Assembly: GCA_023078555.1 (NCBI GenBank)
Contig: CM041198.1
Coordinates: 10,669,874 to 10,733,873 of the forward strand
DNA length: 64,000 bases
Source of the DNA: Ulva prolifera
Taxonomy: Eukaryota; Chlorophyta; Ulvophyceae; Ulvales; Ulvaceae
Direction of reading: 5' to 3'
Part shown: piece by piece, positions 1-64,000 of the stretch
How the letters are laid out: the number at the start of each line of letters is the position of its first letter
How positions within the stretch are numbered: position 1 is the stretch's first letter
The notes under the pieces: model-generated
The model's database searches: none
Seen by the model: the letters and a program-made list of their open reading frames with translations, nothing else
Told to the model about the DNA's origin: nothing
Translations under genes and position numbers: made by a program

Positions 1-347
1 TCTGCGATGGCTACAGGGATCCCCCAAAAAGTCGAGCCCTGCGCGCAAGGGACTGCCTGTGGCCGTGGACGGAGCCCTCGCGCGCAGGCCTGCTGCCTAG
101 AGCCTCCCGAGCAAGCATATCCCCGACCACGGCAAGCCGCAGCATCCGGGGCCCTGCGGGTCTTCAATGCATTGCATCCGAGGCTTGGAAGTCACTGCTC
201 CGGGCACCCAGGCAGGGTTTCTTGGGGGTGTGAGTCTTGCAACCACGGCAGTGACATGGCATTTTTCGAACTTATTTTTGTTCTCATTCAAAAACAAGGC
301 ACTGTCGACATCCACTGCATGCGTGTCACTAGCGTGTCAATCCCATG
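1..347. other. Region downstream of the valyl-tRNA synthetase gene, no gene recognised
   Basis: The short open frames here overlap each other and show no recognisable domain or splice pattern. The stretch lies past the 3' end of the minus-strand synthetase gene and I see nothing else in it. Confidence 0.5.
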
Positions 348-352
348 TTACA
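348..352 (-). terminator. Candidate TGTAA polyadenylation signal of the valyl-tRNA synthetase gene
   Basis: TTACA on the plus strand reads TGTAA on the minus strand, about 23 bases past the TGA at 375-377. UGUAA is the common poly(A) signal of chlorophyte algae. The same pentamer follows several other genes in this window, which supports the reading; a single occurrence would be weak. Confidence 0.45.
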
Positions 353-374
353 AGACGGCGCCACTCATCAAGAC

Positions 375-3300
375 TCAAACTAAAGTGCGGGCCTGCTCCA
401 ATTTCTTCTGTATCAGCTCAACTCTCTCCTTGAGCTCTGATGCCTGATGTCTCACTTCTTGAACAACCTTCTCGGGCGCATTGTCAACAAACTTGGGGTT
501 TGACAGCCGGCCTTCCAGCCCAGAGAGCTCCTTCTGAACCTTGTCCTGCTGCTTCTCCAGCCGCGTGATCTCCTTGGCTGCATCAAACAAGCCCTTCAAC
601 GGCAGCACAACTTCAATCCCCTCTTGCACAACGAGCTCAACAGCGCCCTCGCCCCCTGCAGCTTCTGAGACGCTCGAAACGACCTGCACCCGTGTAGCCA
701 CACACTTAACATCCCATGCGCCACCGGCCTTGCAACGGATATCATCATGCCCAACAACATGCGCAAGTGCGGCCCGCACCGAGGCAGAGCTGGTGTCGAT
801 TTTGGCCAGCAGGCAGATGGATACGAGCTCGTCTGCCACAATGTCCCTGAGCTTGCTGTCCTCAATGCACAGGACAGCTGCCACCTTCTTTGAGATCTCG
901 ACGTTGTACTCGGACCTTGCATTCCTGACAGCAGTGACAATCTGCTTGAGGATGTCAAACTGGCTTCGAGCCCCTTCGCAGCGAGGCAGCCCGGTAGCCG
1001 GCCATGCAGCCGACATCAAGGCATCACCATGGTGGGGAATCGTTTTCCAGAGCCGCTCTGTGACGTACGGGATGAACGGGTGCCACAGGCGGGTGCTTGC
1101 CTCGAGCACATACGCCAAGACCGTCTGGGTGCAGTGCTTATGCTCCGCATCATCAGAGTATAGCCGTGACTTGGCGATCTCAATATACCAGTCCGCAAAG
1201 TCGAACCAGAAGAACTCGTACAGGAGCTTCCCTGCCTCTCCAAATTCGTACGCCTCCAGTGCCGCCGTCACCGCATCGGTCACCCTGCAGCACTAGTACC
1301 ACGTTCATGCTCACCTCCAAGCCATCCACCCTGAGAACTCACACAAGAGGAGCAGGCTACGAGATATGAATGCAGCAAATGTGCATTCAGAACGAACAGC
1401 ATGAACGTAATGCCACACAATTGAGATCCTTGATCCCGCTATCCAGCAGGGCTAAACGCATCATGGTAGGGCAGGCAACCGCAGCAGCTTCGGGTTATGA
1501 TCCGAGGCTGGCACAGCCCGGAGGTCAGAAGGCGCACTCATGCAGACGGCTGAGGATCCACTGCTCAGGCAGCGGCAGGCTGTCAAGGTGCGTGGCCTCT
1601 GCGAACGAGGCGTCTGCGAGGCCTTGGTACGCCTCCTGCGACAGCTCTTGCGTGCCGAACTGCAGGAACTTGGCGGCGTTCCAGATCTTGTTGGTGAGAT
1701 TGCGTGATGAAGTCACGCGCTCCATCGAGAGGTTGACGTCCTGCCCGGGCGTGCTGCCGGTGGCGAGCGTGTACCGCAGCGCGTCGCAGCCACACGCGGA
1801 CGCCACATCCAGTGGGTCAACCACGTTGCCCAGCGACTTGGACATCTTGCGCCCCTGCACCCAACTTCCCCTCTTGTCATGGCCGTTGCAGCTTCCCGTG
1901 CGCACCAGGTACCCACCTCCGCCCCGGTGTCAACAAAGCGCAATAATGTGTGCCAGTGGCACTTCCCGCACCACGAACATGCCACGCATCTCGACATCCA
2001 AGGCCCAAATCAAGCTTGCTGATGGGTACCAGCACTGCAAGTCACAGCGGCTATGCGTACAGCCTGCGGCCATGCCGTGCACGGGCAGGCCCGCCTAAGC
2101 TGTGCATGCCGTGCACGGGCAGGCCCGCCTCTGGAAACGGCCGAGCAGCACCTGGGTGTGTACAGGCTACCCATAGCACCTCATAGCCATGCCTATGCAG
2201 CGCTCACCAGGCAAATGGCCCCTTCCATGATCAAGTCAAGCATTGCAGGACGGGGCGGGGGGGGGCACCTGCTCATCGCGCACCAGGCCGTGCAGATACA
2301 CGTTCTCAAAGGGAACCTCGCCAGTGAAGTACAGATTGAGCATGACCATTCGCGCCACCCAGAAGAACAGGATGTCATGGCCCGTCTCAAGCATCTGCGT
2401 TGGGAAGAAGCGTGACAGGTCCGCCGTTTGCTGCGGCCAGCCGAGCGCGCTCATCGGCCACAGCCCAGATGAGAACCATGTGTCCAGCACATCCTCGTCC
2501 TGCCGCAGCACCACGCCGTCCCCATACTTCTCTACAGCCTACATATGCACAGCCCACTGAACTCATGGTTGACATGCATGCTGACTATGCATGTGAAGTC
2601 ACGCCCGCTTCCGCATGTTGCGGTGTGCAGTGCGAGAGGGGCTGTGTCTGCTTTTGCATGTGCCCTGTAGGCGGAGAAACACAGCAGGCAGAGGGGTGTG
2701 AATCACAGCAGACACAATGGCCAGGAGGGGAGGGCATGTGCACCTGCCTGCGAGCGTCTTCCTCGTCCGTGGCAACCACAAAGCGGTCACAGGTGCTACC
2801 GCATGCATCAGCCTCGGCGTCATCGGCAAAGCAGTACCACACAGGGATGCGGTGGCCCCACCACAGCTGCCGCGAGATGCACCAGTCCTGGATGCCCTCA
2901 AGCCAGTTATTGTAAATCTTGATGAAGCGCGGCGGCATGATGGTGATGCGGCCGTCATCGACCGCCGCCAGCGCCGCCTGCGCCATGCCCCCCGTCTTGA
3001 CAAACCACTGCTCGGAAACCATCGGCTCAATCACCTCACCGCCGCGTTGTGACCGTGGCACCCTGCGCAGCACGGCCGCGCTTCGACTCACTGACTCCAC
3101 AGCGGGGCCAGGCGTTTTGTGCGCATGCCTGTCAGCACCAGCCCGAGTGTGGGCCGATGCGGCAGCCGGCACGTCACACATGCCTGTGTTGCACATTCTC
3201 CTGCGGTCAAACACTAGGCCTCCACAAGCAGCATAACATTGTGCGCTCTAGCTTGCCAGGTACACGATCTTGATTCAAGCTGCTAACTCACAGTGTGCTA

Positions 3301-4738
3301 TGCCGTCCATAGCAATTACATGAGCGGTTGTGGCATCAATGGCTCTCACGCCACCAGACACCCGTGTCCTCGCCAGTGAGACCACAGCACAGCATGTGAA
3401 TCACACAAGACCAGCGCGCGCACCGGTTGGTGTAGCCCTCCTTGCGGATTGTGAGGCCAGCCGCCTCCATGTCTGCCCACAATTGCTCGCGGCACTTGAA
3501 GCGGTCGAGCCCGCTGTACCGCCCCGCGGAGTCATTCATGCTGCCGTCCCGGTTCATCACCGTCAGCAGCTCCAACCCAACGCGCTGCGCAATCTCATAG
3601 TCGTTCGGGTCGTGGGCAGGCGTGATCTTGAGCGCACCAGTCCCAAACTGCATGTCCACATACGTGTCGGCGATCACTGGGATGCGCCGCCCGCCGCTCA
3701 TTGGCACCTCCACCTCCTGCCCGACCATCGCCGCGTAGCGTGCGTCGTCAGGGTGCACGGCGACGGCAGTGTCGCCGAGAATGGTCTCTGGCCGGGTCGT
3801 CGCGACGGGCAGGTGCGCGCCACTGCCATCTGCTAGGGGGTACTGGAACACGTACAGGAATCCCTGCTCATCAGAGTACTCCACCTCGAGGTCGCTGACC
3901 GCCGTCTGCAGCTTGGGCGCCCAGTTGACCATGTAGGTGCCGCGGTAGATAAGGCCATCACGATAGAGCTGCGCAAACGCGTGCGTCACCGCCCCTGCAC
4001 ACGCCTCCCACACGTCAACCCCCTCGCGTCCACCAGCAGCTCTGGCTGACATTAGTGCGCGCAGGCCAGGGTGGCCGCTGAATTGTGTGGACAATGCAGA
4101 CTGTGATGCTCGGCGAAACTGAGAAGCTCTATGCGGACGCTGAGGTGCTCGCCATGATGCAGAGATGCTTATGCATGCGGCAGGGAGCGCGATGCCTGCC
4201 CTGACACGGGAGACAGCAGACCGGCTACCTCAGCATACGTGGTCGCCTGCAGTTTATGGGGCGGACCTGACAGGTCGGGGCTGAGGGTGAAGGCTTCGCG
4301 TGACCAATCGCACGAGGCGCCGAGGCGCCGTAGCTGATTCAGGATCTCGCCGCCTTTCTCCTCCTTCCACCCCCACACGCGCTCCACAAAAGCATCGCGG
4401 CCAAGGTCCTGCTTACTGATGCCATTCTCAGCCAGCTGCCGTTCCACCACCATCTGAGTGGCTATACCGGCATGGTCTGTTCCCGGAATCCAGAGCACAG
4501 GCCGCCCTTGCATGCGGTGGAACCGCGCCATGATGTCTTGTAGCGTCACAAACATGGCGTGGCCCATGTGCAGCTTGCCCGTCACGTTTGGGGGCGGCAT
4601 GACCATCGTGAACGGGCTCTCATCGCCGGTAGAAGTGCCCGGACGGAAGCGGCCACTGCTCTCCCACCACCTGTAGATGGCCTCCTCTTCAGTCGGATCA
4701 AAGTTCTTCGGTAGCTCGCGATCGATAACTGCAAACAT
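375..4738 (-). CDS. VARS: Valyl-tRNA synthetase, plant organellar type (six exons)
   Basis: Class Ia synthetase that charges tRNA-Val; it resembles the plant chloroplast/mitochondrial enzyme rather than the cytosolic one. Exons on the minus strand: 4738-4267, 3994-3424, 3062-2744, 2538-2269, 1854-1538 and 1284-375. All have GT-AG borders and phases that join without error, giving 952 residues from the ATG at 4738. In order: the HIGH-type motif ([12 protein letters not shown]) in exon 1; the CP1 editing domain in exon 2; tungsten-like [17 protein letters not shown] in exon 3; the core with [13 protein letters not shown] in exon 4; [10 protein letters not shown] (KMSKS loop) opening exon 5; the anticodon-binding domain and the C-terminal coiled-coil tRNA-binding arm in exon 6. 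The reading frame stays open upstream of 4738 to 4903 (55 residues rich in Arg, Ser and Thr), which could be an organelle transit peptide. The true start may therefore be at 4903 or in an upstream exon. Confidence 0.95.
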
Positions 4739-5606
4739 AGGCGAGAAATAATGCTTTAGCCCAGCCTTCGTAGATGCTGTGACACGATTGTCTGAATGCC
4801 GGCGCAATGGCCGTGTTACTGCGCTGGTGCATTCTGCCTTGGGGCAGACGGAGCTTCGTGCCCAAACGGTAGAGTAATCATGGCAAGCCCAAGCCCACGT
4901 CATGAACAGAACAAGATCGTCATTTCGCTAGGGCACACGCAGGCCATGTGGCTCGGTTGCAAAATCGCGCAACACGCGCGTAGAGCAGAAGCAGAGTTTG
5001 TGGTTCTGCTTCTAGCCTTCCTGTAAGACTGCGGTGTGCGCCAGCAAAGCACGATTAAGCGCCACTTAAGCTACACATGCAAGGCACGCATACCTTGGGT
5101 GACATCTGTCGATGGAGCAGCCGCATATGGGCGCAGCAACCGGCCGGAGTGGACAGGGCTACCGCACACGCTAGAAAACATGCGTGGGCGCGTCCATGCG
5201 CAACTACCAGCTGCACTTCCTACAGGCCTAGGAGCAATAGCTCTCATTATGACTTTCAGATTTGATGCAAGGCACCCTGTACAGACAGAGCTCGTTGCCA
5301 ACGGCGGGACCCCGCCACTCACACGCACATACACTGGCTACGCCTTACTTTACGGCGATTAAATGTTACAATCTGCCGATTCCAGCGTCGGCACTTCACA
5401 GCCATCAGCAATCGCGCGCAATGCGCAGCAGCAAGTCCAAACGCAGGTATGTCACGCATGGAGAACGCATTCTCATCAGCTGCCTGGACCAGCTGCTTAA
5501 CACCGGGCACCCCCAGCACCTCGCGGACAAAGCGACGACGCCTAAGACACATTGTGACTGCACCCTCGAACTAAACCAGCAGCCATGCTTGGGACTAGTG
5601 AAAAAC
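4739..5606. other. Spacer between the valyl-tRNA synthetase and ATP phosphoribosyltransferase genes
   Basis: It holds the possible transit-peptide extension of the synthetase (4739-4903), presumably its promoter, and the 3' UTR of the upstream gene with a TGTAA at 5366-5370. No other gene was recognised. Confidence 0.5.
5366..5370 (-). terminator. Candidate TGTAA polyadenylation signal of HISN1
   Basis: TTACA on the plus strand, TGTAA on the minus strand, about 240 bases past the stop at 5607. It matches the chlorophyte signal and the pattern at the other genes. Confidence 0.35.
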
Positions 5607-7464
5607 TCAATTCTTGAGTGGATCACTGTCAAGCCCGATTTCTTGCAGCAAGTCATTCCAGCGTGGTGGTTCCTCATCAAATATGTATGTCATGGGTGAT
5701 ACGAGAACCCCACTTCCTCCCAGTTGCCGAAGCGCTTTTACGGATGCATACAGGTCTTTCTTCGGCACACAGATGCATGCTGCATATGTGATGTCTGACT
5801 CTCCATAAACCTGCATATCCGGAGGTTGCGGTGATGCTCAAGCACACAACATGATATGACGCGTGCGTACGCATGTGTTTGCAGCCACATCCACAGCGAC
5901 ATGACCACTCAAGAGCTTGAAAAGAATGTGCTGGTGTACATCCCGTGCGTTGACAGCCTCATTATGCGATGCGGAGTAATTTAAACTAGATGTACTAACC
6001 GTACGTGAGTCCTCAGGTTCACAATGAGCAGGACCACATGCCGAAGAGGTGGACCACCTGGAACCCCCTCCAGATACCCGCACGGAACTCGATACGTTGG
6101 CCAGGCTGGAATTCACACTTTCTTGCTAGGCCAGTGCACAGTTGCTATGCACAGGTGTGATGGCTTTCAGCGCTCTCGGGGAGGCAGGGCAGCACCTGTG
6201 AGATGGTGGGGCCCTGTAGTCCTCCCAGGCCTTTCTCCCGCATCTGTGCTGCAAATTTCTGCGGATCTTCTGAGCGGATGTTTGTAGTCACGCTGAAAAA
6301 CGTGTCTGCGACCAAGTGGGCCTCTAGTCTCTCCAACAGCTCATGGACAATGGGCAGCAGGTCTGGTCGCTCAAGCAGGCTGCGCCTATTTGCAACCAGA
6401 ACACCTTCACTCTGCACCGCAAATACGTCACATTGTGTTATGCATGGCAGTGGAGGTCATTGGGCATGCTGCCTTATTCGATGCACAGTAGTAAACCGGC
6501 AGTGCGGACCAACTCACCTGCATAATGTCGCCATTTGTGATAGTCTTCAGATTGTTCTCTCGAAGTGTCACTCCCGTGGACACAAGGTCTAGGATGATGT
6601 CTGCTGCACCCATCGCTGGAGCAGCTTCCAAGGCACCATCGGCACTTAACAGCGATACATGTTCAAATCCATGCTTCTCAAAGAATCTGCACGTGATCTG
6701 ACGGGAGACTGTGAGGCGGATTGCTGATCACATTATGCCCATCCCACATACTTTCGAGAGGTCAGCTCAGGCGTGGGATTGCATATGCCGCACCTGGAGG
6801 CGATGTTCGTGTACCCGGTGACGACACGCAATGGCCGAGTCTCACTCCATCCCATGGACTTCAGGGCATCTAGGCTGGTAACATCTGCGAAATTACCTCC
6901 TACTGGAATGCCAAGTGCGAGCTTACAATGCCCGAAGTTCAGCTCATCGTGGACGACTACAAGATCTTCGTCCTCCGCAGCGAACTCGGCAAACATATCC
7001 ATGCCAACGATTCCTAAGTCAAGGTCACATGTTCTGAGCTTCCTGACGACGTCGGACGCCCGCTGGAACCATACCTCCATCTCTGGAAACTGTGTTATTT
7101 GCCCGAAGTACTGTCGGGGATTGGGCTTGACGCATTTGAGCTGGCAAGCACTCAGCAGCGCGAGGGTATCTTCCGCCATACGACCTTTCGATGGAATTCC
7201 AATGCGTGTGGAGTCCCGCGAGGAGACCGGCGACTTGGGCACCTCATCCTCGTCCGTGCGCCGATTAAGGCTGCGGACCGTGATCACCCGTTGCTGTGCA
7301 GCCCTTCGCGCAGTCAGTGTAGACTGCCGACGTCTACAAGCTTGGTCGCTGTAATTGCCTCGCGTCTTGTGCATGGCTGACGACACCACCATGATTGCGC
7401 GAACCGGCGCCAGTGTGGGCGAGATAGTCGCACTGCGCCAGAGCGAATGACCAGTACCGAGCAC
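5607..7464 (-). CDS. HISN1: ATP phosphoribosyltransferase, plant-type long form (four exons)
   Basis: First step of histidine synthesis: ATP plus PRPP to phosphoribosyl-ATP, in plants carried out in the plastid. Exons: about 7464-6794, 6686-6518 (donor GTGAGT), 6411-6196 and 5810-5607; all junctions keep frame, giving 419 residues from 7464 or 395 from the ATG at 7392. The N-terminus is Arg/Ser/Thr-rich, as expected of a transit peptide, and the later ATG ([12 protein letters not shown]) gives a more typical one. Catalytic-domain signatures: [40 protein letters not shown], the PRPP-binding region [20 protein letters not shown], and the C-terminal regulatory (long-form) domain with [12 protein letters not shown]-like and [16 protein letters not shown] segments. 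Intron 3 (5811-6195) carries a short repeat fragment. It lies head-to-head with the coiled-coil gene to its right. Confidence 0.95.
6021..6065 (-). repeat. Interspersed-repeat fragment in HISN1 intron 3
   Basis: About 45 bases centred on CAGGACCACATGCC and GACCACCTGGAA are closely repeated at 57471-57515, where they adjoin a LINE 3'-end-like motif. The likely origin is a transposon fragment caught in the intron. The parent element is not identified. Confidence 0.5.
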
Positions 7465-7894
7465 GCTGTGACACAGTTTGCATCATCTCTACAAGGTGGC
7501 GTGCCACAGGTATGTAGACGGCATCGCAGCTTCGACCTTGGGTTGACTTGTGATGTGTCGCAATACATAAGTACATGTGCGCCCCTGAAGCCATGCCGCG
7601 AAATGCTCACTAAGTCTGCGAAGCTTCAACTTTGCTACGATTCGGGATTACCGGAAGCTAAGCCATTACTCTGTCACTTTGACTGGCTCGGATGCTGACG
7701 GCCAAATCTTACCATCGATTCAAATGTGTAGCGGGGTATGGTGAGGGCTTCATGAGCTCGTGATCTCGTGTGCACGCGCCAATCCGCTCGGACAACATGA
7801 AAAGCTGAGTTTTCGAAGATTTCTGAAGCCTTTCCTGCAACTGCGCGCACTTCTGGTTGATGTGATGGAGCCATTCACTTCGTGATATCTGAAA
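7465..7894. other. Divergent promoter region between HISN1 and the coiled-coil gene
   Basis: The two genes are transcribed away from each other across this stretch. No TATA box or other defined element could be identified with confidence. Confidence 0.35.
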
Positions 7895-13561
<5,667 letters not shown>

Positions 13562-14570
13562 GCCATCTAGCATACCACTGCTTCTTTCATCAGCTGCATG
13601 TGTGACAATTGTCATGCTGGTATACCTATATGTAGACTTGTTCTGTATCATGTACGCAAACTGTGACACATCGATTCAGCATACTTTGCGGCTGCATCGC
13701 ACACAGTCATCGTGATGCAGGCATGGTCTCAGCAAGGGGTTCTACTTGTGTTCCTGTCCGGCATATCGATGACGGCATTTGGATTGATAAGAAAAGCATA
13801 CCATCTAGTTGGACAGTTGCAGATGATGTCATTGTCTTCTCTGATGCATTGTCCTTCGAGATGGGTCATAATCCAAAACTTCCTTCTGAGAGCTTACGTC
13901 CTGACTTTCTCGAAGCTCAGGCTGCCTTGGAGTCAGTTCAGAGAGCAAAGAAGCAACCACCTCCTCCATCAACAAGTGTGTCCACGCCATGATGCAATGG
14001 TCTCCTGGCAGTCATCAGCAGCTTGACAGACCGAATTCGGTGCAGGTAAGACATCGACTCGTGTACACATCACGGAGCCGCTGCCAGGTATGCGTAATGC
14101 AATCGCTGGGCAGATTCAGCAAAGTCACCAAGCAGTTAAACATCAAATGCTGACGTCTGTGCAACATTTGCACACTAGCTATGACTCCAATCGTGCAAGA
14201 CACCATAACCAAAGCAAGTGGCTATCACATCCTAGTGACAGTGGCGACCATGGCACAAGCGGTACACATGCAGAAGACACAAGTATTGCAGTGGTTGGGA
14301 ATGCTCCTGTTGCTAGAAGTCAACACGACTCCTGCAGCGGTTACAATGCGCAGTAAATCGGGATTACTGAATCTACATCACGTATTCTGGTGTCAATGCT
14401 GGAGTTTGCAAGTTTTGATCTTATCAGATCTCGATGTGAAATGCAGTCCAGCTGCTTCGCTCCCTTCATAATCGAGAGATGCATCCTGTGGCAACATAAT
14501 GTCACTGTCCATCACAATACACCACAACGTCAACTCAAAAACTGGCCATGCCAACTCAACAGTATGACAA
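13562..14570. other. Convergent intergenic region between the coiled-coil and SCCPDH-like genes
   Basis: Several short plus-strand open frames are present (13663-13992, 14090-14356, 14390-14602), some with coil-like or Ser/Thr-rich composition. I could not join them to the upstream gene with good splice sites. They may be extra 3' exons or chance. A minus-strand TGTAA at 14341-14345 belongs to the gene on the right. Confidence 0.35.
14341..14345 (-). terminator. Candidate TGTAA polyadenylation signal of the SCCPDH-like gene
   Basis: TTACA on the plus strand, TGTAA on the minus strand, about 225 bases past the stop at 14571, at the same kind of distance as for the other genes here. Confidence 0.35.
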
Positions 14571-17500
14571 TCATAGCACAGCGTCTACAACGCCTCCCCT
14601 GACAGAACAGACACGGTGCCCTACCTGATGCAGCCTTCGTGCTGCATGATCAGCTACAACAAAGTGTACTGCAAACGCGCGCCTATGCAATACGGCTGCG
14701 CCCTCCACACCACGTGAAAGAATGTGGCTGAGTTGAGCAGCTGCATTCCCACATGATCGTGCTACGGTCACAACTGCAGGATGGGCATGAGAAAGACCAG
14801 CATGTGCATGTTGGCACAGGGCTCTGCGACACCGCCGCAATCTCAGTCCCCTGTCTGAAGCACCTACTACAACCGCACTACAGGTCCCGTCATTGCTAAA
14901 GGAACGGCCTGGGTACACCCGGGCCATAGATGCAGAGGTGCCTCTGTCCTGAGTGGAGCCAGCAGCAGACATTCGCGCCGCGGCACCAGCTGGTCCGGCT
15001 TTCAGCTTATCTAATGGTGAAGTGGGAACTTCTTTTCCAGTTTTAGTGATTTCAAAGCGGATGTTGGCTGCGCGTAGCCGTCTGGTCAGTACGCCCCCCA
15101 TTGCAGTTGCAGGCGTCAGCACGCCGCCTTGCATCATGCCCTGCTCTTTCAGCTCTTCCCCTTGCAGTGCTAAACACAATGCGGCCTCCAAGGCCATGCG
15201 TCCTGTTTCAAGGTAGCCTGGATCTCTTCGCCCGGACACAACCGCCTGTAGCACTCATGAATCGAGTCGTATGCCACATTGTGAACGGTGCAGACGCTTC
15301 CATGTCAGGCGGGGCGTGTCAGAACGCGACGCCATGCAATCAGAAACCTGAGTGCTCACCTGACATTGCTTTGATCGCTCTCGCCCTTGCTCCAGTGTCC
15401 ACCCATATAAAGTGAACTTCCAGTGGTTACGTTCTCGAAAAGCTTCAGGTGGTCCGTCTCCAGGCTTAGGCAGCAATGGCGACACCATGTTACGGAAGAG
15501 TGGCACAGTGGCTACTAGGTGTACAATGGTGTGGCCGAATGCACCTAGCATTGCATCAATTGGGCCCTCAGCCTCGTGTGCTTCTGCATACCTGCACAAA
15601 CACAGAGTTGCTGTGGCAGCACATACGTGAGGCAGAAAGCCGATTTTGGCACGACAGTAAAAAATCGCACATGAAATTTGGAGAATATCCCAGCAGTGCA
15701 GCACTGCGCCGCACTATCCGGGAATTGACTGGTGAGAACTGGAATGGATACGTCCATCTATTCAGGTGCTGATTATAACGCATCCCAAACTGGTCCGTTT
15801 CCTCCTTTGAGGGTGTTCGAGCGGATCGCTTGCCCTCTGCGCCGCTTGTAGCATCAAGAGGTTGATTGCCTGCTGGATTCAAGCAGTATCTGTGGCAGCA
15901 CCAATCATAGCATGAGACAATAACGAACAGCCACAGCATGTCTACACCGGCAGATTGCGAAATCTGCAGCCCACGGTGCTTGCTTCTTGCGCAAAATGAA
16001 TTGCTGTACAGCAAGAGAACTCGGACAGCGGATACAGAATGCACAGCACATACTCACAAAGCATGCTGTTCCTTCCAGAATGTGCAGTGGATACTGGGAA
16101 CTCACGGATCTTCGCACAGCTCGATTTCTTCAGGGGGAAGCATATATGACTCAAACATGCTCTGCAATGAGCTGCCACTCTGGGCACCCTTGATGTCGTT
16201 CACCAGCAGATTGATGCGCTTGGGGCTGCGGTCCAGTGATGCACGCATGTGCTCCACAAGCATGAGAGCCCCCAGGTCTGAAGGCACGCTGTCGAAACCA
16301 CAAGAGTGAACAACCTTCACATTCCTAGCAGAGGCAGTTCCATGCAGTTCTCGCATGCTCTTGCGAATGAAGTGGACTTCCCCAGCAATGTCAACATAGT
16401 GTGTGCTATTACGCACGGCCGCCTCAATCTGCACATGACTCGAGAAAGTGGTGTGAAAGAAACACAGTGAAGCTTTGCAGTAGTAGCAGGGAACCTTGCT
16501 TGACCAAAACAACCATCATCACAGTCATGTGGTCAGGACGCATTCGACAAGGGAGCAGCGGGTGCTGCCATGAACAGCCCTGCTGCAAAAACTAGCACAT
16601 GCTGGCGGCATGTCCACTCTCAGCTGTCATGATTAGCCAGCCATGAAGGGGTGAGCATACCAAAGGATACCCAATCGACCAAAACGGACCAGCAGTGGAA
16701 ATCAAAACATCACTCTGCTTGACCAGCCTGTCCAGTGACTTTGGGTCACCCAAATCGGCTGTAAGTACGGGTACATCCTTGCAGGTTTCATCGATCTTGA
16801 CCAGCTGTTCTTTCAGTTTCAATAGTTTCTCCTCGGACCTGCCAGCAATGGCCCACTGCACTTGACCCTTCAAACCACAATCAAACACGTAAGTATGCCT
16901 GGAGCTCAGTATGGAACAAGTTCGGCATATAATGTACGACCATGTTGATGAGCTAAATCACTGTGCTTGTCGGTTGGATCGACATTGTTTGTGATGAACC
17001 CGCTCTGATCGAGTTCAGCGCAACACGTCCTGCTACCGGAATGCTGCATCGTTTGGCGTTCATAGTTAAAAGCACGCATTGCGACATGATATCAGGAAAC
17101 GTCACGAGATCATCGCGCCCATGATATAATACTTGAGCTTTGACGGGGGAGCTCGTGTTGAGGTCGCTTGTCGCAGCTTCGTGTAACCATGCCTAAAAGT
17201 ATCTGAATTGCATGCAATCCAATTGAGGCAGGCATAATTATGATTTGAGCTCCTTGGTTGACCCCGATGCTGACCAACACCACAGCAGGCCAGGCTGCCT
17301 GGCGCTTGTAACACGTTACACAGAAACAATAGCATTGCAGACCACATGACTTCGCCAGAGCGCCTAGAACTTTTCGAAAACATGCTTCATAGCTTTTGAT
17401 GCCTTTCAAACGATGGACAGTAAGTTGGGCAGGGCAGGGTGTGCTTCTTGCAGGGCAATTCCAGCACTCCGCAACCTGCGAAACGAAGCTGAGGCGCACC

Positions 17501-17730
17501 GGATACGTTTCTGCAAGCTGCTTGCAAACCAAGCTGCCTGTGAATCCTGTTGCGCCCCACACAATCAACGAATACTTGCGTTGCGATGTCTTCTCTGGCA
17601 ACGTCAAGTCGCCAGCTGCAGCAGGCTCAGCTCGGGCGGATTTTCCTGACTCTGCCGATACGTCTTTGCTCTGATCTCTGAGTTGACCTTTCACTGCGGA
17701 CTTTTTGCCCATGTTTAGACGTGCGCGCAA
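14571..17730 (-). CDS. Saccharopine-dehydrogenase-like oxidoreductase (SCCPDH / trans-acting enoyl reductase family)
   Basis: NAD(P)-binding Rossmann protein of the SCCPDH family; the substrate in algae is not known. Exons: 17730-17507, 16898-16661, 16428-16106 (donor GTGAGT), 15889-15671, 15591-15360 and 15245-14571. All phases agree and give 636 residues, or 630 from the second ATG at 17712. Exon 1 has the dinucleotide-binding loop IVWGATGFTGSLV after a charged leader. Later family signatures: WAIAGRSEEKL, LISTAGPF...GYPL, STHYVDIAGE, HSCGFDSVPSDLGA, and DPY followed by CLNPAG across a junction. Near the C-terminus come DPGYLETGRMALEAAL and GGVLTPATAMGGVL, the usual end of the family. About 130 further residues, rich in Ala, Arg and His, follow without a stop, which is unusual; they may be read-through of an unrecognised intron or a real extension. 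The gene converges with the coiled-coil gene. Confidence 0.92.
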
Positions 17731-18990
17731 AAATCGTTCATGTACAAATATCTGCTTCCTTTTCTATTCTGGCCGGTGCACTTCAGCAGCGACCAGGCCA
17801 AACCCGCAGACCGCCGGACTCTTCCCTGCGACGGGCTGTATCGTCAACATCGCGAAAACCGTACACGCGTGGCAGGAGTCATGTTCAGTGGGATCGATAA
17901 GGCACGGCAACGGCACGCTGCAATGCATGCTGCAGGATCGCGCGGCCGCAGCTACGGGGACGTGTCCGGACACCCCAGGCCTTGCAATTCGCCCGTCATC
18001 GCTGCAGCCACCCACCCGAGACCCATCTTGCGAATGCAGAGCTCAAATGCCGGCTGTCAATTGCAACCCTGCACAGCGCCCCAGTAGCTTGCTCAGCAAG
18101 CGCAAGTGCTACCAATGGCAAGTCGTGGCACTGAGAAGTGACCGGCTTCAAGCCGTTGGAGAGCAGCCTCAACCTGGCCCTGCTAACAGGGCGGGACGTC
18201 GGATCTTAAAGGATAGGGACGTTGCGCAATTTTCGGCTGCAGGGACTGTGCAACAACAACCATCCCGCAGCCCATGCTGTGGCCGCGGCCTTGCTCCAGG
18301 CGTCAGCGCTCCATGCTGCCGCCACAGCCTCAGAATTTCAGCGAGCGTTGGGCCTTGTGCCGGGCACCATTCCCACGCCTGTTCATGCAAGTCCATCACC
18401 TGTAATGCGGCGTTCGAATTCGGATCCACATGCTTCTGGACTGGCCTGTCCCTGCCAGGAATGGAGAACGTATGCCTGATCAGTCTCAATTGATGGGTAG
18501 AGTTTTCTATTTGTTTGTTGGGGGATCTGTTTCAGCGAGTGCTGACCGGGGGCATGCAGCATGAACGCCAAGCCTCTGGATTGTTCGCATGGCGTGCATG
18601 CTGTTGCTGCAGCTGGCGAGGTGCAAGCGGTACCACACGTGCGGATCAGAAGGCCGTCTTATTGATGACCGCTGTGACTTATGTGGAAGTGCAGATCATG
18701 TGAAAGTGATGCAGCGTGCAGTGTGCCCTTATCCTGCTATACGGCCGGCTGGTCCTGTACAGGACACAACGTGTGACCTATGCGATTGAGAGGCGTCACT
18801 GTTGGCGTGTCGATTACAAGTCGGCGAGGGTCCACCAAATGCAGATGCTTTCGCGTCGGAAACTGCGTCTGGGCTTGCAGTATCCTCAACGTGCGGGCTG
18901 TGGCTGACTCTTGGTGCTGTATCCCACATGTAGGAAGGCACAGCAGGTGCTTGTGCGGTGGTCAATGCCAAATATATTTTTGATCTGTCC
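17731..18990. other. Upstream of the SCCPDH-like gene; one weak plus-strand ORF, otherwise nothing recognised
   Basis: A plus-strand frame at 18222-18479 encodes 85 residues with plausible composition (ASEFQRALGLVPGTIPTPV...). It has no recognisable domain, and no splice sites join it to a larger gene. The rest of the stretch shows no gene. Confidence 0.25.
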
Positions 18991-19193
18991 GCTGCCGGCT
19001 GCTCTGGTGCTGAGGCCCATGCTCTGGTGGGTGTGACATTACGTCTTGCAGGCCACTTAATGCATTATTGTCCTACGGCAGACAGCAGAAGTCTCGAGGT
19101 GTGCTGCAGCAGGCCCCGTGGCGCGGCTGCCCGGCAGGCGGTGTGGGCGCATGCAACGGCTGCGTTGGATGGCAGTGCTATTGTAAAAGTCAA

Positions 19194-19242
19194 GTAAATC
19201 TGAATTTACTGAGCCGTATCCTGAACAGGACATTGACAACTC
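19194..19242 (-). repeat. LINE 3'-end-like fragment
   Basis: On the minus strand it reads GAGTTGTCAATGTCC followed by GGATACGGCT, nearly the same as the 3' end of the LINE at 36.1-47.1 kb. It is followed by the near-palindrome GTAAATTCAGATTTAC. It directly abuts a fragment of the other retrotransposon family on the plus strand. Confidence 0.6.
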
Positions 19243-19863
19243 TGCGGCGGGGCCTGGGGTGCAGGCCGCTGCCGCGCAGGAGGAGGGGCTGGAGGAGGTG
19301 CTCATGGCGATGGCCCACAACAAGGTGGGGGACATCATGTTTGGGCCACCTGATAACCCATTCTGCATAGGGGATGTGTCGGTTGTGAACCCCTGTGCTG
19401 GTACATGTTGCAGCCGGGCGGCTCGGGAGGACGGGTCTGCTACGGTGGTGCGGGACGTGCCGAAACGCAATGCATATCGTGCGTACGACCCTGATGCGTA
19501 TATGTGCCGTTGTCGCATGAGACGCATGGTCGGTTGGGGCGGCCTGCTATGGATCATTTGAACTGGCTGGCGGAGGTTGCGTCTCGGTGTGGTGTACACG
19601 TGGTGGACCATGGTGTGTTTGTGACGAATGCTTAAGCTCTCTATCGCCAAATTTGCGCCGGTTGAGTGTGGCGTTGTGCAAAGGGAATGTACATGTGCTC
19701 CGTGCGGGGCTGTGCGGGGCTGTGCAGGGCTTCAATCTTTGGCTGGAATCACCGGCAGGGCTGTGGTACGCGCTCGTGCCCGGCCTAGTGCCATGAATGA
19801 GTGAGGGGGATTGCGAGGGACTTCTGAGAAACGGTTCCATGCCCGGCCTCTGTCCTTTGTAAC
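19243..19863 (+). mobile_element. Retrotransposon fragment: C-terminal endonuclease-like domain and 3' end (copy B)
   Basis: The frame at 19259-19561 carries VGDIMFGPPDNPF, IGDVSVVNPCAGTCC and KRNAYRAYDPDAY, clearly related to 22351-22974 and to residues 465-600 of the ORF at 48523-50427. The coding part is broken near 19500 (MCRCRMRRM replaces the FVP..YETHG segment). The fragment ends CATGCCCGGCCTCTGTCC plus CCTTTGTAAC at 19854-19863, the 3' end shared by the family. It is 5' truncated and not functional. Confidence 0.75.
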
Positions 19864-19879
19864 TACGTGTACATAGCTA

Positions 19880-20020
19880 GGGAATTACAACTCCGTATAC
19901 GCATACATATACGTTACGTAACTGTACAGTTATACGTATACGCATATACGCGTATACGCGTATAATTGTTGTAATTTTATGCGGTGTGTAAGGCGTGTAT
20001 ACGGCAGTATACGGTGTCCG
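19880..20020. repeat. GTATACG-rich palindromic tract, left
   Basis: A cluster of overlapping self-complementary words (GTATACG, CGTATACG, CGCGTATACGCG, GTTACGTAAC). A related stretch lies at 20575-20720; TATACGGCAGTATACGGTGT at 19999-20018 resembles the stretch at 20593-20618. The two flank a small ORF, as the ends of a small transposon might, but clean terminal inverted repeats or a target duplication were not found. Confidence 0.5.
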
Positions 20021-20134
20021 AGTTGTGCAATGTCCACCGGGGAACACGACGTGACCAACCGGTGGAGTTGCGAAGCAGGCCTGCCGAGCCACGGAAACAG
20101 TAGCAGTGCACGTCCGACGTTGCATTAATTACCA

Positions 20135-20350
20135 ATGGACAGAGAGGCAACTATCGCTCGTGACGACACACACTGCACGATGGACGAGTCAACAGACCTC
20201 GGAACACCGTCTGCAGCAGCGTCGGGCGAGCTGTCCGCGGTAGAGCCATTCGATGGCGAAGCTCGTGGTCCTGAAATGCCTCGTAAGGCTGTGCGTAAGC
20301 AAATGGCTGGTGGAAAAGAGTACAGTGCATCTACGTGCCAAACCGAGTGA
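20135..20350 (+). CDS. Small ORF between GTATACG-rich tracts, function unknown
   Basis: 71 residues starting MDREATIARDDTHCTMDEST, acidic first half and basic second half (PRKAVRKQMAGGKE). A second overlapping frame stays open to about 20446 and reads plausible protein (NLGLEQAQKMVFVQHNGPL), so a frameshift or splice could join the two. No homologue is recognised. It might be the remains of a gene carried by the unit flanked by palindromic tracts, or chance. Confidence 0.25.
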   Translation: MDREATIARDDTHCTMDESTDLGTPSAAASGELSAVEPFDGEARGPEMPRKAVRKQMAGGKEYSASTCQTE

Positions 20351-20574
20351 ATCTAGGGCTGGAGCAGGCACAGAAAATGGTTTTCGTGCAGCACAATGGT
20401 CCATTGACTCCCAGTGAGCGTGACCCAGATTTGATCGTGGATTGAGATGTGTGTGCAATTAGGCACCAGTGAACATAGGCACAATGAGCTTGTGCAGTTG
20501 TACAACTAGTTGTACCTCATGTTCCTGAGCATTTGGTCATTTATATGTACTGCGTGAGTGCATCAAGGTTGTAC

Positions 20575-20720
20575 ACGGCATGATTGCACGACTATACGGC
20601 AAAGTACACGGTGTATACGTCTCGATACGGTGTATACGTATATGTCAGTATAGATTTTGCACAGGTTTATACGGCCTCGTTACCCCCTGTGTATAGCGCA
20701 CACGTAACATATAATATGGA
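20575..20720. repeat. GTATACG-rich palindromic tract, right
   Basis: Repeats of TATACGGCA, CACGGTGTATACG and GTATACGTATATG, related to the tract at 19880-20020. Confidence 0.5.
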
Positions 20721-20964
20721 AGATATTTCATGTATTCTCTCCCGACAAAGCAGCCTCCCCACGGGGCTGCCTGCATGCACATCGCTGCGATATGCGCACT
20801 CACGGTGCCTGATTCTGTTGGAAAGAGCTGCAATTGTCATGCATGGCGGCAATCCCGTCGCCACGATGCACCGGCCAGGAGGGCGAGTGACACGGTATTA
20901 GGACCGATTGGAAGATGATCCTCCGGCGGCAGTAGTCCGTAAATAGAAGTACAGGAAAGCATTC

Positions 20965-22950
20965 ATGCAATCTTTGCATGTCGTGGGCTCCGCCAGCCCC
21001 GAGCACGCCGAGCCAGCAGCAGAGCATGGTCACAACCAGGATCGCCGCCTAGCAGCCTCTGTCCACAGGTCACTGGGCGAAGGGACTGTCCGCAAAGCCG
21101 CGGCGAAACTGGAGGTGCCGCCCATCGCCAGGCACAGCCCGGAAGTGTATGAGCAGCTGCGGCAGCTGCATCCCACGGAAGCGCTGCCCCCCGAGCCCTC
21201 CAGGGCCCCCTCCAGGCCATGCAGGCCCAGCACCAGGCGGCCAAAAGGGAGGCCACGGCTGCCCTTGTGGCATATAATGACGACTGCATCGCTGGGGGGC
21301 GCGTGGACGCCGCCGCCGCATTCCGTGCGCTGGTCTTGGCGGCAGAGCCCCCCGGGCTGGAGCCCCAGCTGCACAAGTGCACAGCCTACTCGCGCGACCC
21401 GCGGCATGCAGGAGCCGTCGCGACCGCACTCGGCATTACGCACGCCGCAGGCGGCACCGTCACTGGCACGCCCATCGGCACCCCCGCGTTCGAGTCGGCG
21501 CACGCGCAAGCGACAACCGACAAGGTGTGCGCGACCACCGAGAAGATGATGAGACTGCCCCTGACAGCACAGCACCGATGCTTGCTGCTCACGATGTCCT
21601 GCCAACACCGCATGCTGCACTACGCCAGGGTGGTGTCACGCGCATCTTTCTGATCACATGCGCCGGACGGATGCGTCTGTCCTGGCTGCGGTGAATAAAA
21701 TCATGCGCGTCCCGCGGGTACACCCTCGGGCGGCCGCGCAAGCAGTCCTCCCGGCGCGCCTAGGTGGCTTGGGCATCGTGTCCACGCCGCAGGCGGTCGC
21801 CAAAGGGGCGTTCCTTGCTGCAGCTGTTGTGAGCCACAAGGCGTTTGCAGGAGGCCCCGAGCGCATGCAGCCGTTCTGTGGGCCGCATGTGCATCACTTG
21901 CAGGAAGCCTGGCAGGCCCTCAACATCGCTGAGTAGCTCTACCCGGAGCTGCCCGGGCCGGCGAGCGGCGACACCGTCGCCAAGGTGTTACCTGCTATGC
22001 AACAGCGTGTCACCAAGGTGATTGCCCTGCGCCGCCGGGCGGCTCTGCTTGCCAGCCATGATGTCACCACGCTCGAGGGTGAATGCAACTTGGCACGGCT
22101 GCGCAGCTGTGCTTGCCGTGCGGCCACCATATGGTTGCGCACCCTGCTGCTCCCCCAGGCATTGCGCGTGACCGATGTTGAGTTCATGTTGTGCATCAGG
22201 TATCTCTTGGGCATGCCTCTAGCCCCCCCCCAATGCCATCGGCTCGCGCTGCGCATGTGGCACGTTTGTACAGCCGCATGATCTCGACCACGCAATGAAT
22301 TGCACACACATGTCAGAGACCTGGACTTCGCGCCACAATGTCATTGAAAAATGATGGCGCGAGACCGGGTCCCACGCGTGTGTGGCATCCACGCGCAGGC
22401 TGCGGCACCGGCGGCGGTGGCGGTGCGAGGTGGCCAGGGTGCGGCAGGGCCTGGGGTGCAGGCCACTGCTGCGCGGGCGGGGGGGCTGGAGGAGGGGCCG
22501 AGGACGTTGGCCCGAGAGAAGATGGGGGACATCATGTTTGTGCCGCCAGATGACCCTTTGTGCGTAGGGGATGTGTCGATTGTGAACCCCTGTGCTGATA
22601 CCTATTGCGGCCGGGCGGCTCGGGAGGACGGGGGTGCTGCGGTGATGCGGGACGTGCAGAAACGTAATGCTTATCGTTTGTACGACCCTGATGCATATAC
22701 TTTTGTGCCGTCGTCGTATGAGACGCATGGTTGCTTGGGACAGTCTGCTATGGATCACTTGAATCGACTGGCGGAGGTTGCGTCTCGGTGCGGCGTGGTG
22801 GACCATGGTGTGTTTTTGACGACTGCTTTGCGCCGCTTGAGTGCGGCATTGTGCAGCGCGTATACGTATGTGCTCCGTGCGGGACTTAAATATTTGGCTG
22901 GAATCACCGGTAGGGCTGTGGTACGATGCCCGGCCTCTGTCCTTTGTAAC
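20965..22950 (+). mobile_element. Decayed retrotransposon copy A: reverse transcriptase, zinc finger, endonuclease-like domain
   Basis: Pieces of one polyprotein in order, in shifted frames. An N-terminal RT segment at about 21060-21200 (KLEVPPIARHSPEVYEQL, QLHP). The palm with AYNDDCIAGG (the Y-x-D-D box, as YNDD) and TGTPIGTPAF at 21219-21653. The thumb at 21658-21936 (RLGGLGIVSTPQA). A further part at 21985-22281 (RVTDVEFMLCIRYLLG). A CxC...H...C zinc-finger remnant in another frame near 22240-22310. Finally the endonuclease-like domain at 22351-22974 (GDIMFVPPDDPLCVGD, PSSYETHG). The RT active-site region lacks the block around GxRQGDPLGP, so there is an internal deletion. CCTTTGTAAC at 22941-22950 marks the family 3' end. 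It is a pseudogene. Confidence 0.8.
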
Positions 22951-22975
22951 AACATAGGTGAATCGGCGGTTTAGC

Positions 22976-23756
22976 ATGTCGCACCAGACAAAATGCTTCA
23001 CCCAGACAGAAACGAAAGCTGATGCATGGTTCAATCCCTTTATAGCTGAAGAGTCAGCTCCCTGTGCACTACAGTGAGCCATCTGCACAGCCGGTGCCAT
23101 TGCCACTGCCCTAAGCCAGCCATCTAGCCCACATACGAAGCGATCCGCCGCCACACGCGCCCAAACAAAGGCAGTGACAGGCGCGCATGCAAGCACTATA
23201 CGCATGGCCGCCAGGTGTGGGCAGGCACCCGCCTGGACGCCACACACCCAAGTGCCACTGTGACGCTGATGAGATTGCACACACGCACCCGGCAAACATA
23301 AAAACCAGCAGAGCACAAGGCCGTAAAGTGATCACACCAGTGAACAATTTGATACAACACACGCACATGGCGATGACGCTGGGGGAAGCAGCGGGCCAAG
23401 GCTCAGGCCGCACCCCCACACGATTGTCGCTTTCACGGCGGGGCTTGCATATGCATCGCAACTACTGCCGCAGCAACATGGGCCGGGCTGCGCACTTCTT
23501 GGACAGCCTCCCCATGACGGAGAGTGATGAATGTCCGCATTCAGCAGTACAAAGCTCGCAGGCTCCAGAACCTGCACCCACACCCTCCACCATTCGTGAG
23601 TGGCGGCCAGCACCCCATGTCCGACCGGACACTGCCAGCCAGATCGGCGCCGAACAGATTGAGGCCATCCTCTGATCCCTGGATGTAGGACCGCAGCGGG
23701 ACCCAGCGGGTGGACGTACGAACACGTCCGCATCGCAGGTCTGCATGATGAACGCA

Positions 23757-23792
<36 letters not shown>

Positions 23793-24433
23793 TGCGTAAG
23801 CACATCGATCTGATAATGCTGGCGGGGAGGCTCCCCCACTCGCAGAGCCATCCCGAATCGCGTCTCATTGCACCCAAGAAGCGGTTGGTTTGGTGTTTGT
23901 GTGCGTGAGTGTGGGCGCGCAGGATTTTCCTCCTGTAGGTCAGCTTGCATGGCGGATGGTGCTGGGCGGCTGCTTGAACTGCATAGACTGATGGCCGTCG
24001 CGTGGGCGCACGGTCTTCCCGCAATCGTGCTGCGCGCGTTTCCCGCGATGCTACCTGCCCCTCCAGCTTTGCGGTTGTCACACCACATCAGCACCGCCCG
24101 CGAGAGAAGAATGATGATAGGTCACGCTAGCCACCCCCGGGCAGACTAACAACAAGTGGCAGATATGTCAGCTTGCGCGGCAGCACTGCGCTGTGTCGAT
24201 ACCCGACATATCTGCTTTGTACCGAATCAGAAGAAAAAGGACTGAGCCCAAAGTCAAATGAATGACGATGATCTGAGCCCATTCTAATGGTGTACACACG
24301 TAGGCCTTGTAGCTGCACGGGCCAAGCGTTGCAACTGACTGTTTACACAAAGCTGTCCGCCCGCCCGCAACGGTGCACGCATGTTAAAGCTCGAGCGCCG
24401 AGACGGTAGATCTGCAAGAGGACAAGAAACTCC
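22976..24433. other. Intergenic region, no gene recognised, with a G homopolymer
   Basis: Open frames on both strands here lack domains or convincing splice structure. A 33-base G run occupies 23758-23790. Confidence 0.4.
23758..23790 (+). repeat. G homopolymer, 33 bases
   Basis: An uninterrupted G run, the second of three in the window, all with G on the plus strand. Confidence 0.9.
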
Positions 24434-27400
24434 TTGTGCTCAACACTCGATATGCGGATCATGCGGCCTACTGTACCGTCCAAGCAGCGTCCCATGAGGA
24501 GCAGCACGGCGGCATATAGTGACGTTGAAGCGCTACATAGGTCGACAATGGTCGTCCCTGCAGGCACCCCTTCCCGCTCAACGACGAAAACCGGAGCTGA
24601 GCTGAAAAATCTGCGCAACGACAAGTCCGAGGTATGCGGCACTGTGCTGCACAACTCGTGAAGCGGCCACATTCCATGAACACTTTGCATGGTTAATATG
24701 ATAGCCCTTCTGAGCAGCAAAACGCTGCAACTCGATATGTGGAGTAGCTGGTATCAAAAGCTTCAGCACCTGAGGTTTATGTCTCAGACAACTCCACTCG
24801 TATGTGCCAGTTGAATGCAGGCAGCAGTTCCAAAACTACACAACCTAAGCAGCATTGTTGCGAGCGAACTGCACTCAAAATCACGACTTGATGCTACTTC
24901 AGTCGCAGGCCTGTGTGGCATGGAGTCAGACAGGTCCACAGCGAATCTGCTGGGCCGCCTGCAGAGAATGGTGTCTACTTCACACTTGAGTGATGAAACA
25001 TTGACGTCTATCTCTGCCACTTTAGTGGAGCTGAGAAGTAGCCTCGGGGGAACCGACGCAGGTGCTCTACATCACATCCCTGGCCAAAGTATTAATGCGG
25101 ACTTGAATGAGGGCACAGAAAATGCGGTACGGACTTCCCGTCACATCGAAGCTTTAGGACCCGGCATAGCCACGGTCACATACAGCAAACCCAGATTTCG
25201 ACAGACAAGGGGCAATTCGGAACAGTGTACACTCTGGGCAGATGACCAACCTAGCGTTACTTTGGCGCTCTTTCCACAGAACGTATTTCCCACGCGAAGT
25301 GGATACTTACAAGGGCGAGACGGTCCGACGCATGGCGCAGCTGAAGTGCAAGGTCTAGCCATGAAAGTGCGATTGCATTCAGCTGCTGTGTCACGCACGA
25401 TGCTTCTGTCTGGCAGCTCCTAGCTATGCTTTCATCTGAAAGCACTGACTTGAAGAAAGTATATGCAGATTTGCGCAGTGCTGCTGCAAGAGGCTCAACA
25501 CCAGCATGTGTCTGTTCGGACGGTGGCACACATTATGTGGTGTAGCTGCCATTGGGGCCTTGATCCGAGTGTTCTTTTCGCGCGTATGAGAGAGGCAACT
25601 GCAGCTGATCTTGAACAGTTCTCCCAGCATGACATCGCTGCCATTTCCTGGACTTTTGCAATGCTCTCGTTTTCAGACACACACATTTTAGGTCTGCTGG
25701 CTCGGGAGGCCTCTGGAAGACTCCCAATTGCCGGTACTGACCTACTCACAGCCTGCCTTACAGGGGATCCAATCATGTCGAGAGATGATGTATGCACTGC
25801 TGAGTGCATGGATGTGTTCAAGCCATTTTTTTTTGCTGATCTGTGATTTCTTCACAACGGAGCATGCCATGCAGCCACCGAGACGTCGCTGACCCTGAAC
25901 CAAAGCAGTACGGTAGCATGGGCTTTCGGGCAGCTACGCATCCGGCAGCCTGGATTCTGGCGAAATCTCACCTCAGAATTCCCAACTTTGAGGTCTCCTG
26001 ATGGGTTTGCGGCGCCACCCGCAGTCGTTGTGCGCATGCTGTGGGGCATGGCAATGGCAGGGCACAGGAACGTGGCGGTCCTGCAGAATGCCGCCGAATG
26101 GATGAACAACGGCGTGCAGCTCCAACTCTGTAGAAGTGAGTACATTGCACCCATCATCCGGTCTTTTGCCATGCTCCAATTCTCTCCAGGTGCAACTCTC
26201 CATCTCCTGGTATGTGACATTGAGCAAGATCGACAAGCCCTGCACCAAGCACATGTGCCTTGCGTAGCACGCTACAGGAGTGGAGCCCGCATGCAGGAGC
26301 ACAAGTTCTACGCACAGCCGCTGAGCTCGTGCGCGAACAAGCTGTGGCACGCCGGCTCCAGAGCACTGATGCTATTGCATGTGTCGCTGCATTGACCAGT
26401 TTGAGGGCTTGCACAGCGGACCACCTCAGTGCAGTAGCTTGTGCATCATCTGGCAGCTTGGAAGAGTGCTCGTCAAGACAGATCTCTGTGATGTGCCGCA
26501 TGCTAGCAGACGCCTCCGTGCGATCTGGTGCTTTTTCCCGGCTGCCTGTCCAGCTATTGCTGAATAGATCCCGGCTGTGGCGCATGCACCGTTGGGGCAC
26601 CCCAGAATTCGTGTATACCGTCTGTTTTGAAGTATGGGAAACATGTATGACATCATACCGATGCTGTCTGCAGAACCATATTTTGAAGCGGCCGCGCAGG
26701 TACTTGCCAACAGAGTGCCGCGTACTGCACCAGCAGATATGCTCAATGCTCTGACAGCATTTCAGCGACTCGGCATGCCACTTGGCCCACTGTTGGGAGC
26801 TGCGCAACACATCACCATGCAGCATATGGCGTCATGCAGCACACCAGAAATGTGTGCATATGTTACGTCACTGGCGGAGGTGTGGCTCACAAGCAATCTT
26901 GTGGATTGAAATGGGACTTGGTCGCTGCTAATTGACGCTACGCTGGTAGCTTGCAGGCAAACTGTGATGCCTCCAGCATCAGAGAGGCTTTAGTGACAGC
27001 CCTGCTCACAGCGTTGCCACAGCTGTCATCGCAGCAGATGGTAGATGTGGCATGGGCGTCAGCAACACTGCAGCTGAAAGATGCAGCTCTCCTGGATGTG
27101 ATGCAGGAGAATGCCAGCACCGCAGTCGATCAGTACAATTTGCGAGACCTTGGCACACTTGCGTGGGCTTTTGCGAAGTTGCAGCATCCATGCGACCAGC
27201 TGCTTAGCAGAGTTACGGCACGGGCCACGTATCTGTTGAAGCGGGAAGCAGCATTTACCGCGACCGATGTCGCACTCTTGCTGTGGAGCTTCGGAAAGCT
27301 GAGATATTCTCCCAGCTGCAAGGTGCTGCTGTCCCCAGAGATCATTTCTCATCACAAGAGAAGTGATATATCATCCCAGATGTCGTCAACATCTGGCGAT

Positions 27401-29712
27401 GCCATCAGGATTGCGCGTGCAGGTCTTGGCCCACCTACAGGCGTCCCTCATTGCTTGTCTGCCACATGCGAGGCCGCATGCTTTATCTATGGCTTTGACA
27501 GGATACAAGTCGCTCCCTTACCAGCCGTTGCAGCTGGTCCAGGCTTTGGACGGGTTGAACCAGGAAAGTCTGCTTGAGTTTGAGCCTCGGCATCTATGCA
27601 GCGCTGTACATGCACTTGCATCCATGCGGTTGCCCCCTGGCGAGCTGTTTTTCCAGAATAATATTGCAGTCGTTCATCTGCAACAAGACTCATTTCGTCC
27701 TGAAGATTGGGCGAACATTACCTGGTCGCTGGCATGGTTTTCCAAGCACAGTCGGTCTCTGCGGTATGTCCCGGGTAAATGCGCGGGTTGGTGTCGCATG
27801 ATGTGGGCATCTCTATGACCCCATTCCGTGTCTTCACTGCGGTCTTGCTGGCCATGGACTGTACTAACAGACGGGGCTCTATGTTACTTTTTGCGGCTGT
27901 GTCATGCAGGACAGCAGCCCGCAGTGCACTCGAAGCGCTAGCCCCTGCCATTCTGCCCAGTGTTGAGTCGTGTAGTGGCAAGGACTGTTCCAGGATCCTC
28001 TGGGCTTTTGCAAGTGCGCAGGTACATCCCGGAGATCTGGCGGCAGCACTTGCAGCTCATGCAGCTCAAGACAAGGTCGAGTTGTCCGCAAGGAGCTCTG
28101 CAACGGTGCTGTGGGCTCTGGGCCGTCTTCTTGGTATTACAGCTCCGCACCGGGCTGTGCATGCTGCCGCAAAGGTCTGCCCTTTTTCTCACACAGCGCG
28201 CTGCATGATCATCTACCATGCTGCAGTGTCGTACCTTGAAATATCCGAATGTCACAAGATGCTGCATATGGCACGTCAACAGCATGTTTCTTCGTAGGCC
28301 AGGCTGCTGGCAAGAGGCTGTCACCACCCTTTGACAGTCCAGGTTTTGCAGGGACTGGCCGGCCGCATACATGAATTGGACTCCCGGGGGCTTACAGCCT
28401 GCCTCTCCGGACTTGCATTACTGCAGCCCATGAAGGGCACCGCTGCCCTAGTCCCCGAGCTGGACCTCGCCTGCAGCAGGCTACTGCAGCGCAGCAAGGC
28501 GTGGGAGACTGCATCCCATATCACATCATTTGCAGATCTGGGCCATCCCGCTCCTCTATTGCATGACGCTCTCGCAGCCGGTCAGCACAAGCTGCTGCCA
28601 GCCTTTGCAAAGCTGCAGCCCCAAGCCGGCATTAGCTTCCTGTGGGCCGTCACTGTGCATCGCAGCTACGCTCGCTACCCAGGGCTCACCCAGGCGCAGG
28701 AAGAGCAAATTTTTGCGCTCTCCCCAAGCTATGGGCTGCCGACCGAGGCGTTGATCAGGTTGCACCAGGTTGGCTCCACCATCATTGCAGCACACAGCGT
28801 TGCCCTGCTGTGGACCCGAATCCTTCACCGCCGTTTCATTGCCGATGTCCAAACTGTCTTGTGGCTCTGTGCATGCAGGTTTGTGAGGTCCAGGCGCAGC
28901 TGACGGGCCGAAGATTTTTGCCCACCGGCTGCAAGCTTTCGCAGAGATGTAGGGCCGCCTACCGCCAGCTTCTTGCAGCACCTGCCGCGACGTCAGGCAT
29001 GGCTTCCAGCACGTGTGATCTGTGGGCTTCCGGAGTCCGGGAGTTCAGAGACCTCCAGCAGGCTGCTCGTGACGACTTGCACTCGGAAGTAGCTCCAGCA
29101 ACCCTTTGCACACAGCCCGCTTCCGCACAGGAGCTCATACATGCACTGCCTTGCGTCAGGTGCAGCCAGGCAAGGCCTGACCTGCCGAGGCTCGCAGATG
29201 CGCTGCTGCTGCGATGTCAGTCTGGGGCGGAGGGGTGCAACGGCAGAGATGTAGAGGGCACGCGGGCGATCGCTATCCCGCAGCAGTGGCACGCACTGAG
29301 TACCAGCACACACTCCGCTGCTGTTGTCCCAGATCTGCGGGTGACAGGGTTTGCATGGATGGAACTGACCCAGATCGTGGCCTGGCACCCGAACTGCCGC
29401 ATCTTGCGTCATCAGTCCAGTGTTTGACTGTGTCCGATTTGTATCAGGCACACTGTCGCCCGTTTCATGACATGTTGAGTTGATTGTTCCTCAGCTGTGA
29501 CACAGGTGGTGATAGATGCTGCGACGTCCACTGCTTCCGGCATCACAATCAGACGTACGAGTGCATTGGGGTCAGCACCAAAAGGGGCTCAAAAGGCCAT
29601 CGTCATCCCAGCAGTCCACATCCCGCACATGCTATGGCACTCTCTACCAGAAGGTGCGGCAGACGATTTGCCGCTGCCGCCCGTGGCTCACCTGCAGCGC
29701 GGTCCCATGTAA
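24434..29712 (+). CDS. OPR/FASTK-like helical-repeat protein, probably organellar RNA-binding (about 11-12 exons)
   Basis: Exon 1 (24434-24631, donor GTATGC) encodes a Met/Arg/Ser/Thr-rich leader that looks like a transit peptide. It joins in frame to 24821 onward. Later exons with good borders: ends at 25733; 25875-26209, 26278 to about 26630, 26700-26879, 26957-27322, 27423-27763, 27910-28174, 28343-28768, 28879 onward, and a possible last exon ending at 29712. The junction near 25400-25460 is unresolved. The protein is built of repeated helical units of roughly 35-40 residues with a W[AST][FL] core: DIAAISWTFAMLSF, STVAWAFGQLRI, DLGTLAWAFAKLQHP, DVALLLWSFGKLRYSP, CSRILWAFASAQVHP, SATVLWALGRL, WANITWSLAWFS. 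This is the octotricopeptide/FASTK-like pattern of algal proteins that act on chloroplast or mitochondrial transcripts. No C-terminal RAP domain is evident. Confidence 0.85.
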
Positions 29713-30480
29713 TCGCCAACACTGGTCCGTGTACACATCTGACCAGCTGGTTGCTTGTATGTGCTTTGCATCTCCGCTTCAGTAGAAGCTGCTGGCTCCT
29801 GGTAGACTAGCAGCACAAACCCATGTTCAGGTAGACACAATGAAGTATTGATGTAAAAGTTGCCTGAGCAGAATGTTGCTGCTCATGTGCTACAAATCAG
29901 GCGCACTATCAACCACATGCCCCCTGCCTATGCAACATCACTTCCATCCATGGCTGACCATCCCATGTCCCGCAACTCCCTTGCCCTGTCGCCCATGCTG
30001 TGATTTCCTGGGCATTGCTCAGCTGGGCCAGACTGTGCACGTTTTCCGTGCTACGACTCATCGTGGGGGGCTCTGTTTTTGGGTGTCCTGACTGCCTAGA
30101 AGGAGCCGTCCTTGGCCTGCCCTTATGGCCTATCTCCAGCAGGCCTGATATATGTCTGGCAGGCCTCAGCGCAGTAATCACCCTGAGTTCAAAATCTGCT
30201 CACGATCCGCTCCTGAGAGAATGCAATGCCGAGTTTGCACAGCCCCATGCGCTTGCAGCTGACCCGGCACATGGCAGACGTGCTACATGGACTGAGTTGG
30301 AGAGGCAGGTACCACCATGGGCGCCGCCCAATATGCATAAAGCCTCGCGACCACATCACAAAAGTAGAAAGCAGTGCCCCCGACAGTACTACTGTCACAG
30401 GATATTCCAGCCATTTCGGCGCGGTCGATCAGCGCAAAAAACCCTAATCGGCACAATGAGACCAGTGCTCTACAGCTGGA
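29713..30480. other. Downstream of the OPR-like gene, no gene recognised
   Basis: It contains the candidate poly(A) signal at 29852-29856. The plus-strand frame from 30000 on has no recognisable domain. Confidence 0.4.
29852..29856 (+). terminator. Candidate TGTAA polyadenylation signal of the OPR-like gene
   Basis: TGTAA lies 140 bases past the stop at 29712, which also favours ending the gene there. Confidence 0.4.
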
Positions 30481-30492
30481 ATTTTTCCTGGC

Positions 30493-30632
30493 GGGAAAAC
30501 CGATGGCCCGCTCCGCTCGCCGTCGGGATTTTGCCAACGTTTTCCGAATTTCGACGGGAACACAGTCGGTTTGCACCGCAAGACCCCTCGCGTCGTCGGG
30601 AAAACCGACGGCTCGCTTCGCTGGCCGTCGGT
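30493..30632 (+). repeat. Direct repeat, two 35-base units 105 bases apart
   Basis: Units at 30493-30527 and 30598-30632 share GGGAAAACCGA, GGC, CGCT and GCCGTCGG with a few changes. Within each unit CCGAYGGC and GCCGTCGG are near inverted copies, so each could form a hairpin. The parent element is unidentified. Confidence 0.6.
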
Positions 30633-30691
30633 ATCTCGGAGATAATTCGCCCCTTTTCTCATAATTTGTCGGGAAACCGATCGGCATGTAT

Positions 30692-30766
30692 GTATGTAGT
30701 TACAAAGGACAGAGGCCGGGCATCGAGCCATCGCTAGGAACTCACACGCAAATCCACTCATTCACC
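30692..30766 (-). mobile_element. Retrotransposon 3'-end fragment (copy D)
   Basis: On the minus strand it carries GGTGAATGAGTGG, GATGCCCGGCCTCTGTCC and CCTTTGTAAC (30699-30708), the same order as in copy B (19790-19863). It is followed by a short (CATA)n tail. It is severely 5' truncated. Confidence 0.65.
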
Positions 30767-31069
30767 AGGTCAGCGCACGCCCACTACGGGCAAGTGCACT
30801 GCACATGAGAAACTTCAAAAGCGTCTTCACAATTAGAAAAAACACAGGCATCCAGCTTCACAAGGAAGCAGCTAGTCATCAACCACGCAGCCCATCGTCG
30901 CATGATCGTCAAAGCCGTTGCAGCAAACAGCGCTGGCGTACAGCCAGCAATAAAGCATGTCCTCACGCATCGCAAATGCTCAGAGAGCGGGGTATCGTAG
31001 CGGATGAACATGGGATCATAACTTCCACACTGGGAACCTGTACGCAGCAGCTGGGTGCCGACAGAATTG

Positions 31070-31432
31070 GCTGTACGCAGCAGTGCAGCAGGACGCAGTT
31101 ATGTTTCGCGTTAAAAGGGGCCCAGCAGCATGCCAGCAGCCCCCTATCGCACCCAGACCACCACGCTGCCAGCCTGCCAAGTCCGGTGGCCAAACTCAGG
31201 CCTGAAACTCGCGTGTGCCATCATGCACCACACAGCCTCAAACTTGACACAAGTACCACTCTATGTCTCAATATTGTTACTGCATAGTTCCAGCCGCATC
31301 GAGCGTCTATGAGTGATCTCGCCACTGGTAGCTGTAGGCCCCGCTCGCCAGCGTGGGGGTGCCCGTGCAACCTGTCTCTCCACAAGCTTGTGCTGGTGAT
31401 GACACAGCATAGATTAGTTTGATTCGCTGCTA
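31070..31432 (+). repeat. Dispersed repeat family R1, copy A
   Basis: Matches 62455-62780 in the same orientation and 35225-35560 in the opposite orientation. Shared blocks include GCCAGCAGCCCCCTATCGCA, GTGCCATCATGCACC, AGCCTCAAACTTGACACAAG and GTAGGCCCCG. Similarity stops shortly before the hAT element at 31487. Identity of the family is unknown and no protein is recognised in it. Confidence 0.75.
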
Positions 31433-31478
31433 CACCTGATGCTTTTTGTACGCGACGTAAATGGTCGATGGTGTGGTG

Positions 31479-31486
31479 ATCGCCAG
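31479..31486. repeat. 8-bp target site duplication of the hAT element, left copy
   Basis: ATCGCCAG here is repeated exactly at 32743-32750, on the other side of the element. Eight base pairs is the hAT hallmark. Confidence 0.95.
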
Positions 31487-31783
31487 TAGAGCTGTAAATT
31501 TAATTTTAATCCCATTTTAATCAATTTTAACAAGCTATTTTAGTTAACTATATTAACGTTAAAACGCGTGAGTGGCGTTAAAGGGGGTATTTTTACTTTT
31601 ATTTTACTTTAACACTTTTTTAATTTTAACCGGGCTTTAAAGCTAAAATGGCAACCCAAAAGGGCTGTATGTAGATGACTTTGACCATCCTCATAGGACA
31701 AACAACTCTAGCAAAGCACGTTATATAAAGCTCAGTCACAGCTAGTCACCTACCGTTGGCTCCTAGTACTTATCTGTGCCGCT

Positions 31784-32508
31784 GTGCACTTGCTCATGCT
31801 TGAAGAACTAGGAACTCTAGACCTCAGTTTGAATTGGCAGCTGCAAGTTCTAGACATGACAAAAGACAAGCACACTGTTGTTCAACAACGCCGTGAAAGC
31901 AACATGTCACTTTCCCTCACTGATATCAAGGCTACTCTCCTGTCGGGAGCTCTCAGAGCATTTCTTGGTGTGCATGAGACTGAGGCTCTGAAGCACTTGC
32001 ACATAGATAGCCGCAAATTGCAGCAAGTTGGGGTAGATGGTGAGCCGCCAGTCGCCTTTTGGATGCATCAAGTCCCAGAAAAGTGTTGAGAGAGGCTGCA
32101 ATCAAAGTGATGTCTGCGAAGCCCTCCTCAACAGCTGTCGAGAGGCTGTGGAACTCATTTGGAGACAACTTGACTGCCAAGCGAAGGTCAATGAAGAACA
32201 AGACGCTTGCAATGATAGTGTACGCCAAGATGAACGTGCACCTCCATCGACAAATTCGAGCAGACTGTCGAAGCGTGGAGCTTCAACAACAGCACCATCA
32301 TGTTCGTTCAGGAGGACTTCTGAACGAACATGATGGTGCTGTTGTTGAAGCTCCACGCTTCGACAGTCTGCTCGAATTTGTCGATGAAGTGGATGAGGAG
32401 GAGTTGGTGATGCAGAACATGGGTTCCGTTGCATGTGACCAAGATTCTGACAGCCTAGGAGCATCTCCATCGTCGTCAAGTTGTTCAGGCGATGCAGATA
32501 GTTGGTAG
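31784..32508 (+). pseudogene. hAT transposase remnant, C-terminal dimerisation region
   Basis: The frame at 31784-32089 leads into 32059-32508 after a shift. The second frame has STAVERLWNSFGDNLTAKRR and TLAMIVYAKMN, the conserved hAT C-terminal dimerisation motif. Downstream the coding sequence runs into a perfect inverted repeat (32245-32386) and an acidic Ser-rich tail. The catalytic DDE core is missing. Confidence 0.8.
32245..32386. repeat. 67-bp perfect inverted repeat with an 8-base loop, inside the hAT remnant
   Basis: Arms 32245-32311 and 32320-32386 are exactly complementary; the loop is GAGGACTT. A transcript would fold into a 67-bp hairpin with no mismatch. The repeat lies in the transposase coding region, so both strands read much the same protein (QQQHHHVRS, EAPRFDSLLEFVD). 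It is probably a local inverted duplication; it could feed small-RNA production against the family. Confidence 0.97.
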
Positions 32509-32742
32509 GTCGTGCAATAGATGCATGTAGGTGGTTGTGGACATGTCTGTGCCGTGTTTATGCCGTGCAATTGGCAGCAAATGCCTCTTCGACGTATTTA
32601 ACAACTTTAATGGTAAAGTGGCAAAGCACCATTTTAAAACACGTTTAAAGTAAAGCTTTTTGACCGTATTTTACTTTAATTTTACTTTAGCTTTGTTAAT
32701 TAACGTTAAATCGTGCTTCCAAAAGTTCAATTTACAGCTCTA

Positions 32743-32750
32743 ATCGCCAG
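32743..32750. repeat. 8-bp target site duplication of the hAT element, right copy
   Basis: ATCGCCAG, identical to 31479-31486. Confidence 0.95.
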
Positions 32751-33365
32751 GCAACACCGTTGCTGCACCGCTGCCGCTCACTGAACGTCCCAAGGACACC
32801 AGTATGTACAAAACTTCCTGTGTATGGCTAATCTGGTCCTGCAAGTGGCATCGCTGCATCTGTACTTCAGCACGTAGATTCCATCGTTCATATGTGGAGT
32901 ATGCAGTTCCAGCTGACTGCAGAGCAAACGGAATGCAGTTGCCTCCGATCTGCATTCGGTGAGAAAATCTCTAGCTTATCCTACCATGCAATAGAATTCA
33001 TGATATCCTCCAGTGGTGGAGGTCCATCCAGAACTGTTTCTGCCTGATCGGTGTCCAGCCTATCATTGCGGGCTGCAGTTTGTATATTAGTTTACAGAAT
33101 ATATTTACATTTGCGTAGACTTCTTTGGCTTGATGCAATGGATGTGCTGCGACGACTGTTTCAAGAAGAACTCAGCACAACTCAGCAACCCGCTTGCACA
33201 CACCAGCTGACATGCACCGTCTATAAAGCTACAGGAGCAGCTGTTGTATAATTTCGAACGGACAAAGAGTGCAGCTGCTGTCCTTCAGCCGGATCAGGAG
33301 GCACTGGTGCTGAGCAATGCAGTTCAGCTCTAGAGAGCCCAGAATCATGTACCGCCTGTCCATTC
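32751..33365. other. Between the hAT element and the 183-bp array, nothing recognised
   Basis: No ORF longer than about 70 residues and no recognised repeat apart from proximity to the array. Confidence 0.4.
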
Positions 33366-34670
33366 TTGCTTCCATCAATAGAGGCCCAAGCTTTTCTGCA
33401 CATGGCAAGGACTGTGACGACTAACCTGCAGCTTCAGCTGCACATTGAGTGCAGTATGTTGGTATATGCCTGTGCCGGCACCCAGATCGGCACATCTGCG
33501 GCACTCATACAGCACACCCAAGGTCACCGTTCTAGAACTGGAGATCACACAGCTCTGAAATCTGAAAATGTGGATGCACCTATCTCAAGGACTATGGATG
33601 CCAATATTCAGTTACAGCTGCTGCACATTGCGTGCATGGAGATGGTCTGCGCTTGTGCTGGCACACAATACGGCAAATTTACGGCACTCGCACAGCACAC
33701 CCCAGCTTACCACTGTGGAACTGGAGGTCGCACAGCTCTGAAATTTGAATATGTTGATGCACCTGTGTCAAGGCGTATGGCTGCCAATATTCAGCTGCAG
33801 CTGCTGCACATTGCGTGCATGGAGATGGTCTGCGCTTGTGCTGGCACACAATACGGCAAATTTACGGCACTCGCACAGCACACCCCAGCTCACCACTGTG
33901 GAACTGGAGGTCGCACAGCTCTGAAATTTGAATATGTTGATGCACCTGTGTCAAGGCGTATGGCTGCCAATATTCAGTTACAGCTGCTGCACATTGCGTG
34001 CATGGAGATGGTCTGCGCTTGTGCTGGCACACAATACGGCAAATTTACGGCACTCGCACAGCACACCCCAGCTCACCACTGTGGAACTGGAGGTCGCACA
34101 GCTCTGAAATTTGAATATGTTGATGCACCTGTGTCAAGGCGTATGGCTGCCAATATTCAGTTACAGCTGCTGCACATTGCGTGCATGGAGATGGTCTGCG
34201 CTTGTGCTGGCACACAATACGGCAAATTTACGGCACTCGCACAGCACACCCCAGCTCACTGCTCTGGAACTGGAGATCACACATCTCTGACATTTGAATA
34301 TGTAGATGCACCTGTATCAAGGAGTATGGCTGCCAATATTCAGCTGCAGCTGCTGCACATTGCGTGCATGTTGATGGGCCGTGCTTGTGCTGTGCACACC
34401 AGACTCTCGCACAGCACAGCCGTGTTGACATGTACTCATTCCATTGCAGAGGTTACATACTCCGGTACCTATGCATGTACATTAAGACCCCGCTCAAGTT
34501 TCAATGGTGGGCGTGTTGCACTTGCTCTGCTTATGACTGCCAGTTTGTTGCAGAGGCATGTTCTTGCTCTGCAACGATGTCTGAGCGATGATCGAATTGG
34601 ACCTCTTGTTTTGGTGGATTGTGTCGAGCTATGTGTAGCGAGGTGCAGCTGTATGCAGCGAGGTGGATAG
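33366..34670 (+). CDS. 434-residue ORF made of 61-residue repeats, probably not a conventional gene
   Basis: A single open frame across the whole 183-bp tandem array; 183 is a multiple of three, so each unit encodes 61 residues (core LLHIACMEMVCACAGTQYG, then TALAQHTP and YVDAPVSRR). The protein is Cys/Ala-rich with no known domain or clear signal peptide. The frame continues about 50 residues past the last unit into repeat R1. It may be open because the units are young copies of one open unit. Whether it is expressed is unknown. Confidence 0.35.
   Translation: MLPSIEAQAFLHMARTVTTNLQLQLHIECSMLVYACAGTQIGTSAALIQHTQGHRSRTGDHTALKSENVDAPISRTMDANIQLQLLHIACMEMVCACAGTQYGKFTALAQHTPAYHCGTGGRTALKFEYVDAPVSRRMAANIQLQLLHIACMEMVCACAGTQYGKFTALAQHTPAHHCGTGGRTALKFEYVDAPVSRRMAANIQLQLLHIACMEMVCACAGTQYGKFTALAQHTPAHHCGTGGRTALKFEYVDAPVSRRMAANIQLQLLHIACMEMVCACAGTQYGKFTALAQHTPAHCSGTGDHTSLTFEYVDAPVSRSMAANIQLQLLHIACMLMGRACAVHTRLSHSTAVLTCTHSIAEVTYSGTYACTLRPRSSFNGGRVALALLMTASLLQRHVLALQRCLSDDRIGPLVLVDCVELCVARCSCMQRGG
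33415..34512 (+). repeat. 183-bp tandem array, about six units
   Basis: Unit starts at 33415, 33598, 33781, 33964, 34147 and 34330, exactly 183 apart. The third and fourth units differ at two positions by my comparison; the first and last are the most diverged, typical of unequal exchange. The R1 copy at 62.5-63.6 kb lacks the expansion. Confidence 0.93.
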
Positions 34671-35560
34671 GCAGCCATGTTTGCAATGTTTCTGCAGATC
34701 TGCAGCCCTTGATGTGGAGCAGTTATGTTAAGACAGCGTGCTGGCACGGTCTTTCGCGATCAGTACATTAATTCCCGCAACGAGGCAGCGATGAATCCAT
34801 TGAAACAAGTGCAATCAAGCGTGGGGACCAATGCTGCTGCAGCAGTTGGGCTGTAAGGCACACACCGCCTGTACGGCAACTGTGGTGGTGTTCCTTTTGG
34901 CAACCCGAAGATATCCCGTGTTCCTGACCCACACTTACAGCTACAGTTTCGGACAGACATCGGCTGCAGCCTCCTTCGCATGTGTGTTCAAAGACGGGCT
35001 GCGATCCTTCACCCACACGACATGCACGTTTTTGTAGGACCTGTGTGCGCACGCAGCGCGGCATTGACATGGCACCCATGAGCACCGCTGTAAGGCACCT
35101 GTTGCAAGCTTTCATGTAACCGGCAATGCGACGGTACGGTTTCTTGCGCGTTACTTGCGCTCTGAAGAAGCCGTATTCGACACGAGGATACAGGTGCTGT
35201 ACGTCAGACACAGCACGTTGCTATGATATAATTCGTATGGTACAGCAGCTAGTCAAATGAAGCCATACTGTGTCATCACAGGCACAGAATTTGCGAGAGA
35301 ACGGTGGCACGGACAACATCACGCTGGGCTGACAGCTACCAGAGCCAAGGTCACGCAGAGGTGTTCGATGCAGCTGAAATTGAGTAGACATAATCTGCAG
35401 ATATAGAGTGGTACTTGTGTCAAGTTTGAGGCTGTGTGGTGCATGATGGCACATGCGAGTTTCAGGCTGGAGTTTGGCCACCGGAGTTGGCAGGCTGGCA
35501 GCGTGGTGGTTTGGGTGCGATTGGGGGCTGCTGGCAGGCTGCTGGGCCCTAATAACTGCA
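34395..35560 (-). repeat. Dispersed repeat family R1, copy B (inverted)
   Basis: On the minus strand it follows 62455-63620 through its length, with small gaps. Shared blocks include GCCTCAAACTTGACACAAG-like and CGTGTCGAATACGGCTTC words, GCAACTGTGGTGG, GGTCCCCACGCTTG and TGATGTGGAGCAGTTATG. Its outer part is also the inverted partner of copy A at 31070-31432. The minus frame at 34768-35211 (VEYGFFRAQ, CLTAVLMGAMSM) is partly alike in copy C, so the family may once have coded for a protein. Confidence 0.8.
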
Positions 35561-36100
35561 GGACGCGGGACCGCTGAAGCCATGATCATCTCGAAGCCGC
35601 TAGGGCGCCATAAAAGGGTATAGCGGCGCCACTGAAACGTGAATCTAGATGAAAAGCTTCGCTGAACCTCGTCCGCGCGACCGCTGACAACGGAAGGCAA
35701 CATGCAGACATGTGTGCCTCGCCGGTACCGCCCCAAGCCGACCCGCAGAACGGAGCATGCTGGCAATCCGCCATGCCCAGAAGCGAGCCAAACGCCGCAC
35801 AATATTAAAGAGATATCTTGTAGTGCAACCGTATGACCTTCGCCACCAAGGGACACAGCGGCAGGAGTAGCAGACATGCCGTCACAGCTGAGTCGGGCCA
35901 GAGCGTGCCAAGCCTGTGGTGCGCAGAGCAGAGATGACATGAAACGAACAAGCGCGAAAGAATCAGACAGCAGTATGGACATTTAAATCAACGAGTACGA
36001 GCCGGCCGTGCACCGCAGCACAACCGACCCGAGCTATGGAGTGAAGAAACGAACGACGATAATCAATATAAGATGTCCACTGTCTGTAGTTACCACTGTC
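35561..36100. other. Between repeat R1 and the LINE 3' end, nothing recognised
   Basis: No gene or known repeat could be supported here. Confidence 0.4.
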
Positions 36101-36123
36101 TGTATGTATGTATGTATGCATGA

Positions 36124-36917
36124 TTACATAGCCGTATCCATTTGGACATTGACAACTCCGAAATCCGGGACCGAAAGAGGCATCCAAGCAACATGCTGCC
36201 GCAAACTCTGACTTGTGCCACAGAATGCAACAACACGAGCCAATTCACCGAGAGGGGACGGGCGATTTGCAACACCCGACACCCCAGCATCACCACCAAC
36301 ACCATCAACACCGACAATAAGAACAACTGCTACATCAGACCACGAAACACCAGAGGCACTGTCATAAGCACCTGGCCGTGCGAGCAACTGCCGCACCATA
36401 ACCGCAACGGCGGAGACATGCCGATCACGCTGTGCCACTGGGACAGGTGGCAGAACTGCCCCGATGGGTGCACATGCGATGTAGGATGTGAAGACATCAG
36501 CAGCACGTGAATATTCCAAATGCTTTTCACTACGGTGCCTACACAAGAAAGGAGACAGACCAGAACGAGCAGACATTAGCACACGCACAAGACCGCGCTC
36601 AACGGAGTCCATAAACGGGGCTAGTGACCCTAGTTCGTGTGTTATCACACCACGCAACCACTCTCCAGTGACCTTATCGTCGCGACCACGCTTCTCAAAT
36701 CGTTGTTCAAGGTATGCCAACCACATGACAGCCACGACCTTCTCACGGGTAAGATTTGAGTACGTGATTGTGAGTGGGCTTTGTTTGGACAGCTGATCAT
36801 GCATGCCGAGACGTTTGGACACCCTGGGTGGCCCACGTCGGCGGCGATGCTCAGGCTCGGGTGGAGCCTGTAAGGCAAGTCTGATGTGTGCATATCGTTT
36901 CAGTTCTGCCGCAATGG
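36124..36917 (-). pseudogene. LINE ORF, C-terminal segment left of the copia element
   Basis: An open frame of about 260 residues (AAELKRYAHIRLAL... to GVVNVQMDTAM) with no start codon of its own. Removing the copia element and one copy of the 5-bp duplication joins it in frame to the LINE sequence at 43512. Function of this tail is unknown. Confidence 0.75.
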
Positions 36918-36922
36918 CCGTG
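36918..36922. repeat. 5-bp target site duplication of the copia element, left copy
   Basis: CCGTG, repeated at 43507-43511. Confidence 0.9.
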
Positions 36923-37275
36923 TGTCACAATGCATGAGCCTGCGGGCAGCAGTGTGGTGACAGGTGCACCCATGCACGAACGATCCGCGGATCCAGTGTA
37001 GGGGTAAGCCGCCAGCTAGGATCGTCTCGATGTAGTGAGAGAGATTGTGCGAGGGTTTCCCGCCGTAACCTTGAGTGTTGAGTGTTCAGTGTGCATATAA
37101 GCATGTGCACACTGAGATCTGTAACCATTCTCTTTACTGTTTCCCGGTACTAGCACTTCCCTTCAACATCTCTCGGTTCTACCTCTGTGCGCAGCAGGTA
37201 TGAGATGTTGGCTGTCCTGACCTGACCTGAATGAGGACTGCGCGTCCGCCCTGCACAAAGATAGCTTTTTTGACA
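36923..37275 (+). repeat. 5' LTR of the copia element
   Basis: 353 bp starting TGTCACAATG and ending TTTTTTGACA, so the ends are the short inverted repeat TGTCA/TGACA. It contains TGTAA (in GATCTGTAACC) that may serve as the polyadenylation signal, and CATATAAGC as a possible TATA box. Confidence 0.96.
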
Positions 37276-37282
37276 TGGTATC
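37276..37282 (+). other. Primer-binding site of the copia element
   Basis: TGGTATC directly after the 5' LTR is the start of the usual plant copia primer site, complementary to the 3' end of initiator tRNA-Met. The match does not extend much further (CGATG rather than AGAGC), so a half-molecule or other primer is possible. Confidence 0.6.
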
Positions 37283-37580
37283 GATGATGTTAGCGTTATG
37301 TCTGTTTATGGTCTTGTTCAGGAAGCCGTCGGCCAATGTCTGTGCGCAGACACGGCGGGCATTCCACTGTTCTGCCGGCGCTCAGACTGCGGTCAAAAGC
37401 GCAGGCATCATTTAGCTTTCTCGTAGCATATTGTTGTTAGACACAATTCGAGAAGCTTGTTTTAATGATCAGCGCTGAGAAAAGCGAACGCGTTCGCTTG
37501 TTCTCTCAACCTGTTTGCTTGCGAGCAATCCCACTGGTTAGTTGCTGCGCGCGACAAACAACCATCTGTCCTGATGCAGG

Positions 37581-40500
37581 ATGTCTCTCTCGAACGCCAA
37601 CTCCAACGCCAACTCTCCTCGCGAGGAGAGGCGTGACGATGCTGACCAGCAGCCTCTCGTCGACAGGGACGCTGACCAGCAGCTCCCTGACGGAGAACAG
37701 CCTGCGGGTATGTTGCTCCGGGGCGGCCGAATTGTCCGGCCACGACCCTCTTCCCACACTGGGCAGAGCAGTCAGCAGGTGCCTTTTTCCTCTCATGTTG
37801 TGAACGATCCTGGTCACACTGAGTCACTCATATCACTCGAAACGTTAACCGAGGCGCTGCGCGCATCTCGGGGGCGTAGCGAACCTGATTTGACTAAAGG
37901 GAAATTGCCTGATTGGAATTACAAGACTGAAAGTTTCGTTGCGTACGAACAGAAAGTCTTTTTGTGGTTAGGTCAGTTCGAGTTAGATCATTTGTTGCAG
38001 CACGCACCGTCTGCGGACGAACAGCGTGTTCATGCTAGGGCGAGGACACAGGTCCTAATGTCTTTGCCTGACGCGGATAGGACGACTGTCTATCGCATGT
38101 CACATTTGTGTGAAGCATGGTCTTACTTGACTGCCAAGTACAGACCTAGCACTGAAGCCGAGATCCACAGACTGTGGAGTCGGTTCAATTCTTTGTCACA
38201 ACACAATAAAGATGTCGCGACATATTGTGGTGAGGTGATGAGTGTTTACACTCAACTGGAGGCACTAGGTGCCGATGTGGGCCAGCGATGGCTACGTTTG
38301 AAACTGTTAGAGGTGGGGGAGGAGTTCAACGCTGTGCGCGGCGAAGTTCAACACTCCTCCCCTCATGTGATAATATCTCGTTTAACTGAGCATGCTGATT
38401 TGCTCAAACAACAGCAGTCGCTGCAGGCTAGGTCTGGGGCGCCCGCGGGCAAACCAGGCCATGGCTGGCGCAAGCAGCACCGTGGTGACGGCCCTGTGGT
38501 CGCTGCTCTCGCAGCTGGCCAGGCTCCTCGCGAGGAGACCAGGACCTGTTTCTTCTGCAAGAAGAAGGGACATTTGCGTGCGAACTGCCCCCAACGCAAA
38601 CAGGCTGCGGCCAGAGATGTTTGCACTATTGAAATGCCTGCCAAGTATCCACAGCCGGACGCGTCCATGCCGTGGAACATCATTGTTGATAGTGGGTCGG
38701 ACATGCATATAGTAGGAAATCGGGAAATGTTCACTGAGTACGGCCCGTGTCAGAAAGTTGCCAATCTCGCGGGACCAGGGCAGCTTTCTATCATGGGTAG
38801 GGGAACCATTCAGGTGAACCTGGGTGCTTATGTGGACAAGCATGGGAACACGCACCCACTGGATGTGGAAATCCCTGGTGTTTACTATGCCCCCGAATGT
38901 CCGTACAACCTGCTCAGCACGATGGGTCTTAGATCAGAGCAGATGTTCCTAGACACGCGTAGGAATGTGTTATATGTCCCTGGTCTGGGTGATATGGCTA
39001 CCGGCGTGGAAGATGACGTCAAGTATCAGGAACTAGATGTAGACGGTCATCCTGTTTTTGCTTTTAAAATGGCGGTAGATACGAAACCCATTCTCGTCGG
39101 TGCGCCTGTCAATAGGGGGGTAGTCTGGTCTAACCAGAGCAGTCCGACCTCAGTTATTGAGGATCAGCAGCAGTGGCATCATGTGGCGGTTGCGGCCATT
39201 GACCTGAAGCGACCCAATGCTGGGGGAGCTGAGGTCCCACATGATGCGTACTTGCTGGAACCTGCTTTTCTAGCACACTTGTCTTTTCATCAGTCTAATT
39301 GGGTTCTGAAACGTATGCAATCTAACAGTGAATTTTATGGTCATTTGAATTTGGATGTCGATTCCGAGCCACTGGGGAATCGGTGTCACGGCTGCAGAAT
39401 TGGCAAAGTGCCTGCGGGCAAGTTCTCTGCCAATGATCGTGAGCTCATGGGCCAGGCCAAGTGGCCTGGTGAGCAACTGCACGCCGATTTAGCTGGTCCT
39501 GTCTCTCCGGTAGGAATTGGTGGTGTGAAATATGTTTTGTTTGTGATGTGTGCCTTTACCCGTTATACTTTCGTGGTAGGTCTGCGCAAAAAGAGTGAGG
39601 CTGCGGCCATGATCTCTTATATTATCGAACGCATTCGGGTGAATGTGGTGAAGCCAGGTGAACCGGGTGTGCGCATCCTACACACCGACAAAGGGGGAGA
39701 GTTTATGGTCGCGGCCTTAAAGCTCTACCTCCAGCGTCGTGGCATCACTCACCACTTGACCCCCACAGCCGCTCATCGCTGTAATGGCATGATCGAGAGG
39801 AGGATCGGAGTGGCCTTTGAGTCACTCCGTGCTGTGCTGCTCGCGAGCGGCCTGCCTCTTTTCCTGTGGATAGAATGCCTCGCCAGCGTTGTCCATGGTC
39901 ACAATCTCACGCCATCGTCGGCATTGTACCATGACAAACTGGCGAGCATCCTCAAGGGCCTGAAAGCTCAGCATACTGTCAATGCGTCTGCGGACGTTGA
40001 CGAAGCTGAAAAGAGCCTGGGGAAGGGTAAGCGCATGAAAAAGGCCGAGCGCGATAAGCTGAGGGATGAGGAGAAACGCAAGTACAAGTTGCTTGCGACG
40101 ACAGAATTAGATGAGTTTTTAGTGCGGTCTTGTGATAAGGATATCATTCCTTATATGGCCTTTTTCCGAGACACCTCCGTTGAGGTGTTCCAAGATCTGC
40201 TGCGGCAGCAGCGTCCATGGGGGGTTGAAGTGTATGCATACCCTAGGGATGACAAGCTGCGGAAGTTGTCCCCGCGGGGTGTGCCTGCATACTGGGTCGG
40301 GGCTGGGTTAGGCCCCAGCATGCAGCGTGTGTACGCCCAGGACGTTCCTGAGGGTAGGGTTTTTGTTGTGCGTCAGGTGATGTGCACTGCGGATCAGATG
40401 ATCCGGCACGTACGCAAGTACGATGCGTCCGCCGTTGTGGACAAGAGGGAACCTAAGGAGTTTGCGAACTCCTATACGGTTGTTTTCGAGGGGGACGATG

Positions 40501-43136
40501 AGGGTGAGCGTGTGACTGATGCTGATGTCCCTCCTTTCGCGACAGAGCACACGTATGATGGGGGAGTGTTGCGCCGTCTGCGTGACCAGCTGCACACCCC
40601 CCCTGGTCATGGTAGGGTTCCTGTCATGGAAATGACATTCCGGCAGGACAACCCTGACCCTGATCCCACTGCGTACTCTCCACGATTTGGAGCTGGCTCC
40701 TCTGCGGAGATTATCCGACGTGACCCTGCTAGGGCAACACCGGAAATAGCCAGAGCAGCTTTGCATCGCACGCGTGCAATGTCCAGAGCTGCTGCTCACC
40801 CCGCCGTCCCTGCTCCCCCTCGTGTTCACGGCGAAGTGCATCACCCTGTCGCCACGCCCTCTCGCACTGCGCGGTATGTTGTCACGCGCAATGCTGTGTT
40901 GCACGACCCTGGTGTAGAAGCTGCGTTCCCCATTCAAATGTCTGTCAGTGCGTCTGACGAGGACATGGATGAGGATGACGACGGTCCCGGCATCTATGAT
41001 GACGATGACGAACAGCGCATGGACTACACCGTCTCAGATGATGAAAGAGCTGCGGCTCATCAGAATCTGGAGGCTCAGCGGGTCCGTTCTGGGAGTAATT
41101 CGGCAGCGGCCTCAGCATCTGGCGCGGGGGCAGTTGCTCAGCCCTTGCGAGGAGCTGAGGCGCCGAGGCCCTTCTGGGAGGATGAGCCAGATGAGGTGGA
41201 GACCGGATCCGAATTAGGGGGAGAGGATCCGGACCCCTCAGCCGCAGTCGGGGTTGATTTACCTGACGAGGTGAGGGCCATTCCAGCCGCCTTGCCTCGT
41301 ATTAAAATCAATCCTCTCGTACGCAGACGCCTTGTTCCATTGGCTGCGGATGTAGCAGCTGTACAAATGCATGAGCCTGCGGGCTCTGACATTGCTAGTA
41401 GTGAAACAGTTGTAGCTGCTATTGATGTTTCAGCTTGCGATCAGGACACATCAGCCGCGGCTGACTGTGGAGTGTCCTGTGCAGGCCTGAAGCCTCAGCA
41501 TGTGGAGTCTGGTGAGCAGCAGAATGCTCAGCGTCGTGGGTCGCGCCGAGCAGCTGCCGCCAGGAAGCAGAAGGCCTCCTCCGACCCTGATCTGCCTTCT
41601 ATGAAGGAAGGACTTGCGGGTCCGGACAGGGATGCATGGCTGCGTGCCATGCAGGAGGAGGTAGATGCACTGGGTGAGCACGGAACCTTCGGGTTGTGCT
41701 ATCTGCCTGCGGGCAAACGGGCTATCTCGGGCAAATGGGTGCTCAAGATCAAGCGTGGGCCTGCGGGGGAGATTCAGCGCTACAAGGCACGTTATGTAGC
41801 GCGGGGTTTTTCTCAGGTAGAGGGTGTAGACTTTTTTGAGACTTGGTCACCTGTTGGGAGCTATGCGACACTTCGTGTGTTGCTGTCAGTTGCTGCTCAG
41901 GCAGATTTAGAAATTAGACACATAGATATACAGTGCGCTTTTCTGAATGGTGAGCTGGAGGAGGAAGTGTTCGTTGAACAGCCCCCGTACTTCACTGACG
42001 GGACAGCACGTGTATGGAGATTGCATAAAACCCTGTATGGCCTGAAGCAAGCTGCTCGCGAGTGGCATAAAGCTTTAATAAGGGTCTTAGCAGAGATGGG
42101 ATTTGTGTGCGCACAAAGTGATCCCGGACTGTATGTTAGAACATCTGGTCTTTGTTTTATTTTCCTGTGGGTTGACGACTTGTTCATATTCAGCGGCACT
42201 GCGGGGCTGCAAGAACTTGTCGACATAATTCTCACAAAATTTGAAGGCAGAGACCTGGGTGAACTAGCATGGGCACTTGGCACTGAGATCATGCGTGATC
42301 GTAAGGCCAAGACAATCACCATGACACAGCGAAACAAAATCCATAGCCTGCTTGAAAAGTATAGTATGTCTGATTGTCGAAAGTCTCCCACTCCGTTAGT
42401 GCCGCGGCAACAACTGAGGAGTGTGAAAGAGCACCCGGACCTGGAGAAAGCCAGTGCTGCTGAGCATTCCAGGTTCATGAGTGCTGTAGGAAGCATCCAG
42501 TACATTGCAGGAGTGACACGACCTGACCTCAGCTACGTGGCACATGCCCTGGCCCGGCACATGTCCAGTAGTCTGAAGGAACATTGGTTGGCTGTGCAAC
42601 ACGTTCTGAGATACCTGCAGTCCACAAAGAATTTAGGAATACAATTTGTAGGCTCTGTGGGGCATGGGTGCCTGTTAGAGGCATTTTCTGATGCAGATTT
42701 TGCGAACTCTGCTGATTTGAAGAGTGTGTCTGGTATGGTTCTTCGAGTGTATGGGAACTGTGTTCTCTGGCGCTCGAAGAAACAGAGTATAGTGGCTGGG
42801 GATACAACAGAGGCTGAGCTCATTGCGATGAGTGCAACAGCCAACGAGTTAATGTGGGTGAAGCAGTTGCTTCTCGACCTAAAACTCGTCCCGTATAAGC
42901 CAACTCTGTGGGGTGATAATAAAAGTGCCAATATCTTGGCAGTGAATGCTGTGTCCACTGACAGATCCAAGCACATTCGTGTGCGGCACTTGCGAGTGCG
43001 GGAATATGTCCAGATGGATGAACTTAAGGTAGCATGGGTGGGCACTGTTGATCAGTTAGCGGATGTGTTTACCAAAGTGCTGCCCGGACCTGCTTTGTTA
43101 GAAGTTCGTAATAAACTCCAGCTAGTGGAGACGTAG
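37581..43136 (+). CDS. Copia gag-pol polyprotein, 1851 residues, uninterrupted
   Basis: One frame encodes the whole polyprotein. Gag ends with a CCHC zinc knuckle, CFFCKKKGHLRANC (C323, C326, H331, C336). The aspartic protease has IIVDSGSDMHIV (D370). Integrase has the HHCC finger (H and H near 566-570, C602/C605) and the DDE triad near D636, D703 (HTDKGGEF) and E739 (NGMIERR), with 35 residues between the last two. Reverse transcriptase has KWVLKIKRGPAGEIQRYKAR, HIDIQCAFLNGELEEEVF, LYGLKQAAREWHK and the active-site box WVDD at 1530-1533. RNase H follows (TEAELIAMSATANE, LWGDNKSA). A 300-residue acidic/Pro-rich stretch lies between integrase and RT. The order protease-integrase-RT fixes it as copia rather than gypsy. 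Confidence 0.97.
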   Translation: MSLSNANSNANSPREERRDDADQQPLVDRDADQQLPDGEQPAGMLLRGGRIVRPRPSSHTGQSSQQVPFSSHVVNDPGHTESLISLETLTEALRASRGRSEPDLTKGKLPDWNYKTESFVAYEQKVFLWLGQFELDHLLQHAPSADEQRVHARARTQVLMSLPDADRTTVYRMSHLCEAWSYLTAKYRPSTEAEIHRLWSRFNSLSQHNKDVATYCGEVMSVYTQLEALGADVGQRWLRLKLLEVGEEFNAVRGEVQHSSPHVIISRLTEHADLLKQQQSLQARSGAPAGKPGHGWRKQHRGDGPVVAALAAGQAPREETRTCFFCKKKGHLRANCPQRKQAAARDVCTIEMPAKYPQPDASMPWNIIVDSGSDMHIVGNREMFTEYGPCQKVANLAGPGQLSIMGRGTIQVNLGAYVDKHGNTHPLDVEIPGVYYAPECPYNLLSTMGLRSEQMFLDTRRNVLYVPGLGDMATGVEDDVKYQELDVDGHPVFAFKMAVDTKPILVGAPVNRGVVWSNQSSPTSVIEDQQQWHHVAVAAIDLKRPNAGGAEVPHDAYLLEPAFLAHLSFHQSNWVLKRMQSNSEFYGHLNLDVDSEPLGNRCHGCRIGKVPAGKFSANDRELMGQAKWPGEQLHADLAGPVSPVGIGGVKYVLFVMCAFTRYTFVVGLRKKSEAAAMISYIIERIRVNVVKPGEPGVRILHTDKGGEFMVAALKLYLQRRGITHHLTPTAAHRCNGMIERRIGVAFESLRAVLLASGLPLFLWIECLASVVHGHNLTPSSALYHDKLASILKGLKAQHTVNASADVDEAEKSLGKGKRMKKAERDKLRDEEKRKYKLLATTELDEFLVRSCDKDIIPYMAFFRDTSVEVFQDLLRQQRPWGVEVYAYPRDDKLRKLSPRGVPAYWVGAGLGPSMQRVYAQDVPEGRVFVVRQVMCTADQMIRHVRKYDASAVVDKREPKEFANSYTVVFEGDDEGERVTDADVPPFATEHTYDGGVLRRLRDQLHTPPGHGRVPVMEMTFRQDNPDPDPTAYSPRFGAGSSAEIIRRDPARATPEIARAALHRTRAMSRAAAHPAVPAPPRVHGEVHHPVATPSRTARYVVTRNAVLHDPGVEAAFPIQMSVSASDEDMDEDDDGPGIYDDDDEQRMDYTVSDDERAAAHQNLEAQRVRSGSNSAAASASGAGAVAQPLRGAEAPRPFWEDEPDEVETGSELGGEDPDPSAAVGVDLPDEVRAIPAALPRIKINPLVRRRLVPLAADVAAVQMHEPAGSDIASSETVVAAIDVSACDQDTSAAADCGVSCAGLKPQHVESGEQQNAQRRGSRRAAAARKQKASSDPDLPSMKEGLAGPDRDAWLRAMQEEVDALGEHGTFGLCYLPAGKRAISGKWVLKIKRGPAGEIQRYKARYVARGFSQVEGVDFFETWSPVGSYATLRVLLSVAAQADLEIRHIDIQCAFLNGELEEEVFVEQPPYFTDGTARVWRLHKTLYGLKQAAREWHKALIRVLAEMGFVCAQSDPGLYVRTSGLCFIFLWVDDLFIFSGTAGLQELVDIILTKFEGRDLGELAWALGTEIMRDRKAKTITMTQRNKIHSLLEKYSMSDCRKSPTPLVPRQQLRSVKEHPDLEKASAAEHSRFMSAVGSIQYIAGVTRPDLSYVAHALARHMSSSLKEHWLAVQHVLRYLQSTKNLGIQFVGSVGHGCLLEAFSDADFANSADLKSVSGMVLRVYGNCVLWRSKKQSIVAGDTTEAELIAMSATANELMWVKQLLLDLKLVPYKPTLWGDNKSANILAVNAVSTDRSKHIRVRHLRVREYVQMDELKVAWVGTVDQLADVFTKVLPGPALLEVRNKLQLVET

Positions 43137-43139
43137 CAG

Positions 43140-43153
43140 GGTTTATGGGGGAG
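43140..43153 (+). other. Polypurine tract of the copia element
   Basis: GGGTTTATGGGGGAG just before the 3' LTR; the purine run ATGGGGGAG is the likely plus-strand primer. Confidence 0.7.
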
Positions 43154-43506
43154 TGTCACAATGCATGAGCCTGCGGGCAGCAGTGTGGTGACAGGTGCAC
43201 CCATGCACGAACGATCCGCGGATCCAGTGTAGGGGTAAGCCGCCAGCTAGGATCGTCTCGATGTAGTGAGAGAGATCGTGCGAGGGTTTCCCGCCGTAAC
43301 CTTGAGTGTTGAGTGTTCAGTGTGCATATAAGCATGTGCACACTGAGATCTGTAACCATTCTCTTTACTGTTTCCCGGTACTAGCACTTCCCTTCAACAT
43401 CTCTCGGCTCTACCTCTGTGCGCAGCAGGTATGAGATGTTGGCTGTCCTGACCTGACCTGAATGAGGACTGCGCGTCCGCCCTGCACAAAGATAGCTTTT
43501 TTGACA
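43154..43506 (+). repeat. 3' LTR of the copia element
   Basis: 353 bp, identical to the 5' LTR except GAGATCG for GAGATTG and CGGCTCT for CGGTTCT. Confidence 0.96.
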
Positions 43507-43511
43507 CCGTG
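43507..43511. repeat. 5-bp target site duplication of the copia element, right copy
   Basis: CCGTG, identical to 36918-36922. Confidence 0.9.
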
Positions 43512-46500
43512 ATGCGGGAATGAAAGTCCCCGCCCGCCCCCTGCCCCCCTTGAGAGTGACCCCGAATTGCGGTGGATTCCACCGCAACCGGGAATCGCTA
43601 CGCCCCCATGTGTGTCAGCTTTGCGTACCAGCAAAGTTTAGCTGCCTTGATCATTGAGCTCACAGGCAGAAGGCCCGTGTCGGTAAAACAAATCTCCTCC
43701 CTGCAATCGAACTGGTGCAGACCAAACACCATGCGGATTGCCTTTTTACAGATGGTATCAAGTTTGTCGAGTTCAGTTTCGGGCCAATCCAGACCTCAGC
43801 CCCATACAAAGCAGGAGTATATATGAACGCATAAACAAGGCGGAGCCGGGCGGTCACCGGGAGGTAGTGGCATCGCAGCACTGGCCGCCATGCGCCAAGT
43901 GCCTTGTTCATCTTTGCGCGTACATGATGCATATGTTCAGACCAAGAGCCATTTGACTGAAAGAAAACACCCAGGTATATGTAGTTGTGAACAGTCTCCA
44001 ACTGCGACCCCCGCAGCTGGAAGACGACTGGTGCGCCGCCCCGCGGCTGATTGAACACCATAGTTTTAGGTTTTAACACATTTGGTAAGGAGCGCCATTG
44101 AAACAACCATTTATCGATTGTATCAATGTGTCCCTGGAGCCCTGCCGGTGTCAAGGACATTGCATTGACATCGTCTGCATAAGTGAGTCCGGAAATTTTA
44201 TCGGTGTCTGGTGAGTCAAGGGGAATGCAGAGTTCTTTTGGACGGGTGTGCAGTGTTTCAAGCAGATCATCAATGAACACATCAAAGAGAATGGTTGACC
44301 GGGGGCCGACCCCGAGGGTGATGGGGAAGTATGGTGATTCCTGGTCTTGGAAGCGCACCCTTGATTTTGTGTTTGAGAGCATGTGTGCGATGACCCGACC
44401 GAGGCGGCCTGTCACTCCTTTCTGGCGCAGTTTGTACAACACACCGTCGCGCCACACAGTATCGTATGCTTTCCGGATGTCCAGGAAGAAAGCATAAAGT
44501 GGAGTGTCCGCCGCGGCAGCCGCCCGGACAATGCGTGCAAAGGTGTGGACATGGTCTACGCAGAGACTCGTGGAGGGTTATATTGTTTTGGAGGCGGGAC
44601 CTGAGTAGTGTGCTGAAAAGCTTCCGGAATATTGAAAGCAGTGTGATACCCGAGTAGTTGGAGGGGTCTGTTGCATCCCCGGCTTTGTGGAGGCTTACAA
44701 TTGTTCCGAGTGACCATGCATTGGGAATGGTTTCGTGCGTCCAGCAGAAATTGAGGAGCTGCAGGACGACGGTTTGCAATTGCGACCCCCCGGCCTTCAG
44801 TAGTTCGCAAATGATATCATCGTGGTCTGCGGCTATCCAGTTGTGCATTGTAGCAAGTGCTTGTTGAAGTTCTTGAAGTGTGAAGGCATCATCCATCTCT
44901 CGGTTGTGTTCATGCTCATTTTGGCGCCATGCGTGCAATTTGTCTCTGACATGTGCATCAGTTTGCTCGCAGAATGTGGCATGTGGGACCGGGTTCATTT
45001 CAGATTGATAGTGATTCGAGAAAACCTGCATCACTGTGTCGATATTATCAGTGGGGACTCCCCCAGACATAACAGAAGGCACGGGGTGCTCGGCCGTCGA
45101 GCCACCCCTGGTTAGCAGTTTTAACAAACGTTTCGCTGACACCCATGAAACTTTAGACTCAAGTCCTGGCGTGCACGTTTTAGAGACATGGTTGGCTTGC
45201 TGTTTGGTGCATGCACGTTTGAGATCGCGTTTCAGCTGGTTCTTTGCACCTCGGCGTTGCTGGAATGCTAGCTTGTCAGTGTCGCTGCCGGTCCGGCAAT
45301 GTGTCTCATGAAGGGTCCAGCATTCACGTCTGAGGTCTGCATATTCTTTGTTCCACCATTGCATGCGATGGGTCCGTACCTGATGTTTCCCAAAGCATTT
45401 CTCTCCAGTGGTACGTAGGATGGTTGTCAAGGCAGATGTGAAAGTGTTGGCAGCTTCAGCACGCGGCATGGTTCATGAGTCCATGTCGTGCAGCAACTGG
45501 GCAAGGGGCTCTTTCAGGGCTGTTTCAAAGTTTGCAACTGTCTCCTCGTTTTGCATTGCTTTCCTATTCCACCGTTTTTTTGGTGTGATCGGGCGCATTT
45601 GCGCTTGCTTCTGTGTGTGGCATGTGGCAGTGACAGTGTGAGCAGCACGTGATCAGAGATACACTGCCTAGCAGAGTGGATTGCAGGTGCATTGCAACGG
45701 TCCCTACATGCAGAGCTCGTCAGACAGTAGGCAACAACAGAGGTGCCGCCGGCATGCATGCATGTCGGCGAAAAGCCAGTGTGGTTGTGCATGACATGCA
45801 TGTTGCATTGTTCTACCATGTTTATTAGGCGACAGCCCTGTGAGTTACGGAACGTTTCATTATGTAGTGGAATATGATGTGAGTTTTGTGCATTCCCAAT
45901 CCTGGCGTTGAACACTTCCCCGCACACAATGATGTGGAATTCCTTGTCAGTCAAGTAGTGTATGTCATGTGTGAGAGCTTCCAGCTCAGCAGCAAACCTG
46001 TCACTGTCTGCAGGACGGGTGTGTGCCACCGGCCATATGTATACACTTCCGATTGCAGTCTTGGTTGTGTGTCTGCCGGCGCACCCAGGTCGTCTGATGA
46101 TTTTTCTTGGAACCCCAGGATAGTGTGTGTGTAAGGTGTGACAGTGTGTCTTTCACAATGATGCCTGTGCCGCCGCCGGTCCTTGTTTGAGTTGTGTATC
46201 CCGGAGCACCATATGCAGTATACCCGTGCGCGGCAAGCATAGAAGTTTTCTCTGTGTCCGACAAGTCGCACCAGGTTTCTTGAACTGAACAAATGTCCAC
46301 ATGTTCTGATGACAGAAATGCACAAACATCCACATGTTTAGATGACAAGGATTGTGTAAACATACCATTCACATTCATGCTTCCAAGCGTGACACATGTT
46401 GGTGCTTCAGATGTACCCGCCTGGTTGTCATGTGCAGAGGCGAGAGGTGCAAAGCGGTTGGCCGCGGTTGCAGGTTCGGTGGTGGTAGGGTGGGGGCGAG

Positions 46501-47080
46501 CGCGGAGTGGTTTGTTCCGGCCATCGCCTTGTGGATACATCATGTATGTGAGTTCCATTTTGGTAGATGGAGCCGTGCGGCAACCCCGAGGAAGCAGTGC
46601 CTCTGAGCATGCTTGGGCAAAAGGAACCACGCCCTGTGCGACAATTGTCGCGATGTCGAGTCTTTTGTAGACGGACAACAGGAGGAATGGCTGCCCAGTT
46701 GTTTTTTTTCTGTGTCGTGTACGGTTGGCGGCCTGAAGTATTGAGAGGGTGGCGCTGTGTGAGGTCACGGAGAGGAATGCGCCCGTGTGGCAGACTACGT
46801 CACAAGGGCCAAAGAAAGAGAACACTACGCGATTTGGTGGCACAACTTGCATCACCTCCTCATGCTCATTGTGCTGCTGATGCCTTATGCCGGTTCGTTG
46901 CATCACAGGCGCGTTCACTGTCTCAGTCATAGAGAGTCGTGTTGGAGGGGAGAGGACCAGGCTGTTGCGGTACGGATCGAAAACGAGCATGCGCACATGG
47001 ACAACTACGCACGTGGCTGTGCGACATTGCACCAGCCACCATGCAACATACACAAGAGGAGAGTAAGCAGGCTCCCTCAC
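43512..47080 (-). pseudogene. LINE ORF, endonuclease and reverse transcriptase part, frameshifted
   Basis: Three main frames: 47080-46001 (leader and N-terminal half of the endonuclease), 46029-45514 (rest of the endonuclease), 45469-44282 (linker and RT fingers) and 44457-43660 (RT palm and thumb, YADD, YLGVFFQSNGSWSEHM). The D of the usual GDFNA box is altered (GEVFNARIG). Past 43660 another frame continues (SSMIKAAKLCWYAKL) to the copia border. At least three frameshifts and one stop make it inactive. Confidence 0.85.
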
Positions 47081-50427
<3,347 letters not shown>

Positions 50428-50700
50428 ACGCCATCACACCAGGGGGTGTGGGTTTGCGGGCGGGCGGGGTGGTGTGCGCGGGCTGGGCTTGGGGGGTTGT
50501 GCTGGGGGAGGCGGGGGCCTCCCCGGGCTGGGGGTTGTTGCGGGTTCGCTGTTTGTTTGCTGAGCGGCCTTGGCTGCTGGTGCTTCCGGGGCTCGTGCGC
50601 CTTGCTGTTGGGCGGGGTTCGGGTGGGGATGGGCGTGTGGGCATGGGCGTGTGTGTGGTTGTGTGGCCGTGTCGCTGTGTTCGGCGCGGGTGCTGCCGTT

Positions 50701-50900
<200 letters not shown>

Positions 50901-51356
50901 GGCGCGCCTCGGCCGTGCTCCGTTCCGGGTTTCGCGGATGGGGGCGCCCCCATGTGTGTTGTCCCGGCGCTCGGGGCTGGCCTGGTCGGGGCATTGGGGC
51001 GGGGGTCCTGGGGGCCCCCGGCGGCTTCCGTGTGGGGCCGGCGCCGGCCGGGCCGCTGCATGGGGCTGCCGCGGCCGCGCGGGCGGCGGGGTCGTGTGGC
51101 GTGTTGGCGTGTGGGTTGGTAGGTGCTTGGGTGTGTGTTTGGGTTTGGGTCTGGGCCGCGTGCGGGTGCGTGGGTGCGTGGGTCGGGTTTCAGTGTGTGG
51201 TTCGTGTGGTAGTGTGTGGGCGCGTGGGGGTGTGTGGGTGCTTGTTCTGCCTTGGCGTTGGCTGTTGCTCTCCTGCTGCGTGCGCGTTGCGTTGTTCGTG
51301 CTCTCCCTTTTGCTCCTGGCGGTGCTACCGGCCCCTCCGGCTTTTTCCTTTGTAAC

Positions 51357-52806
51357 ACACACACAGACTGTGATGACTACAAGTGTATGCATGGGCTCGG
51401 GCCTGCGTGCCCAACAACATGCGCTACAGTCGTGCATCAGGCGTAGCCGCACAGCAAGAACGCTGACGGCACGGGCTCGCGGAGCCTGAACATCGCGGAG
51501 CCCGTAAACAAAAGGAAAAGGCACACAATAACTGTCTCTGAGCGGCAACATGCCGCGCAGTTCGGCGTCTTGGCAATGCTAGCACAGCCCGAAACTAACA
51601 TCGCGGCGCGAGAAGGCACACACTCACGCAACTACCGTGTGCTCGTGCAACTGCCCACCAGAATCGGGAATCAGATGTTATAAGCGAGATGGTATGCATT
51701 CTGTGGGTGTGAAACGGGCAAAGCATGTAGAAACAAGCAGTGCGTAATAGTTCGGCAACCACGCAGCACAGCTACGGCGTCGGCAATGGGTGTTGCCAGA
51801 CCAAGCTGGCCAGGAACGCACAACATAACACAAGAAAACATCTAACGCGGGATCTGTGAGTTCTGGCACCTGGGATGACTTCTGGTTGCGATGGTTGCGA
51901 TAGTTGCCGAGAGTGCCTAGTCTTGACTCGAGCGCAGCCTCATCGTCGCATTGTCACTGCCCGCGGGCGAACGCCGAAAGACACAAACACATAGACTAAG
52001 ACTCAAAAATAAAACCTATCGCGTGATCAAATTCGTGTCCGTGTCGCGGTAGCCGGTCCGCTCCCCTGCCGAGAGCGTTTAGCACATCATAGCCATGGTA
52101 AACATAGATGTATAGGGCATGTAGCCTTGAATGAGACACCTACTCCAGCTCCGTGGATAAACCCAGATCCCTGCCCGTCATTGGGGCGGCACCACACGTC
52201 GTTCCCGATTGCGGAGTTGTCAATGTCCTAATGGATACGGCTACGTCTTCACGCGTGTATACGCATCGCTTCCCCGGCGACAGTGGCAATTACCCCATGT
52301 TTAGGAGGGATGTGGAGACATCTGCGGCGCGCGCGACGCTTTCCTATAACAAACGGAGCATCGCCAAAGTTGTGATACCTGCGCATACGTTGAGCTGCAT
52401 TAACAGCCCGACGACCAGAGCCAGTGTGGAGATCGATTTCCTTTCTTCACAACTTAGTTTTTAAGTGTCACCCGTGGTGGTAGCTGATGCCGAAGCCTGA
52501 GGTGTGCGGGAGGTTGGAACTCACTCCATGGGCCCGCGTGTAAAGTCGCGAGGCCTCCGTTGCTGCCGTGCCATGGCCGCTGCTCTTGAGAGCATGTGCT
52601 CTCCCGATCGCGTGCACTTCCCTTGTCGCAAATTATCGCGCGCGCACAAGCGCAAGTGGCGCCGTGGCCTTGTATGAATGCACTGTGTGATTTCAGTGGC
52701 TTGCAGTGACCAGGGTCAGGAGGATGTACCCGGCACCTGATTCAACCACTGTCACTGGTATATGAATCTATTTGCAACAGATTGTCCGGTACACAAGTTT
52801 ACTGCC
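51357..52806. other. Intergenic region with a LINE 3'-end fragment
   Basis: On the plus strand, GGAGTTGTCAATGTCC then AATGGATACGGCTA at 52213-52243 matches the LINE 3' end at 36131-36160. The preceding 50 bases (CGTTCCCGATTGC) are weakly alike. It is a severely truncated copy. No other feature was recognised. Confidence 0.5.
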
Positions 52807-53906
52807 ATGTATGTTGCTCAAGCCCTGAAAATTATCGCCCCGATGCGTGCTTCCTCGAGGCAGCGTGATGTTCCGCGCGGGAGGGCCGAGAATTCGAAGT
52901 GCAAAGGTCGCACCGGGGTGCTGATTCGAGCATCAGCACAGTCCACTGAAGCAGTACTTGCGAAAATTAGGGGCTGCGTTGTCCTCTACGGTGAGTTGGT
53001 GCCGCTGTATGGTTCCGCCGGGCTGTATTTGGACTGTTTGAAGCTGATCAGGCAGCTAACGACATCCACGCAGCGTGGCCAGCTGCTTCAACTGCCAGCA
53101 GCTGGCATCAGAAGGATATGGAGGCTCTCAAAAGGATACTATGATGCATCTGATCAAGATAGATTAGTTGCTGCTGGTCAGTGGTTCGTTGAAGATGATT
53201 TCACGAGTCAGGTGGGGATAGGCTTCTGTGGATATGCCGACCAGATTTGCAATGCAAAAAACGCATATATTGAGGAAAGCTCATTGACAATGGTGGTGTG
53301 CGGTGCCGGTGGCACCACTCGCATGCGTTGCCTTCCTTGTGCAACCGTCACTGCCTGCAGGACTGTGCAATCCAAACTTTCAGCAGGTCATCTGTCGCCC
53401 CAAGGGGGCCTCCACTGATAATCAAAAGTACTTGTCTCTTCGCACAGCATGAGAATGAAGAAGTCGTGGGCAGGATCGACAGCAGGTTGAGCTTGCCTGG
53501 AAGGCTGCTGTACCCTCGGTACTTCCATTCTGAAATCGGGCCTGGGCAGATGGTGCCTGGTACGCTAGGCCACAAAATATTTCACAGGCTGCATTATATT
53601 GGTCCCCAATTGTTTGTCTTTCCTTTCGCTTGCTTGACTGTGCACGCATTTGCAGCGACTGGTGAGCAGGCATCTGCAGTGTTGTGGGGCAGCATTGACA
53701 AGCAGTCAAGGCCGGACGCACTCCAGCAATCAGATATGTGGCCCATTCCTGCAAAAGCTAGTTGGCCTCACAGTGCGCCCTGGGCAGAATTCTTGAGGCC
53801 CGTTGCCCCTGGTGTATACTGCAGCTGTACTTGGGTGCACCCAAACGATCTGAGCAAGGCGCGATGCGTATCTCATGCAATTCTAGTCAAGTCAGACTCC
53901 CAATGA
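52807..53906 (+). CDS. Possible chloroplast-targeted protein, unidentified (partial model)
   Basis: A leader rich in Arg, Ser and Ala (MYVAQALKIIAPMRASSRQR) ends at a perfect donor, G|GTGAGT after 52990. Plausible following exons: 53099 or 53102 to 53211 (WRLSKGYYDASDQDRL, GQWFVEDDF), 53361 or 53448 to about 53560 (EEVVGRIDSRLSLPGRLLYP), and 53658 onward (GEQASAVLWGSID, PVAPGVYCSC). The phases can be made to agree, but alternatives exist at every step. No family is recognised. Frames at 54411-55063 might be further exons. Confidence 0.4.
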
Positions 53907-56163
53907 TCTGGGTGAGTTCTCAGATGTGGCCTTTGGGGCACAAGCGACAGTCACATGCCAGCAACGCAATTTGCGAGTGAGCAGCATGACTCCGGCTGCG
54001 TAACAGCAGCTGCGTAGCACCAGGTGCAATGCCTGGACTGCATGCCACGCACCAGCAGCTTTTCCTCTGCTAGAGCATCTCATTGTCAGGGCTGTGTTGC
54101 ATACCAGCATGCTGCGTTCGCTTGGCAGTGTTACACAGATGTGTCAGCCTGGCCGGGAGGGCTTTGAAGCCTGTCGTTTGACCTAGTACCAACGAAGAGT
54201 TGACTGGCCAGGGAATCGTGGCAGTGCACAGGGGACATGTAGTTGCACTTTGTGTGTTTCCACAGCCCAGACCTGCCATAACGTTCTTGAACAAGCAGTG
54301 TGACGTTTGAATGCAATTTTCAATTTGACCAGCGCAAGTTTGCATGAATGCCCTGTCGCCGCCTCAATATGCAGATCATGAAAGCAATGAACAGCAGCTA
54401 ACACCATCACATGGGCTATCGTGACAGCGAAGGCTGGGATGTGGATGCCAGAGCGGCCTCTGGTGTCACATGGACAAAGCGCGTTCAAAGCAGCAGACTA
54501 CAAGGGATTAGTACAAGCAATGGTGATCTGATGCTGTGCTGCGACAGCGGCCATTTACATCTGGTAGCGTCTCAGCCTCCCAGCTGGTCATCGTACCGAA
54601 TGCCAGACAGACACACTCGCTCACTGTTCGACTCGTCTTGGTCAGGAATGATAGGCAGGGTTGCTAAAGTGCAGGCCCGTAGGATCGCTGGACACCTCCG
54701 GACCCAGAAGCAGATGGGGGTCTAAAGGTGAGCCAAAGGAATTCAATCTGCTTTACTCTGCCAGGTTTTGTATCGGACTTTGAAGTGAGTGCCAGCAACT
54801 ATATCGGTAGCAGCCGAATCACTGCCCCTGCGGTCACAGATGTGTACACAAAGCAGAGAAATTTGCAAATGGTTATCAGAGGCAGATTCACAATCACCAT
54901 CGAGTGCTTCGCGCAAGGCAATGGCGTTTGGTTTGGTGGCACTGACTTCTGCTGTCGAACTCAGCAAACGCACATGCTGTCGGGTTTTGTTACAATGCAC
55001 AAGGTGCCATGGCCACGGGAAACTCGCTACCACTCATGCGCCACTCCGCGACTCCGCCATTAATGCGCCAACAATGAACAGCTGGCTGCACCGTGATTGC
55101 AATCAGGTACAGGTGGCAATGGCGCTTTGCTTGAGCTGTCACCCAGGTCCCTGCGCATGCTTGGCGTGGCACCGCCGCGCCTGTGTGGCCTTGCAAGGCC
55201 TTGCACAGCAGTTTCGACCCCCATGTTCCGACCCCAAGGATTCCAGATTCAAAATTTGAGCGGCCTGGAATCATGTATTGGCGATTATCCAACGACGTAG
55301 CGCGGCTGTTGCTGGTCAGCGCTTGCTTTTTAAACCTGAAGTCGGGGCTGCACGTTTCGGCATGTCCAATTTGGCTGGCTCGCGCCGCAACTCGGCTGCG
55401 GATACCACATTGGCTGCAAAGACAATTAGCGATTACGCAATTCTGCCCATGCCCTGAATCCAGCGGAATCACGTCGTGGCTGGCGCGCGTCACGCTTGCG
55501 CGTCGCCGCTCAATGAGATGTCACCCTTCAACCATACCCATAGTTTCATGCACCGACTGTCTGACGAATAGTGACGGCCGCTCCAATGGCAGGCATTATT
55601 TGCGATTGCCGCATGCCGGGGTGTGGGTCCAAGTGTCATTGTATTAAACATTTCAAGAATACAAACGGTGCTAACGATGGCACATAACAACTGACCGATC
55701 CCTCGAATTAACGGATGCGGATCTATCTGCGATGCTTCAGGCACAGCATTGTGCGAGCAGCGATGTATATGACAGTATTGGGTTCAGAGCGGTGTAACAG
55801 GGTGTCGACGCAAGCAGTGCAGCCTGACGAACGGCATGCCGTCCCACACTCCGACAATTACGCTAAAGCGAGGCCGCGCGGTCGCGTCTTCATGGCAACT
55901 ATTTGTAACAGAAATTCTGCAGACCTCTGCCGTTTCCTCGTGAGGCTGTCCGATAAAGTTTGTATACTTGTTTGATCCGCGTGTCACTGACCACAAGATC
56001 GCTAGCACGCGGACATTTCAGGAGCCTCAGGTACGCGGCCTGTCCCGTCGGGCATCATTTTCATCACCCTTAATTTTGCAACTATACTTTTTGCGATCCT
56101 GCAGCTGGCGTTTCTGAATAAGAATCGTGTTCGCACTCGTGCACAGAGGCTGATATTGACAGA
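53907..56163. other. Mostly unassigned region upstream of the REEP gene
   Basis: Open frames at 54411-54725 and 54728-55063 (plus), and an overlapping minus frame at 54743-55033, have protein-like composition but no recognised domain or secure splice sites. Nothing recognisable lies between 55.1 and 56.1 kb. Confidence 0.35.
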
Positions 56164-57195
56164 ATGGGCAAGTTCGCGTACGTGGGAATCGCAGTCCGGT
56201 TGGCGACGTTGATCATAGGCACAGCTTATCCCGCATACAAGAGTGTGGTGCGTCGCGTATGGATTCAGGCATTGTGTTGTCAGAGAGCGATTCTGTTTCG
56301 AGCTGTACATCCGTGAAATAGATCAAACACTGGTGCATCCACGTCTTGTGAAGCTAAAATACCTGCTCAATGATACGTGCGCGATTGGCTTACAAGCATC
56401 GGTGTTCCTAGCGTACGAGGTCACGTACTTGCTCAGGCTGAAGGCGCTGACAACGATCGCTTTGTTCTTGTTATTCTGGAGACTGGATCATTACAAGGGA
56501 CCTACAATCTTATACTTTATCATGTTTTTTTTCGCAAAGATATTTTCTAAAAGCCAATGCTGTTTATCGCACCCGCAACGAGGCTGACGCTGATCTGCCG
56601 AAGTCAGTCTCTGCTGGTGCTGTTGACCACGCTCACTTCTGATACATATGCTTGCCTCAAACTCCACCAAAGCGTCCAATCTCTTCTGATCCCGAAGTCC
56701 TTTGTTTGACAACGTACGCGGTGCCGCAGGAAGCGCTGGAAAGCACAGGGACGCTAGATGACAGTCAGTGGCTTACATACTGGCTCTTCAGTGCAGTTAT
56801 CACACTTTTAGAACGAATTCTTGCTCCAGCTATTCCGTACATCCCGCTGTATTCGGTCATCAAGTGCATCTTCCTGGGTTGGCTTGTGCTGCCACAGACG
56901 AAAGGCACAGAAGCTCTGTACCATCATGCAAGGCCAGCTCTAGTATTTTTGAAGCACCGCATTGACATAATCCTTGGGAAGGATACCACCTGTGCGAATG
57001 CTGGTATGTTGTGCTGCGCCGATGGTTCTGCTTGGGCAACGGAATCACAATGACACTGTCAATGTGATAACATTGTTGACGGTTCAAGCGCTTAATTTTG
57101 TAGGCCTGAAAGATATTCCTGAACAGCTCAAGGGAGCTGCTGATGATACGTTTGGCATACATGATGCAGTTGGGAAGCAGAACCACATTCAGTAG
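56164..57195 (+). CDS. HVA22/REEP (TB2/DP1) family ER membrane protein (three exons)
   Basis: A small ER-shaping protein that sits as a wedge in tubular ER membrane. Exons 56164-56244, 56730-57003 (donor GTATGT) and 57104-57195 join in frame to 148 residues. The first exon has a hydrophobic segment ending GTAYPAYKS, the family's YPAY motif. Exon 2 has DDSQWLTYWLFSAVITLLER (conserved QWLTYW), a second pair of hydrophobic segments, the LVLPQTKGTEALYHH signature, and a basic stretch (FLKHRIDIILGK). Exon 3 is a polar tail (LKDIPEQLKGAADD). Length and layout fit plant HVA22. Other ATGs upstream of 56164 are not supported. Confidence 0.9.
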
Positions 57196-57413
57196 CACAG
57201 CTCAGCTGGCGCAAAGGAACTGGTACTGAAGAAATGACTTTTTTTTTCTTACTGCGTGTCCATCTCATGTCGGTCGCTCACATGCAGCAGGCCGTTCGGC
57301 ACAAAGTGATATGTGTAGGTTGGTGTACTCTCGGTGTTGAAGCGTACTTATTGACTAAGCGACTAGTGTGACAAGGGACTGCAACTATGCACATTTGGCA
57401 CATGCACCTGCCG

Positions 57414-57418
57414 TGTAA
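57414..57418 (+). terminator. Candidate TGTAA polyadenylation signal of the REEP gene
   Basis: TGTAA lies 219 bases past the TAG at 57193-57195, at the edge of the LINE-like fragment. Confidence 0.35.
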
Positions 57419-57420
57419 AC

Positions 57421-57515
57421 TAAATCTGGATTTACTTAGGCGCACGCTTAACATGACATTGACAACTCCGGACAATCAGGACCACATGCCAAAGCAGTAG
57501 ACCACCTGGAAACCG
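57421..57515 (-). repeat. LINE 3'-end-like fragment with the block also found in HISN1 intron 3
   Basis: On the minus strand it reads GGTCTACTGC, GGCATGTGGTCCTG and CGGAGTTGTCAATGTCATG, then AAGTAAATCCAGATTTAG. The first half matches 6021-6065 and the second half matches 19194-19242. Confidence 0.6.
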
Positions 57516-59290
57516 CCCTGTGACAACTGTACGCAATTCACAGGGCCTCCTCCTGTATTCAAGGAGGTGGTCTCGCATGGCTCTTTGGATGCCCCATGCA
57601 TACATGACAGACGGACGATTGCACTCTCATTCTTCAGCTGCCCCTGGAAATTGTTGATGCTCCACTGCGCCGACACAGTGACGGGTCTTAATGAAAGGAC
57701 GTGGTGGGAACGTAAGCATGCGCCTGCCGCCAGTAGTGTTTACATGGTCTCACATTCGGACCTGCCATCATCTTGCCCAGGTCCTTGCATCTTCCCCCTT
57801 TCTTGCAACAGGATGTTGCATTGTAGGGTGCATGTGTGTTTTAGGGGTTCTACCAAGTGCACATCATGCCGCAATGACAATTGGGACATGGGGTTGGGCG
57901 TACCCAGGGTGTGCCTCTCCCACCTCTCCACAAAGCACTTTTCCGTCAAAATCATATGCATGGCTGGCCAATCGGGCACTCGGTTGACAGCCGTCAAACC
58001 TATCCGCAATGAGGGTTCAACAAGCCTCGTGCGGATTACCCCCTATATCGGTCTGTGCCGTGACCTTACGGCCATGTTCAGTGGCTTGTTGGGGCATGCG
58101 ATGCTAAATTGGCTGCAAAGGCAGATCAAATAGCTGCTGTCAATGGTCCTCCTCAAGTAGGCACGAATGTCAGAGGTTCTGGAGTGACCTGCTATGGCTG
58201 CAAGTACAGGATGCCCTGTCGGGTGTTTCTCAATCTTCCCCCCGTCTTGTTCATTTTGTTGCACAGTCATGGGAAGCACAGCAGTGAGTGACAATGTGGT
58301 CTTCTTATTAACATGGCATGAAGATGCATTGTTCTTATACTATAGTAGAAGTGTTATGATCGTCATTGCTGCAGCGGTCTACTTGTGTGAGTGTTGATCA
58401 GCCATTCGCATGTATGAGCATATACTTAGCCAACTGTAAACTTATATCTGCCATGACCAGTGCCCGTATTTCCCATAGGCAGTAATTCGGCACTGATTTC
58501 ATTCTCTACTTGCGTCGACTCATCAGCTTGAGATCAAAGTGCGCTTGTGTTGTGGTCACGTCACGTAAGCCAACCGGCTCGAAAGTACGACCAGCCTAAA
58601 AGATGACAAAGAGACCAGTCATGTGCATGTTAACGTTATTTAGGAGAGGTACGGCGGGTAGACGTGCAACATCCCGATCGGAACGTCTGCATGGCTACGG
58701 AAGCACCGGTCGGTTACAAAATTCGGCCGCCAAGTCAACGATATCTTTCTGTTTGATCGAAAGGGTTTCCGTGTTTCTGCTGCTCCTTTGATGAACAAGG
58801 TGCTCAGTTCTGTCGATGTCCCTCGCTAGAGTGGCAAGGGCACAACGAAGCGGGTATAACAATACGGGGGCCGGTCGCCACTGAGCACGTAACGCTGTCT
58901 GCGTTTTCTCTGTGTCTTGCGCAGCGAGCCGCGGTTCGTCTGGATCTGTCACCAACATGGGACATCTGCTTGCGCTGCCTTACCCGTTCCTTTGTCTTTG
59001 CGCCATGACAGAGAAGATTCTGAGATGGTTGCCTTTGGCTTGCCTCTCCATGTTCATCCATACGCAGTTTTGCTGTTCCCTACTTGACTGTAAGAAGAAA
59101 GTTCATGACCGTCAGAGCAAAAAGCAAGATCGGCTTGATGCGATTGTAACAAACGGTTTCATACATCATATTGCGCGCAGATACATTCACCGGCTGCCGA
59201 CCATGTCACCGATGAGATTCATGCAGCATGACATGATGCTCAAGATTGGGATCAGGTTGCGTCCAGTCCCATAATATGATTGATTTCCTA

Positions 59291-60586
59291 CTACTTGCCA
59301 TATAGGCCAGTCCAGTACAATCTTCCATCAGCACAATTCTCATATCCATATCCAACCTGCATTCGGCAGCCAGTGCCAATTCGCAACCAGATACAGATAC
59401 TGTCCTGGACACATCGGTGCCGACCATACATCTCAAAGGCGTGGAGACTGGGAACACACCTGGGTGTACAGACCGTTCTCCATATTACCCCTATGCGGTG
59501 GACTGTTTCTCCATTGGTTGACTGATGTGCTGGCAGCACTTGAACTCATGTCAAAATTGTACAGCACATTCTCGGCACACCATCCCCATTCAAGCTGTTC
59601 GCAACGCGCCGAGAACCCATCATGACTGAGAGAGCCAATGCTGTGCGTGCAACAAAGAACTCAGAACCGGTATTGCATGGTTGCCATCCAAAGTCAAGAT
59701 CGCCTCAGCACACACTGGCAGCTGCAGCTTCTGGGCTCGTACTTGCACATGTCCCGTGACCATTCTTGGGCCAAGTCTGAAGCGCTTTCATTACATTCCA
59801 GAGGGTCAGCCCCAGCCTGTGCACGTAATTTGTTGTTCTCTTCAATAGCAGACATGATCCAAGGGTCTGAACAAGCTGAAGTGGCTATACTGTCACTATT
59901 TGATGGGGTATCACCAACTGATGACAGCGTTCCATTGGCCGTTGCAATGCTCCAGTCGGCATCAGGCGTCGACAATATACATCGTCCGTAATCAGGTTGG
60001 CATTGTTTGCTGCAGGCTGCATTTGTGCATCCACACTTTCCCTCAGCTGAACAGCATGGATAATTCCCAGAGCATGCACCAATTTGAGCTCCACAAGCAC
60101 CATCCTTTTCCATGACCTGTGGAAGCTGCGCAGCCGTGGTGGCTTCTGCATCCGCATAGTGGCAACTTTGAGGACTTGCTATGCATGCTTGTTCCCCCAT
60201 CTGTAATCTCAAATCTATGTCCAACATCATGGTGGCTACACGCACCGCATTCGAGAACTTCTCCTGACCAAAATTGGGGTATCACTCTTTTCTTTGGTCG
60301 ACACTGTGCATACGTGGCAGAGAATTGAACACAATGAGAGTCCGGATCGCAACATCGTCGATCCAGTCTCGATCGCCCTCCATTTTCACGGAGGAATCCA
60401 CCACAGCGATTCCAAGTTCTTGCACAGCTTTCCGTGGAACACGACGCAGCTGCACAGTGAATCAAGTAAGCCTGTTTGCACATGCGGCATTCTTCCATCC
60501 ACATGACCCAAGGACACACCCACTACAACCTGTGCCGCTCCGCTTGCTGCCAAGGCGATGAACGCTACCTTCACCACATTCATCAT
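59291..60586 (-). CDS. Secreted CAP (PR-1/SCP) protein with CBM1-like and hevein-like modules (five exons)
   Basis: Exons 60586-60520, 60449-60286, 60125-59743 (first and last borders have close alternatives), 59640-59460 and 59356-59291 join in frame to about 286 residues. In order: a signal peptide (MMNVVKVAFIALAASGAAQ); a CBM1-like cysteine module (WNRCGG ... RCCDPDSHCV ... YAQCRP); a hevein-like chitin-binding module (CGAQIGACSGNYPCCSAEGK, then CQPDYGRC); a Ser/Thr linker; and the CAP domain (IMSAIEENNKLRAQAGADPL, SHDGFSARCEQLEWGWCAEN, WRNSPPHRGNM, GYENCADGRLYWTGLYG). The CAP HxxN-type cavity residues (SHDGF, AEN, HRGN) are present. The acceptor just before the ATG suggests a 5' UTR intron or an earlier exon. 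Probably an extracellular or cell-wall protein; the substrate is unknown. Confidence 0.88.
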
Positions 60587-60599
60587 CTGCAATCAGCCA

Positions 60600-62454
60600 T
60601 ATCCCAATTTTGGGCGTTGACCAAAAACAGATCCAACCCCGACACATTCGAAATTGTACTTTCCAACCGAGAGAACATCTGCATCGCAATCTCAACAGCA
60701 GCCAGGGATCCTCAGTGTAGCGATGCTTATGACTGCGCGCTATGACATTCTACACGAAGGCTTCGATGAAGCACATGTCAACGCAGTGCAATGGCCAACA
60801 CGGATGCCTCGGACAGTTCCGCAGAGACTGAAAACCCAACATACTCCCTGGGGCAGTTATATCCACAGATTTCATACCGCTGATGTTCCAAGGAGGACCG
60901 AAGAAATTGAGAGAGCGTGAAACAATTCAGATGCGATTCGACGGACCCTTACAGCGAGTCAAGTCGATGCGTGTGATATGAGACAGAGAACATGTGCCAG
61001 CAGATATTCAAGTAATACTTTTGATGCCCTAGAGAAAACGCTCAACGCGAACGGGTGGCAGACTGCAACGACTGAGTCAGGGGCAGCCTTACGGTAGACA
61101 AAGCGCACAAGAATGTGCGATATTTCATAACGAGCCAATCCCCGTGCATATGTTGCATACGCAAGTGATTCATGTTTCTGCCCCAGTCCGTGCGCGGATG
61201 CTCGACCTTGTCCTGGGTCCTGCAATGCATGGTGCCTGCTCACCCTCGGTAAATCGTACATCAACATCACCGGCAGCGCTATGCCATGGTCACATGACAT
61301 CGAACGTAAGTATCACAAGTTGGACAGTGGAGAATTGAAAACACGTTGCGTGTTTTCACATTTGTGCCTGGCAACCCAGCGTTCCGATGTGGTGCTGCAA
61401 TGTGAGTTGCGGTATACTTGCACTAGAGATCGGAGATACCGCAAGGACTGGTGAGTCAGAGCGTCGTCACACGTGAGAGATTCGTTAGCTGGTGGGATGT
61501 GCCAGTGGCGATGGGAGTCAGACTTTTAGTGCGGATGTCATCCACGAACCATTCCGCCAGGTACATCACCGCAAATGAGTCATATGTACAGTGCGCCGTG
61601 ACCATACGTCGCTTTTAGAGAACAACAGATGCTATGGAAAGAACAGTGCATGCGTTAGATATCGAAGATCATGACACCCATGGTGCCGGCTTACTGTGAA
61701 AGGTCACTGCACCGGAGGACTTGTCAGCGCTCCTGGGGCGAGTAGGGGGGAGAATTTTGAGCCTGTATGGTGCCTATGACTGCAAGGAAAACATTATGTG
61801 CGACATGGAGAGCAAGGCCAAGACCGAGCAGTAGCGGCTTTCCTAGACATGTACCTGTCTCTAACTAAGCTATTGCCACAGCTACAAGTAATAATTCATT
61901 TTTTGAGTTGAGCGATTACGGCTTGGATTTCGGAATTCAGTGCTCTCTTGGTTGCCGGCAGCCGGTTCACATCCTAACTGCATTGTACGTGCTGTTGCGT
62001 ACTCGAGACTCACCGACTCACCGACACATACATTATCTACATACGGCGGCTCTTGTTCGCCCGCCACTTCTTGAAAGCAGCGTAGAACGGAAATATCTTC
62101 AAATTGTACAGCTTGATCTGCTTGGGGCGTCCCATCTCTGCTGATCTCCGCAGCGTTACAACAATGCTGCTATTCGCGCAAGCCGCTACGACTGTGTCGG
62201 AACCGCCGCGGCAGGGGCAAGCGATTATTGACCACGTGTGTCATTTCGGCGCTCGCTTCGCTTGCGATATGTGGGTGCTGAATTATCGCTTTTCGCTCAT
62301 CTCACCCCTGAGTTTTATTTTATCGCCTGCAACCTACATATCGACCAGGAAAAGCACTACCGACCGGGCATCACTGCTATACCGACATTATGCGTACCCA
62401 CAAGCATCGACCTCAGAAACCATGTGGCCCCCGTATTACCGGTTATTCTTACCG
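60600..62454. other. Upstream of the CAP gene, nothing recognised
   Basis: No gene or known repeat could be supported over this stretch. The short frames present overlap on both strands. Confidence 0.4.
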
Positions 62455-63620
62455 GCACGGTGTGCCTTTGCCAGCAGTTATGTTTGACGCGATAGCGGGC
62501 CCAGCAGTCTGCCAGCAGCCCCCTATCGCACCCAAACCACCAGGCTGCCAGCCGGTGGCGCATGTGCCATCATGCACCGCACAGCCTCAAACTTGACACA
62601 AGTACTCCTGTATATCTGCATATCACATATACTCAATTTAAGGTGCATCGAACACCTCTGTGTGATCTCGGCTCTGGTGGCTGTAGGCCCCGTGATTGTG
62701 TCCGTGCCACCTTTCTCTCGTGAATTTTGTGCTAGTGGTGACACGGCACGTACTTAACTTAGTTTGATTAGCTGCTGAACCATATCAATTATTACATAGC
62801 AACGTGCTGTGTCTGTATGACGTACAGCACACGTATCCTCGTGTCGAATACGGCTTCTTCAGAGCGCAATTTACCGTACCTTCACATTACTGGCTACATG
62901 AAAGCTTCCGACAGGTGCCTTACAGCGGTGATCACGAATATCATATCAATGTCGCGTTGCGTGCGCACACAGGTCCTACAAAACGTGCATATCGTGTGGG
63001 TGAAGGGATCGCAGCCCGTCATTGAAGACACATGCGAATGAGACTGCAGCCGTTGTTTGTTCGATAATATAGCTGTAAACATGAATTAGGGACACGGGAT
63101 GCCTTCTTGCTGAACGGACCACCACCACAGTTGCCATGTAGGCGGCGTGTGCCTGGCAGCCCAACTGCTGCAGTAGCATTGGTCCCCACGCTTGCTTGCA
63201 CTTAGTGTTGCAATGGATTCATCGTCTTCTCGTTACGGGAATCAATGCACTGGTCGAGAAAGAGCATGACAACATGCTGTCGTCCACATAACTGCTCCAC
63301 ATCAAGGACCGCACAAATCTGCAGGAATATAGCGAACATGGCTGGTTGTCCACCTCGCTGCACACAGCTGCACCTCGCCACACATGGCTTGACACAATAT
63401 TCACCAAAGCAAGACGTGCAATTCGATCATCCCACAGCCATCATTGCAGAGCAAGAATATGCCTTTCCAACAAAGTAGCAGTCATCAGCAGGGCACGTCC
63501 AACAGGCCCACCTATGATGACTGAGTGGAGTCCCACTGTACACGCATGGGTACTGGAGTGTGTGACCTCTGCAATGGAATGGATACATGCAAACACGGGT
63601 GTGCTGTGTTACATGGACAA
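62455..63620 (+). repeat. Dispersed repeat family R1, copy C
   Basis: Collinear with copy B (34395-35560, inverted). Its first 330 bases also match copy A. It lacks the 183-bp array found beside copy B. Frames at 62804-63041 (VQHTYPRVEYGFFRAQ) resemble the one in copy B but are broken. Confidence 0.8.
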
Positions 63621-63866
63621 AGCGAGCGATGCAGATAGCACCATGGGAAAGCACCACGGGAAACAACCAGGAAAACCGCACACTCACACAACCACCAACA
63701 CGCATCACAGACCAACAAAGCCATGCAACCGCACACCTCAGCAGCACCCGCCTTGGCCGCAGCCATACACACACAGGCGCCGCTTTGCCGCTCGGGGCTG
63801 CTCCTATCGGATGCGGGAGTGTAGGTGGGGATGACTGTGGAAAGGGGGAGTGGGTTGGGGTTGGGG

Positions 63867-63897
<31 letters not shown>

Positions 63898-64000
63898 TCC
63901 GACTTGCGCGTTGGGCCGGCGACGGCCGGGATGACAGCTTGGGCCGCCGCGTGGGCGGCGGGGTTATTTTGCGTACAGGCGCGAGGCTGCATGTTATTGG
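63621..64000. other. Window end: Thr/His-rich plus-strand frame and G-rich tract, no gene assigned
   Basis: The plus-strand frame at 63587-63934 is low in complexity. The last 100 bases are GC-rich and resemble the 3' region of retrotransposon copy C (GGCGGCGGGG words), but too little is in the window to decide. Confidence 0.3.
63850..63897 (+). repeat. (TTGGGG)3 followed by a 29-base G run
   Basis: TGGGTTGGGGTTGGGGTTGG then G to 63897. It is strongly G-quadruplex-prone. It resembles a ciliate-type telomere repeat, but three units inside a chromosome are more likely a decayed G tract. Confidence 0.85.

Follow-up and report, generated by a model that had tools for sequence, protein, structure and literature searches.

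An inverted self-copy of transposase sequence within a multicopy, internally deleted hAT-type element of Ulva prolifera

A stretch of 64,000 nucleotides of Ulva prolifera contig CM041198.1 (the window) contains a long perfect inverted repeat at positions 32245-32386, and the question raised by this locus is how such a hairpin came to lie in transposase-derived sequence and whether its perfection reflects recent origin or maintenance. The reverse complement of the right arm was found to equal the left arm at 67/67 bases, in agreement with the first-pass annotation, which had reported a perfect 67-bp inverted repeat with an 8-base loop. When mismatches are allowed, the repeat grows to 32242-32314/32317-32389 (73 nt, 97% complementary). 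It is the sole perfect inverted repeat of at least 13 bp with a loop of at most 50 nt in the 64-kb window. The RNA fold predicted for 32242-32389 has an energy of -136.6 kcal/mol, whereas shuffled sequences averaged -40.5 (z -25.8) and none of 200 folded as well. An Rfam scan of positions 30000-36000 identified no family at the gathering score. A scan for promoters and terminators of the sigma-70 type was set aside as unsuited to a eukaryote, its terminator-like matches at the hairpin merely restating the stem. The features of the hairpin and of the element that carries it are collected in Table 1.

Table 1. Features of the hairpin and its carrier element (positions in the window)
Feature	Position	Strand	Basis
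Left 8-bp target site duplication ATCGCCAG	31479-31486	.	
Whole hAT-type element (non-autonomous, 1256 bp); strand set by the transposase-derived frame	31487-32742	+	Ends, target duplication, 12 genomic copies
5' terminal inverted repeat TAGAGCTGTAAATT	31487-31500	+	
TATA-like box TATATAAAG, candidate promoter	31722-31730	+	Inferred from sequence only
Internal-deletion junction (TTG)	31878-31880	+	Comparison with related copy L023
Open frame of 154 codons between stops, reading the transposase C-terminus through the hairpin	32044-32505	+	
75-bp insertion (25 codons): 70 nt inverted copy and 5 nt (GACTT)	32245-32319	+	Absent from L020, L021 and L023
Left arm, copied in inverse orientation from the transposase sequence on its right	32245-32311	+	
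8-nt loop GAGGACTT	32312-32319	+	
Right arm, original transposase C-terminal coding sequence	32320-32386	+	
3' terminal inverted repeat AATTTACAGCTCTA	32729-32742	+	
Right 8-bp target site duplication ATCGCCAG	32743-32750	.	

The terminal repeats of the window copy recur, with at most two mismatches, at the ends of the other eleven hairpin copies found in the genome. Comparison of the C-terminal frame with the Pfam model Dimer_Tnp_hAT gave 13.8 to 18.3 bits, short of the 21.4-bit cut-off. When a six-row profile was compared with PDB sequences, the best four of the six listed were hAT-type transposases (two entries called Hermes and two called simply TRANSPOSASE), with E values of 0.064 to 0.08 and alignments at the C-terminal end; the remaining two were ribosomal protein L18 (E 0.3 and 1). 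The 8-bp duplication and this weak C-terminal support are each modest, but taken jointly they are convincing as signs of an hAT-type element. The first-pass annotation had likewise assigned the element to this group, and its ends and target duplication bear this out. It had also described an internal deletion and a hairpin built of transposase coding sequence: the element is ~718 bp shorter than L023, with a microhomology of 2-3 nt at the deletion junction, and the duplicated sequence codes for the transposase C-terminus. The term "remnant" used there understated the element, which is an end-intact and recently mobile, though internally deleted, member of a family. An older and larger inverted repeat surrounds this region (31118-31436/35239-35549; 227 nt at 86% and 89 nt at 73%, or 314 nt at 81% when gaps are allowed), and the ~3.8 kb between its arms contains the hAT element, as if inserted into the older structure.

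Scoring covered every one of the 17 candidate places that match the arm in the genome (88.9 Mb, 44 contigs). The whole hairpin occurs at twelve of them (eight at 100%, two at 99% and two at 96%), and only a single arm at the other five (L020-L024). A genome search for related elements had been proposed in the first-pass annotation; it yielded twelve full-length elements (1252-1268 bp), all twelve with the hairpin. The 8-bp target duplication is perfect in nine of these, has one mismatch in another (L016) and is lacking in two (L014 and L015). A match to the 3' end (77-80%) without one to the arm was found at at least 22 other loci (40 of 89 candidates scored). Two of the hairpin copies, L018 and L019, carry an 8-bp insertion, differ by few bases and are located 3.3 Mb apart on contig C5, a pattern that suggests a separate small burst.

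The two copies without normal target duplications, L014 and L015 (C2:10926548-10992634), are ~66 kb apart in the same orientation, their outer sides have a common 8-mer (GTGGAGCC) and their right flanks share 46 identical nucleotides. Macrotransposition of the L015-L014 stretch was suggested by the agreeing outer 8-mers and was dropped: the predicted joined donor site gave one match, which is near chance (0.3 by our own estimate; control 0), and the shared 46-nt flank is part of a repeat present at 20 places with at most three mismatches, nine of them exact. This pair may be the product of aberrant transposition or repair.

The single-arm relatives bear on how the hairpin arose. Alignment of L020, L021 and L023 gave an uninterrupted junction, CATCTC followed directly by (C/A)T(G/A)AAC, at the point where members of the hairpin family carry an additional 75 bases; the hairpin is therefore a derived 75-bp insertion. 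The translation of L022 also reads through without the insert. Seventy of the 75 inserted nucleotides are the reverse complement of the following 67 nt and the preceding three (CTC), while the remaining five (GACTT) have no clear source. The copied stretch thus spans the insertion point, as is expected if synthesis switched strands, ran back over the junction and then resumed.

We hold with good confidence that the locus belongs to a young, internally deleted, non-autonomous hAT-type (Ds-like) family, with an inverted insertion made by repair, amplification in trans and a hairpin that is a passenger by default. It is inferred that, during repair of a break inside the transposase gene of one founder element, DNA synthesis jumped to the other strand. 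There it would have made a reverse copy of 70 nt of C-terminal coding sequence and gained 5 nt before returning to its course, which would have left the 75-bp insertion beside its source. The founder may have had the internal deletion beforehand, or may have acquired it in the same or another event, and would have been moved in trans by transposase made elsewhere and amplified to twelve copies. The arms would then drift apart in older lineages. If transcribed from the TATA-like box of the element, the hairpin would give an RNA with a 67-69 bp duplex that Dicer could cut, acting mainly against its own family. Several observations weaken this explanation: the hairpin junctions show little microhomology (~1 nt at the first) and five inserted nucleotides are unexplained; the searches found no autonomous element able to supply the transposase; and the length of the insertion is a multiple of three with no stop, which a passenger need not be. 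The uneven rate of change in L018 and L019 and the G-U pairs kept by two stem changes, both set out below, also count against it.

Microhomology-guided template switching has been described in the gap repair of DNA transposons (PMC8277862), and filler sequence in maize Ds2 elements (PMC3260210). The captures of the former source (gap filling/FoSTeST, Pack-TIRs) resemble the present case in that switching occurs during repair inside a transposon and the altered element is then amplified, but those set out there take sequence from outside the element, whereas here the element's own sequence was taken and inverted (PMC8277862). Maize Ds elements (Ds-del and the filler-bearing Ds2) are also hAT elements that are non-autonomous and end-intact, with an 8-bp duplication, an internal deletion and extra sequence at the break (PMC3260210). 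The added sequence found here is an inverted copy of the element's adjoining coding sequence rather than foreign filler, and the terminal repeats also differ (TAGAGCTGTAAATT here, C/TAGGGATGAAA as printed for maize Ds; PMC3260210). In addition, no autonomous partner of the present family was found in the searches made. Structurally, the element is a deletion derivative of Ds-like type whose filler is an inverted copy of its own sequence. Hairpin-forming MITEs that act as small-RNA precursors (for example Made1 and hsa-mir-548; PMC1784062) share with it a multicopy, non-autonomous nature and an RNA that is a possible hairpin precursor, but a MITE hairpin arises from the terminal repeats and not from an internal duplication of coding sequence. 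The present arrangement was not described in the titles or abstracts surveyed in the open-access literature.

The first-pass annotation had offered two readings of the perfect arms, namely that the duplication was young or that it was maintained. The former agrees with the divergence of the copies. Five differ from the window copy by only 1 to 4 substitutions in aligned columns and share with it the same 4-bp loss (TGTT; six copies in total), while L011 and L012 show 18 differences and L016 to L019 show 24 to 32. The arms are perfect in eight of the twelve copies because those copies are recent; L016 and L017 have one mismatch each, and L018 and L019 five each. Maintenance was rejected in view of the density of substitutions and the absence of compensation. 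After gapped columns were dropped, variable sites among the twelve copies numbered 6/142 in the hairpin versus 51/~1106 elsewhere (Fisher P = 1.0), and all six changed stem positions break DNA complementarity, with none (0/6) compensated in the opposite arm. Thus neither compensation nor a lower substitution density in the stem, as would mark an RNA hairpin under selection, was seen. Two of the six changes (32291 A to G and 32305 C to T) would still allow G-U pairing in plus-strand RNA, so RNA pairing is harmed less than DNA pairing. In the lineage of L018 and L019 the hairpin changed faster than the rest of the element (5/142 versus 6/1105, P = 0.005, in a test picked post hoc), which argues against constraint but also against a uniform neutral clock.

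Could the hairpin nevertheless act as a mobile silencer, transcribed from its own promoter and diced to siRNAs that silence the transposase source and its own family? It could feed RNA interference only if transcribed, and a TATA-like TATATAAAG is located ~520 nt upstream on the transposase sense strand in all twelve hairpin copies. The RNA would form a very stable 69-bp duplex, and domains of RNA-interference proteins are encoded in the genome. Piwi-domain (AGO) matches were identified at two loci, with 5/6 over the cut-off, and the best solved-structure match of an AGO exon is Protein argonaute 10 (7sva). One RNase III domain and one Dicer-dimer domain lie ~9 kb apart on the same strand and are perhaps one gene. 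Matches to the RdRP domain on C9:2689500-2712649 (8/8 over the cut-off; one with six in-frame stops) resemble three adjacent gene copies in a 23-kb stretch. Part of the perfect 21-mers of the arm also recur in some single-arm loci (L020, 27/47; L021 and L022, 7/47 each; L023 and L024, 0/47). Against this stand the unconstrained stem pairing and the recent amplification of the family, which effective self-silencing should hinder, as well as the lack, in the scans made, of a transposase-length gene at the single-arm loci. At 67 bp the duplex is also short beside the duplication in Mu killer, which covers ~1300 bp of mudrA (PMC3440606). Taken together, a silencing role of this kind is considered unlikely.

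The search for a target bears on this directly. The first-pass annotation had expected that RNA from the hairpin would match an active transposase, an expectation not borne out among the five single-arm loci of the assembly. No transposase-length gene was found there in the ORF lists of L020, L021 and L023 or by tblastn; the screen of L024 consisted of tblastn, which gave nothing, and one open frame of 170 aa. Likewise, no close full-length transposase emerged from searches with C- and N-terminal transposase sequence, from the hAT family search or from ORF and tblastn scans of the loci examined; of 16 regions selected for closer reading, four were covered. A 10.2-kb stretch between matching ends (C6:6153958-6164200) has no matching duplication and only small frames. 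Loci L056 and L057 contain only distantly related sequence, with 34% identity to row 1 of the protein alignment, and at this protein identity the hAT-like frame of L056 is too far removed for siRNA targeting. The transposase that moved the copies must have come from somewhere, and a target may lie outside the assembly, which may be incomplete.

The first-pass annotation had taken Mu killer (Muk) of maize as its model. As described in PMC3440606, Muk is, like the present element, an internally deleted transposon derivative with an inverted duplication of transposase coding sequence; it derives from MuDR, occupies a single locus, has ~1300 bp of mudrA duplicated and silences active MuDR. The present family is of hAT type, with a 67-bp duplication, twelve mobile copies and a TATA-like box of its own. 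It has the inverted duplication in a deleted element, but its hAT-type ends and hAT-like C-terminus are not those of a MuDR/Mutator derivative, and an active full-length matching target was not found among the five single-arm loci; within the limits of the scans, a Muk-like target is missing here. The hairpin family is therefore not a member of Muk and would work, if at all, like Mu killer. The model is itself less settled than had been assumed: according to PMC3440606, silencing maize plants contain short antisense RNAs that are unable to form large hairpins, although the long-hairpin route is left there as a possible contributor.

An extension of the silencing idea is that the family spreads its own trigger, each insertion adding a promoter-bearing, transposase-derived hairpin until the burst limits itself by RNA interference. 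Such self-limitation seems distinctly unlikely, and it is similarly doubtful that the family represents a device like Mu killer made mobile and multicopy.

It is highly improbable that the element acts through a protein repressor, a truncated transposase that retains the dimerisation region, carries 25 inserted residues and poisons the transposase. The internal deletion and the 75-bp insertion both preserve an open frame in L011 and L012, which spans 266 codons between stops or 238 when counted from the first ATG, and the fragment has a weak hAT dimerisation match (16.7 bits). However, six of the twelve copies, including the window copy and the youngest, have lost 4 bp; this loss (TGTT) severs the window frame from the upstream frame still joined in L011 and L012, leaving 154 codons stop to stop. 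The frames are also shortened in L016/L017 (235 codons) and L018/L019 (204 codons), and an insert of 75 bp would stay in frame by chance one time in three.

An assembly artefact or chance palindrome is virtually negligible as an explanation: library and assembly errors can generate long palindromes, but the same hairpin is present in twelve copies at twelve places, most with target duplications, and its arms have diverged in four of them (L016-L019).

Overall, the locus is a case of ordinary transposon biology with a testable RNAi angle. If the hairpin is inert, it provides a clean and datable case of break repair inside a DNA transposon that gave rise to an inverted duplication multiplied by transposition, with the insertion, the single-arm relatives and the decaying copies together in one genome. 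If it is active, it would provide a natural test of the idea that deletion derivatives hold their own family in check through double-stranded RNA, in an organism whose genome has AGO, RNase III/Dicer-dimer and RdRP domains.

Several other features were identified in the window. At positions 33437-34468 a 183-bp unit is repeated five times in tandem, the copies being 66-88% identical to the first. The unit length is divisible by three, and an open frame of 434 codons (33366-34670) covers these units and has no Pfam match at E 0.001. A copia-type retrotransposon frame of 1851 aa (37581-43136), with reverse transcriptase, integrase and gag matches, is uninterrupted and so probably young. On the minus strand, the frame at 46001-47080 has an endonuclease/exonuclease/phosphatase match (28.3 bits; cut-off 24.5) and is perhaps part of a non-LTR retrotransposon.
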